A stretch of DNA of 64,000 nucleotides, from the NCBI GenBank assembly GCA_933822405.4, contig CAKOGP040002091.1, positions 305,889 through 369,888 on the forward strand, in the 5' to 3' direction. Position numbers and translations under genes: made by a program. The DNA is from Cylindrotheca closterium. Its lineage: Eukaryota > Bacillariophyta > Bacillariophyceae > Bacillariales > Bacillariaceae. Positions 1 to 64,000 of the stretch are shown piece by piece. Position 1 is the stretch's first letter; every line of letters starts with the position of its first letter. The notes beneath the pieces were generated by a model. The model saw only the letters and a list, made by a program, of their open reading frames with translations. It was not told the DNA's origin and searched no databases.

Positions 1-1329
1 CTCCTTCTGTTGGCCTTTGTTGCGGCGCAACCAAGCAATATTGATGGTGTCACCATCTTGGATCCGGAGGATTTCAAGAGCGGAATTGATTCTGGAGAGT
101 GTGAGTTCCAAAATTATACACGTTTATTTCTTCAAGGTTGTCTTCTAACACATTCTGTAATGTAGATGATGCGATCATTGATGTGCGCAGCCAAAGTGAA
201 TGGGACGCTGGTCACATTGAAGGAGCTACGTTGGCCCTGAACTTGGCGGCGTATCCCAGTGATGAAGTTGAAACTGCTTCTCCTACTGATTTCGCTGGTT
301 GTGAAACTTGTACCATTGTGATATATTGTCGTAAGAACATTTTTTTCTTTAGTTCAAAAATTGCTTCCCTTCGCTCAATCTATTTTGTTTCTTTTCCAGG
401 ATCTGGTGCAAGGGCTTCCGTCGCACTGCAGAATATGATGGCGGCTGGATTCAATGGTACTTTGTACAATGGCCAAGGAACCAATCAATGGGAAGATGCT
501 GGATATAGCCTAATCAATGGTGACTCGGTGGTTCCCCCGTGTGAACTGAATGAGATTGGTCAATGTACCGCTACCGCACCATCCACTGCTCCCACCCCCG
601 AAGAAGTCAAGGTTACAGTCATAGAGCCTGAAACCTTCAAGAACGGAATCGATAATGGAGAATGTGAGTATTGTCGTATCGAGTGACATTATGATGCTAG
701 GATGCGCCAGTGCCTAACATTCGTCTCCCTCTTTACCACACACAGTCGATGCCGTCATTGATGTACGAACACAAGATGAATGGGACGAAGGTCACATTGA
801 AGGTGCTACCTTGGCCTTGAACTTGGCCTTGTTTGGAACCGGTGGCACTGCATCCCCGGCGGATTTTACGGGTTGCGAAACCTGTACCATAGTTGTATAT
901 TGCCGTGAGTAAATTTGTACAGCATGAAACGGGCTGTTGCTGAGATGACATCCCTTCCTTACCCACTTGTTATAAAAACATCCAGGATCCGGCGGGCGAG
1001 CCTTGGCAGCACTGGACCATTTGATTGCCGCTGGGTTTAATGGTACATTATACAATGGACAAGGAACCAGTCAGTGGACAAATGCGGGATACCCTCTAGT
1101 CACCACTGATTCAATGCTACCGCCCTGCACGAACACTGAAATTGGGACCTGTACGGCTGCAATGAGTATGGCTCCAACAGACATGCCGACCGGAATTACG
1201 CCAGATGATTCGACAATGGCTCCAACAACCATGACGACCGGAGATACGCCCGAAGATTCGGCTTCCACTGCTATTCATTCCTGGCCGATGCCTCTGCTGG
1301 TTGGACTACTATCGGTGTTTGTTGTTTAG
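1..1329 (+). CDS. Tandem rhodanese-domain surface protein (5' end cut off)
   Basis: The gene runs off the left edge. Visible exons are 1-100, 166-330, 400-663, 746-904 and 986-1329, all with GT-AG introns and compatible phases. The first residues are the end of a hydrophobic signal peptide. Two rhodanese-like domains follow, each with a DVR...EWD.GHIEGAT block, a CETCTIV strand, an active-site loop (CRSGARA and CRSGGRA) and a YNGQGT.QW.(D/N)AGY end. Both loops keep the Cys and Arg expected of an active sulfurtransferase or a thiol/phosphate-binding fold. The C-terminus is Thr/Ser/Pro-rich and ends in a hydrophobic tail, which suggests a GPI anchor or a membrane anchor. Both domains carry introns at the same two places, so the duplication included the introns. 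Rhodanese fold is well supported; substrate unknown. Confidence 0.85.
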
Positions 1330-1508
1330 ATGTGCTGAAAGAGTGCTTTGGTTTGGCTTCAGAGTTGAGAATATCAATCGTAATGGCTAAGCTGTTGTGC
1401 GATATATCAAATTGAGCTGTATGTTTTAAGTAAAAATAACTAGTCGAAAGGAACGGATATTCGTACAGTATCTTACTCTGTTATCACAAATAGTGATTTT
1501 GCAAAAAG

Positions 1509-1516
1509 TATATATA
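1509..1516 (+). promoter_or_regulatory. TATA-like box upstream of permuted tRNA gene
   Basis: An alternating TA run sits about 30 bp upstream of the first tRNA base. Upstream TATA-like elements are common at tRNA genes in plants and algae. Here it could help Pol III, because the internal A and B boxes are in inverted order. Assignment is by position only. Confidence 0.45.
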
Positions 1517-1545
1517 GCCATTTTCTAGTACAAGCATTCGTCGAT

Positions 1546-1622
1546 ATCAGAAGATTCCGGGTTCGAATCCCGGGCGGGCTTCTACTGGCCCGTTGGCCCA
1601 ACGGTAAGGCGTCTGACTACGA
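1546..1622 (+). tRNA. Circularly permuted tRNA-Arg (anticodon ACG)
   Basis: The 3' half of a tRNA (1546-1581) lies directly upstream of its 5' half (1587-1622), separated by about 5 nt. 3' half: anticodon-stem strand TCAGA (1547-1551), variable loop AGATT, T arm CCGGG-TTCGAAT-CCCGG (1557-1573), acceptor strand GCGGGCT (1574-1580). 5' half: acceptor strand GGCCCGT (1587-1593), T8 and G9, D stem GCC/GGC (1596-1598, 1608-1610), G26, anticodon-stem strand TCTGA (1612-1616), loop C-T-ACG-A. Acceptor strands pair over all 7 bp with a G.T wobble at each end; the anticodon stem pairs 5/5. B box (GGTTCGAATCC) and A box (TGGCCCAACGG) are canonical but in reversed order. No ordinary partner half flanks either side. 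The outer flanks can pair (1537-1541 with 1619-1623; 1533-1536 with 1628-1631), as needed for a splicing-endonuclease substrate. One oddity: the discriminator position reads T. Confidence 0.85.
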
Positions 1623-1624
1623 AC

Positions 1625-1628
1625 TTTT
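1625..1628 (+). terminator. Pol III T-run terminator
   Basis: Four T residues begin three bases after the 5' half of the permuted tRNA, and a second TTTT lies at 1649-1652. Either would end a Pol III transcript. The predicted flank pairing uses bases up to 1631, so the second run may be the functional one. Confidence 0.45.
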
Positions 1629-1938
1629 GCTCCATTCACTTTGCACACTTTTGTCCCTCTTGAAACTCTAAAGTACTGGTACTGGACGCATAGTAGGATA
1701 GCAATCCCCGCGCGAACACACGAGCGAATCTAGCATAAGTCGAAGCGGGTGTGTATTGAATCTTTGATGAATCTATCGTCGCACCCCTAAGTAATTACAA
1801 GAAAATGTGTACTGAATCTTTGATGAATCTAAGAAAAAAAAACCGATATTTCTCGCTTTTTCAGAACAACGGATGGTCCACCACAACAATCACAAAAATA
1901 TACTGTTTCTGACCTCCATGTCATATAGGAAGTGCACC

Positions 1939-2847
1939 ATGAATCCCAACGAGAGCTTGATAGCCGACCCAGCTGGAATGAAAGCAAACAAGACTATATC
2001 TGGTAGCGAGAGCCCGAATGAAAACTACGTTTCAGCTGTAGGCTCCTTTGATGTATTGCTTGGACGAGGGACTGGTCCCAGCACGAATCAAGGAAATGTC
2101 TACTTTCGAGAGACAGTTGAAGACTTGAAAGCTTCTTACATTAAGACACCAAGCAGAAAAGAAAAGAAGCAGATTGTACATAAGATTGTTCGAGACATCA
2201 AGACCAAGAAAGGCCGTTTCTTGAACAAGGTTTGCAAGAGCAAGATTCGGACTCTAGGGTTGAATCAAGATGCCCTTTACGAGGTTGTACCAGATTCGGT
2301 CGCGCTTGAAAAGACCAAGCAAGCCATTCGTTATGTCCACTACAAAAAGGAACCTTCTTCTCGTGCCAAGAGAAGCAGCAGTGTTGAAAAGGAGAGATGC
2401 TTCTCTTGCGGAGATTCGCAAGCTTCTTCTTCCTCCACCACTGATATGGATGATCAAGCTCGAGCCCATGGCCCTGCTCACGAGCCAAGTACTCAGCTCA
2501 AGAGCGAGTATTCAACATACACCAATAATGCTGCCGCTCCATTGATCCCGTGCACTCCACTCATTGGGATTCACCCAACCATCTTGGCACTCTTTCAAGC
2601 GAGCAATCCCGTTGCTTTTTCTAATCTAGCCTTGCTGAGTGCGCTTTCAAACGGCGGGTTGAACCTTCACCCAACTGTTGCCTCACTATTTTTGGCACAA
2701 ACTGCGAACCAAGCCAGTCTATCATTTGCACGAGAAATGGAAGCGGCCGCTAACCTTCGCAACCTTCCAAAGACTTTGTCTGGTCCACCAATGGTGGCTC
2801 CCAACCCCTCCACTGCACCGTCCAAGAAGGTATCCCCGTCCGCCTAA
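1939..2847 (+). CDS. DUF6824-like diatom protein
   Basis: Single-exon gene of 302 residues if started at the ATG at 1939, which has a strong CACCATG context. An in-frame ATG at 1873 would add 22 residues. The conserved region (about residues 33-125) opens with FDVLLGRGTGPSTNQGN and continues through FRE.VE, a KKQIVHKIVRDIKTKKGRFL block and a late KTKQAIRYV segment. This is the pattern of the DUF6824 family, abundant in diatoms and of unknown function. The rest is low-complexity Ser-rich sequence with Leu/Ala-rich stretches and no signal peptide or membrane segment. The basic N-terminal domain would suit nucleic-acid or protein binding, but that is inference. Confidence 0.75.
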   Translation: MNPNESLIADPAGMKANKTISGSESPNENYVSAVGSFDVLLGRGTGPSTNQGNVYFRETVEDLKASYIKTPSRKEKKQIVHKIVRDIKTKKGRFLNKVCKSKIRTLGLNQDALYEVVPDSVALEKTKQAIRYVHYKKEPSSRAKRSSSVEKERCFSCGDSQASSSSTTDMDDQARAHGPAHEPSTQLKSEYSTYTNNAAAPLIPCTPLIGIHPTILALFQASNPVAFSNLALLSALSNGGLNLHPTVASLFLAQTANQASLSFAREMEAAANLRNLPKTLSGPPMVAPNPSTAPSKKVSPSA

Positions 2848-3291
2848 GTTCGAGTACACATCATTGTCATGCCTTTTCTACCATAATTCGAATATATGAG
2901 AGAAAGATCTATAATTTTTTTTAAAATACAGAACTACATTGTGCTATTTTTATATCAATCCCCATACCGATGTACATTCAATTTACCGCTTTCTATCAAA
3001 CGCTAACAGTGAGCAGTAATCGCCTTACCCTAATGATCTCCCGAAGCTAGCAATACGCGTGGATGGAGTTGTAGTCGTAGCTGGGTATTGTTTTTTGGTG
3101 TGGGAACAGTCGTTGAATTTGGAGCCCACATTCGTGTTATGCTGGGACTATCAAGTAAACTGTTGCATCAGTGTGACCCTTTTTAATTAAGTGATGCCTT
3201 TTCTGCGCAAATTCACCTTATGGCCTTTATCGGTCACCCATCAGGGATAGCAATTTATTCCAGTTCTAACTGTAGGACTATTATTCCTATC
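2848..3291. other. Gap between convergent genes
   Basis: This stretch lies between the 3' ends of the DUF6824-like gene and the aminopeptidase gene, so it holds two 3' untranslated regions. It has AT-rich runs near 2910-2960 and no coding signal or structured RNA that I can see. Confidence 0.5.
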
Positions 3292-4654
3292 TTAACGACT
3301 TATCAAGTCTTCATTCCATGTCATGACTGGTTCGTTGTCTCGCGCCGTCAAGATTTCGCATCCAGTTTCCGTCACCAATACAGTGTGTTCAAACTGGGCG
3401 CTACGCTTTCCATCCGTGGTCACAGCAGTCCAATTGTCTCCCCAAGTAAGATCACCACTCTTTCCCAAGTTAATCATGGGTTCCACTGTAAAGACGTGGC
3501 CCACCTTCATGGTTCCCTTGGCCTTATTCTTGTGGTAATGTGGGACATTTGGAATCGTATGAAACAGACTGCCAATCCCGTGTCCACAATAAGTTCGTAC
3601 AATACTGCACTGATTCTTTTGGGCCACCTTGTGAATGGCTGTTCCCAAGTCTCGATACAAGGTGCCAGGTTTGACCAATGCCAAGGCCGCCGCCAAACAT
3701 TCAAAGGCGGTACGAACAACCTTCTTTCCTTCTGCATCGACCTTGCCCACACAAAAGGTTTCATTCAAATCACCGTGATATCCTCCTAGATTGTACGTGG
3801 TCACATCAATATTGACAATATCCCCATCTTGGATTTCTCGGTAGTCCGGAATTCCATGACAAATGACTTCGTTGATGGAGGTACACACCGATTTGGGGAA
3901 GTTGTAGTAGTTCAGTGGAGATGGATAACACTCTCGTTCCAGGGCCGCCTCGTGGACGACTCGGTCAATCTCATCGGTAGTCACTCCGGGACGCAGAGCC
4001 TTGCCCGCAGCGTCCAAGACTTCTCGGCCCATTCGGCAGGCATGTCGTAATCCATGCTCTATATCCAATTCATTGGGAGTATAGATACGAATGGAATTGT
4101 GGTTTCGTTTGTCTCGTTGTTCACTGTCCGAAATTCCCAAGGGATGATCGGCATAGTCCGGTTTGCGAATGTTGGGTGGAACCGTTCGTTTGGGCGACAA
4201 GAGAGCAGGACGAAGGGGGCCAGAAAATTCGTAATTCTGGGCCCATTCGGGCAGACTCATTTTGACATCGGCTGGGGCATCGAAAGGGGCGGTGCTACCA
4301 TCGCGGGGAGGAGTTTTGCCATGCGAAGGAGCGCTAAGAAATGAAAATTGAATGAGCACAGACAATGGGACTGGAAGAATTCAGGGATGAAATAATAGAC
4401 GCGGTCATCAGCGTCCAGCCGGATTATCCAAATAGAAATCGTTCCATCCACTGTCAATACGACTAGGCATACCTTTGCTGCGCTTCAATTATTTGCTTTG
4501 CTAAAGCGTGAACTTGTTTGTGGCTTCCCCAGTTGGCTTTGAAACATGCTTGGGAACAAAAGTAGGCTGGTGGCAATCCTAGCTGGGTGCACTTTGGACA
4601 CGCGAGATTGGAAGTGATTGGCTTGTCACAGCCAGCTGAAGAGCATGTTGCCAT
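3292..4654 (-). CDS. MAP1: Methionine aminopeptidase type 1 with zinc finger
   Basis: Two exons, 4654-4473 and 4333-3292, give 407 residues. The first exon encodes the N-terminal C6H2 zinc-binding region of eukaryotic MetAP1 (CSSAGC, CPKC, C..AC, H..VH), which helps ribosome association. The second encodes the pita-bread peptidase. Metal ligands are visible as the Asp of NIDVT, the Asp of GDLNETF, the His of FHTIPN, the Glu of VEPM and the Glu of FEHT. The substrate-side His is in the CHGIPDY motif. The enzyme removes initiator Met from nascent cytosolic chains. There is no organelle presequence. The gene is divergent from the EF4 gene with about 370 bp between starts. The splice joint (phase 2) is clean and creates a Ser codon. 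Confidence 0.93.
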
Positions 4655-5026
4655 GGTTGGTAATGAAGCAAGGTTAAAAGCTGTAGAAAATGCAGTGATT
4701 GATTGCTATTATTGCTTGACACAATACCTGCACTCTGCACTGTTGTCAATAAGCATACGAGTACACGTACGGTAGCTCCATAACCTTTCAACAGAAATGT
4801 AGCCGATGACAGACAGGCATTCGTGAATGAAAGCTTCAATCACGAGATACTGACGCACTTTTTGATTTTTGGAAACCGACAGACCAACACCACCTGTTTT
4901 TTGGCTTTTGGCTTTCTTCGACTACAACTCATCAACTTCTTAGCTTCTCTACAAAAGAAAGAGCCGTTCATCAACCTTTCCTCCAGCGTGGAAGTATTCG
5001 ATAAACCAGTTGGTTAGAAGAAAAAG
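4655..5026. promoter_or_regulatory. Divergent promoter region, MAP1 and EF4
   Basis: The 372 bp between two divergent starts must carry both promoters and 5' leaders. A GTACACGTAC palindrome-like cluster lies near 4760-4770. I see no convincing TATA box. Confidence 0.45.
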
Positions 5027-7129
5027 ATGAAGGACTTTCTCAAGTCAACAATCCTCTTATCATGGATGCTTTCCATTTCAGCGTTCTCCCCACATACGGT
5101 GTCTTCACCAAGAACACCAACCTCACTCAAAATGGCCGAGTTGGAATACAACAGCGAACGAATTCGCAACTTTTCCATCATTGCTCACATTGATCATGGA
5201 AAGTCGACGCTGGCTGATCGATTACTGGAATCTACACAGACTGTCGCTCTGAGAGATATGGAGGAACAACTCTTGGACAACATGGATATTGAACGCGAAC
5301 GAGGCATTACCATCAAGTTGCAAGCAGCCCGTGTGTTGTACAAATCCAAAAAAGACGGAGAAATTTACGTATTGAATCTAATTGATACTCCTGGGCACGT
5401 GGATTTCACCTACGAAGTTTCCAGAAGTTTGGCAGCCTGTGAAGGAGCCCTGTTGGTGGTGGATGCCTCGCAAGGAATTGAAGCACAGGTAGGTCCATGG
5501 ATGTGTATGGATGTTTGTGGTTGTATCTACTGCCTTGGGTGTGGGAAAGTTGCTGCATCATGGTTGTGGAAGTATGCGTGAATACGCGTCACCTTTACTT
5601 CAAATATTCTGATATTGATTATTCTTTGTGTTCCACCAATGTAATAGACGCTTGCCAATGTCTACCTGGCTTTGGAGAATGATTTGGAGATCATTCCTGT
5701 CTTGAACAAGATTGACTTGCCTGCTGCCGATCCTGATCGTGTGGCCGAAGAAATTGAGGAGACCATTGGATTGGATTGTACCGATATTGTCCATGCGTCC
5801 GCCAAGGCAGGCATTGGAATTGATGATATTTTAGAAAGCATTGTCCAAAAGGTCCCACCACCTCAAGCTAATGTTGACAAGCCCTTTCGGGCACTTATCT
5901 TTGATTCCTACTATGATTCGTACCGTGGTGTTATTGTGTTTTTCCGCGTGGTCGATGGACAAGTGAAGAAGGGAGACAAGTTGCGATTCATGGCATCGGC
6001 AGCGGAACATGAAGTGACCGAATTGGGAGTCATGACACCCAAACAAGTTCAAGTGGAGAACTTGAGAGCAGGAGAAGTTGGATACATTTGTGGTTCCATC
6101 AAGGATGTCTTGGATGCACGTGTCGGAGATACCATGGTCTTGTCGAAGCAGTTCAAAGAAGCAAAAGCAGCCGATGCCCCGATGAAAGCCCTTCCTGGTT
6201 ATGCCGATAGCGTTCCAATGGTCTACTGTGGTTTGTTCCCCGTCGATGCCGATGATTATGAGAGTTTGAGAGATTCCTTGGGTAAGCTTCGATTGAATGA
6301 TGCCTCCTTGTCATACGAACCGGAGACATCGGGAGCCATGGGATTTGGGTTCCGATGCGGTTTCTTAGGATTGTTGCACATGGAAATTATCAACGAGAGA
6401 CTATCTCGGGAATACAATCTTGACTTAATCATGACTGCCCCCAGTGTGGTATACAAGGTTATACACAATGGAGTTGAGAAGACCATCGAGGCCCCCAGCA
6501 AGATGCCCGACGTCACTCGTGATCACGAAACTCTGGAGCCATACGTCAAAATGGAAATTTTGACACCCTCCGAATACAACGGTGCCATCATCGAGTTGGG
6601 TCAAGAGCGCCGTGGAATTCTGATAGACATCAAGTACTTGACACCCACTCGATCCACCATCGTTTACGAACTGCCATTGGGAGAAGTTATCACAGACTTT
6701 TTCGATCAATTGAAGTCAAGAACCAAGGGGTACGCCAGTATGGAATATAAAATCTTGGAATACAGAGCCAGCGACTTGGTCCGACTGGATGTCAAAATCA
6801 ACTACGAGCTGGCCACAGCTCTGGCTACCGTTGTCCACCGTGACAATGCCCAATCTATGGGACGCAGACTTTGCGCTTCTCTTAAGGAGTTGATCCCAAG
6901 GCAAATGTTCAAGATTCCCATCCAAGCCTGTATTGGTGTCAAGGTCGTAGCTTCGGAACACATTTCACCGATGCGAAAGGATGTGTTGGCCAAGTGTTAT
7001 GGAGGTGACATTTCGCGGAAAAAGAAACTGCTGAATAAACAAGCAAAGGGAAAGAAGAAGATGAAGTCCATTGGAAAGGTGACGGTTCCACAAGAAGCTT
7101 TCATGGCAGTTTTGAAGCTAGACAAGTAA
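5027..7129 (+). CDS. lepA: Plastid-targeted elongation factor 4 (LepA) GTPase
   Basis: Exons 5027-5488 and 5648-7129 give 647 residues. The first ~35 residues form a signal peptide ending in ISAFSPH, the bipartite plastid presequence pattern of diatoms with Phe at the cleavage site. GTPase motifs follow in order: AHIDHGKST (G1), RGITIK (G2), DTPGH (G3), NKIDLP (G4) and SAK (G5). Then come domain II, the EF-G-like domains and the EF4-specific C-terminal domain, ending in a Lys-rich stretch with [12 protein letters not shown]4 acts on stalled or mis-translocated ribosomes, here presumably plastid 70S ribosomes. The intron falls between Gln and Thr of [11 protein letters not shown], inside the G domain. 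Length matches the family plus the presequence. Confidence 0.94.
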
Positions 7130-7182
7130 GAAAATTAAAGATAATCTGCTAGTCCTATTGTACATGCTATCCGAGTAATCTA

Positions 7183-10161
7183 CTACCGCCTTTGTTGTAG
7201 ACGACGTGCCCTCATCTCCACCAGCTGGAGCAATGCAAAGGCCAAAACACAAATGAGCAGAGTCTGGTGATCAAATATGTGCTCCATAATGACATCCTTC
7301 TTCCTCCTCATTTCCTGCTGGTGGTCGTGTCCAGGAACAGGCTCGCCAACGCCCTCGTCGGCTTGCTGCGGCCTGGGCACTGGTTCCTTGACGACTTGGT
7401 CGTCATCCATAGCATCACTTGGAACCTCCTCTTCTGGTTGTGGTTCGTTTTCGTCATCCAGCGTCGGTAGTTCATCATCCATTGGTTCGGTTCCGTACCA
7501 CCATGCGTTCCATGCATTGCGAAGTTTGACAATATTTTCATGTTGTGACATGGCCATCAAAGCAATTTGAACCGCCAGACTAGCTTCGGCTGCATGGTAG
7601 CTGGCAGCCAAATCGTAGTGTCTTTTCGCCAGAGGAAAGTCCTGCTTCAATCCAATTCCATACTCGTGCATGAAACCCAAATTAAAATTGGCCCGGGCAC
7701 TTTGATGTTTGTCGACAGCGATGGTGTAATAGTGGGCTGCCATGGACAAGTCGGCATCCTCCAACTCGTTCTCTTCCTCGAAAGTCTCGGGGCAGTCGTC
7801 GATCGTGCACTGGGGGGGTTCATTGCTTGGATCTTTTTCAAACGCAAAAATGTATTTCCATTCTCCACTCATTTGATACTCGGCCCACCATTCCAATCCT
7901 TGTTCGTACCATTTTTTCAGCAAGGGCAGGACATGCTTTTCTGGATACAGGACATACTGAACCCAACCAAATGGTCCCAGTGACCGATTCTTGCCTCGGA
8001 GTCTACCGTAGTAGTAAAAGTCGCCCAATCGCAAGCAAGCTTCGGCATTACCTCGGTCGGCAGCCGCCTTCCACAACCGCACCGATGCCTTGGCACAGTC
8101 CGCCATGCCCAATCCCAAGCAAACACCTTGCTCGAGCAAAAAGGCCGCATTCACTTGGCCTACATTGGATCCTCCTTCAGCAGCCGTCAAATAGTTTCGA
8201 AGAGAAGCTTCCAAGTTACCAGCCGCATACTCCTTGTAGGCCGTTCGTAATCGTTTGGATCGATCCACGGATCCATTGGAAATGATCCATTGGAAATGAG
8301 CTCTGGCCTTGACACAATCCTTTTTGACAATCGAGTACGAATCCAAGGCACTGGTTTGGATTTGAATTCCTTCGGTGTAAATCATGGCAAGTCGGTGTCT
8401 GGCTTGGATATGTCCCCTGGAAGCAGCTGTAGCGAGTAGAGTAACTGCTTCCTTGATATTGGTTTGACTCGGTCCTCGAAATTGTTTTTCGACAATCCGA
8501 CCCGAATGATGCAAGGCAAAGGCCGGCTTTTCCTTCTCGGTGGGTAGCTCCAACGGATTGGAAGACATGCCATCTTCCGGCAGGTCTTCATTTTCGGTTG
8601 GATAATTTTGAAACTGTGTCTTCCATCCCAACCACATCATGGCCAGGTTGTAATGGGCATCCGTATCTCCTGATTCCTTGGCCAAGGCCAAGAATTTCTC
8701 TGCCATGCCATAATCAATTTCCATGACTCCAGGAATCCCCAACAAATATAACAATCCCATTCCATTCAAGGCATGATGATCACACTCGTGGACTTGCTTT
8801 TCATCCTCCGACTTGCCCTTTTTCTTTTGCAAGACGGCCATTTCCCGTTTGCGATAACAGACGGCAAACGATCCGGGAGCCCCCAATTTGAAATACTTGA
8901 GCGCCTTTTTCGCATCCGGTTCGGTTCCCATACCCCAGAGATAAAAGGCCCCCGCTTGCCCTGCCGCCTCCCAGTGGTTATTGTTGGCGGCAATTTCGTA
9001 ATACTCCAAGGCCAGAGTCAAATTTTGTTGGACACCCCGAATCCCGAAATGATAAAAGTGTCCCAACGTAGCTGCCGCCGCGACATCAATCGTCGTTGGT
9101 TTCTTTTCATTACTATCCCTGTAGTACCAAGGTGTCGTCGTTGCCTTTAGGTGATAAAATTGAATGGCTTCTTTGGATTCGTCCGGCTTGTTGTTCCAAT
9201 CCAGTTGACTGGAGGTCCCACCGTGCATGTGGACCTGCGCCAAGACATGCTTGTCCATGTGCGGCAGCACCTTGGCCCGTGAATGTTCCGAAGATTCCAG
9301 TTGATCCATGATCCCATTCGCCGCGGCTTCCAAATAGGGCAAGGCTCCTGTGCATCCCAAACTATGATTGTCCGTCGCCTTTTTTTTGGTTCCATCAAAA
9401 TCCATCCGATGGGCCAAGGCCATGGCCGCTTCAATGTTGCCCGCCATGGCAGCCATGTGCCATAATAAGAAGGATTTCATGACTTGGGGATGATCTTGTT
9501 GCAACCATTCTTCCATGACTTGTAGTTTGGAATGAGGAGTTGTTGTCTCTTCTTGACTACTACTACTACTACTAGTAAAAGGCCAAATGCCCGACGCATG
9601 GGCATTGGCGAGATAGAATTGTGCCAATGGATGCCCATAGTCGGCGGACTTCTCCAATGCTAAATGAGGATATTGGGTGGCATTGGACTTTTCATAGTCC
9701 TTGGTCGGTGGAATCATTTCATCCCGGGTGGTGTAGTGGTGTGCATGGGTTTGCCTTTTGCTGGAACTGGTACTCAAAATGGCATCCCATTTCCTCAAAT
9801 ACGAAGCCGCCTGTTTCCAATAGGCTTCACCAAGAGTCTTGGTGGAATATCCTTGGACATATACTGATTCGGGTTGGGATTGGAGCGTAAAAATATCGCT
9901 CGCAGGTTCGGTGGACTGCACCGTGGAAGGTTGGGCTTCCAATGGTATTGCTGTGTTTGACGAGCCTGATGATGATAATATTGATGAATCACTGGATGGT
10001 TTACCACCGGATTGGTACTTTTGATGTCGTTTGGCTTGAATTAAAAGTTCTTGATTGACTTGAACTTGTAGCAACAAAACGAGTGTCCCCAACGCCAAGA
10101 CCAAAGAGCTGAGCACCAACAGCGCTGTGACTTTTGTGGTGGAAATGGAGTGGCCTGTCAT
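7183..10161 (-). CDS. SEL1L/HRD3-like Sel1-repeat membrane protein
   Basis: Single-exon gene of 992 residues. An N-terminal hydrophobic segment (about residues 11-32) acts as signal or anchor, and a second lies near the C-terminus (about 960-980) before a basic tail. Between them are many Sel1-type repeats, seen as A...LG..Y..G patterns such as GHFYHFGIRG, GLLYLLGIPG, GDFYYYGRL and GFMHEYGIGLKQD. The last repeat block, with LAKRHYDLAA, closely resembles the C-terminal Sel1 repeats of SEL1L/HRD3, the ER-membrane partner of the HRD1 ubiquitin ligase that recruits misfolded glycoproteins for degradation. The long Asp/Glu/Pro-rich linker before the last helix is unusual. ERAD role follows from family resemblance; the Sel1 repeats are certain. 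Confidence 0.8.
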   Translation of the reverse strand: MTGHSISTTKVTALLVLSSLVLALGTLVLLLQVQVNQELLIQAKRHQKYQSGGKPSSDSSILSSSGSSNTAIPLEAQPSTVQSTEPASDIFTLQSQPESVYVQGYSTKTLGEAYWKQAASYLRKWDAILSTSSSKRQTHAHHYTTRDEMIPPTKDYEKSNATQYPHLALEKSADYGHPLAQFYLANAHASGIWPFTSSSSSSQEETTTPHSKLQVMEEWLQQDHPQVMKSFLLWHMAAMAGNIEAAMALAHRMDFDGTKKKATDNHSLGCTGALPYLEAAANGIMDQLESSEHSRAKVLPHMDKHVLAQVHMHGGTSSQLDWNNKPDESKEAIQFYHLKATTTPWYYRDSNEKKPTTIDVAAAATLGHFYHFGIRGVQQNLTLALEYYEIAANNNHWEAAGQAGAFYLWGMGTEPDAKKALKYFKLGAPGSFAVCYRKREMAVLQKKKGKSEDEKQVHECDHHALNGMGLLYLLGIPGVMEIDYGMAEKFLALAKESGDTDAHYNLAMMWLGWKTQFQNYPTENEDLPEDGMSSNPLELPTEKEKPAFALHHSGRIVEKQFRGPSQTNIKEAVTLLATAASRGHIQARHRLAMIYTEGIQIQTSALDSYSIVKKDCVKARAHFQWIISNGSVDRSKRLRTAYKEYAAGNLEASLRNYLTAAEGGSNVGQVNAAFLLEQGVCLGLGMADCAKASVRLWKAAADRGNAEACLRLGDFYYYGRLRGKNRSLGPFGWVQYVLYPEKHVLPLLKKWYEQGLEWWAEYQMSGEWKYIFAFEKDPSNEPPQCTIDDCPETFEEENELEDADLSMAAHYYTIAVDKHQSARANFNLGFMHEYGIGLKQDFPLAKRHYDLAASYHAAEASLAVQIALMAMSQHENIVKLRNAWNAWWYGTEPMDDELPTLDDENEPQPEEEVPSDAMDDDQVVKEPVPRPQQADEGVGEPVPGHDHQQEMRRKKDVIMEHIFDHQTLLICVLAFALLQLVEMRARRLQQRR

Positions 10162-10513
10162 GGTTTATATCGTCTATATTGAGTGTATTAAGCCTCAATA
10201 ATACTAATCAAGTCTAAGGTGTGACCTATCTGTGGTGAAATGTCCAAAAATCCAAGAATGTAAGGTGGTGTGGTTGGTAATAAGAAGCGTTGATATGATA
10301 GTTGTGTTGTTTCCCAGTCGCTCGTTTTCTTCGATGGATTGCGATCGAAGTAGTCTTATCCGGGTTATTTTTTATTTCGACCACTATGACCGCAATACCG
10401 GTTGTGGAAAATGCCACTCATCAAAAAAGTAACCGTCGTCATTGCGCATATTATAAAATACACTCACTCACTCATACCAGACCAATTACTCGTTACACTC
10501 TTAGGCTACAAAG
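10162..10513. promoter_or_regulatory. Divergent promoter region, SEL1L-like and ankyrin genes
   Basis: Between two divergent starts. It contains an ACTCACTCACTC run near 10460-10475 and a TATAAAATA sequence around 10451, about 60 bp upstream of the ankyrin ATG, which may be its TATA element. Confidence 0.4.
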
Positions 10514-13013
10514 ATGGCTTGGTTTTGGGGTAGCAAATCGCAAGACGACGAAGAGTATGATAGTGATGATTATACGGATGGAGAATACTCGGATGAAGAA
10601 TACGAAGAGTACACGGATGAGGAAGCAGAAGAGGAAGCAGGAGAAGTTGCAGAAGTTGGAGACCAACCTAAAACTGGGGGCGGTGAACCAGATGATGACA
10701 AGAAGGTAGAGGCAAACGAGACTGTGGGCCAAAAGAAAGAGGAAGACAAAGACGAAGGAGAGGAAGATGAGGAAAGCTATGTTGAAGTAACTGAAGAGGA
10801 CGCTGCTTCAGCTGCTGCTAAAGTTGCTGAAGACCAACCCAAAGAAGAGGAGCCTAATAAGGAAAGGAGGAGCAACTCATTGTTGGACAGTGCACTAAGC
10901 TCCGATGACGAAGAAGAAATTAAATCAACTTCATCAATCGTTGAAGAACAAGCCCAGGACAACGAAACTGATGACGCCAAAGCCAATAAGGCTGAAGAAG
11001 CAAATGCCGAGACTACGGAAGAAGATCATGTAGTGCCATCTTCTGCTGTACTAGACGACTCGATGGACGTTGATGACGACAATGATACTGATGATGAGGC
11101 TCAAAAGCCACCATCTGAAGTCCAACCAAATTTTCAGGTCGAAACGGTCAGTAGTGACGATGAGAGTGAATTTAGCGATGATTCCGACGACGACGAAGAA
11201 GAATTGACTTCCTTTGCCGACAAGCAGTCCATGTTGTTGCTTGCGGCAGAGCACGACCGGGTGGACATTCTAAAGGCCATTCTGACGGAAGATACGGACG
11301 ATGATAAGAATGCCTTGATGAATTCTGGTATTCCGCCGCTCCATGTGGCCATTTCCTTTGGGTCCACCAATACCACACAATCCTTGTTACGAATGGGAGC
11401 CGACCCGAGCATTCGTCCCAATGTCGATGAAGTCAAGAAACAATACAAGAGCAACGAAAGCAAAGTTGAAATTAAAAACATGGGACGCTTTAATGGTATC
11501 TCGGCTTGGGAACTAGCCTTTGGCAACGAGGCATATGCCAAGCTGGAAGCCTCTGGAATGTCACAGAGGTCGAGTTGGGTGTTTGGATCCGCCATCAAGC
11601 CTGTGGACGATGATGAAGAAGACCCAGTCATTTATCCGCTAGATATCCCGCCATCCAAACGAGAGGGTATTCGACATGCATTCACAGCTGAAGCATTGCG
11701 ATGTCTCGGTGGAGATGAATTGGATCGTCTCAATCAACTCTTGGCCAGTGGGATGCCAGCAACCACTGAAATTGCGGAAAAGGATTTGTATCAATGGGCC
11801 GTGGAAATGGGAGCCATGAATTGTGAAGAACATTTACGACCAGTCGAAGCTGCCAAACATGCTGACAGTGAGGAGAATGAGGAAAATAAAGACGACTCTG
11901 GGACAGATACCAATACTACCGACATATCGAATGCACGTGTATTGGACCGCTCCCGGCCGGGAGATGAATCTTGTTCCCAACTTCGCAACAAACTGGTAGA
12001 GCTCAATTCGCTGGCTTCTGCTTTATCAACCTGTGTGGACAATCTTGCCGAGGAAGTTTCGGTCTGCCATGGCTTGCTATTAATGAATGGTGGAGCTTCC
12101 GCATTGGCGTCTCATGTCAAGAGTCTCAAGGCACAAAAGGCAGACAAGGAAGATGAACTCAATGCTGCGTACGACACGCTACAAGCTTCGGAACAGAAAC
12201 TCTCTGTCATTGTGGAAGCTGCTGGAACTGTTGGAAAGGAAATTGTTGCGCTCTCAGATACGGCTCTCAAGAAGCAAGACTCTTCTAATGAAGAGGCAGC
12301 TAGCAATGGCAAAGGTGATGATAATACAACCGATTCAGAGACGGAACGAAAGAAACTGCTTGGACTAATTGCAGCGAGTGAAAACAAGGTACGTCATCGT
12401 TTGTCTTTTAATACTGCTTTCAAGAAACCGAGCATGACGCTGACAATGACTTTCCCTTTTCTACAATTTACAGATCCGCAAACTCCGAGTTTCCATCACT
12501 GACTTATCAGAGGAAAGTGCACGAGACTTGCAGGAGGTGGAACGGCGTGGATTATCAGGAGGCATTGATCTTGTTCGCGGTTTGAGGGATGAAATTCGTG
12601 ACGTCGAGTTTCAGCTGGCGGAAACCAAATCGATGAATGCCACTTGTCAAGCCAAGATAAGTCTCATTCGTGCTAAGGTATCACCCGAGACCAAGCTTCC
12701 TACCACGCCAGTCGCCGTTGCTACGGAAGAATCTGCTTCCCCGATCGAAGAAGGGTCTCTCGCGGCAGAGCCAACCAAGCCTGCCTCGCAGATCATTGCT
12801 ACTGGAGACTCCCAAGCAATTGCCGTTCGAGCCCCAGGAAAACAAGGATTTTTCAGAATAGATCTATGGCAGGTTATATTACGAATTATTGGTATGAACA
12901 GAGCTGCTGACCGACGGGCCGTGGAAGTCGCCCACCGTAGCTGGCAAGACGAGAAGAAAAAGGTTGGGGTTGCCAATAAGCGACCAGAGCCGGTTCATTT
13001 GATGACGGTCTAG
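10514..13013 (+). CDS. Acidic ankyrin-repeat coiled-coil protein
   Basis: Exons 10514-12388 and 12474-13013 give 804 residues. The first ~230 residues are extremely acidic (Glu/Asp/Ser/Ala low complexity), so probably disordered. Next comes a short ankyrin region, with LLLAAEHDRVDILKAIL, then IPPLHVAISFGS and LLRMGADPSIR, followed by FNGISAWELAF. After a linker there is a long heptad-like region rich in Leu, Ala and Glu, continuing into the second exon (TDLSEESARDLQEVE and beyond), which reads as coiled coil. There is no signal peptide or membrane segment. The design suggests a cytosolic or nuclear scaffold. I cannot match it to a named family, and the acidic N-terminus limits any assignment. 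Confidence 0.75.
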
Positions 13014-13134
13014 CTAGTAGCGATAGTGTAGGAACCATGCGTGACACTCTTGAATACAATCATTCAACTGATGATATAAGCTTTGGTTCAGAGACCTAAC
13101 GCTTGTTTCATGCCAGATGACCTCTCATAGTTTC

Positions 13135-13932
13135 TCAGTTGAGAGGTTGCTCTAGAATGAATAAACTCGGGGTTTCCATGATTCGAATCAATTTTTCCTT
13201 TCCGTTTTCATCCGTCACTTTTCCAATGAACTTGACCTTCCATGATCCTCCTAGAAATGAATGAATGAATGAATAAGTAAATAAATCGAGGTTAGCATCG
13301 ACATGTTGAGTGAGCCATAACGATCTTGTCAAAACTTGTGAAATGGAAACTTCTCTTCACTTACCACCACCGACTTCCTTTTGCACCACTGTTTTGCCGA
13401 ATAGAGACACCGTTGTCTCCAAAAAGCTGACCTTGATCACAGAATCACTCTTGACTTCTCGTTTTGCCCTTAGCGCAATTTGGAGTGGTCCAAACTTGAC
13501 TCGATTGCAAAAGATTTCACCTTCTTCAAAGAACTGGGTGACCTTGCCCACAGCATTGCCAAACAGGCGACCCGAGGAGCCACCCGGTGCCGCACTGTAC
13601 AAGAGTTTGTGCTCTCCCAGCAACGGAACTTGTGCCGGTCTGGAATCGGAGAGTGGAATGGCCAGTTTCGAAAGATCCTCCAGTTTCAATCGTTCTTCTT
13701 CGGTCGCCAAAGAGCCCACTTGACCCACTTGGGAGACTGCCGAAAGCAAATCTTGAATTTTCTCATCTCGCTGGACCGACGACGACACAGCAGCAGCAGC
13801 AGCAGCGTCATTCTTCTTGGTAGTAGCAATCAAGTTGAGACTTGTGGCACTGCTAACAGCCCATGATGGCGGAAGAGAGTGCTCTTGTTTTCCCAAGTTG
13901 AATAGGATGAAAAGATTGGGAAGAACTTTCAT
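13135..13932 (-). CDS. PAP/fibrillin family plastid lipid-associated protein
   Basis: Exons 13932-13365 and 13250-13135 give 227 residues. The mature part has the PAP/fibrillin pattern: an N-terminal helix (LLSAVS...), a PLLGEHKLLYSAAPGGSSGRLFG core, a GEIFCNRVKFGPLQIALRA strand region and a C-terminal W.VKFIGKV...RIMETPSLFILE block where family members end in a short conserved motif. Fibrillins coat plastoglobules and thylakoid margins and are lipocalin-like. The N-terminus starts hydrophobic (MKVLPNLFILFNL), compatible with the signal part of a plastid presequence, though the Phe cleavage motif is not obvious. A homopolymeric Ala run (GCA/GCT triplets near 13790-13810) sits in the linker. 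The gene is divergent from the ferredoxin-like gene. Confidence 0.85.
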
Positions 13933-14265
13933 TGTTGCAGGTATACTATTTTAACTTTGGGAAACTTGGTCGTTTTGGAAGAATATAATGTGTTGTGTTG
14001 GCATTATAGTTCATGCCACGTTAGGTCATGTTGAGTCGCCCCAGTCGAACGGCTTCGTCCACGTCAGATTATTCATTTTAGACACGTCAATCAAATCATC
14101 GAACCCTACGCGTTTCCACCGCACCAATAACGCATGTGACAAATCCAGAAATTCTACTGTACTGTACGATACACATCAACTGTTCGTTCGTCACAAAAAG
14201 CTACAAAACTTGCATTCAAACGTTTTCACCACCACCAATATACACAAATACATTGCTCATCAATC
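13933..14265. promoter_or_regulatory. Divergent promoter region, fibrillin and ferredoxin-like genes
   Basis: 333 bp between two genes that both appear to make plastid proteins. No coding signal. Shared control is possible but only inferred from the arrangement. Confidence 0.4.
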
Positions 14266-14803
14266 ATGAAGACCTTCTTTACCATCCTGATTACTCTTAT
14301 CATCTGCCTTTCCGCCGAGGCTTTCACAACCTCTACTACCACCAACGCGGCAGCACTTCCTCCAACCCAAGCTTCTTGGACGACCTCCTCCTCTACTAGT
14401 CTGCAAATGACAGTCTTGAGCTACAACGGTAAAAAGAAGGATTTCAAGGCCGGATCCCCATTAAAGACTGCCGTTGCACAGTTGGGTGTCAAGCCAAGAT
14501 ATTCTTGCAAAAAGTAAGTAGGTTCTTGATGTTGTTTATGTGTGTATAGAAGAGGATATTCCATTTTGGCCTCCGTCATCTCACGACTTAGCTTTTTCTG
14601 TGTTTTTTTTGTTTTTTGTGTGTGTGTCCATTACCACCACCACCATTATCACCACCACCAACACGACGAATCACAACAGGGGAGAATGTGCCACTTGTCA
14701 AATCAGTTTGGCCGGTAGAATGACCAAACCCTGCGTCGCCAAGGTCCCACCAGAACCCACTTTGAAGTCTCTCAAGGAGAAGGGATTGGAAATCAAGGCC
14801 TAA
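14266..14803 (+). CDS. Plastid-targeted 2Fe-2S ferredoxin-like protein
   Basis: Exons 14266-14513 and 14680-14803 give 123 residues. A signal peptide ends in SAEAFTT, the diatom plastid cleavage motif with Phe, followed by a Ser/Thr-rich transit stretch. The mature part (about 70 residues) contains SCKKGECATC with a fourth Cys eleven residues later in TKPCVAK. The order C-x4-C-x2-C fits the 2Fe-2S ferredoxin fold, but the last Cys is much closer than the ~29 residues of plant-type ferredoxin, so this is a short divergent type. It should be a small stromal or thylakoid-associated electron carrier; its partners are unknown. The intron splits the cluster-binding loop at Lys. The intron carries T-rich and CCA-rich simple sequence. 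Confidence 0.82.
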
Positions 14804-15297
14804 TAACCATCCATCATCAAGTTGCAATTTGACAATGGTGTTTTTCAACTACATACAAGATGCTACAGTAATAAAAGAGATGTCTGTTTTTTGGAAATGG
14901 AATTTTGGGAGGAAATAAAACATGGTTTACATGCGCGCTACAGATTTAATCTTGGCATGAGCAGCACGTCGCAGAAACGACTGTGCATGCAAAGATTTTT
15001 ATATTAGACAATGGGAGAGCAGTCCTACGATTGATTCAATGGATCGTTCCATTACTTCTTTCATTTTTTGATAATATATGTTAGAGTACACGTCTAGTAG
15101 TACGCAAATGCACTATGCAACCTCAGTTGTCGCAAACACCCATGTCTTTCCAGCATTCATTCTTCGTACAGTACAGTACAATACAGTACTAGGAGCCTCT
15201 CCTCCAATACACGGCTTGATATCTTTCATTCTGGGCTCCCCAAACAAACCTCCTACTATAGATGATGTATTATAATAATGTCTTTTTTTTTTTAATT
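14804..15297. other. Gap between convergent genes
   Basis: Contains 3' untranslated sequence of both neighbours. A GTACAGTACAGTACA cluster lies at 15166-15190. No gene is visible. A T-run at 15283-15294 lies next to the end of the downstream gene. Confidence 0.45.
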
Positions 15298-16509
15298 TTA
15301 AAATTGAAATTGCCGTCGGACTCGTACATCGGCCGCCAGTTGCTTCCAGGTCGTCCCCACCAAGGGCAATCGCACATCGGTCACCCATTTCCCCGTCGGC
15401 GTCAAATCCGTCCAGGTCATTTGAATGGCCTTGGTGGGATCCACCAAGGTCCTGAGACTACCCGAATTCAGTTTGAGATCCCATTGGTAGGTAATCTTGG
15501 CATTGTACAAGGAGATTTCGGGAGCAATGACGTGGCTGAATTTTAAGTATAGTGTAGTGTAGTATAGTGTAGTGCAGTGTAGCAGAGAAGAAGAAAGGAG
15601 TAGAAACAAAAAAAAATAAGTAGTTGAGAAGACATTCCATGCGAAACAAATCAAAAACAGCCAAACCACATTAAAACGTACCGATCATCCAAGGCGTGAA
15701 CTATCTTCAAGGTAGGATTGTGATGTTCCAAATGAAGGACCGTCTTGGTTTGTTGCGTACTGGTAGTCGCTTCAAACTTGCACGAGGGTTGATGCCTCGT
15801 CAAATCGTATTGGGGCGTGATGCGAATCCCACCCAGGGCGCCGTATTGCCAATCGTCGGGCGACTGCCAACAACCTTTTACTGCCGCCAATCCCTGATTG
15901 GCCAGCACCTTGGCCAACAATTGACAGGGTCCCTTTTGGACTTGGACCAGCAAGGTTTTCAAATTGCGCGACAAATTCCAAATGGGTTGAATTTGAAGAT
16001 TCGTGTCAATGCTGGGAACTTGAATGGATGCCATGGCCTCGAGTTGGGTGGGCATTGGGATTTTTTGTTGTTGTTGCTGCGCAAGCGCATGGTCGTACAT
16101 TGCCGAGACGCTGAGGGATTCCCACGCGGGAGCCCAATATGGCAAGGGTTTGCCTTTACTCGCCAAGGTCCAGGACAAGTTGGGTTTGAGATTGTAAATG
16201 TTGAACCACTTTGCCTTGGCAACACTAGCAGGATCATCGGTTGCCGTTGTCATTTCGTCCAGTGGATCTCTCAATGTGAGGGTCTATCGTAATAAATGGC
16301 AGACGTCATGGTAATAAGGAGCAGAAGGAATATGTTAGCAAGAGGTTGGTTCAAAAGAAAAAGGTCATCATCATGGTCATTGCCGCGTTTTTTTTTCGTA
16401 CCAAAACCGGGCCTTGCATTTGAAATCGAGCATTTACAAAAAGTGAATCATCAGACAGGAAACAATTCAATGCTAGAAATAAGTAGCATAATGATCGAAA
16501 GTTGTACAT
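15298..16509 (-). CDS. Secreted or organelle protein of unknown family
   Basis: I do not recognise this protein. Three exons, 16509-16402, 16283-15682 and 15535-15298, join in phase to give 315 residues. The long open frame of the middle exon has no ATG start, so the upstream exon is needed. That exon opens with MYNFRSLCYLFLALNCFL, a clear signal peptide. The rest is soluble and strand-rich, with Trp-containing segments (WFNIYNLKPNLSW, YWAPAWESLSV, KITYQWDLKL), and alternating polar/hydrophobic patterns. The protein ends WKQLAADVRVRRQFQF; a final strand with a terminal Phe recalls the beta-signal of outer-membrane barrel proteins, so a plastid-envelope barrel is one guess. A lumenal or stromal beta-rich protein is equally possible. 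Confidence 0.65.
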
Positions 16510-16872
16510 ATTGATAATGTCTTTGTCGAAGGCTCTATTATTTGATTTTGTAGCTGATGGTTGTTTCTTTCGCACTACTGTATGTTGTTGATGATGATGA
16601 TGATGATGTTGACATTCAAAAGTTGAAAATCCAAAAAGGTGTCAATCACTGATGAGCTGACGGACAGATGAAGATTGAAGATGCACCAAACGTACCCGGA
16701 AGTATTAGTAATATCTGAATCTCTGAATAAAATTGCATGCCGCGCCCAAATCAATTTTGCTCCAACGCGCCAGCCAGTCTGCAAAACATCTGCAAAACCA
16801 AAGTCCACACCACAAAACGGATCAAAACAAGTACCGGTACAGTACTGTAACAGACATTCGGTCTCATAGAGC
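16510..16872. promoter_or_regulatory. Divergent promoter region, unknown gene and primase-helicase
   Basis: 363 bp between divergent starts. Holds a GAT triplet run on the plus strand (near 16590-16610) and a GTACCGGTACAGTACTGTA palindrome cluster at 16831-16849, only 25-40 bp upstream of the primase-helicase ATG. Confidence 0.45.
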
Positions 16873-19818
16873 ATGTTGCGCTCATTATCCTCCAGGGCGA
16901 ACACTCGAGTCGCCTCTCATAGACCCGCTCGTCGGGTGACTTCCTTATTGGTGAAGAATCGATCGATACTGACAGCAGCAACAACGACAACAACGGCATC
17001 GTCATCGTCATCTTCGTCAGCACATCAGAATCATTGTCATCCTTCCATCCATAACACTCTGCTTGGTCCTCAGCATTTTCAGTTTGCCAACGATGGCCGC
17101 ATTTTCGGATTGCATCATGATCATCAAATAGCAGCAACAATAACAGCAACAGCAACAACAACACGTCGATGTTATTCCACCGTGTTAGCCTCCAGTTGCA
17201 GTGGAAGTCACTTTCCAACCAGCAGCAGCTCCAGCAATGGTGATGATGATACTACAAGCAACACGTTCCAGGTTCCTGCACATCATTCCAACCACAGACG
17301 ACAACAAATACGCAACAAGGTGTTTGTTAGTCGGCACAATCAATCGTTAAATGTCACTTCCGATGCCATTGTACAATATTGCAACAGTCACAACATTGAC
17401 ACTTCCGGCCACCGGACCACCATGACTCATGTCATTCTCAAGGAATGTCCCTTTTGTTCCAAACCCACTGGTGGCAAAGCTTCCAACCAATACAAGTTAT
17501 ATATTCAAATTGGGGGAGGTGCCTATTTTTGTCATCGCTGTGGCGCCAGTGGATCTTGGTACGACCTAAAGTCGACCGTCGGCGGTTATTCGATTGACAC
17601 CATGATGGGTGCTGGTGCTGCTGGTACTGCTGCCAATACGGCTGCTGCGGGTCCAGTGGGTGCTAGTGGCGAATACCTACCACATCAATCATCACGCAAT
17701 GGCGTATACTCGAGTCCCACCATGGCCCAAGCACCACCACCCACTAGCCTCCAATTCAAGACAGGCAATGGAGGAGGGGTTGGTGGTGAACGTGGTGGTG
17801 GACGACCAGCAAACAATTCTCCAGCTGCTGCTGCTGCTGTACAACCACTTCCCATGCCCAAGGCTCGATTGAGTGGATATTACTCGTCCCGTCTTTTGGA
17901 TCCCCAAAACGAGCAAAATGAGGTTTTGAAATATTTGCAAGACGAGCGTGGCCTCAATCGCAAGACCTTGCGGCAATACGGCGTGGGCCGGGCCAATTAT
18001 CAATTTCCCTCGGACCAGGGAGGTTACCAATCGGCCGAATGCGTCACCTTTCCATGGATCATGCGAACTTCGGAGGTGCAAGAACAAGAAGCCTTGCGTG
18101 GAGTCACCTTGCCCTTGCACGACGAAACGGCACAAGCAAAGGATGCCAAGACAAAGAACGAGACCAACAACAACAAGAACAACAACAACAACAACAGCAC
18201 CAAAAAGGCCAAGGATGCTGCCAAGGATGCGGCAGACGAAAACGAAACTTCAGAATCAGAAACAACCACCACCACAACTGCAGCCGACAAGTTGCTCACG
18301 CGCCGCATCAAAGTACGTGCCGTCGACAACAAATCCTGGCAACGCTTGGATCCCGCCGGTGGAGGTTGGGGCCTCTTTGGATGGCACACGGTCCCTCCTG
18401 GCAGCAACGAAATTGTCGTGACCGAAGGCGAATACGACGCCATGGCGGTCCATCAAGCCACGGGCCAATATGCGGTCAGTCTGCCGAATGGTTGTCGGTC
18501 TCTGCCGCTCCAAGTCTTGCCGCTCTTGGAACAATTTGACAAGATTTATCTCTGGATGGACAGCGATCTGCCAGGACAGGAGGGAGCCGAACAATTTGCC
18601 AAGAAATTGGGAATCAATCGATGCTATTTGGTCAAGACCAGTCTAGCCAAGGATGCCAATGAAGCTCTATTGAAGGGTTTGGATTTGAATGCCATGTTGC
18701 AAGACGCCAAGCTCGTGCCACACGAACGCATCTTGACCTTTGCCGACCTACGACAAGATGTCTTGCACGAATTGTTGCAACCGGAACTGTACATGGGGTC
18801 GCCCGTTCCTTCCTTGCCAGGATTCACCAAACTCATCAAAGGATTTCGACGGGGCGAAGTGACGGTATTGACGGGACCAACAGGATCCGGTGAGTTACAT
18901 TTAATTCGTTTGCTACATGGTGGTGGTGGTTTGTTTGTTTGTTTGTTTTCTATTTTGGGTGCACACAACTCTAACAGTCTTGGATCGTTCATCGCAGGCA
19001 AGACCACTTTTTTGGGACAAGTGTCACTGGACTTGGCAGAGCAGGGCTGCAATGTCCTATGGGGATCCTTCGAAATCAAGAATACCCGGCTGCTGCACAA
19101 ACTTCTCAAACAATTTGCTCGAAATCCACTCCCCGATCACAAGGATGCCAATGCTTCGGAACTACTGGGAGCCCTCGCGGATCGATTTCAGAATTTGCCC
19201 TTGTATTTCATGAAGTTTCATGGAGGATCGGAAGTGGACGAAGTCTTGGATGCCATGGAGTACGCAGTCTATGTCAATGATGTGGAACATATCATTCTGG
19301 ACAATATGCAATTCATGATTACCCGGCAGACCAACAATTCCAAGTTTGACAAGTTTGATATTCAAGACATGGCGATTGAAAAGTTTCGAAAGTTTGCCAC
19401 CGAACACAACGTCCACTTGAGCTTGGTGGTGCATCCACGCAAAGAAGACGAGGCTTCCAAATTGAGCATTAGTTCCTTCTTTGGATCCGCCAAGGCTACT
19501 CAAGAAGCCGACACTGTTCTCATTTTGCAGAACGATGGCCGACGCAAGTACATTGACGTCAAGAAGAATCGATTCGATGGTACTCTGGGATATTCACCAT
19601 TGTACTTTGAAGCCAAAAGTGGACGGTATGTGGAAACAGATGGAGGATACAATTCGGGTGGACCAGGCCAACAGCAGCAGCAACATCAGCAACAACAACC
19701 ACAAAAGATTGAATTCGCACCACCACGAAAGGCATGGAATATGAAGCAAGAACCTGAAGAACCGGAGCCACCAAATCTTGCCAACCATTGGACCGAGTCC
19801 CTTGGCCTACCCCCATAG
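16873..19818 (+). CDS. Twinkle-like organelle primase-helicase
   Basis: Exons 16873-18889 and 18998-19818 give 945 residues. The N-terminus is Arg/Ser/Ala-rich and free of acidic residues, as in mitochondrial presequences; dual targeting is possible. A CHC2-type zinc ribbon (ECPFC at about residue 193, FCHRC at about 218) precedes a Gly/Ala/Pro-rich linker. A TOPRIM domain follows (VVTEGEYDAMAVH, then WMDSDLPG). The RecA-type helicase has Walker A GPTGSGKTT, GSFEIKN, a Walker B-like IILDNMQF and a HPRKEDE motif. Both primase motifs are intact, unlike in animal Twinkle, so primase plus helicase activity for organelle DNA replication is likely. The intron interrupts Walker A, is 108 bp and has no stop, so unspliced RNA would stay in frame with a broken P-loop. 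The C-terminal tail is Gln-rich. Confidence 0.92.
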   Translation: MLRSLSSRANTRVASHRPARRVTSLLVKNRSILTAATTTTTASSSSSSSAHQNHCHPSIHNTLLGPQHFQFANDGRIFGLHHDHQIAATITATATTTRRCYSTVLASSCSGSHFPTSSSSSNGDDDTTSNTFQVPAHHSNHRRQQIRNKVFVSRHNQSLNVTSDAIVQYCNSHNIDTSGHRTTMTHVILKECPFCSKPTGGKASNQYKLYIQIGGGAYFCHRCGASGSWYDLKSTVGGYSIDTMMGAGAAGTAANTAAAGPVGASGEYLPHQSSRNGVYSSPTMAQAPPPTSLQFKTGNGGGVGGERGGGRPANNSPAAAAAVQPLPMPKARLSGYYSSRLLDPQNEQNEVLKYLQDERGLNRKTLRQYGVGRANYQFPSDQGGYQSAECVTFPWIMRTSEVQEQEALRGVTLPLHDETAQAKDAKTKNETNNNKNNNNNNSTKKAKDAAKDAADENETSESETTTTTTAADKLLTRRIKVRAVDNKSWQRLDPAGGGWGLFGWHTVPPGSNEIVVTEGEYDAMAVHQATGQYAVSLPNGCRSLPLQVLPLLEQFDKIYLWMDSDLPGQEGAEQFAKKLGINRCYLVKTSLAKDANEALLKGLDLNAMLQDAKLVPHERILTFADLRQDVLHELLQPELYMGSPVPSLPGFTKLIKGFRRGEVTVLTGPTGSGELHLIRLLHGGGGLFVCLFSILGAHNSNSLGSFIAGKTTFLGQVSLDLAEQGCNVLWGSFEIKNTRLLHKLLKQFARNPLPDHKDANASELLGALADRFQNLPLYFMKFHGGSEVDEVLDAMEYAVYVNDVEHIILDNMQFMITRQTNNSKFDKFDIQDMAIEKFRKFATEHNVHLSLVVHPRKEDEASKLSISSFFGSAKATQEADTVLILQNDGRRKYIDVKKNRFDGTLGYSPLYFEAKSGRYVETDGGYNSGGPGQQQQQHQQQQPQKIEFAPPRKAWNMKQEPEEPEPPNLANHWTESLGLPP

Positions 19819-20071
19819 ACGACATCGCAATTGAAAATGTATCAAAACAAAACAGATAAAACATGTAATTACATATATATTATGATAGACCAACTTCCCT
19901 TCGAATCATTCATTGACACTTCATTGACACTTCTAACCATGTATACATCAACTCATTTACTGACGCAACTATTCATTTATTCACTCATTGATTCACTCAT
20001 TTTTTCTTTTATTCACAGGTACACTATAATACCAGTTCCCTATACACACGCACTTTGTCTGCTTCTTTTTC

Positions 20072-21409
20072 TTACAATGGCTGGAAAACAAGCTTGCTGC
20101 TATTCATTTTGCCTTCAGCCTGCTTCTTTTTGCGGCTACTAGGTTTCTTGACCAATTCTCTGGTATTGCTGGGCGATTGCCCACCATTCTCTTTACGTTT
20201 GCTTTTCTCCTTTGATAGCTTCTTCTTGCTACTGGGCTGTTCCAAATCGTTTGCAAGCCCAGTCTCAATATCTCTTTTGCTCTTCTTCTTGCCTTTCTTG
20301 AGGCTACTGTGCTGGTGCTTCATCCCGTCTCGGTCACTTCCCCCAACAAAGGAATTGCTCTTGTCACTGCGTCGACTGCTACTCTTCTTGTTGTCGTCTC
20401 GTCGGCCACTTCCTCCAACGAAAGAATTGTTTTTGTCACTGCGTCGACTGCTGTTCTTTTTGGGCGACTCAAGGTCATCAAAGGGGTTACTGCTCTTGGT
20501 GCTAGCGTTACTAGTGTTGGCAATCAGTTTTTCTTCAATCGCCACCTCTCTGGGCCGGCCACCCAGAACGGGCAGCTTGTAGCACCCAAGCACACCCGAA
20601 AAGAGGACAAAGAGACCCAAAAAGTACCAGACAAAGAATGACAATCCCATTCCAACGAAATACGCCACGACGAATCCAAAGTCATCAGCACTTTGGTAAT
20701 TATCCAAGTCGGCGACCGCGTCTGCCTCCGCCGAGCCATCATTCGCAATCGCCACCTTTAGACAGACCACAAAGATTGACAACGCAATGATCAAAATGAC
20801 AAAGATCCGAACAAAGGTCTTTCCAAAGCTAGGACAGCGGCAAAATGATGGTGCAGACTCCATGCACCCTCCCTCTCGCATGCAAGAGCATGCTGCAATG
20901 TGCCAGACGAACAAGTTGTAGGCGGTGTGGATTCCTCCTCCAACCGTCCACAGTGATAGCATGCCCGACGTCAATTCCCATCCCTGTTCGGAACTTCCAA
21001 AGGCGAGCAATGTCTTTTGGTATGACGGATACTTGATGTAGAGCAATTCAAAGAAGCTTGTCAGTGCTAGGCCAAACACCAAGGTGCCTACCAAAGCAAA
21101 AATCCTCGTTTTTGATCCAATTGGATGCAAATTATGGTGCAGAAAGATACCAAAGACTGGGTGGTTGTTCGCAATGTACTGCGCCAGATCTTGTCTCCAA
21201 TTGTTTCCAGGCAAATGATAACACTGCATTGCCAACAGCGGAACTAGAACCCTGGCAAGATCCCTTTCACGTTGCGATTTTGAAGCATTCTTGTTTTGGC
21301 TTGCATTGTACTCGGCCATTCGTTCTTCATAGTCTTGTTCCCGGAACTCTGCTATTTCATCAATGTCGACGTCGTCAAAGACGCCTCCTAGAAACTTTCC
21401 TTCTCCCAT
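20072..21409 (-). CDS. Four-helix membrane protein with charged C-terminal tail
   Basis: Single-exon gene of 445 residues that I cannot assign to a family. An acidic soluble N-terminus (about 75 residues) leads to a region with four predicted transmembrane segments (roughly 105-127, 147-172, 200-222, 245-275). Between the second and third is a Cys-rich loop (CSCMREGGC...FCRC). After the membrane region comes a long basic/Ser-rich tail with two copies of an SSRRSDK-NSFVGGS motif and several Lys/Arg clusters, which are likely phosphorylation or interaction sites. The HNLHPIGSKTR and GGGIHTAYNLFVWH segments could point to a rhomboid-like membrane fold, but no Ser-His dyad is clear. Membrane topology is well supported; function is not. 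Confidence 0.7.
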   Translation of the reverse strand: MGEGKFLGGVFDDVDIDEIAEFREQDYEERMAEYNASQNKNASKSQRERDLARVLVPLLAMQCYHLPGNNWRQDLAQYIANNHPVFGIFLHHNLHPIGSKTRIFALVGTLVFGLALTSFFELLYIKYPSYQKTLLAFGSSEQGWELTSGMLSLWTVGGGIHTAYNLFVWHIAACSCMREGGCMESAPSFCRCPSFGKTFVRIFVILIIALSIFVVCLKVAIANDGSAEADAVADLDNYQSADDFGFVVAYFVGMGLSFFVWYFLGLFVLFSGVLGCYKLPVLGGRPREVAIEEKLIANTSNASTKSSNPFDDLESPKKNSSRRSDKNNSFVGGSGRRDDNKKSSSRRSDKSNSFVGGSDRDGMKHQHSSLKKGKKKSKRDIETGLANDLEQPSSKKKLSKEKSKRKENGGQSPSNTRELVKKPSSRKKKQAEGKMNSSKLVFQPL

Positions 21410-21834
21410 ATTGAGGTATTTCCCGTTTGGATGTCGGCTGTATGCTGTATGGGTGGGTTAATCGTAACAGAGGTGCATGAAGTATGGTGCTTTAGATCAG
21501 ATCGATTTGAGATTTTCGGAGATGTCAAGATTCAGTTACATGTGCTACGACACGATGGCATGAATTTACCTAGCAAATCGTGATTGATCAGAGGCATGCG
21601 TACTCGCGTGAATTTTCCGCATGTCCCAATCACAAATTCTCAACCAATCACGATCAACAGAAAACTCGAGCGGTGGAAGTGGAACCCGGCAAATAAATAT
21701 TCGCAACTTCGCATTTTTTCATTTTTGAATTCAAAATGTTTGCCGAACGCATCGTCATATTTGTCACATCCGCTAGATACAAGCACACAACTATAATGCC
21801 TCCGTCGGTCTTAGTAGCCGTGGATTGCGTCGCA
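21410..21834. other. Gap upstream of four-helix membrane protein gene
   Basis: No gene seen. It holds the 5' leader and promoter of the membrane-protein gene and the 3' side of the frameshifted gene. AT-rich around 21690-21740. Confidence 0.4.
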
Positions 21835-22450
21835 CTAATCTTGAATCCAAGAGTAGTCCCTACCCTGTGAATGTAAGGCTAAAAGTGCCAATGACCATGA
21901 TTGCAGCGCTACCTTTTCATCCCCGAGCAAGAAGGCGTCGACAATATCTTTTCCTCTGCACACCACCTCATAGCCGACTTCCGAAGCAGTCTTTAGTTCT
22001 TGGATCAGGCGGTATGGCACAAATCCAATGAAGCAGTTTGCTCCATCGTTGATTTCAGGTTGCGTTGACTGCTGACCATTTACTACCCTTGGCCAAGTAT
22101 CCCCATGCATTCGTGGACATGTCAAAAGAAAGATGCGCAGGATATCCCTCGATTGTCAGACATTGCCCCATGACATTCAGTTTACATCCTGAGATGGACT
22201 CAGATGCCCATGGGAACAGTTTTGACCATACCGCTTTGTCCCATGTGGTTGGCATTGCCTCGCCAACGCTGAGGTTTTTATGGTGCTCATTGTCCTTACT
22301 GTTTCCGTGTACCAGTAGACATACATTCAGCGCGACGGAAGCAAGTGTTGCCAACAGCAGAAATACCGCAGCAAGTTTGTAGTTGAATCGAGAGTTGTCC
22401 TCACCAGTCTTTGGTGAAGTATCACCCTCCGAATCCACTTCTTGTGTCAT
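21835..22450 (-). pseudogene. Small single-pass membrane protein gene with a frame break
   Basis: From the ATG at 22450 a 131-residue frame encodes a short acidic N-terminus, one transmembrane helix (LAAVFLLLATLASVALNVCLLV) and a Cys-containing exterior region, and stops at TGA (22057-22055). In the +1 frame the sequence continues in coding style (NCFIGFVPYRLIQELK, EVGYEVVCRGKDIVDAFLLGDEK) down to 21835. No intron of plausible length joins the frames: local GT and AG pairs are under 20 bp apart. Either there is a one-base insertion (pseudogene or assembly error) or a +1 frameshift at an ACC-TGA site. I do not recognise the protein. The coding character on both sides suggests recent damage. 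Confidence 0.5.
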
Positions 22451-23438
22451 TGTTACACAATTTTGATGTCTGTTTCTTCACTTTTGCCTTTCTTGCTTTA
22501 TGCGATGATGTGGAAACAACTTAATGGCTTTTCCGCGGTCTTGTTCAGTCCAGCTTTTTGGGTCGTCTAGTTCAATTATTACAATCGTACCAGCTGAAGC
22601 TAATCACATATATATACCAGTCATCGATGCACTCTATATTTTTTGAGGAAACAATTGAAGAGACATGTAGTCAACATCGACAACGTGCCTGATTTACAGT
22701 GCGTTTCTGAAACAGTGTCGGATACTGTATCTGACATGCGACGCGTCAGCTACAATGCGAGTCGGCACATTGGGATGGTTTTCGCTTGGCATTGAAAGCT
22801 ATTCATCCTTTTAATGGCTGGTGATAATGCTAGGGACAATCATTATTTTTCCACATTCTAACTTTCAACAGTAAGGGTATTGCAATGACGAGAAACCATC
22901 TCTGCACCTTCTGCTCATATTATCACAATAACCGCAGTCTAACCATCAGAAAGAATAGAGGGAAGCTAGTCGCATTCATCGGTACCGGTACCGGTACGCT
23001 CCTTTACATTCCTTGATGAAACGGTAGAGGGTTTTTAAAAAGGTTTGAAGTGTTCCTGAAGTTGAAAGTTTCTTCGTTGGGGAAAGAACAAGAGCGTGGA
23101 TGAAATGAAATTTCTCACCATGAAGAGAAGGAACGAATGACTGTACCGGTATGTACACGTACCAGAAGAGATTCTAATGCAACGAGGAGCGTCTCACTGA
23201 CATTTTTATTCATACATATATGGCTGGCTGGCTGGTCGCACAAGTAGGTGAATTGACTCATTCGAATAAGATTCGTTTTTATTTACACGATTATACACGA
23301 CTACCAGGTACACGTGTACTTTGAACTTGCACCAAAACTGGCGAGCAAGAGCTCGGCATTGAGGAAATTATCGGGCAGGCAGCTACCAACTTTATCAACA
23401 CCTCAAAATCGGCATCCTATACAAAGACCTATCCTTTG
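22451..23438. other. Long gap upstream of peptidase gene 1
   Basis: No gene visible in ~1 kb. Contains the GTAC palindrome clusters at 22981-22998, 23141-23165 and 23305-23320 and a TGGC tetranucleotide run near 23221-23234. The last 150 bp before 23439 must include the peptidase promoter. Confidence 0.4.
22981..22998. repeat. GGTACC palindrome cluster
   Basis: Nested copies of GGTACC with alternating CCGG, each self-complementary. It is one of many GTAC-centred palindromes in the gaps of this window. Confidence 0.6.
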
Positions 23439-26253
23439 ATGCCCCATACAATGGGAGCAATACTGTGGCTCTGCCAATGGTGCATTTTCATGATGGCATC
23501 CACAGCCATAGCACAGCCTGCAGTTGTTGACATGGAGAAGGCTTCCCTCAACATCTCGTTTCAAACCGAAGCGGCGGTGACAAAGGGGAATCAGATTCCC
23601 TTGAACGAGTCTTGCACTGCTTATATAAGGGATATCATGGCTAATGTAGGTCGAGCAGATTTGCAGTGTTCAACACCATCGGGGATGGTGTATTCGATAC
23701 CGGGTGTAAACAAGGATTGGATCGAGGAGAAACAACGGAACCATGAGCTTATAAGTGGATACACGCAAATGGACCTTCCTCCCACTACCATGATCGATGC
23801 TACGACACATGCGTTGATATTGGACTCTCCGCTGATATTACGAGACCCAGCAACTGGGACTGATTTGATTCGTCGGCGGAGGCTCTCAACTGCTGAAAAG
23901 GCTAGGGGAAAGAAAACAGTCCTTGTGGTTCGAGTGGAGGCTTCTGATAGTGCAACTACTCTTTCCGAGACCCAGCTTGCGAGTGATGTATTTGGTGATA
24001 ACGGGGATCCCAACAATCTACGATCTCAGTATCTTGCTTGTTCCTATGGAAAATTTGATTTGAACAAAGCTGAAAATCGAAATGGGCTGGACACGAATAT
24101 TCGAAACGGCGTAGTAACGGTGGAGGTACCAAATGTATCCAAATCAGTTGGTGATACTGCCATGCTGAACGCTATCAACAAGGAACTAGGGGATCAGTTC
24201 TCGACAGCAGCTTTCAATCTCGCTGACTTTGTGATATATTGCATGCCTCCTGGAGTTATGCACCCACTGGACGTTGCCTACGCTTTTATGGATGGTACGT
24301 GGCGGATGATTCAAAGGAAAATTGTCAGGACTATAGTGTCACCCTTCACTTACCTTCTGCTTTTCATTTCAGGATACAAGTCGATATACAATGACCAAGC
24401 TTGTAATCAAGTGTCAACTCAACTACACGAAGTGGGGTAAGCCATGTACAATGATTATTGTAGTCCTAGGCGGGAAACTGGGTAGTCAATTCTTTTCTCA
24501 CTTGTCTCTTGTTTGTTCCTTTGGTATCAGACACAACCTGAACATGGCCCATAGTGGAATGGGCGCAGACGAATATGCTGACAAGAGCGGGATGATGGGG
24601 TATTCGTTCGAATTAGACGACCTTCCGTACATGTGTTTCAAGTAAGTGGGCATCGTCTTGGTTCAATCTTCGAGTCTATATATGATAGGTTTAGCTAATG
24701 AAATGTCTCTCTTTTGGTTCTGTCTCTTCAGCGCTGCAAAAAGTTGGCAGCTTGGCTGGTACGCGGACAAGGCCCTTAGATTTACTCCTTCACCCACGGG
24801 CCAATACGAGTTTTCTGCCAAGTTGGCAGGGGTGGCTGACTACGCAACGACAGAGAACGATGTCGTGATCAAGATAGAACAGGAATTTTCTACTTGGGCA
24901 TACTTTGTCAACTACAACGCCGCGAAGGGTATCAATGCAGGTACTCAATATGGAAAGGATCGGGTGCTGGTAACCATGAAGGATACAAGTGACGAAGCAA
25001 ACACTTCAAAACTTGTAGCAAGACTGAGGGTTGGGCAGAATTTAAAGATCCGCAACTTTAATGGGAGAGCAGACGAAGAGTTGATTGTTGGATGGAAATC
25101 TCGTGTAGAGGATGTGGCTACACTTCGCATTTTCCTTCAGGGTCCAAACGTTCCAGAGCCAACACAGCCACCCTCAATTGCACCCTCCATCCTCCCGTCT
25201 TTTGCACCGACTCTACAAGCATCCCGGTTACCAACAATTCCACCCTCCATCAACCCGTCTTTTGCACCAACCCCACTGTCATCAGCAGGACCTACTTCTG
25301 CTCCCTCCATCAGCCCATCCTCTGCACCATCCATTGCATCATCAGCAGGACCTTCTTCTGTACCAACCATTGCATCGTCAGCAGGACCTTCATCGATACC
25401 GACACCGGTAGTCTCGGATCAGCCAACACTCTCACATCTTCCCACTTTGTCGCTGGTCCCATCCAAAGCACCGACAACCTCTGAAACACCCACAACAACG
25501 GATGTTCCAAGCCACAATCCTTCAACGTCTTTGATGCCTAGCGCTGGCCCGTCCAGTGCTCCTTCGCAGGCCCCGTCTCAAAGCCCCAGTTTGCTTCCTT
25601 CGCAGTCCCAATTGCCAAGTTCAAGTCCTTCGATGACGACCTCAGAAGTGCCTTCGTTTATGCCATCGGATCTTCCGAGCAGCGTGCCTTCTCGAAAGCC
25701 TTCTTCGGCACCTTCGATGAAACCATCTGTTCGATCGTCGGAGTTCGAATCAATGTTTGTATTACAGCTTCCCCGCGGCACAGACTTTGAAGTAGCAGCT
25801 AGTGTATGCGCCGGACTGCAATCCTATCTGGATGAAGTCACAAAGTCGACGTATGGCAACGAAACTGTGACGAGCATTTCTTGTCTTCCGATTGTTGAAG
25901 CCTTGGGCACGCAAAATGTCTTTGATCGTGGCGCAGATGTCACTGTGGTGATGACGAGTTCCTTTCCAATGGCCGCCATCGGTCCCAATGCAACGGAATT
26001 CGAATCGTATGTTGACGAAACTATTGGTTCTGGTGAAACAAGTTCACTTTTACCTGGAATAATCCTTGCATCAATAGAGGAAGCTGGACTGGAAGAAGGA
26101 TCCACTGTCAATTTGGAGTGGGACGATGAGACGTTTGACACTCCAGTGCTGAAGGTGGGATTTGAAGAAGAAGAATCATCATCATCCGGAATGCAAACCA
26201 CAATGCATCTGGTTTGTACATTATCATCTTTGTATCTATTATTTTTCTTGTAA
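23439..26253 (+). CDS. M11 gametolysin-like metalloprotease 1 with Pro-Ser stalk
   Basis: Exons 23439-24294, 24373-24436, 24531-24641 and 24732-26253 give 850 residues. The ATG at 23439 is used; the codon before it is TTG. A signal peptide (about residues 1-23) leads to a prodomain and an M11-type catalytic domain. Zinc ligands are in HEVGHNLNMAHSG (His304, His308, His314; Glu305 catalytic). Further conserved blocks are SDVFGD..DPNNLRSQYLACS, QACNQV, MMGYSF and CFNAAKSWQLGWYAD. A stalk of repeated P-S-x-x-P units follows (about 485-660), then a conserved ~150-residue domain and a hydrophobic C-terminal tail suited to a GPI or membrane anchor. Gametolysins of green algae digest Hyp-rich cell-wall glycoproteins; here a wall or mating role is inferred. 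First of three tandem paralogs. One intron lies inside the zinc motif. Confidence 0.9.
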
Positions 26254-26586
26254 ACTATTATCTTTACTCCACACACCAGCACCGGCATTGTAGCTCTAAC
26301 ACTTCAACTCTCATTTTTGTGTAATTGAGATGATAATAATTGGTACCAGGTACAAGTACCTGGTACCTGGTACGATTAGTATGGAGAGGCAAGACCTACT
26401 GTAGAGAAAAGACAGCCAGTCAGCCAAAATCCGGCGAAAAGTTTCCATTTCGGAAAGGTGATGGAAGAAATGTTTTCTCCGAAGAAATGACCGGGGATAA
26501 ATGTTTCTCTCTCCCAAGAGAAAATCACGAACTTCAAAAGATCACTCTGTAAACCTCAATCACAAATTTCTGAAACAACAACAACA
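26254..26586. other. Gap between peptidase genes 1 and 2
   Basis: Contains the 32-bp GGTACC inverted repeat at 26342-26373 and the promoter of peptidase 2. Around 26420-26530 GGAGAAAA and TTTCTCC-type motifs recur on both strands. No gene seen. Confidence 0.45.
26342..26373. repeat. GGTACC-AGGTAC inverted repeat
   Basis: Overlapping copies of GGTACC and CAGGTAC / GTACCTG face each other around a short centre, so the strand could fold into a hairpin. It lies 20-100 bp after the stop codon region of peptidase 1 and about 210 bp before the start of peptidase 2. Confidence 0.6.
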
Positions 26587-29500
26587 ATGCCGTCCAAGCC
26601 AACAGCAAAATGGCTCTGCCATTGGTGCCTTCTCATGCTGAGCGCCAGCGGACTAGCACAGCCTATCGACAATATACATGGAACTGATGACACGAGCTCT
26701 TCACAGCCAAATATATTCCAACGGCAAAAGACGATAGTTCAAGCCAAGAGAAGAATAGTGCTGGAGGAGCCTTGCACGGCAATGATTAGGGATATAATGG
26801 CAACTGCAGATCGGGCAGACTTGCAATGTGCGACGCCATCGGGGATGCTATATACGATACCTCAAGTCGACAAAACATGGATTGAAGAGAAGCAACTGAA
26901 TCATGAACTCATTAGTGGTGTTAGCCAAATCGATCTCCCCCCCAAAACACTAATCGACGTGGAAACACAGACGCTAGTACTGTATTCCGAACCAATCTTA
27001 CGAAACCCTACGTCTCGTGACTCCATTAGAGGTCCGCGGAAACTGGCAACTGCTGACAAAGCCAAAGGAACAAAAACAGTTCTAGTGGTTCGTGTGGAAG
27101 CTACTGATACTTCAACTTCACTGTCCGAGGCAGAGCTTGCAAGTGATGTATTCGGGGACGCGGGCGATCCTAACAATCTCCGATCCCAGTATCTTGCATG
27201 CTCGTATGACAAGTTTGAACTGACCAAAGCTTGGGGCAGAAGGGGGGTATCTACGAACATCGTGAACGGAATAACTACCGTTCAGGTTCCTCTGTCCAAG
27301 TCAGCAGGCGAGGCTGCGATACTGAATGCCATCAACTCGGAAATGACAACCCAATTCTCAACAAGAGTCTCGGATCTAGCAGACTTTGTGATGTTTTGTC
27401 TTCCTCCAGGCGTCATGCATCCAGATGACATTGCATATGGTAAGAACCAAAGATTATCAGCAAACTTGATTCGGAAACTTTTCTAATTTACTAGCACACT
27501 TGCTGAGAAAGCTCACATGAATGGATATCGATCTGTCTACAATGATGTTGCATGTCAGCAAGTTAGTACTCAACTTCATGAGATTGGCCACAATCTGAAC
27601 TTGAACCACAGCGGACGAGGGAATTCTGAGTACGGAGACAAGAGCTGCATGGTAAATTGCTAGCATCACGATGTTCCCCAGTTTGCGGTCTTAAATGCTC
27701 CATCTAACATCTGTTCCTTTTCAGATGGGCTTCTCATACGACAAGGACGATATTCCATACATGTGTTTCAAGTAAGTGACGTGGTGCTATTGCCAACCTT
27801 GCGCTTCCCGCCTCCTGGCTGACACATTATGTGCTCTGATTTCGTTCTATCAGCGCCGCAAAGAGCTGGCAACTTGGATGGTATAGCGACAAAGCTTTTG
27901 CCGTGAAGCCTACACCTAGCGACAAGCATGACTTTACAGTTGAGTTGAATGGTATTGTAGACTATGGAGTCACAAACAAGCACGTTCTTATCAAGATTGA
28001 GCAGGAGCAATCTACCTGGGCGTACTTTATTAATTACAATCTTGCCAAGGGTATGAATAGGAGTACTCAACTGGGAAAAGACAGAGTGCTTGTAACGTTG
28101 AAAGACACCAGCGATGAGGGAAACACCTCCAATCTTATCGCCGAATTGAAGCTGGATCAGAAGCTCACGATCCGCAACTTCAATGGAAGAGCTGGAGAAG
28201 AATTGTCTGTTGAATGGAAATCAATCACGAATGATGTAGCCATAATCTTCATCGGATTGACTGCACCGTCCATTACGCAGTCACCCACCACCACCCCTTC
28301 AACCAGCCCTACTCTGGAACCTTCTCTGCTACTGTCACAAGCACCTTCAACTGCTCCCTCTCTCAGTCCTACTCTGGAACATTCTCTGCTGCCATCACAA
28401 ACACCTTCGACTGCGCGCTCTCTCAGTCCAAGCCTGGAACCAACTCTTTTGCCTTCAAAAGCACCTTCAATTTCGCCCTCTCTTAGCCCAAGCCTGGAAC
28501 CAACTCTTTTGCCTTCACAGACGCCTTCCCTGTCACCATCAATTGATCCCAGCATGGAACCCTCCCCTGTGCCTTCATTGTTGCCATCATTCATGCCATC
28601 TGATCTTCCAAGCACGGTGCCATCTCAAAAGCCTTCCTTGCTGCCAACAGAGGTAGACTCGACAGCACCGACACTGTCAGAAGAGCCAAGTGTTTCGAGT
28701 GCCCCATCCCCTGCCCCATCGCACTCGGACGAACCAACCGTCTCTGCAGTTCCAAGCCAGACGCCCTCCATTTCCCCCTCTTCCACACCTACCAAGACAC
28801 CATCCACCGCCCCCTCACTCAAGCCATCACAGAGTCCGAGTCTGGGTCCATCTCAAAGCCCTTCAAGGGTCCCAAGTTTAGATCCATCTCAAAGCCCTTC
28901 AATGTTTCCCAGCTTGGATCCATCATTAAGCCCGTCGCATAGTCCCAGCTTGGACCCGTCTCCAAGTCCATCGCAGGGTCCCAGTCTGGATCCATCTCAA
29001 AGCCCTTCAAATGTTCCCACCCTCAAACCTTCGCAACACCCATTTCAAGGTCCATCTCCCTCCTCCGTGCCCTCGACAAGACCACTATTGAGCGAAACTG
29101 GTAGTCCCACCGTCAACCCAACTCAAGCTACTTCCGAGGTGCCTTCATCTTCTCCAACCTTCATTGCGTTGGAGCTGCAAACTACAATGAAGCTACAAAT
29201 CCCAGGGGGCATTCACTCCAGCACGATTCTACAAATGTGTGACGAAGTGGAATCGCATTTGGATGCGAACATGAAATTGATATATGGACCTGAGGTACAG
29301 ACTTCTGTGGAGTGTCGCCCCGACGACCCAGAGCCGCAAGCCGCGATCGACGGAAGCAACCGAAACGACCGGAGTGAAAACATCTTCGACCATATTGGTG
29401 GGCCTGACATCTTTGATTTTGGTGGACTTGGGGGTGATGGTGGTGACAGTGACGTGGATGGTGAAGTTGGACGTTCAATGACGGTCAATGTTGTAGCGAC

Positions 29501-29738
29501 AACTTTCTTCCCACAGAGGTCTGTTGCTCCTTTCCAAGCAGATTTCGACACTTACATCTTCAACAGTATTGCCACCGATAAATTGAATGTCCTTCCTCAA
29601 GGATTCAAGATGGAGTCAGACGATTCGACATACCCTCCAGTACTTCGTTTGGCAATCTCGACAGGAACACAGGCATCGATGAGTCTTGGATGTATAATCT
29701 GCTCATCTCTCACTTTGCTAATCCTTCTTGTAAATTAA
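26587..29738 (+). CDS. M11 gametolysin-like metalloprotease 2 with Pro-Ser stalk
   Basis: Exons 26587-27439, 27512-27651, 27725-27771 and 27854-29738 give 974 residues. It has the same plan as its upstream neighbour: signal peptide, prodomain, catalytic domain with HEIGHNLNLNHSG (His307, His311, His317), CFNAAKSWQLGWY block, long P-S-rich stalk, conserved domain and hydrophobic tail (CIICSSLTLLILLVN). The catalytic domains of genes 1 and 2 are close over their whole length, so they are recent duplicates. Intron positions differ: this gene lacks the intron inside the zinc motif but has one after DKSCM. The stalk is longer than in gene 1 and made of near-identical SPSLDPSQSPS-like units. An Asp/Gly-rich insert (near 29390-29470) breaks the distal domain. 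Confidence 0.9.
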
Positions 29739-29988
29739 TATTTTAAAATAGACTTAGATTTGACCATATCAAAAGATTTGGTTTTACTCCCACGCAAGTT
29801 CCGTGTTTAGACTCCAAACATGTCATCAAAATTCTTTGGCTACGAGCAAGGAAATTGTGAGGAAGTGATCTTGCGACACGACCCATCTGCACGCGTGTCG
29901 AGTCCAAATTGACAAAAACGGAGACTGGATTCTAACTTTGTCATGAGAAAAGTGAATTTAAAAAATTAAATACTCACCTTGATCAACA

Positions 29989-32900
29989 ATGAGGAATATA
30001 TTAGCATGGAAGAGGATCTACATACTATCAATACTAAGCATTTTTCAAACCACTATTGCAGCGCCAATAGATGCACGTAACCAGACGCTATCCGAGCCTT
30101 GTACCGCTATGGTGGAACGAATTGATGCCGACGAAGACACTGCGGTTCTCCTTTGTTTGACACCGAGTGGCAAGGATTATATTATTTCCTCAGTCGATGC
30201 TGAGTGGATAGAAGCGAAAACATCATCAAATGAACTTTACAGCGGATTGACGATATTGGATCTTCCTGACAATTCGTTGATCAACCTAGAAACTCAGACC
30301 ATAGAACTCGAAGCGCCGCCAGTGTTGGTCAACAATGAGAGTACGATAAGGCACCGAGGTCGCAAACTTACCGCTGTAATAGGTGTAAAGACTATACTGG
30401 CGGTTAGAGTAATAGCAGCGAACGCAGAAACATCCCCGTCCGAAGCGCAATTAGCCAGCGATATATTTGGTGGCGATGGCCTCGATTTTGTGAATGTGAG
30501 ATCGCAATACTTGGCATGTTCTCACGGAAAGCTTGATTTTCAGAAAGCAACCGGCAGGAGCGGGTTATCCACGAGCATTTATAATGGTGTTGTTACAGTA
30601 CAAGTGGATAAAGCGACATCCGTTGGTGCCAGAAATATGGTGAATGCGGTCAACGACGAGCTGACGCGACAGTTCAACACTCATCCCTCGAATCTGGCAT
30701 CATATGTCATGTACTTTTTGCCTGCTGGAACCTTCGGAGGCTTTGCTTATGGTAAGTGTTTACCTGTTCCTAGCTTTGTTCTCTTGTGTGCGTCCAGAGG
30801 CTCACTCAATTTCTACTCTCAATCAAAGCTTACATGAATGGTTATCGGTCGATTTTCAACGACCGTTTCGCATATGCGGTCTCGATTCAAATGCACGAAC
30901 TAGGACACAACTTGGGATTAGGTGCGTCATTTAAATAGGAACGTTCTTGTTTTTTATGGGAGCTTCATCTAAATCGATTCATCATACTTCAGGGCACTCG
31001 GGGCATGGCGGTGACAAATACGGAGACCAAAGTGGACTAGTGAGTACCCCTTCGTATTTCGAGCAAAAGCATGATTTTGTTGGCTTACATTACCTTTTTT
31101 TTAAAGATGGGATACTCCTACGGAAACGACGAAGCACCAAAAATGTGTTTCAATGCGGCGAAAAGTTGGCAACTGGGATGGTACGCTGACAAGACCGGAA
31201 GTGCCACACCATCGGGCAAGTTCCAGTTCGCTGGGCGACTAGGAAGCATCGTTGACTATCCGACAACGAATACACGCGTCCTAATTGAAATCAAGGAGAG
31301 TACTTCTGAATGGGCGTACTACTTGAACTATAATGCGGCAAAGGGATTCAATATTGGGACGGCTGAAGGACGAAATAGTGTACTTATAACAAAGAAGCAC
31401 ACTGGTAGTCCAGGGCACCAGTCCCTCTTGCTCTCAATACTGCAGAATGGCGGTAGTTACAGTATACCGGACTTTAATGGTAAGCCGGGCGAGACTTTGA
31501 AAGTGGAAGTTCATGCGATGACAGCGGATGAAGCGTACATTTCTGTCAAGTTGGATGGGTCGCCCACCCGAGCACCTTCTTCCTCGCCTTCCAATAGCCC
31601 TTCGAAGGCGCCATCAGGTAAGTTTGACGTCCTACGACCGAATCCGGCTCATATGATTAAATGCTGACACTTTTCCTCCAGTGAACCCTAGTATTCAACC
31701 GTCAGTGATGCCGTCAGCGGAAAAGTCATTGGAACCATCGAGTCATCCCTCGCTACTTCCATCGAATGATCCATCGCATGAGCCGTCTGGGGTTCCTTCA
31801 GATGAGCCGACCTTGGCGTTCTCGCAACGTCCAACATCTTCACCTTCAACCGGACCTACAAGAATTCCATCGAAATCGCCCTCATCAATCCCATCATCTT
31901 CACCGTCAACCAGACCTACAAGAATTCCATCTAAATCGCCCTCATCAATCCCATCTCGCAGCTCAAGCGCGGAGCCAAGCTCTTCACCAACTTTCGAGCC
32001 GACCTTGGTATTCTCGCAACATCCAACATCTTCACCGTCAATCAGACCTACAAGAATTCCATCTAAATCGCCCTCATCAATCCCATCTCGCGGCCCAAGC
32101 GCGGAGCCAAGCTCTTCACCAACTTTCGAGCCGACCTTAGTGTTCTCGCAACATCCAACATCTTCACCGTCAATCAGACCTACAAGAATTCCATCTAAAT
32201 CGCCCTCATCAATCCCATCTCGCAGCCCAAGCGCGGAGCCAAGCTCTTCACCAACTTTCGAGCCGACCTTGGTGTTCTCGCAACATCCAACATCTTCACC
32301 GTCAATCAGAGCTACAAGAATTCCATCTAAATCACCCTCTTCAATCCCATCTTGCAGCCCAAGTGTCAAGCCAAGTTCTTCACCAACTTTCGAGCCTTCC
32401 CAACGTTCATCTGGGCAACCAAGTATGGAGCCGTCGTTGCAGCCTTCGAGTAAACCGACACCAATCCATTCATCAAGTCCTTCGATTACTCCTTCTGGAA
32501 ATCCAACCCCAATGCCGTCCCAATTGCCTTTCGCATCGCCAACAGTAAGCCCTTCTGCGAAACCGAGCATAATTCCTTCCAACAATCCTACGACATTGCA
32601 TTCCGAAGGGCCTAGTCAAAGCATTGAGCCTACGATTACTCCATCGCAGATACCAACAGCCATACCATCTTGGAGTCCTTCTCTTTCAGTGAAACCGTCG
32701 TCAGGACCAACAATGGTTCCATCTATCCACCCCAGCATACGCCCTTCCATTGGCCCTACTGCTAGTACGATGCCAAGCCATGAGCCTTCCACATCGCCAT
32801 CTGTGAGCTTTGAGCCGAGCGTCAGTCCATCGGACCGACCGAGTAGCAGCGCGAGACCAAGTGCTAGACCGACTTCATCACCGAGTGCGATATCCCAAAG

Positions 32901-34392
32901 TCCATCAATGTCGCCATCTACCTTCCCAATGAATATGCCAAGCAGCGCACCATCACTGCTACCTACCGCAAAACCTTCGATGAAGCCGTCAGTGACTCCA
33001 TCGCAAATGGCATCAATAACACCAACCGACACGATTGCTCCTTCGAATTTGCCAACAGCAAAGCCTACACCTTCTCCATCCGTTGCACCGACCATGAAGC
33101 CGACAAAGAACCCCTCGAGGCGGCCAACACAGCAGCCGAGTAATTTGCCAACTGTGGAGCACTCCGTTCCTCCAACATCACAGCCATCAAGCGGGCCGAC
33201 GCTGCTGTCAAGTACTGTTCCAACACACAGACCGTCGCCACAGCCATCTCAGTTTCCATCTTTGCGACCCACAAAAAGTCCATCGATCGCACCTTCAGCA
33301 TCTCCGTCAGCTCCGACACCCTCTTCTCAACCATCGAAAAATCCCACCGAGAGACCGTCTGCCGTGCCAACATCGTCACCATCTCGAAGCCCTTCCAGAG
33401 CTCCATCAAACGGTCCAACAATTGCTCCATCAGAGAATCCATCTTCTCAATTCCTCGTGGAACCGGTGCCTCTTTCGACGGCGACGCCTTCAGCTGCACC
33501 TACAACTACACCTTCAGCTGACCCAACATCACGTCCAACAAAGACTCCAACAAATGCTCCAACATCCAGCCCATCCAATGCTCCGACTTCTTCTCGTGCG
33601 ACTCCGTCAACATCACCATCCCTTCGACCAACATCACACAATTCCGAAAGCGATGGTTCATCACCTACGGCTTCACCAGTCAGCAAAGTCTCATCCATGA
33701 CACCAAGTGTCGTTCCATCATCTGTACCTTCTTCAAGTACAACCCCATCATCCGTACCAACTATGATTATGGACTTCGGAGACGACTTTGTCATACTATC
33801 AGTAACATATTCCATGGAAATTTCCAGTGAGTTAAACACCACGGAGGAATATTTGGAGGCGGCATGCACAGTGCTTGGTTCCTACCTGAATGAGCAGACA
33901 GAGTCGACTTTCGAGGATGGTGTTCTGACAACATTTGATTGCAGCAGTTGGGATGGGAACACGGTTTCCGCCGCACAAAGTAATCGATCAGTGGATGTGT
34001 TGGATGTACTTTATGCTGAGGCGATAGTCACGTCATTTTTTCCACTTTATTCACCGACTGTACCAGACGACAGTGCATATGAGGGATTGTTGAATGAGAT
34101 GGTCCATGCGATGAGCCACGACGAATCTCTACTGCAAGTTCTATCGTCAGCAGGAGCATCATTGACGCTGTATTCCGACGATGGTTCCAATTCAAGACAA
34201 ACAATTCTGGAGATTGAGCACCAAGAAGAAGAAGAAGAAGAAGAGTCCTTGTATGTGTCTGAAGCTAACGAGGAGCAAGAACAAGAACAAGCAGAGGACT
34301 CTCATACGTCCTTCTCATCGTCATCAAGAACAAACACTTTGTTGTTGATACCTGTCATTTCAGCAATTCTGCTAAATATTATTCTGCTGTAA
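29989..34392 (+). CDS. M11 gametolysin-like metalloprotease 3 with very long stalk
   Basis: Exons 29989-30751, 30829-30921, 30993-31039, 31107-31617 and 31682-34392 give 1374 residues. It is the most divergent of the three. After the signal peptide and prodomain the zinc motif reads HELGHNLGLGHSG (His277, His281, His287), closest to the classical gametolysin form. The Cys-containing segment before the zinc helix in genes 1 and 2 is replaced by FAYA. An intron splits the last ligand region; there is no intron in the CFNAAKSW block, but one occurs at the start of the stalk. The stalk spans ~700 residues of P-S-x-x-P units, including three exact-period 132-bp repeats. A conserved distal domain (VTSFFP motif) and a Glu-rich spacer precede the hydrophobic C-terminus. 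Confidence 0.9.
31996..32391 (+). repeat. 132-bp tandem repeat coding for stalk
   Basis: Three consecutive units of exactly 132 bp (44 codons), starting at 31996, 32128 and 32260, each beginning GAGCCGACCTT and containing FSQHPTSSPS and RIPSKSPSSIPS. A partial older unit precedes at about 31804. Units differ at only a few bases, so the expansion is recent and the reading frame is kept. Confidence 0.9.
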
Positions 34393-35209
34393 ATTAGATT
34401 ATTGTAAAAAGTAGATACAGAACCATACTGTAGATAACTTTCTATGATAGAGTAGGAGTTTTCGGTTGTTTGTGATACCGGTACGGGTATAGGAAGGAAA
34501 GTCTTCTGCGACGCGCCTGCGACAATATTTTATATTTGACTTCGAGAAATTCTGGCGTACTGTATTACGATTCATTATTCATTCAAAAGAACAACAGCAA
34601 CAGCAAAATAAGTTACCTGCAAATTATCTTGTTTCCATTCAAAGCTTTTTTCCCTTGCTACCAACATCAAACGCCTTTATCACCATGGGATTCTTCAAAC
34701 TCGTCTTATTCTTGACCTTCAATGTTGTCTTCATCTCGTCGATTTCATTGGGGTCTCTCCTAGCAATTGCGAAGTTCGGTGAAGCGCTGGAAAGCGATTT
34801 GAAAGGAGGCGACGAGAAACGGCTTAGTTTGATGAATTGATGAGCATAAGATGGGTATATTGTGGAGTGTAAGAAAAGTACATGAAGTGGCGAATGCGTG
34901 CTCGATGACCAACAGGAATGGATTGTGGAATCATCGTTGAATGGGGAAGCAAGCCATTGTACAGGACAGAGAAACAATCCCAGCTTCCGTGATATGCGTT
35001 TGAAGCACTGACCCGTAATTCGTTGTCTACGGGTCAGAGGGATCTTTACATTGTGGATATGTATATGACTGGGTATGAAGTCAAAAGAATACAGATGATA
35101 ATCGTTCTAATATTTTTGTTTTTTAAATCTATTGATGTTGAACCAACTTGTGTAAGTAGTCCATGACCCCGCAAATAGCCTGCAAGCCCAAATCGTTGAA
35201 TATTGAGCA
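34393..35209. other. Gap after peptidase cluster, with one possible small gene
   Basis: Holds the 3' end of peptidase 3, a GATACCGGTACGGGTAT palindrome at 34475-34490, a possible small secreted peptide gene at 34685-34840, and the 3' untranslated region of the kinase-like gene. Nothing else seen. Confidence 0.4.
34685..34840 (+). CDS. Possible small secreted peptide (51 residues)
   Basis: The ATG at 34685 has a near-ideal CACCATGG context. The product begins MGFFKLVLFLTFNVVFISS, a good signal peptide or signal anchor, then a short Lys/Glu/Asp-rich region with a KR-like site (EKRL). There is no homolog I recognise. Chance ORFs this short are common, but the start context and the charge switch after a hydrophobic N-terminus favour a real gene. 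It could also be a small membrane protein. Confidence 0.4.
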   Translation: MGFFKLVLFLTFNVVFISSISLGSLLAIAKFGEALESDLKGGDEKRLSLMN

Positions 35210-36730
35210 TTATGGAAAAGCAAATAGCTTATCTATATCAACGTTCTTGATTTTCGACTTGATTCGCTCGTCTTGTGACCAATCGCAAGCCGTTTGGAGT
35301 GCATCTGCCAACTGAAGAGCTGTTGGCCTCATTGCTGGATCCAGTCGAAAGCATGCCTTGGTGGCCTTCCATATTACCTTTAGCTCCATGTACTTTGGCA
35401 TATACTGTTCTGGCAGAGTTGGCAGTTTCCCCTCTATCTTTTGCTGCGCAACATACAGCAGTTCAGGTTCTGGTGGATCTTCCAAATGAGTCCATGGCTG
35501 ATGCTTCGTTAGAATGTGATATAAAATGTTGCCAAGGGAGTAAACATCACAAGGCTGAACGGTTTCCAAAACCCCATGTGTCGAATTTCGAATCTCTTCT
35601 GGTGACCGCCAGAGTTCCCCGCTGTATCGAATCGGTATCTTGCAGGCCTTTTCTGCATTCTCTCTTGAATGCTTGGAATAGATTCCCAAATTAAAGTCGT
35701 TCCATTGAATTGATTTCTCTTGAATGGATATTGTATTGGCAATATTAATGTCGTGATGGGCAAAGTACATTGGAGTCTTCGATATCGTTCTTCGAACACT
35801 GTTGGTTTCTTTGCTGCTGTTGCGTAATGGATCATCAAAATCAATCCGCTGCATTGCATGAAGTTCGGCCAACCCCCGTGCCAAATTTCTCGCCAACTTT
35901 AATCGCTCAATCTTCCGCAAGGTCTTGTCCTTGGCCACTGCTTTTCCTGTCTTTCGAGCAAACGGGGTAATGACCGATTGCCCACAGAAACCAAAACTTG
36001 AAACAACGTAGGGAGAACCCGCCAAGTGTTCCATGACAGCATTATCCATTTCATGCTTTTGATAACTTTCATCATCAAACTCCCGGTGCAAGTGCAATAC
36101 TTTCAGAATCGCTTGATCATCGATTCGGAGAACAGCCCTCCAATTGCCATCCATACTCAGTACCATGTCGATAAAGTCGTTGCTAGCAGCATCGAGCTCA
36201 TGGACGGAGTTACACGTGGGGCGGATTGGATGGTGTATGTCTGGTACACAGGAGTCAAACCATTCTCTTTCAAAGTCATAAATTGGGTTGGAAATGGGCG
36301 GGCTTGCATCAGCGTCGTCTTGTGATCTTGACCATGATGCTTCAAGAACTTGTGGTGCATCAGCAGAGTCATCATCTATACTACTGCGACGATTGTAATC
36401 GGGCGAAGACCCCTCGTCGCTCTGAGAGGTTTCTGATAATATCACAACCCTCGGAAATTTTATGTTTTTTTGTGATCTTGTTCCTAACCCTCCTTCTGTA
36501 GCCACTGAAGATTCTCGATATGGAATCTCAGTATTATCATCTGTCAAAATTGTGGGAAGGTCTCTATTGGGAATCCGACCATTCAAAGCGGATTCAGGTG
36601 CAGCAGCATACTTCCTGCCTCCGGAATGATTAATGACAAAGTTCCCCGAGTTTCGTTCAAAGTTCAACAAGTAACCTGCTTGAACGAGAACAAACATAAC
36701 CCAGAAGACTTTTCCCTTCATGTCCCTCAT
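35210..36730 (-). CDS. Membrane-anchored protein kinase-like protein
   Basis: Single-exon gene of 506 residues. A hydrophobic N-terminal segment (about residues 8-23) serves as signal anchor, followed by ~170 polar residues and then a kinase domain (about 185-500). Visible motifs are the ATP-site Lys (AILK, 210), the catalytic loop HHDINIAN (325-332, in place of HRDxxxxN), DFN (345-347, in place of DFG), SPEE (376-379, the APE site) and DVYSLGNILY (helix F). The catalytic Asp, Asn and metal-binding Asp are present, so activity is possible despite the changed Gly. The glycine loop is poorly conserved (LSMDGNWRAVLRI). The topology suggests an ER, Golgi or surface kinase. Kinase fold is secure; substrate unknown. 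Confidence 0.82.
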   Translation of the reverse strand: MRDMKGKVFWVMFVLVQAGYLLNFERNSGNFVINHSGGRKYAAAPESALNGRIPNRDLPTILTDDNTEIPYRESSVATEGGLGTRSQKNIKFPRVVILSETSQSDEGSSPDYNRRSSIDDDSADAPQVLEASWSRSQDDADASPPISNPIYDFEREWFDSCVPDIHHPIRPTCNSVHELDAASNDFIDMVLSMDGNWRAVLRIDDQAILKVLHLHREFDDESYQKHEMDNAVMEHLAGSPYVVSSFGFCGQSVITPFARKTGKAVAKDKTLRKIERLKLARNLARGLAELHAMQRIDFDDPLRNSSKETNSVRRTISKTPMYFAHHDINIANTISIQEKSIQWNDFNLGIYSKHSRENAEKACKIPIRYSGELWRSPEEIRNSTHGVLETVQPCDVYSLGNILYHILTKHQPWTHLEDPPEPELLYVAQQKIEGKLPTLPEQYMPKYMELKVIWKATKACFRLDPAMRPTALQLADALQTACDWSQDERIKSKIKNVDIDKLFAFP

Positions 36731-37199
36731 ATTGATTTATTCATTGCTCTCATATAGATTGTACAGTACTGAATTTTGCAAGCCGCTAGAGTTAACAGTC
36801 ATGAGCGATCAGAGTACCTGTTGTGCTTTGCTTCTATTCTATGTATTGGCGATTAATACACGCAGTTAACAACAGCAAGGCAAATGTGACTGACGCAACA
36901 ACGCAATATTGAATATCGTGAATGAATGATGCAGCAATGAATTCAAATGTCATCGTCATTGGTCGGATCAGTCACGGTCATTTTTGTCGAAAGAAACTTC
37001 CTCAGCCCCAAACAGGTGCGGGTCTTTTTGTTTCATGACGATGTAGGTAGACTTTTGCGGTGGAATTCTTTTGCTTCTTTCGGCTGGCATATTTCTAAGT
37101 CGCAAAGATGTGGGTAGTCCCATATCCGTTTTGTAAATTGAAAATGCCCGGCTCATAAAATCAATTTACACTGACAATAAAACAAAACAATTTCCAAAC
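36731..37199. promoter_or_regulatory. Divergent gap upstream of kinase-like gene and first RRGS gene
   Basis: The last ~220 bp (from about 36975) are repeated in diverged form upstream of the second RRGS gene: the stretch with CTTTTTGTTTCA, TTTGCTTCTTTCGGCTGGCAT, ATGCCCGGCTCATAAAATCA and the AACAAAACAA leader is shared. This block probably contains the common promoter of the small-protein family. A GTACAGTACT cluster is at 36761-36770. Confidence 0.5.
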
Positions 37200-37598
37200 A
37201 TGTCTTCCACCAACAAGAACAGCTACAACAGACGCGGTAGCATGGATTTCAACAGACGGGGTAGTATGGACAACAAGTACACCACTACGACCTCTAACAA
37301 ACAACAACAACTGCCTTCGAGAAACAGCTGCAGAGACTCAATGCGAAGTTCCATTTCCAACTCTTCGAATGAACCATTGAGTGATGGAGCTCTTGCAATC
37401 ATGAGATCTCCTCAACCTGATTCCCCCAACAAGCCTCGTGTTATGAGACGAAGAGGGTCCTTGATCACCGGAAGACAAGCCAACGAGCTACTTCTAGACA
37501 CCAGCGACTGCCTATCGGAGATGATGCAGAAGCGCAAGCAGACGGGCACTACATTCAACGACGACTGCGACTCCGGTGACAGCGACATTGAGTCATAA
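37200..37598 (+). CDS. RRGS small protein, copy 1
   Basis: Single exon, 132 residues, family not recognised. The N-terminus has two close RRGSMD motifs (NRRGSMDF, NRRGSMDN), then a Thr/Gln/Ser-rich stretch, a GALAIM-SP segment, and a conserved core RRRGSLITGRQANELLLD followed by LSEMMQKRK. The tail is acidic (DDCDSGDSDIES). No signal peptide or membrane segment. RRxS sites are classical targets of basophilic kinases such as PKA or CaM kinases, so a phosphorylation-controlled adaptor or inhibitor is a reasonable inference. It heads an array of paralogs over 5 kb, all on the plus strand. Confidence 0.75.
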   Translation: MSSTNKNSYNRRGSMDFNRRGSMDNKYTTTTSNKQQQLPSRNSCRDSMRSSISNSSNEPLSDGALAIMRSPQPDSPNKPRVMRRRGSLITGRQANELLLDTSDCLSEMMQKRKQTGTTFNDDCDSGDSDIES

Positions 37599-38514
37599 GC
37601 TCGTGGCCAAAGGTATCTTTCGCTGTACTGATCACATACTACTCATCGAAAGAAGCCAGAGCGATGAACAAAGGAAACAGAGTTGGCGCCTGTTGCTGCA
37701 ACTGCCAAATGAACATATGAATGAGCTAGGCATGTGAGAATATTTCCTGAATAGTGCCTACACTCAGCGTCTTTTACACGAGACTGTTTACAATGTACAG
37801 CAACAACAACTATAGAACATCATCAAATCTGTATAAAATGATAATCTCTCGCAAAACTGTAACCATATTTCTAGCTAGCAGTTACAGTATTAGCCCATTG
37901 TTGGACCAGAAAGAGCGGTATAGTCTTAATATCCCTGACACTCACGCACCACTTTCTCGTCACCAATATTTTTGTTGCTGTTGATTTGTTAAAAAGCGAA
38001 AAGCGCTTGTTGCTTGGTTGATACAGAAGTGGCACTGTACGATACTGTGGTGGCTACTCCTCATTTTGTCGAAACAAATTTCCTCAGTCCCAAACAGGAA
38101 TCAGGGGATTGAATAGCGATAGCCCCTGCGGTGGAATACCTTTCCTGGCATCTTTCTGAAAACTGACGAGCCAAAGACACGCAAAGTAACAATGATGCGT
38201 TAGTCATGTCAGTGGTCACAGTTTTTATTATCCCAAAAGAACCGAAAAGAGATGGAAACGATTAAAAAATGAAAAAGCGAAAAGCGTTTGTTGCTTGAGG
38301 TCCCAAACAAGAACGGGAGGATCTGTATTTTAAAGTCTTTTTGTTTCACGGTGAAATTCCTTTGCTTCTTTCGGCTGGCATAGTGTGGTTACCTGAAAAA
38401 AAACACACCAATTCACAATGATGCGTTGGTCACGTGGGTGGTAACATTTTCGTTTTGCAAATGCCCGGCTCATAAAATCAATTTACCGAACAACAAAACA
38501 AAGAGTTTCCAAAC
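37599..38514. repeat. Duplicated spacer between RRGS copies 1 and 2
   Basis: About 230 bp after copy 1 (37590-37830) are nearly identical to 38880-39135 after copy 2, so the duplication unit covers gene plus 3' region. The rest contains two versions of the upstream block (about 38057-38160 and 38290-38514). A short motif, AAAAAGCGAAAAGCG, occurs at 37991 and 38273, and again at 39303. Confidence 0.7.
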
Positions 38515-38898
38515 ATGCCTTCCACCAAAACGAACACTTACAACAGACGCGGTAGCATGGACAACAAGTACACCACTACGACCTCTAACAAACAACAACT
38601 GCCTACGAGGAGAAACAACTGCAGAGACCAAATGCGAGGTTCCATTTCGAACACTGCCAACTCTTCGAATGTATCAGTGATTGCCCGAGCTCTTGCAATC
38701 ATACATTCCCCTCAAGCTGATTCCCCCAACAAGCCTCGTGTTACGAGGCGAAGAGGGTCCTTGATCACCGGAAGACAAGCCAACGAGCTACTTCTAGACA
38801 CCAGCGATTGCCTATCGGAGATGATGCAGAAGCGCAAGCAGACGGGCACTACATTCAACGACGACTGCGACTCCGGTGACAGCGACATTGAGTCATAA
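38515..38898 (+). CDS. RRGS small protein, copy 2
   Basis: Single exon, 127 residues. From the RRGSL core to the stop it is identical to copy 1 at the protein level (residues SPNKPRV onward except M to T), while the N-terminal half differs by deletions: one RRGSM motif instead of two, and NNCRDQMRGSISNTANSSN in place of the shorter copy 1 text. Thus copies 1 and 2 are the most recent pair, or the 3' half was homogenised by gene conversion. The 5' leader (CCAAACATGCCTTCCACC) is shared too. Confidence 0.75.
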   Translation: MPSTKTNTYNRRGSMDNKYTTTTSNKQQLPTRRNNCRDQMRGSISNTANSSNVSVIARALAIIHSPQADSPNKPRVTRRRGSLITGRQANELLLDTSDCLSEMMQKRKQTGTTFNDDCDSGDSDIES

Positions 38899-39390
38899 GC
38901 TCGCGGCCAAAGGTATCTTTCGCTGTACTGATCACATACTACTCATCGAAAGAAGCAAGAGCGATGAACAAAGGAAACAGAGTTGGCGCCCGTTGCTGCA
39001 ACTGCCAAATGAACATATGAATGAGCTCGGCAGCCATCGTCCTCGAAAGAGAAAGGACAAAATGTGAAAATATTTCCTGAATAGTGCCTACACTCAGCGT
39101 CTTTTACACGAGACTGTTTACAAGAATGTACAGCAACAACTATAGAAATATCATGAAATCTGTATAAAATGATAACCTTTTGCAAAACTGTAACCATATT
39201 TCTAGCTATAGTACTACCCTATTCTTGGACAAGGAAGAGCGGTTTGGGGGAGAACAACTATGTCCCTGAATCTCGCATTTCCTCGAGACCAAAATGAAAT
39301 GAAAAAGCGAAAAGCGCTTGCGATTTTGTAGTGGTATCAATAGTTGATCTCGCAAAGTTTTTCATCTTAGTCAGCCATGAATTGTTGTTG

Positions 39391-39560
39391 TAGAGTAGAG
39401 ACAACAACTGCCTGCAAGAAACAGCTGCAGAGACCGAAGAATGCGATGTTCCCTTTCGAACATTGCCAACTCGCCGAATGTATCATTCTTGATTGATGGA
39501 AATTTTGCAATCATATTTTGTTATTGTGACCATCACATGCTCATCGAAAGAAAAATGCCG
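39391..39560 (+). pseudogene. RRGS family remnant with internal deletion
   Basis: The sequence matches the middle of copy 2 (CAACAACTGCCT..., then an ISN-ANSxNVS coding stretch, up to TTTGCAATCATA) and then jumps straight into the family's 3' untranslated sequence (GACCATCACATGCTCATCGAAAG). The N-terminal RRGSM part and the whole RRGSL core are missing. It is therefore a dead copy, and the open frame starting at 39441 is a by-product. Confidence 0.7.
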
Positions 39561-39987
39561 TTACCGAGTTGTACCAGGTACGCATTGATTTGGAAGTGCT
39601 GTTTCATGAAGACATACTTCTCATCTAAGACGCTTTACTCTGTACAACAACTACAGAATATTGTCAAGTACTATCTCATCATCTTCAGTATCAATCCTCC
39701 TAAAATCATTTATATTGCTACATCCTTGTTCAATTGCATACAACATTTGAAAACTTGCGTGGTCAAAGTGCCAATTTCTACTGTCACTTCCCGCTTTCAT
39801 ATTTCGTCCGAGTCTCAGTCCTCGTGACACGTGGAAGCCAAAAGCGCGCGCAGAACCGACGAGTGAGTCATTCGTCATTCTGTTGTCGACACATTTTATA
39901 CAGTAAATAAAAAAGCAAAAAAACAGGAATGGCTCACAAAATCCATTTTCACAACAAAACAAGAGACAAAGAAAATATCTGTCAAAC

Positions 39988-40335
39988 ATGCCTTCCACCA
40001 ATATGAACACTTTCACCAGACGCGGTAGCATGGACAATAAGTTCACTACCCCTAAGTACATCACACAACAACTTCCTGTGAGAAAAAACAACTTCAGACA
40101 CCCAACGCGGATTCCAAGAATTTCGAAGATTGCCAACTCTTCGAATGAATCATTGATTGATGGAGCTCTTGCGATCATTAATTCTCCTCAGCCTAGCTCC
40201 AAACCTCGTGTTACGAGACGAAGAGGGTCCTTGCTTACTGGAAAACAAGCCAACGAGCTACTACTCGACAGCAGCGGTCGCCTATCAGAGATGATGCAAA
40301 AGCGTAATAGTCGTATCACATTTAACGACGACTGA
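39988..40335 (+). CDS. RRGS small protein, copy 3
   Basis: Single exon, 115 residues. It keeps TRRGSMDNKFT at the N-terminus, DGALAIINSPQ in the middle and TRRRGSLLTGKQANELLLD with LSEMMQKR in the core, but ends sooner (ITFNDD) because the stop comes before the acidic tail. The sequence after the stop (GACAGTGACCTAGAAG) still resembles the tail codons, so an upstream stop or frameshift shortened it. The upstream leader keeps the GGCTCACAAAATCCATTTTCA block. Divergence from copies 1 and 2 is moderate, which shows selection on the core. Confidence 0.72.
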   Translation: MPSTNMNTFTRRGSMDNKFTTPKYITQQLPVRKNNFRHPTRIPRISKIANSSNESLIDGALAIINSPQPSSKPRVTRRRGSLLTGKQANELLLDSSGRLSEMMQKRNSRITFNDD

Positions 40336-41856
40336 CTGTGGCTACGATGACAGTGACCTAGAAGTATGAGGTGAACGGGAACAGAGCTGTTAACGCACTC
40401 CTCTCCCAGTATCACGTCTTGTCCTGAAATAAACTGTTGCAGTCGTTGACGATCCAAATGCGTCAGACGTGGCACGCTAAAACCTGAGTCAGGCATCGTC
40501 ATCAGACGAGAAAGGACGAGATCTGGAAGCATTTCCTGAATAGTACCTACACTCCAGTGTCTTATCCAAAAGACTTTTTACAATGTACAGCAACGGCTAT
40601 AGGACTAGTAAAGCAATATGAAATTTGTATGAAATGAGAATGTTCCATAACACAGTTATCATGTTTTCGCTCCGTCTTGGCCCATGGTTGGAACACCAAG
40701 AGCGGATTTGGGTGTTCGATCATAGTGATGCCGACTGAAATGCGCAAACCGATTTGAAGCATTACTTTGGAACTAATATTTACTTCCAGAATTGCGCACA
40801 TTTCTATCCGAGACGCTATATAACATAGGGACGCACCATGCTGCCTTGGCCACCACCATTACTATTGTTGCCCTTGGCGTCTTTGCCTCGACGAGGACAT
40901 ATAATGAAGTCTATGATGTTCATCAGCAAAATGATCATAAAGCGATGACATTTTGCAAAATTAAATCATGCAGTTCATACTAGCCCATGGTTGGATTGAA
41001 TGCGCATTTTTTTTAAAAGAAACTACAGTACAGTACAGTACAGTACTGTACGTGTACAGTACAGTATTCCGACGCAACGACAGGGAATCGAAAAGCAGTC
41101 AGATCAATCGGTCATTCGTTCAAACACATATCATAGGTGTCATTCGGAGAAACATTATTACGTCAGTGCAAGTGACAAGTTGAAGGAATTGCGGAGCTAC
41201 TGTATGTTCGCGCACTTCGCACATCCCTTTCTCAAAAATGCCCCTCAGGACATTAGGCCGTAGATCAGCAGGAAAACGACAGAATGAATCGAAGCGACAA
41301 GTAGTGCGTATTTTTTTCCGCGTTTTTGCTCCGTGCATAATCGTCTGGGGAAGAGACTTACCCTTTGTTGCTGGTGGCTGAGGGCTACTGCTGCAGTGCA
41401 AGGGATTGGGGTGAGGATCAAGCTGCTTCAAGTTGGTACATCGCTCTAAGCGGTTTTGTAGAACAAATGCGCGCAGGAGTGATTGAGTCAGCAGCATGAT
41501 AGATTGTTTTTTCACTATTACTATGGTATCACGAATTGATTCTCTTCTTTCTTAGCGACTTCGCTGGCCACACATGTACTACGGTCGTTAACCTGTACCT
41601 ATCATAGTACTGGTACACGTACCTGTGCCAATTGAAATTGGCTTGAAATCACTCGAAACTCAATCATCGTTTCACCGAAACTGACACTGGTGTGACAGAA
41701 ACCTTTAGTCACAAGGGAAAATTGATATGTGACTGCTCTATATTTACTATTTGTCGAATGCGCCCAACAAGTTTGCAACGGCAATAAAATTTATCTGGCA
41801 GTATAACTTCTCCAAACAAGCAAACAAACAAGCAAACAAACAAACAATCAAACAAG
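40336..41856. other. Gap between RRGS copies 3 and 4
   Basis: 1.5 kb without a convincing gene. Holds the GTACAGTA palindrome at 41025-41066, another GTAC cluster at 41593-41625, and a CAAA-rich simple repeat (about 41809-41855) forming the leader just before the copy 4 ATG. Confidence 0.45.
41025..41066. repeat. ACAGT-repeat palindrome
   Basis: Five-base ACAGT units run into TACTGTAC and CGTGTACAGTACAGTA, so the two sides are complementary and could fold into a hairpin of roughly 15 bp. Confidence 0.6.
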
Positions 41857-42294
41857 ATGAACGTATCTACAGCCAAGACAGAAATTAGTGATGCTAAAAC
41901 CAAGAAGAAAAGTGGAATGATGAAGAATCAGAGTCCTCAAAGAACCAGCGTCAGGGTTGTGGGCCCCCAAATAATGAGTCAAGTAGCAGCTCCTCTCGAC
42001 ATTTCGCAAGACTCCATCATTTCTGGGGCTCTTAAAATCGTGGAATCTCCTATAGGGGCACACAAGAAAACTTTGACGACAAGAAGCGGGTCTCTTGTGA
42101 GAAGAGGATCTTCGATCAGCCAAAAATCAAGGGCGTCGTCTGGGGTCAGTCAACGGAGAGGGTCGTTGCTTTGCGAACGACGAGCTAGTGAACTTCAGTT
42201 GGACAATGCTGATCGCCTTTCAGGGTTGATTCTGAACTGCAAGCAAGTGATGGCCGATCTTGACTGCGATTTCGAGAGCGACTATGATGAATGA
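41857..42294 (+). CDS. RRGS small protein, copy 4 (divergent)
   Basis: Single exon, 145 residues, the most diverged family member. The N-terminal half is different (Lys-rich, NQSPQRTSVRV), but it retains SGALKIVESP, a double Ser site (SLVRRGSSIS), and the core QRRGSLLCERRASELQLDNADRLSGLI, then an acidic tail (DCDFESDYDE). Comparison with copies 1-3 defines the family core as R-R-G-S-L-hydrophobic-x-x-R/K-x-A-x-E-L-x-L-D, then R/C-L-S. The leader consists of CAAA repeats. Confidence 0.72.
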   Translation: MNVSTAKTEISDAKTKKKSGMMKNQSPQRTSVRVVGPQIMSQVAAPLDISQDSIISGALKIVESPIGAHKKTLTTRSGSLVRRGSSISQKSRASSGVSQRRGSLLCERRASELQLDNADRLSGLILNCKQVMADLDCDFESDYDE

Positions 42295-44358
42295 GCTTGT
42301 TGTATGAGGCAATATTTATGTTGACGAGCGAGAACAAATCTTCAAACAAGGATGCACTCGAGAACGGTTATTGCACCAAACCCAACAAATCCGTCAATTA
42401 CACACGATACAACCAGAGGACGCTTTCTCCGGGGTCCTTCGTTTTTTGAAAGAGCTGCTAATTTTGTTGAGTTAAATAATATGATGATTTTTAGAAGTGG
42501 CTAATATGGAATAGATACGGTAGGAATAATATATTGGCATTATTCGCGGATCGAGGTCTGCCATCGAACCTACTGCGGTTAGTATCAGGCGGTCTCGTTG
42601 TCGCTGGAAACTCTCTTCATAGACTCGACTCTCGATATGATCTCTTGACTCTGCGTCTCAGCAATGACAAGTGTGTTCATCGACACTAGCCCTTGTAGAA
42701 TTGATTCATATTTCTCTGTTTCGATAGGCAATATAACCAGCACGAATCATCAACGGCCCAAACCCTGGCTATGCCGTCACATATTTGTTGGAAGCTTGTC
42801 TTTGGCATGTTGATGTCATTGTTTCGATCAGCAACACTTTATTCGCGAGCTTGCCAACAGCAAAGCTGAGCAAACATAACGATGACAGGTGACAGGAGTC
42901 AGAAGCAAGAATTAAGAGACTGACTCCAGCAAAAGACGAATGAATGTATCGTCAATGCCCGTCGAAAGAGATCCAGCAATTCGTCGGCAGCATTATGGAT
43001 TCGGAATCGGCATTTTCGCTTTGAGATAGATGCCCCTCTGTCAGAGGTCCTGCCAATCTACACAAGTCGGACCGTTTGCTCAATTTACATTTTGGAGGAT
43101 ACCTTTGACCAGGCGACCTCTATCGCAACATTCTCATTGAAGCACTTAACATCATTCTGGAGATTATTTTCGTAGATCGGATTGCAGGAGATGAAAAGAG
43201 ATACTCAGATTCAATCGAGTAGTGGAGACTTGTCACTCTGTGAACTTTGGTGCCTGGAATTCTTGAAAATGCGAAGACTACGAGTCCCCAATGACGGCTG
43301 TGTTTTGTCTCTCAACAAGTGGAAAGAATCAAGGCATTAGAAAGAAGGTGATTATAACAGTTCCTAGCATTGCTGCGCTCTTAGTGAATGAGTGCGCACT
43401 TATCCGCATCTAACGACAAGCAAGTAGTGTGATTATTTGAACTGAATGTCAATCGACTAACTCCCTAGGGCGGAACCAAGAAACAGGAGAAATGGCAAGC
43501 ACTTCCATCCCTCAAGTCACCCATAAGAGCGAATTTTCGAATGCGTGTGCGGGCATCACACATGCATCACTTTCAAGGCAGCAAGACTACGCGAACAGGT
43601 CAAACAAGTGTGCCATTTTGCGGGCATCACACATGCGTCACTTTTCAGGCAGCAAGACTACGCGAACAGGTCAAACAAGTGTGCCGTTGTCATAACATGC
43701 GTACCGCCATGAAATAGCGCTATCCCTTCTTGTCAAATAGGCAAGCAAGTCTCCGATATTTCGCGCGCAATCCAAAAGACCAGATTCACACCACAATCTA
43801 CCAAAGTCACACCATGAATCTGCAATGCTTTTGCAAGTATCCCGTCGTCCGGCCGAATTGTTAGCCTCGCCACTCTTTCGCCAAGGTGATTGTTCGGCCA
43901 TATCGAGGAGAATACTGAATGAGACATTATTCCGCCCATGTGTACCTCCAAAATTCCTTCAAAGCTTTTCTACTTCAAAGCTTTCTTCTCAATGAAATTG
44001 ATTTGCCAAGTGCTTGCGTGCAATCCTGCATTTTTTGTTCGTTGGCGTAACTAAGAATTTCAAAATGTGGCGGGAATGAACTCACTTGCCCAAAATACCG
44101 CGACGGTTTGGCCCAATTCCATGTGATGTTAAGTATTTGTGTTCGTTTCGCGCAGGCGAGCCACTTCCGTTTTGTGGCTTCAATCACAAAAAGTGAAAAC
44201 TTGTTTGTTTCCACAATCACAGTCCCAACCTTTGTCACAATCCACTCATTGTTCTTTGAGCGTCACTTACTCGCCAATCTAAAAGCTCCAAAGAGTAGAT
44301 CATTCCACTACGAAAACCCCCCAATTTAGCGAATAAGCCCGCCATTTACACCATCATA
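42295..44358. other. Gene-poor 2-kb stretch
   Basis: No supported gene. Both strands were read for protein families, tRNA boxes and long repeats. The only structure seen is a 71-bp direct repeat at 43550-43690. Small open frames here are short and without family features. Confidence 0.4.
43550..43690. repeat. 71-bp direct tandem duplication
   Basis: Unit 1 begins CGGGCATCACACATGC at 43550 and unit 2 at 43621. They match almost perfectly through GCAAGACTACGCGAACAGG and AACAAGTGTGCC. The period of 71 is not a multiple of 3, so it is unlikely to be coding. Confidence 0.85.
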
Positions 44359-44742
44359 ATGCCCACAGCCGCTTCAGTATTTTGGTTTTTCGTGTCGATA
44401 TCTTGGATGTTCTCCTCAGGATTGGTACACGGCAACGTCGTGGAACCTCGACTATTGCGAGCCAATGCCAAAGGAGAAAGTCTGACAATTATCGAAGGCA
44501 TAGAGAGGGATTCTATTTTGAAAGAATTTCGCTTTGAAAAGAGCAGTAGCAGTCGACTGAGTACTACCCGCGAAGATGCTTGGCAACATGAAGAGGAGGG
44601 TGTTGCCTACTATTCGCGACCAGTATCCCAAGACTTTAGTTTTGATGATTCGGAAGACGAAACAGACTTTGAATCAAGGCTGGTTACGCGCACAAACACA
44701 CTTCTTCGTCATCGCAACGCTGTGTCCTTGAAAGAATCATGA
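44359..44742 (+). CDS. Small secreted protein with RLLR motif
   Basis: Single exon, 127 residues, family unknown. A clear signal peptide (residues 1-25, ending near LVHGN) precedes a mature part that is highly polar, with many Glu, Arg and Ser residues and no Cys. RLLR occurs at residues 31-34 and an acidic HEEEG stretch about 50 residues later. This recalls the RxLR-EER layout of oomycete effectors, which are also stramenopile proteins, but one short motif may be chance, and cleavage after Arg in a prosegment is a simpler reading. The ATG is used because the signal peptide starts there. Confidence 0.6.
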   Translation: MPTAASVFWFFVSISWMFSSGLVHGNVVEPRLLRANAKGESLTIIEGIERDSILKEFRFEKSSSSRLSTTREDAWQHEEEGVAYYSRPVSQDFSFDDSEDETDFESRLVTRTNTLLRHRNAVSLKES

Positions 44743-45009
44743 TGATATTCAAGTCGGGGTATTTGTTCTGCAAGAATGTGATGGCCATGGCGAATGATTT
44801 CGAGTGAGTGTGACAGTCCAATTGACGCTGTAGAATGTTCACATTTTATGATAACTAGAATACCATAGAGAAAGCTATACAGATTCAAGATTGCATAGCA
44901 TTTCACTCAACGAGCACTACATAAAAATGATAGACAATCCCATGAGACACGGAATAAACTCTCATCGTTCATGACATATAGTACAAGACATATTTTTTCA
45001 AGATTAGCG

Positions 45010-46447
45010 CTATACTTGTTGCTGTATCATGTTAGGAACCCCATTTCCATTCATGTTTCCACTACCACCACTCTTTGGATCTTTCAATATTTGTTCTCGT
45101 AGCAACCGTTGTGGAGTACTGTATCCCATAATTTCATCATAATCATCAAAGACAGGATCCGTTGGAAAGAGCCACGTATAGAGTGGTCCAATCCCAAACA
45201 CCGACGTCAATGGCACAGGTTCCTCCAAAGCATCACTCATAGTATTGGTGGCCTTTTTCTTTAGACGATCAATGGTCCCAATTCCCGTCATGAGCCCATA
45301 GACGACATTCATGACCATACTGGAGGTAAATAAAAAGGCTCCGATACTGAGCATCGTCATGATGCGGACCAATTGAATCAACACCACATTGAAAACACAA
45401 TCCTCTGCCGCACAAAAGAAATAGTTGAATCCCAGCAAAGTCAACGAATATACCGAACACGACCAAGTGTAAATCAAAAACAGGAAAAAGTGTTTCATAT
45501 TGCCAGCTCCGACGCAATTGTTCATCCATGGACAATGGTCTTGGTGGTTGAAAAAAGGAAAGGAAGAAAAAGGTCAGTTGACATCACTTTTGATTGCACA
45601 ATCAATTTTCCTCCAAGTGCACTGCTCGAAACTTACGGTCCATTTTGCTAATGCATCGATTGCAAATCCTGCAATGATGTGAGAGTGGTGGCTTGAAGGT
45701 TTGACATTGCGAGCACATGGCCAACTTATCAGCTCTTCGTTGGGCCTCGGTTGGTACTGCCGATGGTGGTACACTTCCTGGATCGGTAATACTCGTCTTG
45801 GCATGGCACGCCAATGCCATGCAACACAAAATGCTGTAGGAATATGACAGATAGACTGGAATCCCACCCGTTTGCGCTAGTAATGTAATGGTCACCATGG
45901 AATAGGCCATTAATACCCACACCATCATGGCCATGATGGTCCCCGCGGGATCGGATCGATTCATCCAAATCCCATGCTCATCGCCTGTCCCCAAACTACA
46001 GGACCACGACATGTCATTGAAATTGTCTCGATAATATTTCGCACCTGGTCCTTCGTCTTGCAAGACTCGTCGATTGGAACAACAATCCGGCATTCCCGAA
46101 AAATAGACAGATGGCTGTCCTCCCAAAGATTTTTTGTATTCGTCGTCCATCATCATGGCCCCACCAGTAGCTGGTCCGTAACCTCCATTGCCATACGACT
46201 CCAAATGAACTGGTGCATTCTGAGAAGAGATAGTAGAGAGATGGATAAGTGCATGCATGCGTGTATGTATGTATGTATGTATATTTGAGATCCAATCAAA
46301 ACACATGATGGAAGGATTGATAGTAGCTCAACATGCACACAATGTACCTACAGGATCGTCTCGATACGGTGTTTCACCTCCTATTCCTCTATACCGGACA
46401 TCTTGCGACCGAATATTTGGACCATGTTCTGTTATCGTGTGCGACAT
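45010..46447 (-). CDS. DHHC palmitoyltransferase, paralog A
   Basis: Exons 46447-46352, 46219-45637 and 45539-45010 give 402 residues. The open frame of the middle exon has no usable ATG, so the first exon (MSHTITEHGPNI...) is added; phases agree. The zinc-binding Cys-rich domain reads CSQCQTFKPPLSHHCRICNR, then [20 protein letters not shown], with the catalytic Cys in DHHC. The intron falls between the Asp and the first His of DHHC. Two membrane segments lie before and two after this domain (four total), the usual topology with the catalytic domain on the cytosolic side. A region after it (TGIGTIDRLKKKA, then DPVFDDYDEIMGY) is shared with the second DHHC gene at 59-60 kb. It attaches palmitate to protein Cys at Golgi or endomembranes. 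Confidence 0.92.
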
Positions 46448-46794
46448 TGTGATGGCTCCAACAATCAACTACAGCGTTGCTATTGATTGTTGTTGATTCT
46501 ATTGTTGTTTTTGCGTAGTTTGCCACCGTGTCGTGAGCAATTGGAAGGCTCCAATGCAATGATGTACGAGGTGTTGTTATGTGTAACACATGTGAACACA
46601 ACGGTTGAGGTTTAGAGGGCGATCGGATGGGTCGACGTTTCCACAATCAAATTTTCAAACGCATTGTGTCCACCTGCCGTCCTTTCGTCTACGTCCATTG
46701 GCGTACATCTAACGCATAAACAACGTGTCTATGCTTCTCCCATTCTCCATTAGCTCAAAATGGACCACCTCTTCCACCCAAACCCAAATTTTGA
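46448..46794. promoter_or_regulatory. Divergent promoter region, DHHC-A and APRT genes
   Basis: 347 bp between divergent starts; no gene. TTG/TTGTT-rich around 46480-46510. No clear TATA element. Confidence 0.4.
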
Positions 46795-47565
46795 ATGACA
46801 GTCAAACTCGTATTGTCATTGTTATTGTTTGCTTGCTTTGCACAATCGTCAACTGCTCAAACTTGTGCCTTTTCTAACAACAATCACAACAATAACAACA
46901 CTAGTAGAATGTCCACCAACAACAAATACGCCCAAGATGGCCCCGAAGCCAAGGAAATCGCCCAATACCTTCCGTATTTCCCCTTCAAGGGAATCCCTCG
47001 ATTCTACGACATTGGTGGCTTTCTGTACGAACCTGCCATCTTTCAAAAGATTGTCGACATCTTTGTCGAACGCTATTCGGTCCTTCAGATTGATGTCATT
47101 GCTGGACTCGATGCGCGTGGATTTGTCCTGGGACCTCCCATTGCGCTAGCCTTGAAGAAACCCTTTGTCATGATGCGCAAGGCCGGCAAAATGCCCAACA
47201 CGATTTGCAGTGACGATTACAAGACGGAATACGGAAACCGCAGTGGAATGACTCTCCAAAAGGACAAGATTACAGAAGGCCAACGTGTCTTGATTATTGA
47301 TGATTTGGTCGCTACGGGAGGAACCTTGTCCAGCGCCATTTCCTTGGTCAAGATGCTCAAGGGAACGGTCGTCGAATGTGCCTGCGTGGTCGAACTCAAA
47401 ATGTTTGTCGATCCACCAGCCGACAGTGGACTTCCTTCTCGCACTAAGCTCTTCAAGGATCTTGGACACGATGGTATTCCTGTCTGGGGATTGATCAGTG
47501 AGGATGTCTTGACCAACGAAGCCAAGCTTCCTGATGGATATGTCGACGATGGAGAGGAGCATTAG
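46795..47565 (+). CDS. apt: Adenine phosphoribosyltransferase with N-terminal signal peptide
   Basis: Single exon, 256 residues. The type I PRTase motifs are DARGF (106-110), the RKAGKMP loop (128-134) and the PRPP-binding VLIIDDLVATGGT (165-177). The enzyme converts adenine and PRPP to AMP in purine salvage. Unusually, residues 1-21 form a clear signal peptide (LVLSLLLFACFAQSSTAQT) followed by an Asn/His-rich linker, which adds ~38 residues before a second Met (ATG at 46909) where typical APRTs start. Use of the second ATG would give a cytosolic enzyme. Either the enzyme is sent to the endomembrane system or plastid, or two starts yield two locations. Confidence 0.92.
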   Translation: MTVKLVLSLLLFACFAQSSTAQTCAFSNNNHNNNNTSRMSTNNKYAQDGPEAKEIAQYLPYFPFKGIPRFYDIGGFLYEPAIFQKIVDIFVERYSVLQIDVIAGLDARGFVLGPPIALALKKPFVMMRKAGKMPNTICSDDYKTEYGNRSGMTLQKDKITEGQRVLIIDDLVATGGTLSSAISLVKMLKGTVVECACVVELKMFVDPPADSGLPSRTKLFKDLGHDGIPVWGLISEDVLTNEAKLPDGYVDDGEEH

Positions 47566-47818
47566 ATGAAGTGAATCAATGATTGAATCAATGATTGAAT
47601 CGATTGAATAGACGATTGCCTTCTATGGTTACCCATTCCATGATATTTTTGCAATCTATTGATGCATAATTTAAATTTTTGTTGATAGATTAAAATCGAT
47701 TGCTATTTTTGGTGAAGTCGTCTATTTAAAATCATCATGTGCATCATAAAATGCATCATCAATCCTACTGTAGATATTACAATGTAATAAACCCATCTCT
47801 GGTTAGCAGCATATATTA

Positions 47819-49496
47819 TTATAGATTGACACTCCACCTCCCACTATTGTCATGCTCGTCGCGACTACTTACATTGGAACCTACTGCACCGTACCCTCCT
47901 GTCTTCAATGGATCCTCCTCCTCTTCGAGTAACAGTTTGGTCTGGCTTTCGGTTGGTTCGTCCACTCGGAGTTTGCAGTAGAGCCTTTGAATGGTCGATC
48001 CAAGTATGAAGAGTATTCCGACCACCAGTATTGCTGGAAGGATTGTGGAAAAGGAATCCAAGTTGTACACGCTGGCACGACCACTGGTTCCAATTGCTCC
48101 CATTGCTGGCGTGTAGTGATTCTTGTATTGGGCATGCATGTTGCTGTAACAATCCAGTTTGTTGGTGACAAATCGAGGGTTTCCCAGCACCCGTTGCCGC
48201 CAATTGGCCATGACTTTCGGAACCGACGAAATCCGTGTGTCTCCAAAACCAACTCCTGCCCACATGGGTTGGGAATTCCAATCGCAATTGATGTACGACC
48301 ACATTCCAATATCATATTCTTCAATCAAATCCAAAGTGGGTTGGAACCATAGATCCCAAATGTCCATGTCATCTTTGTCATCAAAGTCAACAGGTGGTTG
48401 ATTTTCGAAAAACATGCCACCAAAGGGAGTGGATTCGGCAATCATGATTGGTTTGTCATGATCTCGAGCAAAATCCAAGACTTCTTGCACTTGTGCCAAG
48501 GTTCCTCCCGCAAAGTCGCCATTCGCCTTTTCATTGGCCCATGGATACAATTGTTGAAAGATGGAAACACCGACCCAGTCGACGTATTTGTCTCCAGGAT
48601 AAAAGTCTGCCAACGGTGCTACCTTGGGAGCTGCCCAAGAATGCCACACAAAGGATACGACGCGATGACAGCCCGGTATGGAAAGTTGGACTTCGCAGGC
48701 TTGGACTAAATATTGAAAGGCTTGTTGATAAACAAGAGGGTCACTGGAATAGCCAAACCAAGGATTGTCGAATTCTAAAAGCAACATGACGAATCAAGAC
48801 AAAACATAAGTACGAGCATGAGCATAGGGCGGGGGGCAGCAACACAAACGCAATCCAGCATCCTCGTCAGCATCATCAATTCGTACCATATCCTACCCTC
48901 AAGAATACTTTCGGTACGTGCAATTTTTGGAGTTCCTTGTACATTTCTTTGATTTGCAGGTCCAACGCTCCATCGACAATGTCTTCACAACCGGCCGTCC
49001 CATTCAACCACAAACCAATTTGAATGCCGGATTTTGGAAAAGCCTCCTGCAAGGCATCAGCATATTCAATTCCACTCCCATAGTCGACGGGTTCCGCCAA
49101 TCCTCTCAGTTCTTGAATGTCCGTGTAAAACATGGTGGCCGCGGGGTCGAAGGATGACAATGGGCGCATACTAATAATAGATGAATGAATGAATGAATGG
49201 TGGGAGAAAGAAGATGATGTCAACAGTCGTGAGATCATTTCACAGAATGAATCAATCAACCAATCAATCTAACGGATACATGCAAAACCTGCGAGACGAT
49301 ACATTCCGCAATCAAGCGTACCTATTATCTTCCAAACTAGCATTATATTGACTCAGAAGATATTCTTCGATGGAGAAGAAATCTTGACCGATCGTCAGAT
49401 ATGTTTTTCCAGGAGGAGGTCGACACGAGGTGTCTGGCTGCCATAATGGCTGCTTCGGTTTCGATTTCTTCATATTGCCTTTCTCTTGTGTAGGAG
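47819..49496 (-). CDS. GH26-like glycoside hydrolase, membrane-anchored
   Basis: Exons seen are 49496-49322, 49170-48887 and 48774-47819, with good phases; an upstream first exon is needed because the only early ATG (49473) is not followed by a signal peptide. The catalytic barrel shows LRVGYEFDNPWFGYSS, similar to the acid/base Glu segment of GH26 mannanases, and KPIMIAESTPFGG for the nucleophile. The acid/base Glu codon is formed across the last splice junction. YPGDKYVDWVGVSIFQQLYPW is a typical barrel strand of clan GH-A. A single transmembrane helix (TILPAILVVGILFILGS) and a short cytosolic tail follow, so this should be a type I membrane enzyme acting on extracellular or vacuolar beta-glycans, perhaps mannan. 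Exact family and 5' end are uncertain. Confidence 0.78.
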
Positions 49497-49770
49497 CTGT
49501 GCGGGAAGAAAATGTTTGATTTGGAAAGTAGTGAGCAAAAGTGAAGCGGTATAGGTAAGGCTTATAATGCGAAGACCTTCATTCAATCGATCAAAATCCT
49601 GAAGATGTCGAAGGCTACTCGACTCCTTCGAATGCAATACCCTACAACATCCTCACGTCCTATTGAGTTTGTGTTGGCTTATTGTTGGTTGACTTTGCCT
49701 TGCACGCAAACGCAACTTCGTACTGGTAGTACCAGACGACTCAAATCAAAGAAAGAAAGATTGCTACAGA

Positions 49771-50082
49771 ATGGAAGAGGAAGACGAACTCTATGGAGAC
49801 CTTGGAGAAATAGACAAAAAAAACACTCCAGCTACACCCTCCACGAGCGCCAGTCCCATGGTGGCAGCCTCTTCCAAAACCTCTTCACTGAAATCCCCAC
49901 CTCCAGGTTCCATCATGGCACAACAACTCGAAGAAAAGGTAAAGGCATTGGAGGCAGAAAACCTGACATTGAAACGAAACATGGGCATGTTGTACCGGAC
50001 TGCCCGACGAGAAATCGATCGAAAAGACAGGCAAATTGCAGAGTTGATGGCCGAGCTGGACGAGACAAAGAAGAAATCTTGA
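49771..50082 (+). CDS. Small coiled-coil protein
   Basis: Single exon, 103 residues, divergent from the glycosidase gene. It begins MEEEDELYGDLGEI, acidic, then a Ser/Thr/Pro-rich linker (about 17-48), and ends in a coiled coil (about 49-100) with LEEKVKALEAENLTLKRN and ARREIDRKDRQIAELMAELDE heptads. No membrane segment. I do not recognise the family; the small acidic head with a coiled coil suits a subunit of a larger complex. A longer overlapping frame from 49605 was rejected because its product has no domain features. Confidence 0.6.
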   Translation: MEEEDELYGDLGEIDKKNTPATPSTSASPMVAASSKTSSLKSPPPGSIMAQQLEEKVKALEAENLTLKRNMGMLYRTARREIDRKDRQIAELMAELDETKKKS

Positions 50083-51343
50083 ATGTGGTTATCTCGTGTT
50101 AGATTATGACTTGCCATGCAGATGGCCTCTCTTCCTATCAAGTCGTCCTAAATTGGAAACTTTTCCAAAATGAGCGCCAGGACTTGAGAACCCACAGTAA
50201 CTATTTGAATGGTAGACCAGGCACGATTCGGCACTAGCGGAAACAGTTACATAGCGAACAAAGAAACATTTCCGATAAAAAGGAAAGCCGTGTTCTCTCC
50301 TTCAGAGACTTGTGAGAAGCTTTTGCAGTGGATGTACGAAGTTTACGCCCAATTGGCCTACCGTATACCGCCCGGGGGTATGGGTTCTATGAGCTTCCAT
50401 GATAGAATGTCTGGCGCGAACGCCTCACTCTTCACAGAGAAAGAGTACTATAGTACGAGTACTGGATTGAAACAGGGAAATGGTACATGGTACTGTCGTC
50501 CTTCAATAACTCCTCCGCGGCAATCCAATCAAGCAGCGTCATCCGAAAAGATCATGCACCTACGCTTATACCTGCTTCAAAGTCACACTCTCTTGGTGTC
50601 ACCGGCATGTTATGTCATCAACACCTTTTTGTGTGGTCGGCTTTGTTTTGGTTGATACTGGCGAATCATTTGAGCCGATGACACTAGGCAGTCTTTATAT
50701 TGGAAAAACTACAGTAGTATTTCATAAGACGTAGTAGTAGAACCGGGTGATGTTATCTTTCCAGCCTACTAGCTACTGTAGTTAGTTGTAGATAGGTAGT
50801 GTGGCAACTGAATCTACCGGTAGGTGCCAAACGATGGTACCACCAGGGGACAGTACCTGGTACAGTGGGGCTACTCTACCCTCTGCTAGCCTGTACTCAA
50901 GAGGAGTACTTTACCGGTAGGTATCTGCAGTTGCATTCAGAAATGGTGCTGAAATGCGGTTGGCGAGTGAGAAGTTAGCGGATGTGTTTTTAATTGTTTT
51001 CAGAAATCACTCTTGGTGCAATAAATTAAAAACGGTATTGGGGAGAGTCACTAAGCAAAAGTGATCTCAGACATCTAGGGCCATGTTCGAAGAAATGGGT
51101 ATTTTGGACTGTCCCTAAGTAAATGAGTTGTCAAAATATCGGAAGACATCTAAGTAGACGGTTTGGAATGTTCGAAATGTTCTATTTCCCACAGGAGTGG
51201 AACTATTTTTTATTTGAAAGCATTTCTGTGCTCATCGCGTTACATTTTCTCAATCTACACTTTCAACCTCGTCACATAAATTTGTTACTTTGTGTCTCAT
51301 CATTGCCTTGCTAAACAGAGCAACAATTACACAACCCCACACA
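50083..51343. other. Gap with GTAC-rich palindromes
   Basis: No supported gene. Contains several GTAC-centred motifs (50448-50497, 50815-50885, 50920-50931), including TACCGGTAGG twice (about 50816 and 50922), as well as GAGTACT/AGTACTC. The frame 50209-50655 is considered spurious. Confidence 0.45.
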
Positions 51344-52012
51344 ATGTCAAACCATCCTAGTTCCACAGGCAGCAAACATGCACCAGACGAGGACAGAAAG
51401 AATGTTTCTCGACGACGAAGAAGAGATGGTGAAGGGAAGAATGACCAGGAAACCAAAGCAGTGCGATTTCATGGACTTGTCCAGCGTCGTAGCTTCCAAT
51501 GCGTTGCCGAGGAGGATCGCGAGAATCTCTGGTACACATCTGAAGATTATGATCAAGCGCGGAAACGAGAAGACGCACTTCAACAGTATGTTTCATCCAA
51601 CAAACAGGTTTACCGTTCCATACGAGAAAACTTGAATGCGGAAGGAGTTGTGACGGACCAGCAACAATCGAGGCTAAAAGACGCCATTGAGGCATCCACC
51701 AACGCGGTCCTCGAGGAGCAAGAAGAGCAAGAATTTGCATTCCACGGAAAGAGAAAAGACTTTTCTCTGGATTTCAAAAAGATTGCAAAAGCCTACCGCT
51801 CACACTCGGAAAAGGCCTTGAAAGAAGCACAACGCCGAGCGGAACGGCATGAAAAGCACTTGGAAGCCATCGGTGGAATGAATATGTCAGGTTATTCGTC
51901 ACCGTCTTCACCTTCCACAAGGAAAGGAATTCTACGAAGGAAAACGCCAAAAAAGTCATCGAAGAGGGAAATTCCAAGGCCTCCTGTACATTTGCAGGCA
52001 ATATCTGTGTAG
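51344..52012 (+). CDS. Diatom WYTSEDY-type protein of unknown function
   Basis: Single exon, 222 residues when started at the ATG at 51344 (ACACAATGTC); the longer open frame before it begins with a non-ATG codon. Conserved part: KAVRFHGLVQRRS, then ENLWYTSEDYDQARKREDALQQYV, an Asp/Gln/Arg region, and a Lys/Glu-rich helix of SHSEKALKEAQRRAERHEKHLE. 'WY(T/S)..DY' motif proteins are frequent in diatom genomes, with no known function. The C-terminus is basic (GILRRKTPKKSSKRE). It looks soluble and helical. Confidence 0.7.
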   Translation: MSNHPSSTGSKHAPDEDRKNVSRRRRRDGEGKNDQETKAVRFHGLVQRRSFQCVAEEDRENLWYTSEDYDQARKREDALQQYVSSNKQVYRSIRENLNAEGVVTDQQQSRLKDAIEASTNAVLEEQEEQEFAFHGKRKDFSLDFKKIAKAYRSHSEKALKEAQRRAERHEKHLEAIGGMNMSGYSSPSSPSTRKGILRRKTPKKSSKREIPRPPVHLQAISV

Positions 52013-52181
52013 CTAGTGGTGACAGTCACCGCATCTCGTCTCTGCTGCCTAACCTGTAAATAATAGAAAGAGAATAAAGAACAATGCACGCACAATTATT
52101 GAAGCTGAATAATTTGAGACCTTAGCAACAATTCCTCTATTAGTACAGTAGGACTACTGGTTATAGCATGTACTGTTTGCC

Positions 52182-54629
52182 TCAATCCAAATCACACTCG
52201 GGTAAATGAGGACAATGTTCCACGTTGAGCTTGTGTATTTGAAAGGAGCACAGCGCGGTCTCTGGCAACTCATCCTGCTCGGCAGCTTCAATGATAAAGG
52301 CAAAGGCAATCGACAAGGATTTGGTATGGCCCTTCACGACACTCAAAATACCCTTGGCAATACTGGAAGCAGTAATGATAACATCCACCTCATAAACAGC
52401 CTTTTGTTTTTCAGCGCGCTCTTGAAAATAGTATTGGAGGGGAATCACTTTGCCCAACAGTGCTGGCGCCGTTCCATTGCCAACGGCCGCCTTGACAATC
52501 CATGGCCCTTCCATGACAATGGGAAGCAACTTCAGACGGGCGTCCCGATATTGCTGATCTCCCTTGACAAACTTGCACCAAACAGACGCCAGTGTCCCCG
52601 GAAATTGATCCAGCGGTGGTACCGTAAAGTATGCCACAAAGTTGCCAAAGGGTAACAAAAAGTTTACCAAAAAGGTATCTTCTTCACCCAACTTGCCTCC
52701 CATGACATTGGGATGCCGGGCAATATGTCGTAGAGGATTATCCGCCAACCACAAATCGACTCCTCGGCATTCAAAGGGAGCTTGTCCCGAAGGAATCTTG
52801 ACCTTATCTTGCAAGTAATTGGGTCCCCGTACCCGGAAAATGCTATTGTCCGAGGGGACCGACCAGCACGACTCGCCTCCATTGGATGGATATTGGGCCA
52901 AAGGCGAAGTCAGTGTATCCAAATCTTCGTGTATACTGGCGTCGAAAGTCTCGTCGATAATGTCTTCCCCATCGGTGGATTCGTTGTCAGAATCGTCCAC
53001 TTGTAGTTCGGTCGAAGCAGAAGTGGTTGAGGGTGCCCGATGCAGGCCTGCAAGTGTTGTTGGCTTCATCGTCGAAGTAGTACTGCTGATGCGTTTGGCG
53101 GCGGAAGGTCTTGGACGACTGCTTCGATCATTGTAATAATATTCCTTGCCCGCCCATGCTGCCGCCATCCACGTCAAGGCCAAGACATCCACTCGTATTT
53201 GCACAGAGGGAATATTCTGTTGATATACCTGAAAGAATGGATATAACGACACGAGTCCAATTCCAGCCCCGCCCATGACCATCCATGGATACTGTAACAG
53301 CCATAGAGCCTTGATATGTTTTTGCGGCGGTTGTTGTTGTTGCTTGGCCGTGTGTTGGAGCCATTGCTTGACAAATTCGTCCGTATTGACATCGGCCCGG
53401 ATCGATCGTACTTTTCGAAAGGCTATGGTCAAAGGCACTTTCCACCAGGTAGGTTCCTGTATCCGCAGATCGTCACATGTATTATTAGCATCCAGCAAAA
53501 AGGCCGATTTGAAAGCTTTGGTATTGACAATCGAGGCATTCATAGAACACGCCCTCAATATCTTGTCCACCTTGGGTATACTTTGCGTGACTTCTTTTGG
53601 TTTGCAACCCTTGTGAAAATCAGGCAAGCTTGCCAGCGTCGATTTCAAGGATTCCAATATTTTCAAGGCTTCGGGGTCTTGCTGCTGCAATACCACTTGC
53701 ATTTGCTGTAGCATTCGTATCAGTTCTAATTTCGTTTTCAATACTCGTCGTTCTTCCACTCGGGGAGGTTGCAATAGCAACAACGCAATTTCATAGGAGA
53801 TTTCCCATTGTAAAGAATGTGATGATTTGGATTTGGTAATGCGATACCAAAGCACTTTGGTGACAATGATCCGACCCTTTTTCTTTTTGGGTCTTTCGAT
53901 TGGTGGCGCTTCACCGACCGAAGAAGATTCTCCATGCTCAATGATTGTAATGTCATCATCAATGCTACTGCTCCTGTTGTCCGGTGATATCACGACCTTT
54001 CGGTTGACCTTGACGGATGGTGATAATGATGCGGATGCCAGCAATCGTTGGTGTTGGTGTTGTTGTTGTTGTTGTTGTTTGCTTCGATTCCCACCAACAC
54101 CACCAACACCACCTGGTTGTTCTACCACACAATTGGAACCGCCGCTTGATCCTGATGACATGGACCGTCGTACTCTTTGACACATTGTCGCTGCCCATTG
54201 GAGTGCCACAACCCACGTCTGAGCTTCATCTAACGTACTCACTGCACAAAAGAAATCCCGGGGTGGATTGGGCTCGGTCGATTTGACCATGAGTTCTTGT
54301 GTCAAAGACCGCTGTCCTCGAAAGAGAAATCCAAAGGAACCTCCCGGTAATCCCACATGCAAATCCCGTAACGTAGTGACATCAATAATCCGAGCGTGGT
54401 AAATGAGCAAGGTGTCTTTGGGAATCATATTCACATGATCCAAATCGGAATCTTCCGGTAACGTCACGTCAGCAGTGGAAGGTAATTCGTAATAGCGAAT
54501 CATCCCATTGTCCAACAATTCCAAATATCGGGGCCTCCAAATGCGACGGAATTGCCCTCGAATATGAGCTCTTCCAGCATGACGAATGGTGGGATCTCGG
54601 TTGGGAGAAGAGAATACCAAATCGTACAT
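52182..54629 (-). CDS. PH-domain and EDR2-domain lipid-binding protein
   Basis: Single exon, 815 residues. An N-terminal PH domain (about residues 18-155) with RYLELLDNGMIRYYE and WVVALQWAAT is followed by a Gln/Gly-rich linker, then a helical region that may be a PX-like domain (KVLWYRITK, then EISYEIALLLLQP). A membrane segment is at about 455-477 (WMVMGGAGIGLVSLYPFF). The C-terminal domain (about 590-805) has the EDR2/DUF1336 pattern: CWSVPSDNSIFRVRGPNYLQDKVKIPSG, GVDLWLADNPLRHIA, EDTFLVNFLLPFGNFVAYF and a terminal CSFQIHKL segment. Plant EDR2-like proteins combine PH and EDR2 with a START domain and link lipids to stress signalling; START is not seen here. A lipid-transfer or membrane-contact role is inferred. 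Confidence 0.85.
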   Translation of the reverse strand: MYDLVFSSPNRDPTIRHAGRAHIRGQFRRIWRPRYLELLDNGMIRYYELPSTADVTLPEDSDLDHVNMIPKDTLLIYHARIIDVTTLRDLHVGLPGGSFGFLFRGQRSLTQELMVKSTEPNPPRDFFCAVSTLDEAQTWVVALQWAATMCQRVRRSMSSGSSGGSNCVVEQPGGVGGVGGNRSKQQQQQQHQHQRLLASASLSPSVKVNRKVVISPDNRSSSIDDDITIIEHGESSSVGEAPPIERPKKKKGRIIVTKVLWYRITKSKSSHSLQWEISYEIALLLLQPPRVEERRVLKTKLELIRMLQQMQVVLQQQDPEALKILESLKSTLASLPDFHKGCKPKEVTQSIPKVDKILRACSMNASIVNTKAFKSAFLLDANNTCDDLRIQEPTWWKVPLTIAFRKVRSIRADVNTDEFVKQWLQHTAKQQQQPPQKHIKALWLLQYPWMVMGGAGIGLVSLYPFFQVYQQNIPSVQIRVDVLALTWMAAAWAGKEYYYNDRSSRPRPSAAKRISSTTSTMKPTTLAGLHRAPSTTSASTELQVDDSDNESTDGEDIIDETFDASIHEDLDTLTSPLAQYPSNGGESCWSVPSDNSIFRVRGPNYLQDKVKIPSGQAPFECRGVDLWLADNPLRHIARHPNVMGGKLGEEDTFLVNFLLPFGNFVAYFTVPPLDQFPGTLASVWCKFVKGDQQYRDARLKLLPIVMEGPWIVKAAVGNGTAPALLGKVIPLQYYFQERAEKQKAVYEVDVIITASSIAKGILSVVKGHTKSLSIAFAFIIEAAEQDELPETALCSFQIHKLNVEHCPHLPECDLD

Positions 54630-55175
54630 GCTGTCGCGACTGTAGTATAGTAATTATGATAGAATGGAGTATGCTGATTATTTGAAGCAATCACAGAGAT
54701 TGGAGACGTTTAGACTGTAATGCACTGGTTTTTGGAGTACCTAGTGTTGTAGTTGAGCTAGAGGATGACTATCATTGGATGAAAATGGACTTGCGCGTTG
54801 AGTAAGACTTGTCTTTATTCCTGTTGCGTGTCATCAATCATCGCATTCTTTGTACCGGTACGAATGAGGAACAAAAAAACGTTACCTGAACGTCGTATCG
54901 AATTCCCCCAAATTTGGAGTCTGTAGTCATAATCATTCTACGGGTACTGTGGTAGATGAAACATTTCAAAAATTTACAAAACCCAAAACGGTATTAAAAT
55001 ACAGAGTGAAAGCACCCCTATTTCATGCCCACCCCTTTTTGGGTCTAAGATATCCAACCCATCACCTTTTCTTCTTCTCCAAAAGCAAGTCGTCAAGAAA
55101 TATCCACAACGCCCATTGTTGTTTTAGTTCCGCTACAAAACTAATCACACCTCTCACTTACAGTCGTCAGGCTAG
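54630..55175. promoter_or_regulatory. Divergent gap, EDR2-like and urease accessory genes
   Basis: 546 bp between divergent starts, no gene. A GTACCGGTAC palindrome lies at 54853-54862. A polypyrimidine stretch (about 55070-55080) precedes the urease-accessory leader. Confidence 0.45.
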
Positions 55176-56984
55176 ATGAGTTTAGGTCAAACCATCAAGC
55201 ATGGCATCGGGCGCCTCACAGCCAGTGCTGATACCCAAGTGACGAGACTCACCAAAGTCAGCCACAAGGCTCCGACTCGACTCTTGCCCATTCGAAAGAC
55301 CAGCATTGAAAAGGCGGGAGCCGCCGTGTGTGCCTTGAGTAATTATGGGGGTGGCATGTTGCAAGGAGATGCGTCTGATTTATTTATCAATGTCGAGAAA
55401 CAAGCAAGATTGGGAGTGACCACACAAGGAGTTAGTCGAATTTATTCGCAACGATTGTCCAACGAATGTCAAGCCAATTTGCAGGCCACCGTCGACAAGG
55501 ATGCGCTGTTGGTGTATGCTCCCGATCCCTGTTCTCTCTTTGCGGCATCTTCCTTTTCGCAAAAACAAGACTTTTCCATTCACCCGGATTCCTCCGTGGT
55601 CCTAGTGGATTGGTTTTCGTCCGGTCGATACCGAAACGGGGAGCACTGGGCCTTTGACAAGCTGTCGTCTCGTACCTCTTTGAAATGGTTGGGAGAAGAA
55701 TCCTCCCCGCCATTCTTGCAAGATTCTGTCACCATGGATCTTCGCATCAAGCAGACCAATCCATCTGAAAAGGACCCATTGGGAGTTTACAACTTTCATA
55801 CCTTTGCCTCGTTGATTCTCTATGGCAAAGAGACGGAAGAAATCAAGAAGCAGTGTGAAATGCTCCAAGATAGTTTTGCTTCCGAAACGACACGAATTCG
55901 AGCACGAGACTCGGTACAACTGTTGGAGAAGGACTTGAGGCTATCAGGTCAAGTCTGCATGGGATTGAGCAAGGTCGAATTGCCCGGCAAGGAACATGAT
56001 GCCCACGTCATTCGGTTGGCCGCCACGACCAATGAAGATTTGTATCGAGTCTTTCATCATTGTCTCTTGCCATTACACGAAAAATTTGGAATGGAATTCT
56101 ACAAGGACCGCATCAGCGCCAATCAGTCGCAAATCGACAAGATGCAAAAGACGGATCAAGGTTCGGGAGCCTCTGTTCGACCGACCAAGTACGCAGTCCG
56201 AGACGATCCAACAGAAGGCAATTCCTTATTTGACGAATCCATGGAGAATGTGGGGAACGGGTACTGGTCAGCCTTTATGCTTGCAGATTCCAGCATGCCC
56301 ACGGGGAGTTTTGCTCATTCATCTGGATTGGAAGCTGCTGAACAACTTGGTTTCGTCAAGGACGAAGACGATTTGCAAACCTTTGTTCAAGCTGCAACTC
56401 GGTCCACCATGCAAGTCATGACTCCATTTCTAATCACTGGACACAGACTGGCTTTGGAAGATATTGTGGACCATGAAGTGTATGCCGCCAAATGGAAGGA
56501 ATTGGATCAACAAATGCAGGCTGTCTTGAATTCAAATGCTCCTGCTTGTGCGGCATCCTTGGATCAAGGAAAATCCTTGTTGCGAGTCGCCAAACATTGG
56601 ATTGGTCAAGGCAACAACAGTACCATTCTGAGCCTGAAGACCTTGGGTGGTGGGCAGTGCCATCATATTGCACCGATCATGGGATCACTTGGTGCTCATT
56701 TGGGTATCTCTGAAGTTCAAGTCTGCCGTTTGTTTGGATACTGTGTGGCAAGAGACATTGTCTCGGCAGCCGTCAGATTGTCCTTGGTGGGTCCCTTGGC
56801 CAGTGTTCCACTCTTGCATCGAGTTCAAGGAGCAGCCGAAGATGGTTATCGGGCTAGTTTGTTGGCCATGGCTCAGAGTGTTGACGGCCAAAATCCATTG
56901 GTGTCCGCGGCAGGAAGTTCACCCATCGTCGATGCGATTCATCCGTCCCATGACGTTTTGCAAGTCCGATTGTTTCGATCATAG
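55176..56984 (+). CDS. UreD-UreF fusion, urease accessory protein
   Basis: Single exon, 602 residues. The N-terminal half (about 30-310) is UreD/UreH-like: NYGGGMLQGDASDLFINVE is the conserved GGxxxGD segment, then a beta-sandwich with GVTTQGVSRIY and DSSVVLVDWFSSGR. The C-terminal half (about 360-590) is UreF-like: LADSSMPTGSFAHSSGLEAA is the classical motif, with KTLGGGQCHHIAPIMGSLG and YCVARDIVSAAVRLSLVGP. In bacteria and plants these are separate proteins that join UreG to place nickel in urease. The fusion fixes the UreD:UreF ratio. No signal peptide, so cytosolic. A Gln/Lys/Ser linker (about 318-350) joins the two halves. No introns. Confidence 0.93.
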   Translation: MSLGQTIKHGIGRLTASADTQVTRLTKVSHKAPTRLLPIRKTSIEKAGAAVCALSNYGGGMLQGDASDLFINVEKQARLGVTTQGVSRIYSQRLSNECQANLQATVDKDALLVYAPDPCSLFAASSFSQKQDFSIHPDSSVVLVDWFSSGRYRNGEHWAFDKLSSRTSLKWLGEESSPPFLQDSVTMDLRIKQTNPSEKDPLGVYNFHTFASLILYGKETEEIKKQCEMLQDSFASETTRIRARDSVQLLEKDLRLSGQVCMGLSKVELPGKEHDAHVIRLAATTNEDLYRVFHHCLLPLHEKFGMEFYKDRISANQSQIDKMQKTDQGSGASVRPTKYAVRDDPTEGNSLFDESMENVGNGYWSAFMLADSSMPTGSFAHSSGLEAAEQLGFVKDEDDLQTFVQAATRSTMQVMTPFLITGHRLALEDIVDHEVYAAKWKELDQQMQAVLNSNAPACAASLDQGKSLLRVAKHWIGQGNNSTILSLKTLGGGQCHHIAPIMGSLGAHLGISEVQVCRLFGYCVARDIVSAAVRLSLVGPLASVPLLHRVQGAAEDGYRASLLAMAQSVDGQNPLVSAAGSSPIVDAIHPSHDVLQVRLFRS

Positions 56985-57371
56985 AAATAATGGAAGACTT
57001 TAGAGTGGATTTGAGTAGTTGGTTTCTACTGATATCGGAGTAATACTGGAATATTCTTACATCGTTTTGTTGTAGGTTTTTGTGTTGAGGCGTTCGATCT
57101 TGCCTTTTATGACATGTTACTACCATAGTTCTACGTCATGTCCGTTCGCACACAAATGTAGAGAATACAGCTTCTTATGAAGAGTGCCGGGCAAGATCTC
57201 CATCCTTGTTTCGTCGTGCGGATCATCGTTGTATTTTTGGTAGCCTCGACGGCCACATAGAATGAGCATTCCAGGTTTCAATGTGCGAGATTTGGTTTCG
57301 TTTTACAACTGTTGTGAAACTTCTCCTTCCATAACAACACCCATATTGAAGCCTGACAACGCATTCGTGTC
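56985..57371. other. Gap between convergent genes
   Basis: 387 bp of 3' untranslated sequence from the urease-accessory and transporter genes; no coding or RNA signal seen. Confidence 0.4.
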
Positions 57372-58787
57372 CTATGGTTTCAAAGATACTCTTGGATGAC
57401 TCAGACGCAAAGCAAATGATCCACAAAGAACAACGAGGCCAGCCGATGCAAAAGCAGCTGCAGAGCCTAAGCGACTGGATACACCTCCAAGTAGTATCGG
57501 ACCGATCACCCGACCGATCGTGTTTATTGCTCCATCAAGACCCAATATCTTTCCTCGCTGGTTGGCTTCAACGTGCTGAAATAGCATTGCAGGAATGGAT
57601 GGACCATACAGCGATACTCCAGAGCAGAAAAGTGATGCAAAGGCCACAATCCAACGCCACGCGAAACTAGCCGAAGAACCGAAAGCGGATGCTCCGATAC
57701 CAAGCAAACCAGTTGAAACAATAAATAGTCCTGCTGCGCATGTCGCAACAGGACCATGATTCTTGAGAATCGAGCCAACAGAAGTTGCTGACATTAAGAA
57801 GCTTATGCATGCCATGAACGTGTACACAAGTCCAATGCTTTTCGCATCAAAGTGACCATCGTGCTTCAGTAGCTGCGCAAAAAATGCATGAAAAGTGGCA
57901 TCTCCAATATTGAATAGAAATGAAACAATGAAAATGGAAGGCGCCCCCATTAGGGTGGCCGCAATCAATGAGAATGGTGTGGAATCCTGGTTCGTGTCAT
58001 CGTTGCGTATCTTTTTGTTCCACCTCTCTTTTGCATATGATTCCTTGACGAACAGCATCACAGCCATGGAAGCTACGATTGATGCAGCTGCAGAGACTCC
58101 AATTACTATAGATAGAGAATCCGACGAAAGCATGTCTTCAGCATTCCCTGTTCTATGTCGGTGAATCAAATCGTACATGATCCCCCCTGCCGCTGGTCCA
58201 ATGACATATGCGGCCGTGGCAGAAGCGTCTTTGAGTGCAAGATACTTTGGCAAGTTCCCATCCTGGAATCCAAGGTCTGCTAGAAGGGCCTTGCTCACAG
58301 GACTGTTTCCGGCAAAAAGTCCTGTCAGCATTCTCATTGCCAAAAACAACGAAAGGGATCCGTCAGACCGAATCACGAGGCTCTGAAGTGTAAGGCCAAG
58401 CCCGCTGCCAAAGAGGGAGAGCGCAATGACAGGTTTCCTTCCAATCCTGTCGGATAGTGCAGGCCAAATAAACACACCAACAAACATGCCCATCGGATAG
58501 GCAGAGGTCAACGAGCCAAATGAAGCGCCAGCTTCGAGCTCGAAATATCTCCCCAGTGCTGGTGTGATTGGTCCCGTCATTGTAAATCCCAGCAAACTGA
58601 GGAACGAAGATGCAAGTATTGCACCAACGGTCCACCGTCGATCGACTTTCTCATGTCTTGGACTATTCAGCAATGGTGATATTGACAGTGAAGGCAGTGT
58701 TGATGAACCTAAATCATTTGTTGTCTTTTGTTGTGAAGCAGAATGAGAATGTCGTTCCGTCACTGAAGCTAGCCGATCTCCAGTCAT
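57372..58787 (-). CDS. Major facilitator superfamily transporter
   Basis: Single exon in this model, 471 residues from the ATG at 58787; the longer open frame starts with TTG, so an upstream coding exon cannot be excluded. About 12 membrane segments are visible. The conserved loop 2-3 motif reads PALSDRIGRKPVI, and LTGLFAGNSPVSKALLADL resembles the helix 4-5 motif of the drug/H+ antiporter-like MFS group. A ~40-residue cytosolic N-terminus rich in Ser/His precedes helix 1, and a central loop (KESYAKERWNKK...) separates the two six-helix halves. It should be a plasma or vacuolar membrane exporter or importer; substrate cannot be told. Confidence 0.85.
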   Translation of the reverse strand: MTGDRLASVTERHSHSASQQKTTNDLGSSTLPSLSISPLLNSPRHEKVDRRWTVGAILASSFLSLLGFTMTGPITPALGRYFELEAGASFGSLTSAYPMGMFVGVFIWPALSDRIGRKPVIALSLFGSGLGLTLQSLVIRSDGSLSLFLAMRMLTGLFAGNSPVSKALLADLGFQDGNLPKYLALKDASATAAYVIGPAAGGIMYDLIHRHRTGNAEDMLSSDSLSIVIGVSAAASIVASMAVMLFVKESYAKERWNKKIRNDDTNQDSTPFSLIAATLMGAPSIFIVSFLFNIGDATFHAFFAQLLKHDGHFDAKSIGLVYTFMACISFLMSATSVGSILKNHGPVATCAAGLFIVSTGLLGIGASAFGSSASFAWRWIVAFASLFCSGVSLYGPSIPAMLFQHVEANQRGKILGLDGAINTIGRVIGPILLGGVSSRLGSAAAFASAGLVVLCGSFALRLSHPRVSLKP

Positions 58788-58996
58788 GGAAGAATGTTGT
58801 CGTACAGAGAGAATGAAAGTTTGTGAAGGCAAGCCATCACCACTGACATTCAATGGAGTTCTTGTTACGTTTTTCGAAAAGGCTTTAAAATGTACGACTA
58901 GGACGATTCGTGGAAGCGTTTGGGTTCTTTGGTTTTGAAGGGTTCGTACTGTGTGACAGTGTAGAAAGCAATCTCGATCTGAATGACTATGTCTAT

Positions 58997-60233
58997 TTAC
59001 ACATTGATGTCTCGCTCTCGTTTGAGTCTGTCGGGTATTGCATATCCCATGACTCTATCATAGTCTTCGAAGACAGGATCCACAGGAAGAAACCATGTCC
59101 AGTATCCTTGAAGTCCAAATACATCCTTCAACGGCATCGGTTCATCCTCAGCATCGTAAAGCGTTCCGCTAGCCTTTTTCTTTAGCCGATCAATTGTTCC
59201 AATTCCAGTCATTATTCCGTAAATCACATTCAACAACATGGACGACACAAATAGCATCGTCATGATACAAAGAATGGTCATAACCCGAACCAACAAAACA
59301 ACAAGATCTGGGAACACACATTCATCACTATTGCAGAAGAAGTAGTTGATCCCAAAGACAATCAGCGCGTATGCACACCCGGTCCATGTGTAGCAAAGAA
59401 ATAAAATGAAGTGCTCTGAAACGAGGAGATTTGGATTAGCACCAGCAAAAGTGAATTCACGAAAGCGTAGAAGTTGCAAATGCTTACTGAAGTTGTTGGC
59501 TCCGACACAATTGTTCATCCACGGACAGTGGTGATCCATCCCACTTATACATCTGTTGCATATTCGGCAATGGTGTGCGCCTGGTGGCTTGTAGGTTTGA
59601 CAGTGCGAACACATTGCATGGGTTGTGACGCCCTTTGTGAAAAGAATTGGCAAAGGAACTGCTTCTTGCGGTATGGACCCTGGGTCTGTCAACATTGTCT
59701 TGCCATGTGAGGCCAGTGCGAGAGTAGCTAACGTAATGAATGTCATCGCAATTCCTGGTCGTATACTATTGTTTTTTGCCAACAGTGACATTGTCAGGAT
59801 CGCAAACATGTATAATATCCACACCATAGAACTCATGATAGTCCCAACTTTATCACCATGGTTTGTCCATATTCCATTGCTTTCGCTAGTCCCACAAGTA
59901 CATCCCCAAGGCTCATCATTGTACGTGTCTTCATAGTAATTGATGTCCAATTCACCTGCTTTCCCCACACAACAATCATGTTTTGCCTGGGTACAAAGTC
60001 GGCTGCAAAGTGACCTTCTATCCATTTTCTCCGAGGCATCGACAGAATACATGGACTGCTCAAACGTTGGAACATGCTGCGTGCAAAGCAAGAGGGAAAC
60101 ATTGATCAGATGATGCATCACATGCTGAATGATGTTCTTCTTCTATTCTTACTTGTGGGACCCTCCGTCTTGGAACATTACTTTCCCTTCTTCCCCCAAC
60201 TAATGGTGCAACTTCAGCTTGGGTGAACGACAT
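58997..60233 (-). CDS. DHHC palmitoyltransferase, paralog B
   Basis: Exons 60233-60153, 60076-59488 and 59415-58997 give 362 residues. The first exon (MSFTQAEVAPLVGG...) was added because the middle frame has no good ATG; phases agree. The 72-bp intron 59487-59416 has no stop and is a multiple of three, so unspliced RNA adds 24 residues right after the catalytic region. The Cys-rich domain is CSHCQTYKPPGAHHCRICNR and GMDHHCPWMNNCVGANN with the DHHC catalytic site. It shares four membrane segments, the TGIGTIDRLKKKA segment and DPVFEDYDRVMGY with paralog A, so they are duplicates about 13 kb apart on the same strand. Unlike A, there is no intron inside DHHC; B's intron lies 14 residues downstream. 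Confidence 0.92.
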
Positions 60234-60594
60234 TGCTTGCGATGTCTAGTGGAGAATGAACACTGCCAATTTTGCAGCAATGTACCGGTATTCAACTGTT
60301 GTTGGTCTTTCAGAGTGAAAGAGGCTTCTTCAGCTCCTGTTTCCGTTCAGTCCATTTTCATTTTCGTCGATGAAGATGACAAAACAATTTCCCGCCCTTT
60401 GCGAAAAAGGTCTGTACATCTGTTCGAAGCAAAGTATTCGAATGAGTCGGAGGACCTTCCGGTATTTGGCTAGCTTAGCGTCATATTGGCTTGGCAGGAC
60501 CGGCCTACTACTGTAAGGATTGCAAATTTAAAGTTATAGTAGTACGTTGCGACTGTAGGTGTAAAAAGGATTGACCGACTCAAACACTAGTATA
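60234..60594. other. Gap between DHHC-B and J-like gene
   Basis: 361 bp. A GTACCGGTA palindrome is at 60282-60290. It holds the DHHC-B promoter and the J-like gene 3' untranslated region. The frame 60219-60473 overlaps the DHHC first exon and is not supported. Confidence 0.4.
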
Positions 60595-61860
60595 TCATGT
60601 TAAAATGTTAAAATATCCAAGCCCAATCATGCGGAATTCATCATACAGCTGCGAGCATAGTTCACAATAGCTGTGCAAAAGATCTTTGCAGAAGCAGGAG
60701 GAGGATGGTTCTTCCTCGTTCTTCAGCAAGAGTGGTTCTTCGTCACTCATCTTTTGCTCAATTCTCGGGGCTGCTCCGTTGCCGCAAACAGTGAAGCATG
60801 CCTGTACTTCTTCTTCAACTACATCCTTCTGGATTGGTTGCGAAGTAACAATCATAGATTTGGTTCGAGCTCCTGTTACTGGATCGTCAGTAAAGGTCTC
60901 TATCCGGGTAACTCTCTTGCCATACAAGATACGAGTTGTGGTAAATACTCGGGTTCTTCCGTCTGGTGAGGTCTTGGATGATCCTTCCCACCCAGCAGGA
61001 TAGGAGGACAAGCTTTTGATCTCATCCCAAGAGGCAGTTGGTGTCAATGGCCGAATAGGGGTTTCAAAAACTTTGCTTCCGAAGACTTGTTCAAAGACGA
61101 CCAACGAATCTGAAAATGGTACGCATCCACGAGCCTCAAAGAGGTCTTTCAATGGTCCTTCCAGGATTCGCTCTTTTTCCTCTTCTGAAATTTGATTTCT
61201 TTGCTGTTCAACGAAATCTATTCGATTCAACTGAGCTGTTCTCTTTGTTCCGTCATCTTTCTTGCTTATATTCGTCGACGCGACAGACGCATCCCCAAAG
61301 GATTCACCAGAGGCCACGGAAGAAAATGTTGACGCAGAATCGGACCGAACCAATTCCGGAACCACTACTTCAGGTTCAGCCTCGGATTCAGAATTGGCAA
61401 GTATGAGACTGTGTCTGCTTGTTGCCAAACGGCCCCCAACAAAAATATCGCCTGCCAAATTCCGAGTCCCCATACGTTTGCCTCCAACATACATCTCTCC
61501 TGCCAAACCTCTAGTGTATTTCCTGTTTTCCATAGAGCTCAGATGCAAGTCGTACCTTCGCCTCGCTTCTTTGTTCACCAAGGTTTCATAAGCAGCTGAC
61601 AGTAGATCAAATAACTGTATCCTTCGCTGCTGTTGCTCTTCGTCGGTGCAGGTTCTACCTGGGTGATGTAACAAGCCCAATCTGCGAAATGCCTTGCGAA
61701 CTTCCGATGTGGTGGCGTCTCGTCGAAGGTGAAGTATGTCGTATGGATTGATCGGGGGTGGATCCTCCTTTTCCACCACCTCGTGCTGTGCCAGCGTCCC
61801 GCACTCACATTGTTCTAACGTCAGGAGTGCTGACGACGAGAACGGATTGCACCACTCCAT
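60595..61860 (-). CDS. J-domain-like protein lacking HPD
   Basis: Single exon in this model, 421 residues from the ATG at 61860; in the longer frame the first codon is GTG. A J-like domain occupies about residues 35-105: NPYDILHLRRDATTSEVRKAFRRL, then LHHPGR, then FDLLSAAYETLVNKEARRRYDLHL. Helices I-IV are clear, but the HPD tripeptide needed to stimulate Hsp70 ATPase is HPG, so it is probably a J-like domain that does not activate Hsp70 in the usual way. Two short repeats follow (LAGEMYVGGKR, LAGDIFVGGRL). The rest is Ser/Glu-rich with an acidic middle and a Cys-rich end (CFCKDLLHSYCELCSQLYDEF), of unknown function. Confidence 0.75.
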   Translation of the reverse strand: MEWCNPFSSSALLTLEQCECGTLAQHEVVEKEDPPPINPYDILHLRRDATTSEVRKAFRRLGLLHHPGRTCTDEEQQQRRIQLFDLLSAAYETLVNKEARRRYDLHLSSMENRKYTRGLAGEMYVGGKRMGTRNLAGDIFVGGRLATSRHSLILANSESEAEPEVVVPELVRSDSASTFSSVASGESFGDASVASTNISKKDDGTKRTAQLNRIDFVEQQRNQISEEEKERILEGPLKDLFEARGCVPFSDSLVVFEQVFGSKVFETPIRPLTPTASWDEIKSLSSYPAGWEGSSKTSPDGRTRVFTTTRILYGKRVTRIETFTDDPVTGARTKSMIVTSQPIQKDVVEEEVQACFTVCGNGAAPRIEQKMSDEEPLLLKNEEEPSSSCFCKDLLHSYCELCSQLYDEFRMIGLGYFNILT

Positions 61861-62743
61861 AATGATGCCGGGTACTTCTTGAGTTATCAATTTCTTCAAA
61901 GACTCTGTGCATTCCACATATATAAAAGAGTTGTTAGAATGGTGTGTTTGTCTGTGAGACCAAAGTGTTGAGAATGGACTTCCCGAGATTCACAAAACGA
62001 TTTCGGTTCACGGTGTCTTGTCCGAAACATACCTCCACTATATCTACCGGGAGAGCAGAACCATCATCGTCTCAACCGATGCTTGGCGATTCTCACGATC
62101 GATCGCGTGTTTGTGGTTGGACCACAAACTGGCACAACGAAAAATATTGTGTCGTTCGCCGGTCCAGCATTGAAAAAATCACTAAGTAACAAAGAACGTA
62201 TGTCGTCACGACCGTTGAATGTCATTCCAACTTCCTAAATGGCAGGCCTAATCTAGTTCCAAAATCCCGGAAACTCGACCAATTTTTGTCACCGAGCAAT
62301 GCATATCTAGCACCTCAGGTACGTGTACATGGTAGTGCCGGGATTGTAATCGTCATGGGATGTACAGGTAGCTTGCTAGTATTAATAGTACTCCTTCTCG
62401 CAAGGAGAATGTGATGATCATAATGCTCCTCAAGTTGTCAACAGAAAAATTCACTAGATGCACTGTTGAACTTTCAGTTAATTGCAACCTTTCCTCGATC
62501 AATGGTCTACAATGTAGATAATTGTACCAGGAACATCAACAACCTAGAAAACTATCTATCAGATTCCACCATGTTCCAGGGATGTAATCTGCTCCAAGCA
62601 ATGATCATATTTTGCAATACATAAGGCTTTTGATCGACATTCACAACAACAATTAACATTCTTCTCAAAACAGCATGCTGAACCCCAATATACCAACACC
62701 ATTCCCAACAGCAGCCAAGCTCCCCAAAGTGCTTCTTCAATGA
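61861..62743. other. Gap upstream of J-like gene
   Basis: 883 bp without a supported gene. A GTACGTGTACATG cluster is at 62319-62332. Two overlapping frames on the minus strand (62552-62747) are hydrophobic but start in the 3' region of the next gene and show no family features. Confidence 0.4.
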
Positions 62744-63811
62744 TCACACAATATTTGCACCCTCCGTCTCCTGACTCTTGCTCGACAAATAGCTAGATGT
62801 AACCTGCAACAAAGCCTCCGGTGATTGATTCGTTCCCAAAAAGGCGGCTCGAAGGGCTTCCTCATCAATGTAGCTGGAATTGCGACCAGGATGTAACCCC
62901 TTTAATCGTCGCATAAAGATATCCATCTCCTTTTCACACACAACGTTGTCTACCTCTTGTTCGGATGCAATCATGGCGTCGATGAGTTGATGAAACTTTT
63001 CGGCTTGGAGTAGTGCCTGTTCAGGTACGGACCAAAAGTTGACAATGGGGGTAAGTCACACGAATAAAACATTGCAACACTCGGAGATCCCATTTGATAC
63101 AAATTAACATACCGCCATTTCCTCTTGTATCGATTTATTTTCCTTTAATAGCCCCTTGAATTCATTGACATTCCTGCCTTCTTTTTCAACAATCTCAGCA
63201 AGGCGGTCCTCCACACCCGATAATCTAGTGTCACCATGAATGACCAATGTACGAAAAATGAGCAAACGTGGAACGATTCAACAAGACCATTGTTAGACAA
63301 TTCGCCACTTACTTGTTGACTTGTTGCTCCAACCGTGTATTCTCGGCTTGTAATCGAGCATTCTGATAGGCGAAATCATTGACGGAACTTCGCAATTTGT
63401 TCAATTCCTGTCTCAGAGCTATGTCAATAGAATAAAAAAAACACGGTTTGTGAGCACATTTTGGTTTCCTTTGTCTCTTTGATCCCTCACTCATATAATA
63501 CTTGTGCTATTGAAACAAAACTCACTTGGCATCCACTGAATTCGAATCCGTTGCACTACCACCGCTGGAGCTGTTACCAATGGGAAGAAAAATGCGATAT
63601 ACGCCACTTGACTGGCACACCACCACATGGCCAAAACACCCGACAATAGAGAAGCAGTGGCAACCATAAAGGTGATTCGAGTAACCGTTTTGGCGTAGTC
63701 GGGCAATAGTTTGAAACCACCGTCGTCCGCATCGTTCGCGGAAAGGGATGCTTCACCACGGTGGACAGGAAGATCGCCCATCAACTCAAAGTCACCTCCT
63801 GTATCGCCCAT
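62744..63811 (-). CDS. Two-helix membrane protein with coiled-coil domain
   Basis: Four exons in this model: 63811-63526, 63418-63313, 63173-63113 and 63016-62744, giving 241 residues in clean phase. An acidic N-terminus (~40 residues) precedes two membrane helices (ITFMVATASLLSGVLAMWWC and VAYIAFFFPLVTAPAVVV). Exon 2 opens a coiled coil (LRQELNKLRSSV, then NARLQAENTRLEQQVN), and exon 3 continues it (NEFKGLLKENKSIQEEMA). The last exon is helical with ALLQAEKFHQLIDAM. Unrecognised family; it could be a tether or fusion-type membrane factor. A longer exon 3 from 63226 encodes attractive coiled-coil text (SGVEDRLAEIVEKE) but then breaks frame in an A-rich run near 63180, so an alternative acceptor or an indel is possible. 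Confidence 0.65.
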
Positions 63812-64000
63812 TTTGTTTTGATATTCTGTTTTATCTCTACACTTGTTCTGTTCTTGACACGGAAAGAGTCAGTCTTTTGATAGATACCTCCTGACTTGTC
63901 TTCTTTCTATGTATTGGATCCAAAATTTGTCTCCTCTTGTTCTCACGACTTGCGTTCTTTTTCGCGCACCTTTCGCTTTAACGGATGGGGCACAGACGGG

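Follow-up and report, generated by a model that had tools for sequence, protein, structure and literature searches.

Organisation of the permuted locus

The window, that is the whole stretch of 64,000 nucleotides that was analysed, belongs to the pennate diatom Cylindrotheca closterium (assembly GCA_933822405.4, contig CAKOGP040002091.1), in keeping with the diatom-like genome that had been perceived from its letters. At positions 1546–1622 it carries the halves of a tRNA-Arg(ACG) in swapped order, with tRNA positions 38–73 placed first, followed by 5 nt and then by tRNA positions 1–37 (Table 1). A methionine aminopeptidase gene adjoins the locus, its product being 100% identical to a C. closterium protein with a C. 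fusiformis protein as the next hit, and a DUF6824 protein is also encoded in the window. Farther along, the ORFs at 23439–34392 are rich in Pro-Ser-x-x-Pro-Ser repeats and stand beside repeated secreted-looking ORFs that are similar by eye, perhaps constituting a tandem gene family, and a single ORF at 55176–56984 combines UreD and UreF domains as a fused urease accessory protein.

Table 1. Features of the permuted tRNA-Arg(ACG) locus in window coordinates
Feature	Positions	Strand	Remarks
TATA-like run TATATATA	1509–1516	+	−37 to −30 relative to the 3' half; likely Pol III promoter element
Leader	1533–1545	+	1537–1541 pairable with anticodon region 1619–1623; G1543 with C1617 (position 32)
3' half of tRNA-Arg(ACG), positions 38–73, B box	1546–1581	+	Discriminator T73 at 1581
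Linker (intervening sequence) CTACT between acceptor ends	1582–1586	+	CCA not encoded
5' half of tRNA-Arg(ACG), positions 1–37, A box	1587–1622	+	Anticodon ACG at 1619–1621
Trailer, with TTTT at 1625–1628 as likely Pol III terminator	1623–1631	+	1628–1631 pairable with 1533–1536

The rejoined tRNA-Arg(ACG) reads GGCCCGTTGGCCCAACGG(T/C)AAGG...GGGCTT. In the window copy the acceptor stem is formed by GGCCCGT (1587–1593) with GCGGGCT (1574–1580), giving seven pairs of which two are G.T (G1.T72 and T7.G66), and the anticodon stem by TCTGA (1612–1616) with TCAGA (1547–1551), giving five; the T arm (CCGGG-TTCGAAT-CCCGG, 1557–1573) is intact and the D stem has three pairs. The conserved tRNA positions T8, A15:T48, G18G19, T33 and the TTC of the T loop are all present. 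An earlier sequence-only reading of the window had described a 3' half lying 5 bp upstream of its 5' half, with these acceptor and anticodon pairings, intact T and D arms, A and B boxes in swapped order, a TATA run about 30 bp upstream and T runs downstream, and each of these elements was located in the sequence.

ARAGORN called no tRNA on the linear DNA of the window locus; it called tRNA-Arg(acg) on the rejoined halves, and likewise when the 77-nt stretch was given as circular. No Rfam family, YrlA (RF02553) included, matched the window at gathering scores.

Covariance models of permuted tRNA

For the covariance model R2, 12 other nuclear tRNAs of the genome were permuted by script and given random linkers, with no Arg(ACG) among them. 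The first scan with this model covered 49 sources, namely the window and 48 of 103 own-genome loci (216,316 bases, some overlapping), and returned three matches up to E 10, at 62.6, 62.5 and 60.2 bits, which are the permuted genes described below; the window copy accounts for the 62.6 bits (E 9e-18 in 216,316 bases). In the other 55 own-genome loci, which include ordinary tRNA genes, 83 matches up to E 0.01 were obtained, 10 of them overlapping readings of the three permuted genes at 60–63 bits and the rest at most 35.1 bits, falling at or beside linear tRNAs. The permuted-model search that had been suggested as a check thus sets all three copies apart from everything else in the loci scanned, the sources given to permuted models amounting to well under 1% of the assembly. 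A model that included Arg(ACG) gave 67–70 bits at the permuted genes. With another model, R1, 106 matches up to E 10 were obtained across 12 viral contigs and three own-genome stretches of contigs C7, C70 and C95, the best being 52.1 bits (viral contig L106) and the next 43.5; permuted models also respond to neighbouring or single linear tRNAs. Taken with the pairings and the ARAGORN call on the rejoined halves, the covariance model supports the identification of the locus as a circularly permuted tRNA-Arg(ACG).

Three copies and their divergence

When the rejoined tRNA was searched as DNA against the 47.6 Mb assembly, six half-matches were obtained at three places, and the two places beyond the window are further permuted copies on contig C550, minus strand (60666–60590 and 59427–59351), lying 1.2 kb apart. 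Short direct repeats of roughly 100 bases were observed in the C550 stretch between them (locus L015, minus strand, about 6080–5760). In all three copies the 3' half comes first, the junction is identical and the intervening sequence measures 5 bp, compared with 1–74 bp in known permuted genes. The 37/38 join rebuilds the anticodon loop CTACGAA in each copy, the sequence of both C550 copies also permitting a 36/37 join.

Across the three copies, 36 of the 36 columns of the 3' half and 35 of the 36 of the 5' half are identical, that is 71 of 72 tRNA positions overall, as against 0/5 in the linker (CTACT in the window, GCTAT and ATTCC in the C550 copies), 3/20 upstream and 1/20 downstream. BLAST of about 1.1–1.2 kb of flank per side, copy against copy, gave chance-level matches only (E 0.35 or more), the longer hits arising where the DNA between the C550 copies was compared with itself. 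Since the tRNA is nearly identical while linkers and flanks have diverged, the copies are old, not recent duplicates, and selection has preserved the mature tRNA sequence alone across all three.

This comparison led us to drop the reading of the locus as a chance product. Chance assembly of tRNA-like pieces, or an artefact of the assembly, is a practically negligible explanation in view of the E value obtained with the independent model R2 and of the fact that the three copies are spread over two contigs, of 783 kb and 163 kb, and have differing flanks. The same comparison bears on the reading that the three loci are unexpressed relics or retro-copies of tRNA rearrangements, such as remnants of tandem duplication, with a working ordinary tRNA-Arg(ACG) gene missed by the assembly or by the searches. 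The genome does contain a partial tandem duplication of the 3' part of a tRNA, Thr(TGT), at C2:258387–258421, the assembly is a draft and search sensitivity is limited, as the loci missed by the Rfam tRNA search (see below) illustrate. Relics would, however, be expected to drift, yet the tRNA positions have stayed together while linkers and flanks stand at background, and a recent burst of copying would have left the linkers alike; moreover, the one change falls at a base that is variable in diatom tRNA-Arg (PMC8975779). The decayed form of this reading was dropped on the three-copy comparison, and the relic explanation as a whole is considered quite unlikely.

Position 20 and the discriminator base

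The sole difference among the copies lies at position 20, T or C (U20, U20 and C20), and the two linear Arg(TCG) genes of the genome also differ solely at this position. According to a diatom arginyl-tRNA synthetase study, the nuclear tRNA-Arg of diatoms has U20 or C20, with U20 for C. closterium, and that of organelles A20; for two species its table lists A in addition to U or C, and its consensus derives from 33 nuclear diatom tRNA-Arg sequences (PMC8975779). The variation seen here matches that of diatom nuclear tRNA-Arg and fits a working cytosolic tRNA-Arg. It is speculation on our part that the ACG isoacceptor is among the diatom tRNA-Arg missed by standard scanning.

The G1.U72 wobble recurs in the linear genes for Arg(TCG) and Arg(CCT) of the genome. 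The discriminator T, which the sequence-only reading had singled out as unusual and in need of explanation, is indeed unlike the A73 of those linear genes; being the same in all three copies, U73 is taken as a property of the tRNA and not of decay.

Putative transcription signals and flank pairing

TATA-like elements lie at −37 in the window (TATATA), at −35 in C550:60666 (ATAAAA) and at −36 and −49 in C550:59427 (ATAAAA and TATAAA), the ATAAAA elements at −35/−36 on C550 not being strict TATA boxes. In the window, C550:60666 and C550:59427, runs of four or more T begin 3, 16 and 5 bases, respectively, beyond the 5' half. Upstream and downstream signals are therefore present in 3/3 copies, and the linker carries neither a TATA-like promoter nor a T-stretch signal. 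Of the linear nuclear tRNA genes, 35 were compared: 8 carry a TATA-like element between −50 and −22, and 33 a T run within 40 bases; the comparison of 3/3 permuted with 8/35 linear genes for the upstream element gives a Fisher value of 0.02 with a motif list that was partly chosen post hoc.

It had also been proposed that the flanks pair into a helix-bulge-helix around the anticodon. The pairs themselves are present in the window, with five Watson-Crick pairs at 1537–1541/1619–1623 and four pairs at 1533–1536/1628–1631, but they are not clearly better than those of shuffled flanks there. With flanks of 12, 20 and 30 nt, the pairing of all copies combined is modestly better than in shuffles, at p 0.012, 0.0017 and 0.046; most of this signal is carried by C550:59427, for which 5, 1 and 6 of 300 shuffles were as good. 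Taken by itself, the window copy does not reach significance (36, 31 and 79 of 300).

The minimum-energy fold of 1537–1625 comprises the anticodon stem, a 3-base bulge (1544–1546), the pair C1617-G1543, one mismatch and the pairs 1537–1541/1619–1623; it makes up 9% of the ensemble, and the centroid is without C1617-G1543. When the longer stretch 1530–1640 is folded, 1541–1543 pair with 1620–1622 instead. The anticodon-intron pair involves position 32, and the bulge-helix fold predicted for the window would be the shape expected for a splicing endonuclease cutting at 37/38. In the C550 leaders, GUAG is pairable with CUAC (32–35) across a 4-base bulge, a fold that is best for one C550 copy with 12-nt flanks only, both copies otherwise favouring other outer helices. 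The predicted motif thus varies among the copies, from a 3-nt bulge in the window to a 4-nt bulge or another outer helix on C550.

Search for a linear nuclear gene and codon demand

No linear nuclear tRNA-Arg(ACG) was found in the 572-contig draft assembly by DNA search at E<=10, a search that has no reach to divergent tRNAs and that matched at the permuted places only. A pattern for intronless tRNAs with the ACG anticodon gave 16 matches, compared with 17 in a backward-read control, and ARAGORN found tRNAs at one of these 16 loci only (L087, contig C70), with no nuclear tRNA-Arg(ACG) among them. L087 holds a linear tRNA-Arg(ACG) with a tRNA-Gln beside it, and it is read as plastid because C70 encodes Psb28, ribosomal protein S4 and a PheT-like protein. 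An intron-tolerant pattern gave 230 matches, below its backward-read control (484), and a linear nuclear Arg(ACG) is absent among the matches listed for it, which are part of the 230.

As positive controls, linear Arg(TCG) was recovered whole in both copies, and queries with 11 other linear tRNAs gave 31 matches, of which 29 were full length, one was a partial linear-gene alignment and one a half-copy; no permuted copy of those 11 queried tRNAs was seen in the assembly. The Rfam tRNA search supplied 63 scored tRNAs (the best 63 of 1908 candidates), 35 of which were taken as nuclear and the 28 on C7, C70 and C95 as organelle, organelle genes having been checked on C70 only; it missed three tRNA loci that the 11-tRNA query recovered.

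At C2:258387–258520 (minus strand, locus L062), the 3' part of a linear tRNA-Thr(TGT), together with the spacer downstream of it, is repeated in tandem behind the gene. Partial tRNA duplications of this type have been proposed to give rise to permuted genes.

The codon count covered 8,727 codons from 17 of 22 ORFs of the window (ORFs rather than gene models, with the five at 26587–34392 left out), and in it 101 of the 404 Arg codons are CGT or CGC. By standard wobble rules, UCG and CCG anticodons are unable to read CGU and CGC. As these codons are regularly used and no linear nuclear copy was found, the three permuted genes are probably the cell's source of cytosolic tRNA-Arg(ACG). The sequence-only reading had envisaged that complete ordinary genes elsewhere would speak for a rearranged relic; the searches made of this genome gave the opposite outcome, with two further intact permuted copies and the plastid gene on C70 as the one linear copy encountered.

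Putative processing machinery and proposed maturation

Two PF01974 matches, the catalytic domain of splicing endonucleases, were identified in the genome; one of the proteins matches an EndA-like protein in the PDB (E 0.0004), and the best PDB match of the other is Sen34, which is not significant (E 0.2). There is one PF09511 RNA ligase, related to T4 RNA ligase 1 (PDB E 4e-8), and the domain search of the genome gave no match to RtcB. From this domain evidence we infer that the PF01974 and PF09511 proteins may act on tRNA. The search for TFIIIC yielded a single marginal PF04182 match (22.1 bits); PF09734 was without a match, as was its control.

Overall, we hold with high confidence that the locus is a working nuclear circularly permuted tRNA-Arg(ACG) gene of type II (junction 37/38), one of three found in Cylindrotheca closterium, which would mature via a circular intermediate. 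This species contributes the gene anatomy, the three copies, the constraint on the mature sequence as against linker and flanks, the negative outcome of the searches for a linear nuclear copy, and the encoded endonuclease and ligase domains; all RNA steps are taken from Cyanidioschyzon and green algae. RNA polymerase III would transcribe leader, 3' half, 5-nt linker, 5' half and trailer, ending at the T run, and would probably be aided by the upstream TATA-like element because the internal boxes stand in swapped order. The transcript would fold into a cloverleaf with the linker closing the acceptor end, leader and trailer meeting at the anticodon stem. The tRNA-splicing endonuclease would then cleave both sides at 37/38, RNA ligase would seal the anticodon loop to give a circle, RNase P and tRNase Z would excise the linker, and CCA would be added.

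Relation to known permuted tRNA genes

In a review, 34 permuted genes are tabulated, from six algae and an archaeon (PMC3978253); Auxenochlorella and another nucleomorph were later added (PMC12636532, PMC4494063). The review agrees with the earlier statement that such genes are known from Cyanidioschyzon, green algae and an archaeon, diatoms being absent from its table (PMC3978253). Among the works that hold both 'permuted tRNA' and 'diatom', none describes permuted tRNA genes of a diatom in the text available. In the full-text literature covered, which contained few subscription papers and was without Maruyama 2010, a survey of photosynthetic eukaryotes, we found no permuted tRNA gene reported from a diatom or other stramenopile. 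We are therefore dealing with a known kind of gene in an apparently new lineage.

A close likeness is seen to type II of Cyanidioschyzon merolae, with the 3' half first, the junction at 37/38 and a short linker (7–31 bp in C. merolae), and also with an upstream TATA-like element, a downstream T run and no encoded CCA (PMC3978253). The C. merolae genes differ in serving other isoacceptors, the permuted Arg being CCT of type IV, and in having four junction types and introns; moreover, the circular intermediate and charging were shown in C. merolae (PMC3978253). In Ostreococcus and Micromonas, the 37/38 junction is shared by 18 of 19 prasinophyte genes, including an Arg (TCT, O. tauri) (PMC3978253). 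These and Auxenochlorella are green algae, with longer linkers of 11–64 bp in the review table (PMC3978253; PMC12636532), and unlike the green-algal cases the C. closterium isoacceptor was recovered solely in permuted form, from three gene copies. The permuted tRNA-Ser of the Bigelowiella natans nucleomorph shares both the 37/38 junction and a 5-bp linker, but chlorarachniophyte nucleomorphs are relict green-algal nuclei carrying a tRNA-Ser, whereas here the gene lies in the main nucleus of a stramenopile (PMC3978253, PMC4494063). Thermofilum pendens, as summarised in the review, also has permuted genes as the sole ones for their anticodons (Chan 2011 via PMC3978253), and differs in being an archaeon with a 59/60 junction, encoded CCA and introns (PMC3978253).

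On a further reading, the loci would yield a stable RNA, circular or tRNA-like, with a regulatory instead of a decoding role. YrlA Y RNAs (Rfam RF02553) carry a tRNA-like domain in permuted topology and mimic permuted tRNA in bacteria; they are bacterial or phage RNAs and we know of no decoding role for them. The topology shared with this family lends the regulatory reading some support, as does a weak YrlA match in a viral contig (37.5 bits, gathering score 69). The decoding features examined in the C. closterium copies are nevertheless all intact, with the CTACGAA loop, U8, G18G19, U33, A15:U48, TTC and a seven-pair acceptor stem, and no other nuclear CGU/CGC decoder was found by the DNA and pattern searches, which renders a purely regulatory role very unlikely indeed.

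The viral contig concerned (IMG/VR contig L106) holds two permuted-topology tRNA-like domains on its minus strand (7463–7541 and about 7647–7730), scoring 52.1 and 30.3 bits with R1, where ARAGORN calls no tRNA. It is the first of them that matches YrlA below the gathering score, and long flanking stretches look complementary by eye; both are probably phage-borne Y-RNA-like tRNA mimics. A viral-contig pattern for permuted relatives matched 12 contigs and was rejected, as 12/12 span two neighbouring linear tRNAs. A 27-base exact pattern was absent from the viral contigs, and a tRNA-Arg-specific gapped pattern from both viral and genome contigs.

Significance

Returning to the working permuted gene, its existence would mean that an arginine tRNA in use by the cell needs its RNA to be cut, circularised and cut again, and that the tRNA-splicing pathway is required even where no intron is present. 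A tentative extension, towards which we lean somewhat less than against, is that the ordinary nuclear tRNA-Arg(ACG) gene has been supplanted altogether by permuted genes here, and perhaps throughout the diatoms; all cytosolic CGU/CGC decoding would then depend on RNA circularisation, and the isoacceptor would be missed by standard tRNA scans across diatom genomes. The finding also serves as a warning that diatom tRNA sets obtained with standard scanners may miss real genes. A stramenopile nucleus with three permuted genes, apparently the sole source of an essential decoder, would extend the known range of such genes and, if true, would bear on the question of whether they originate repeatedly.
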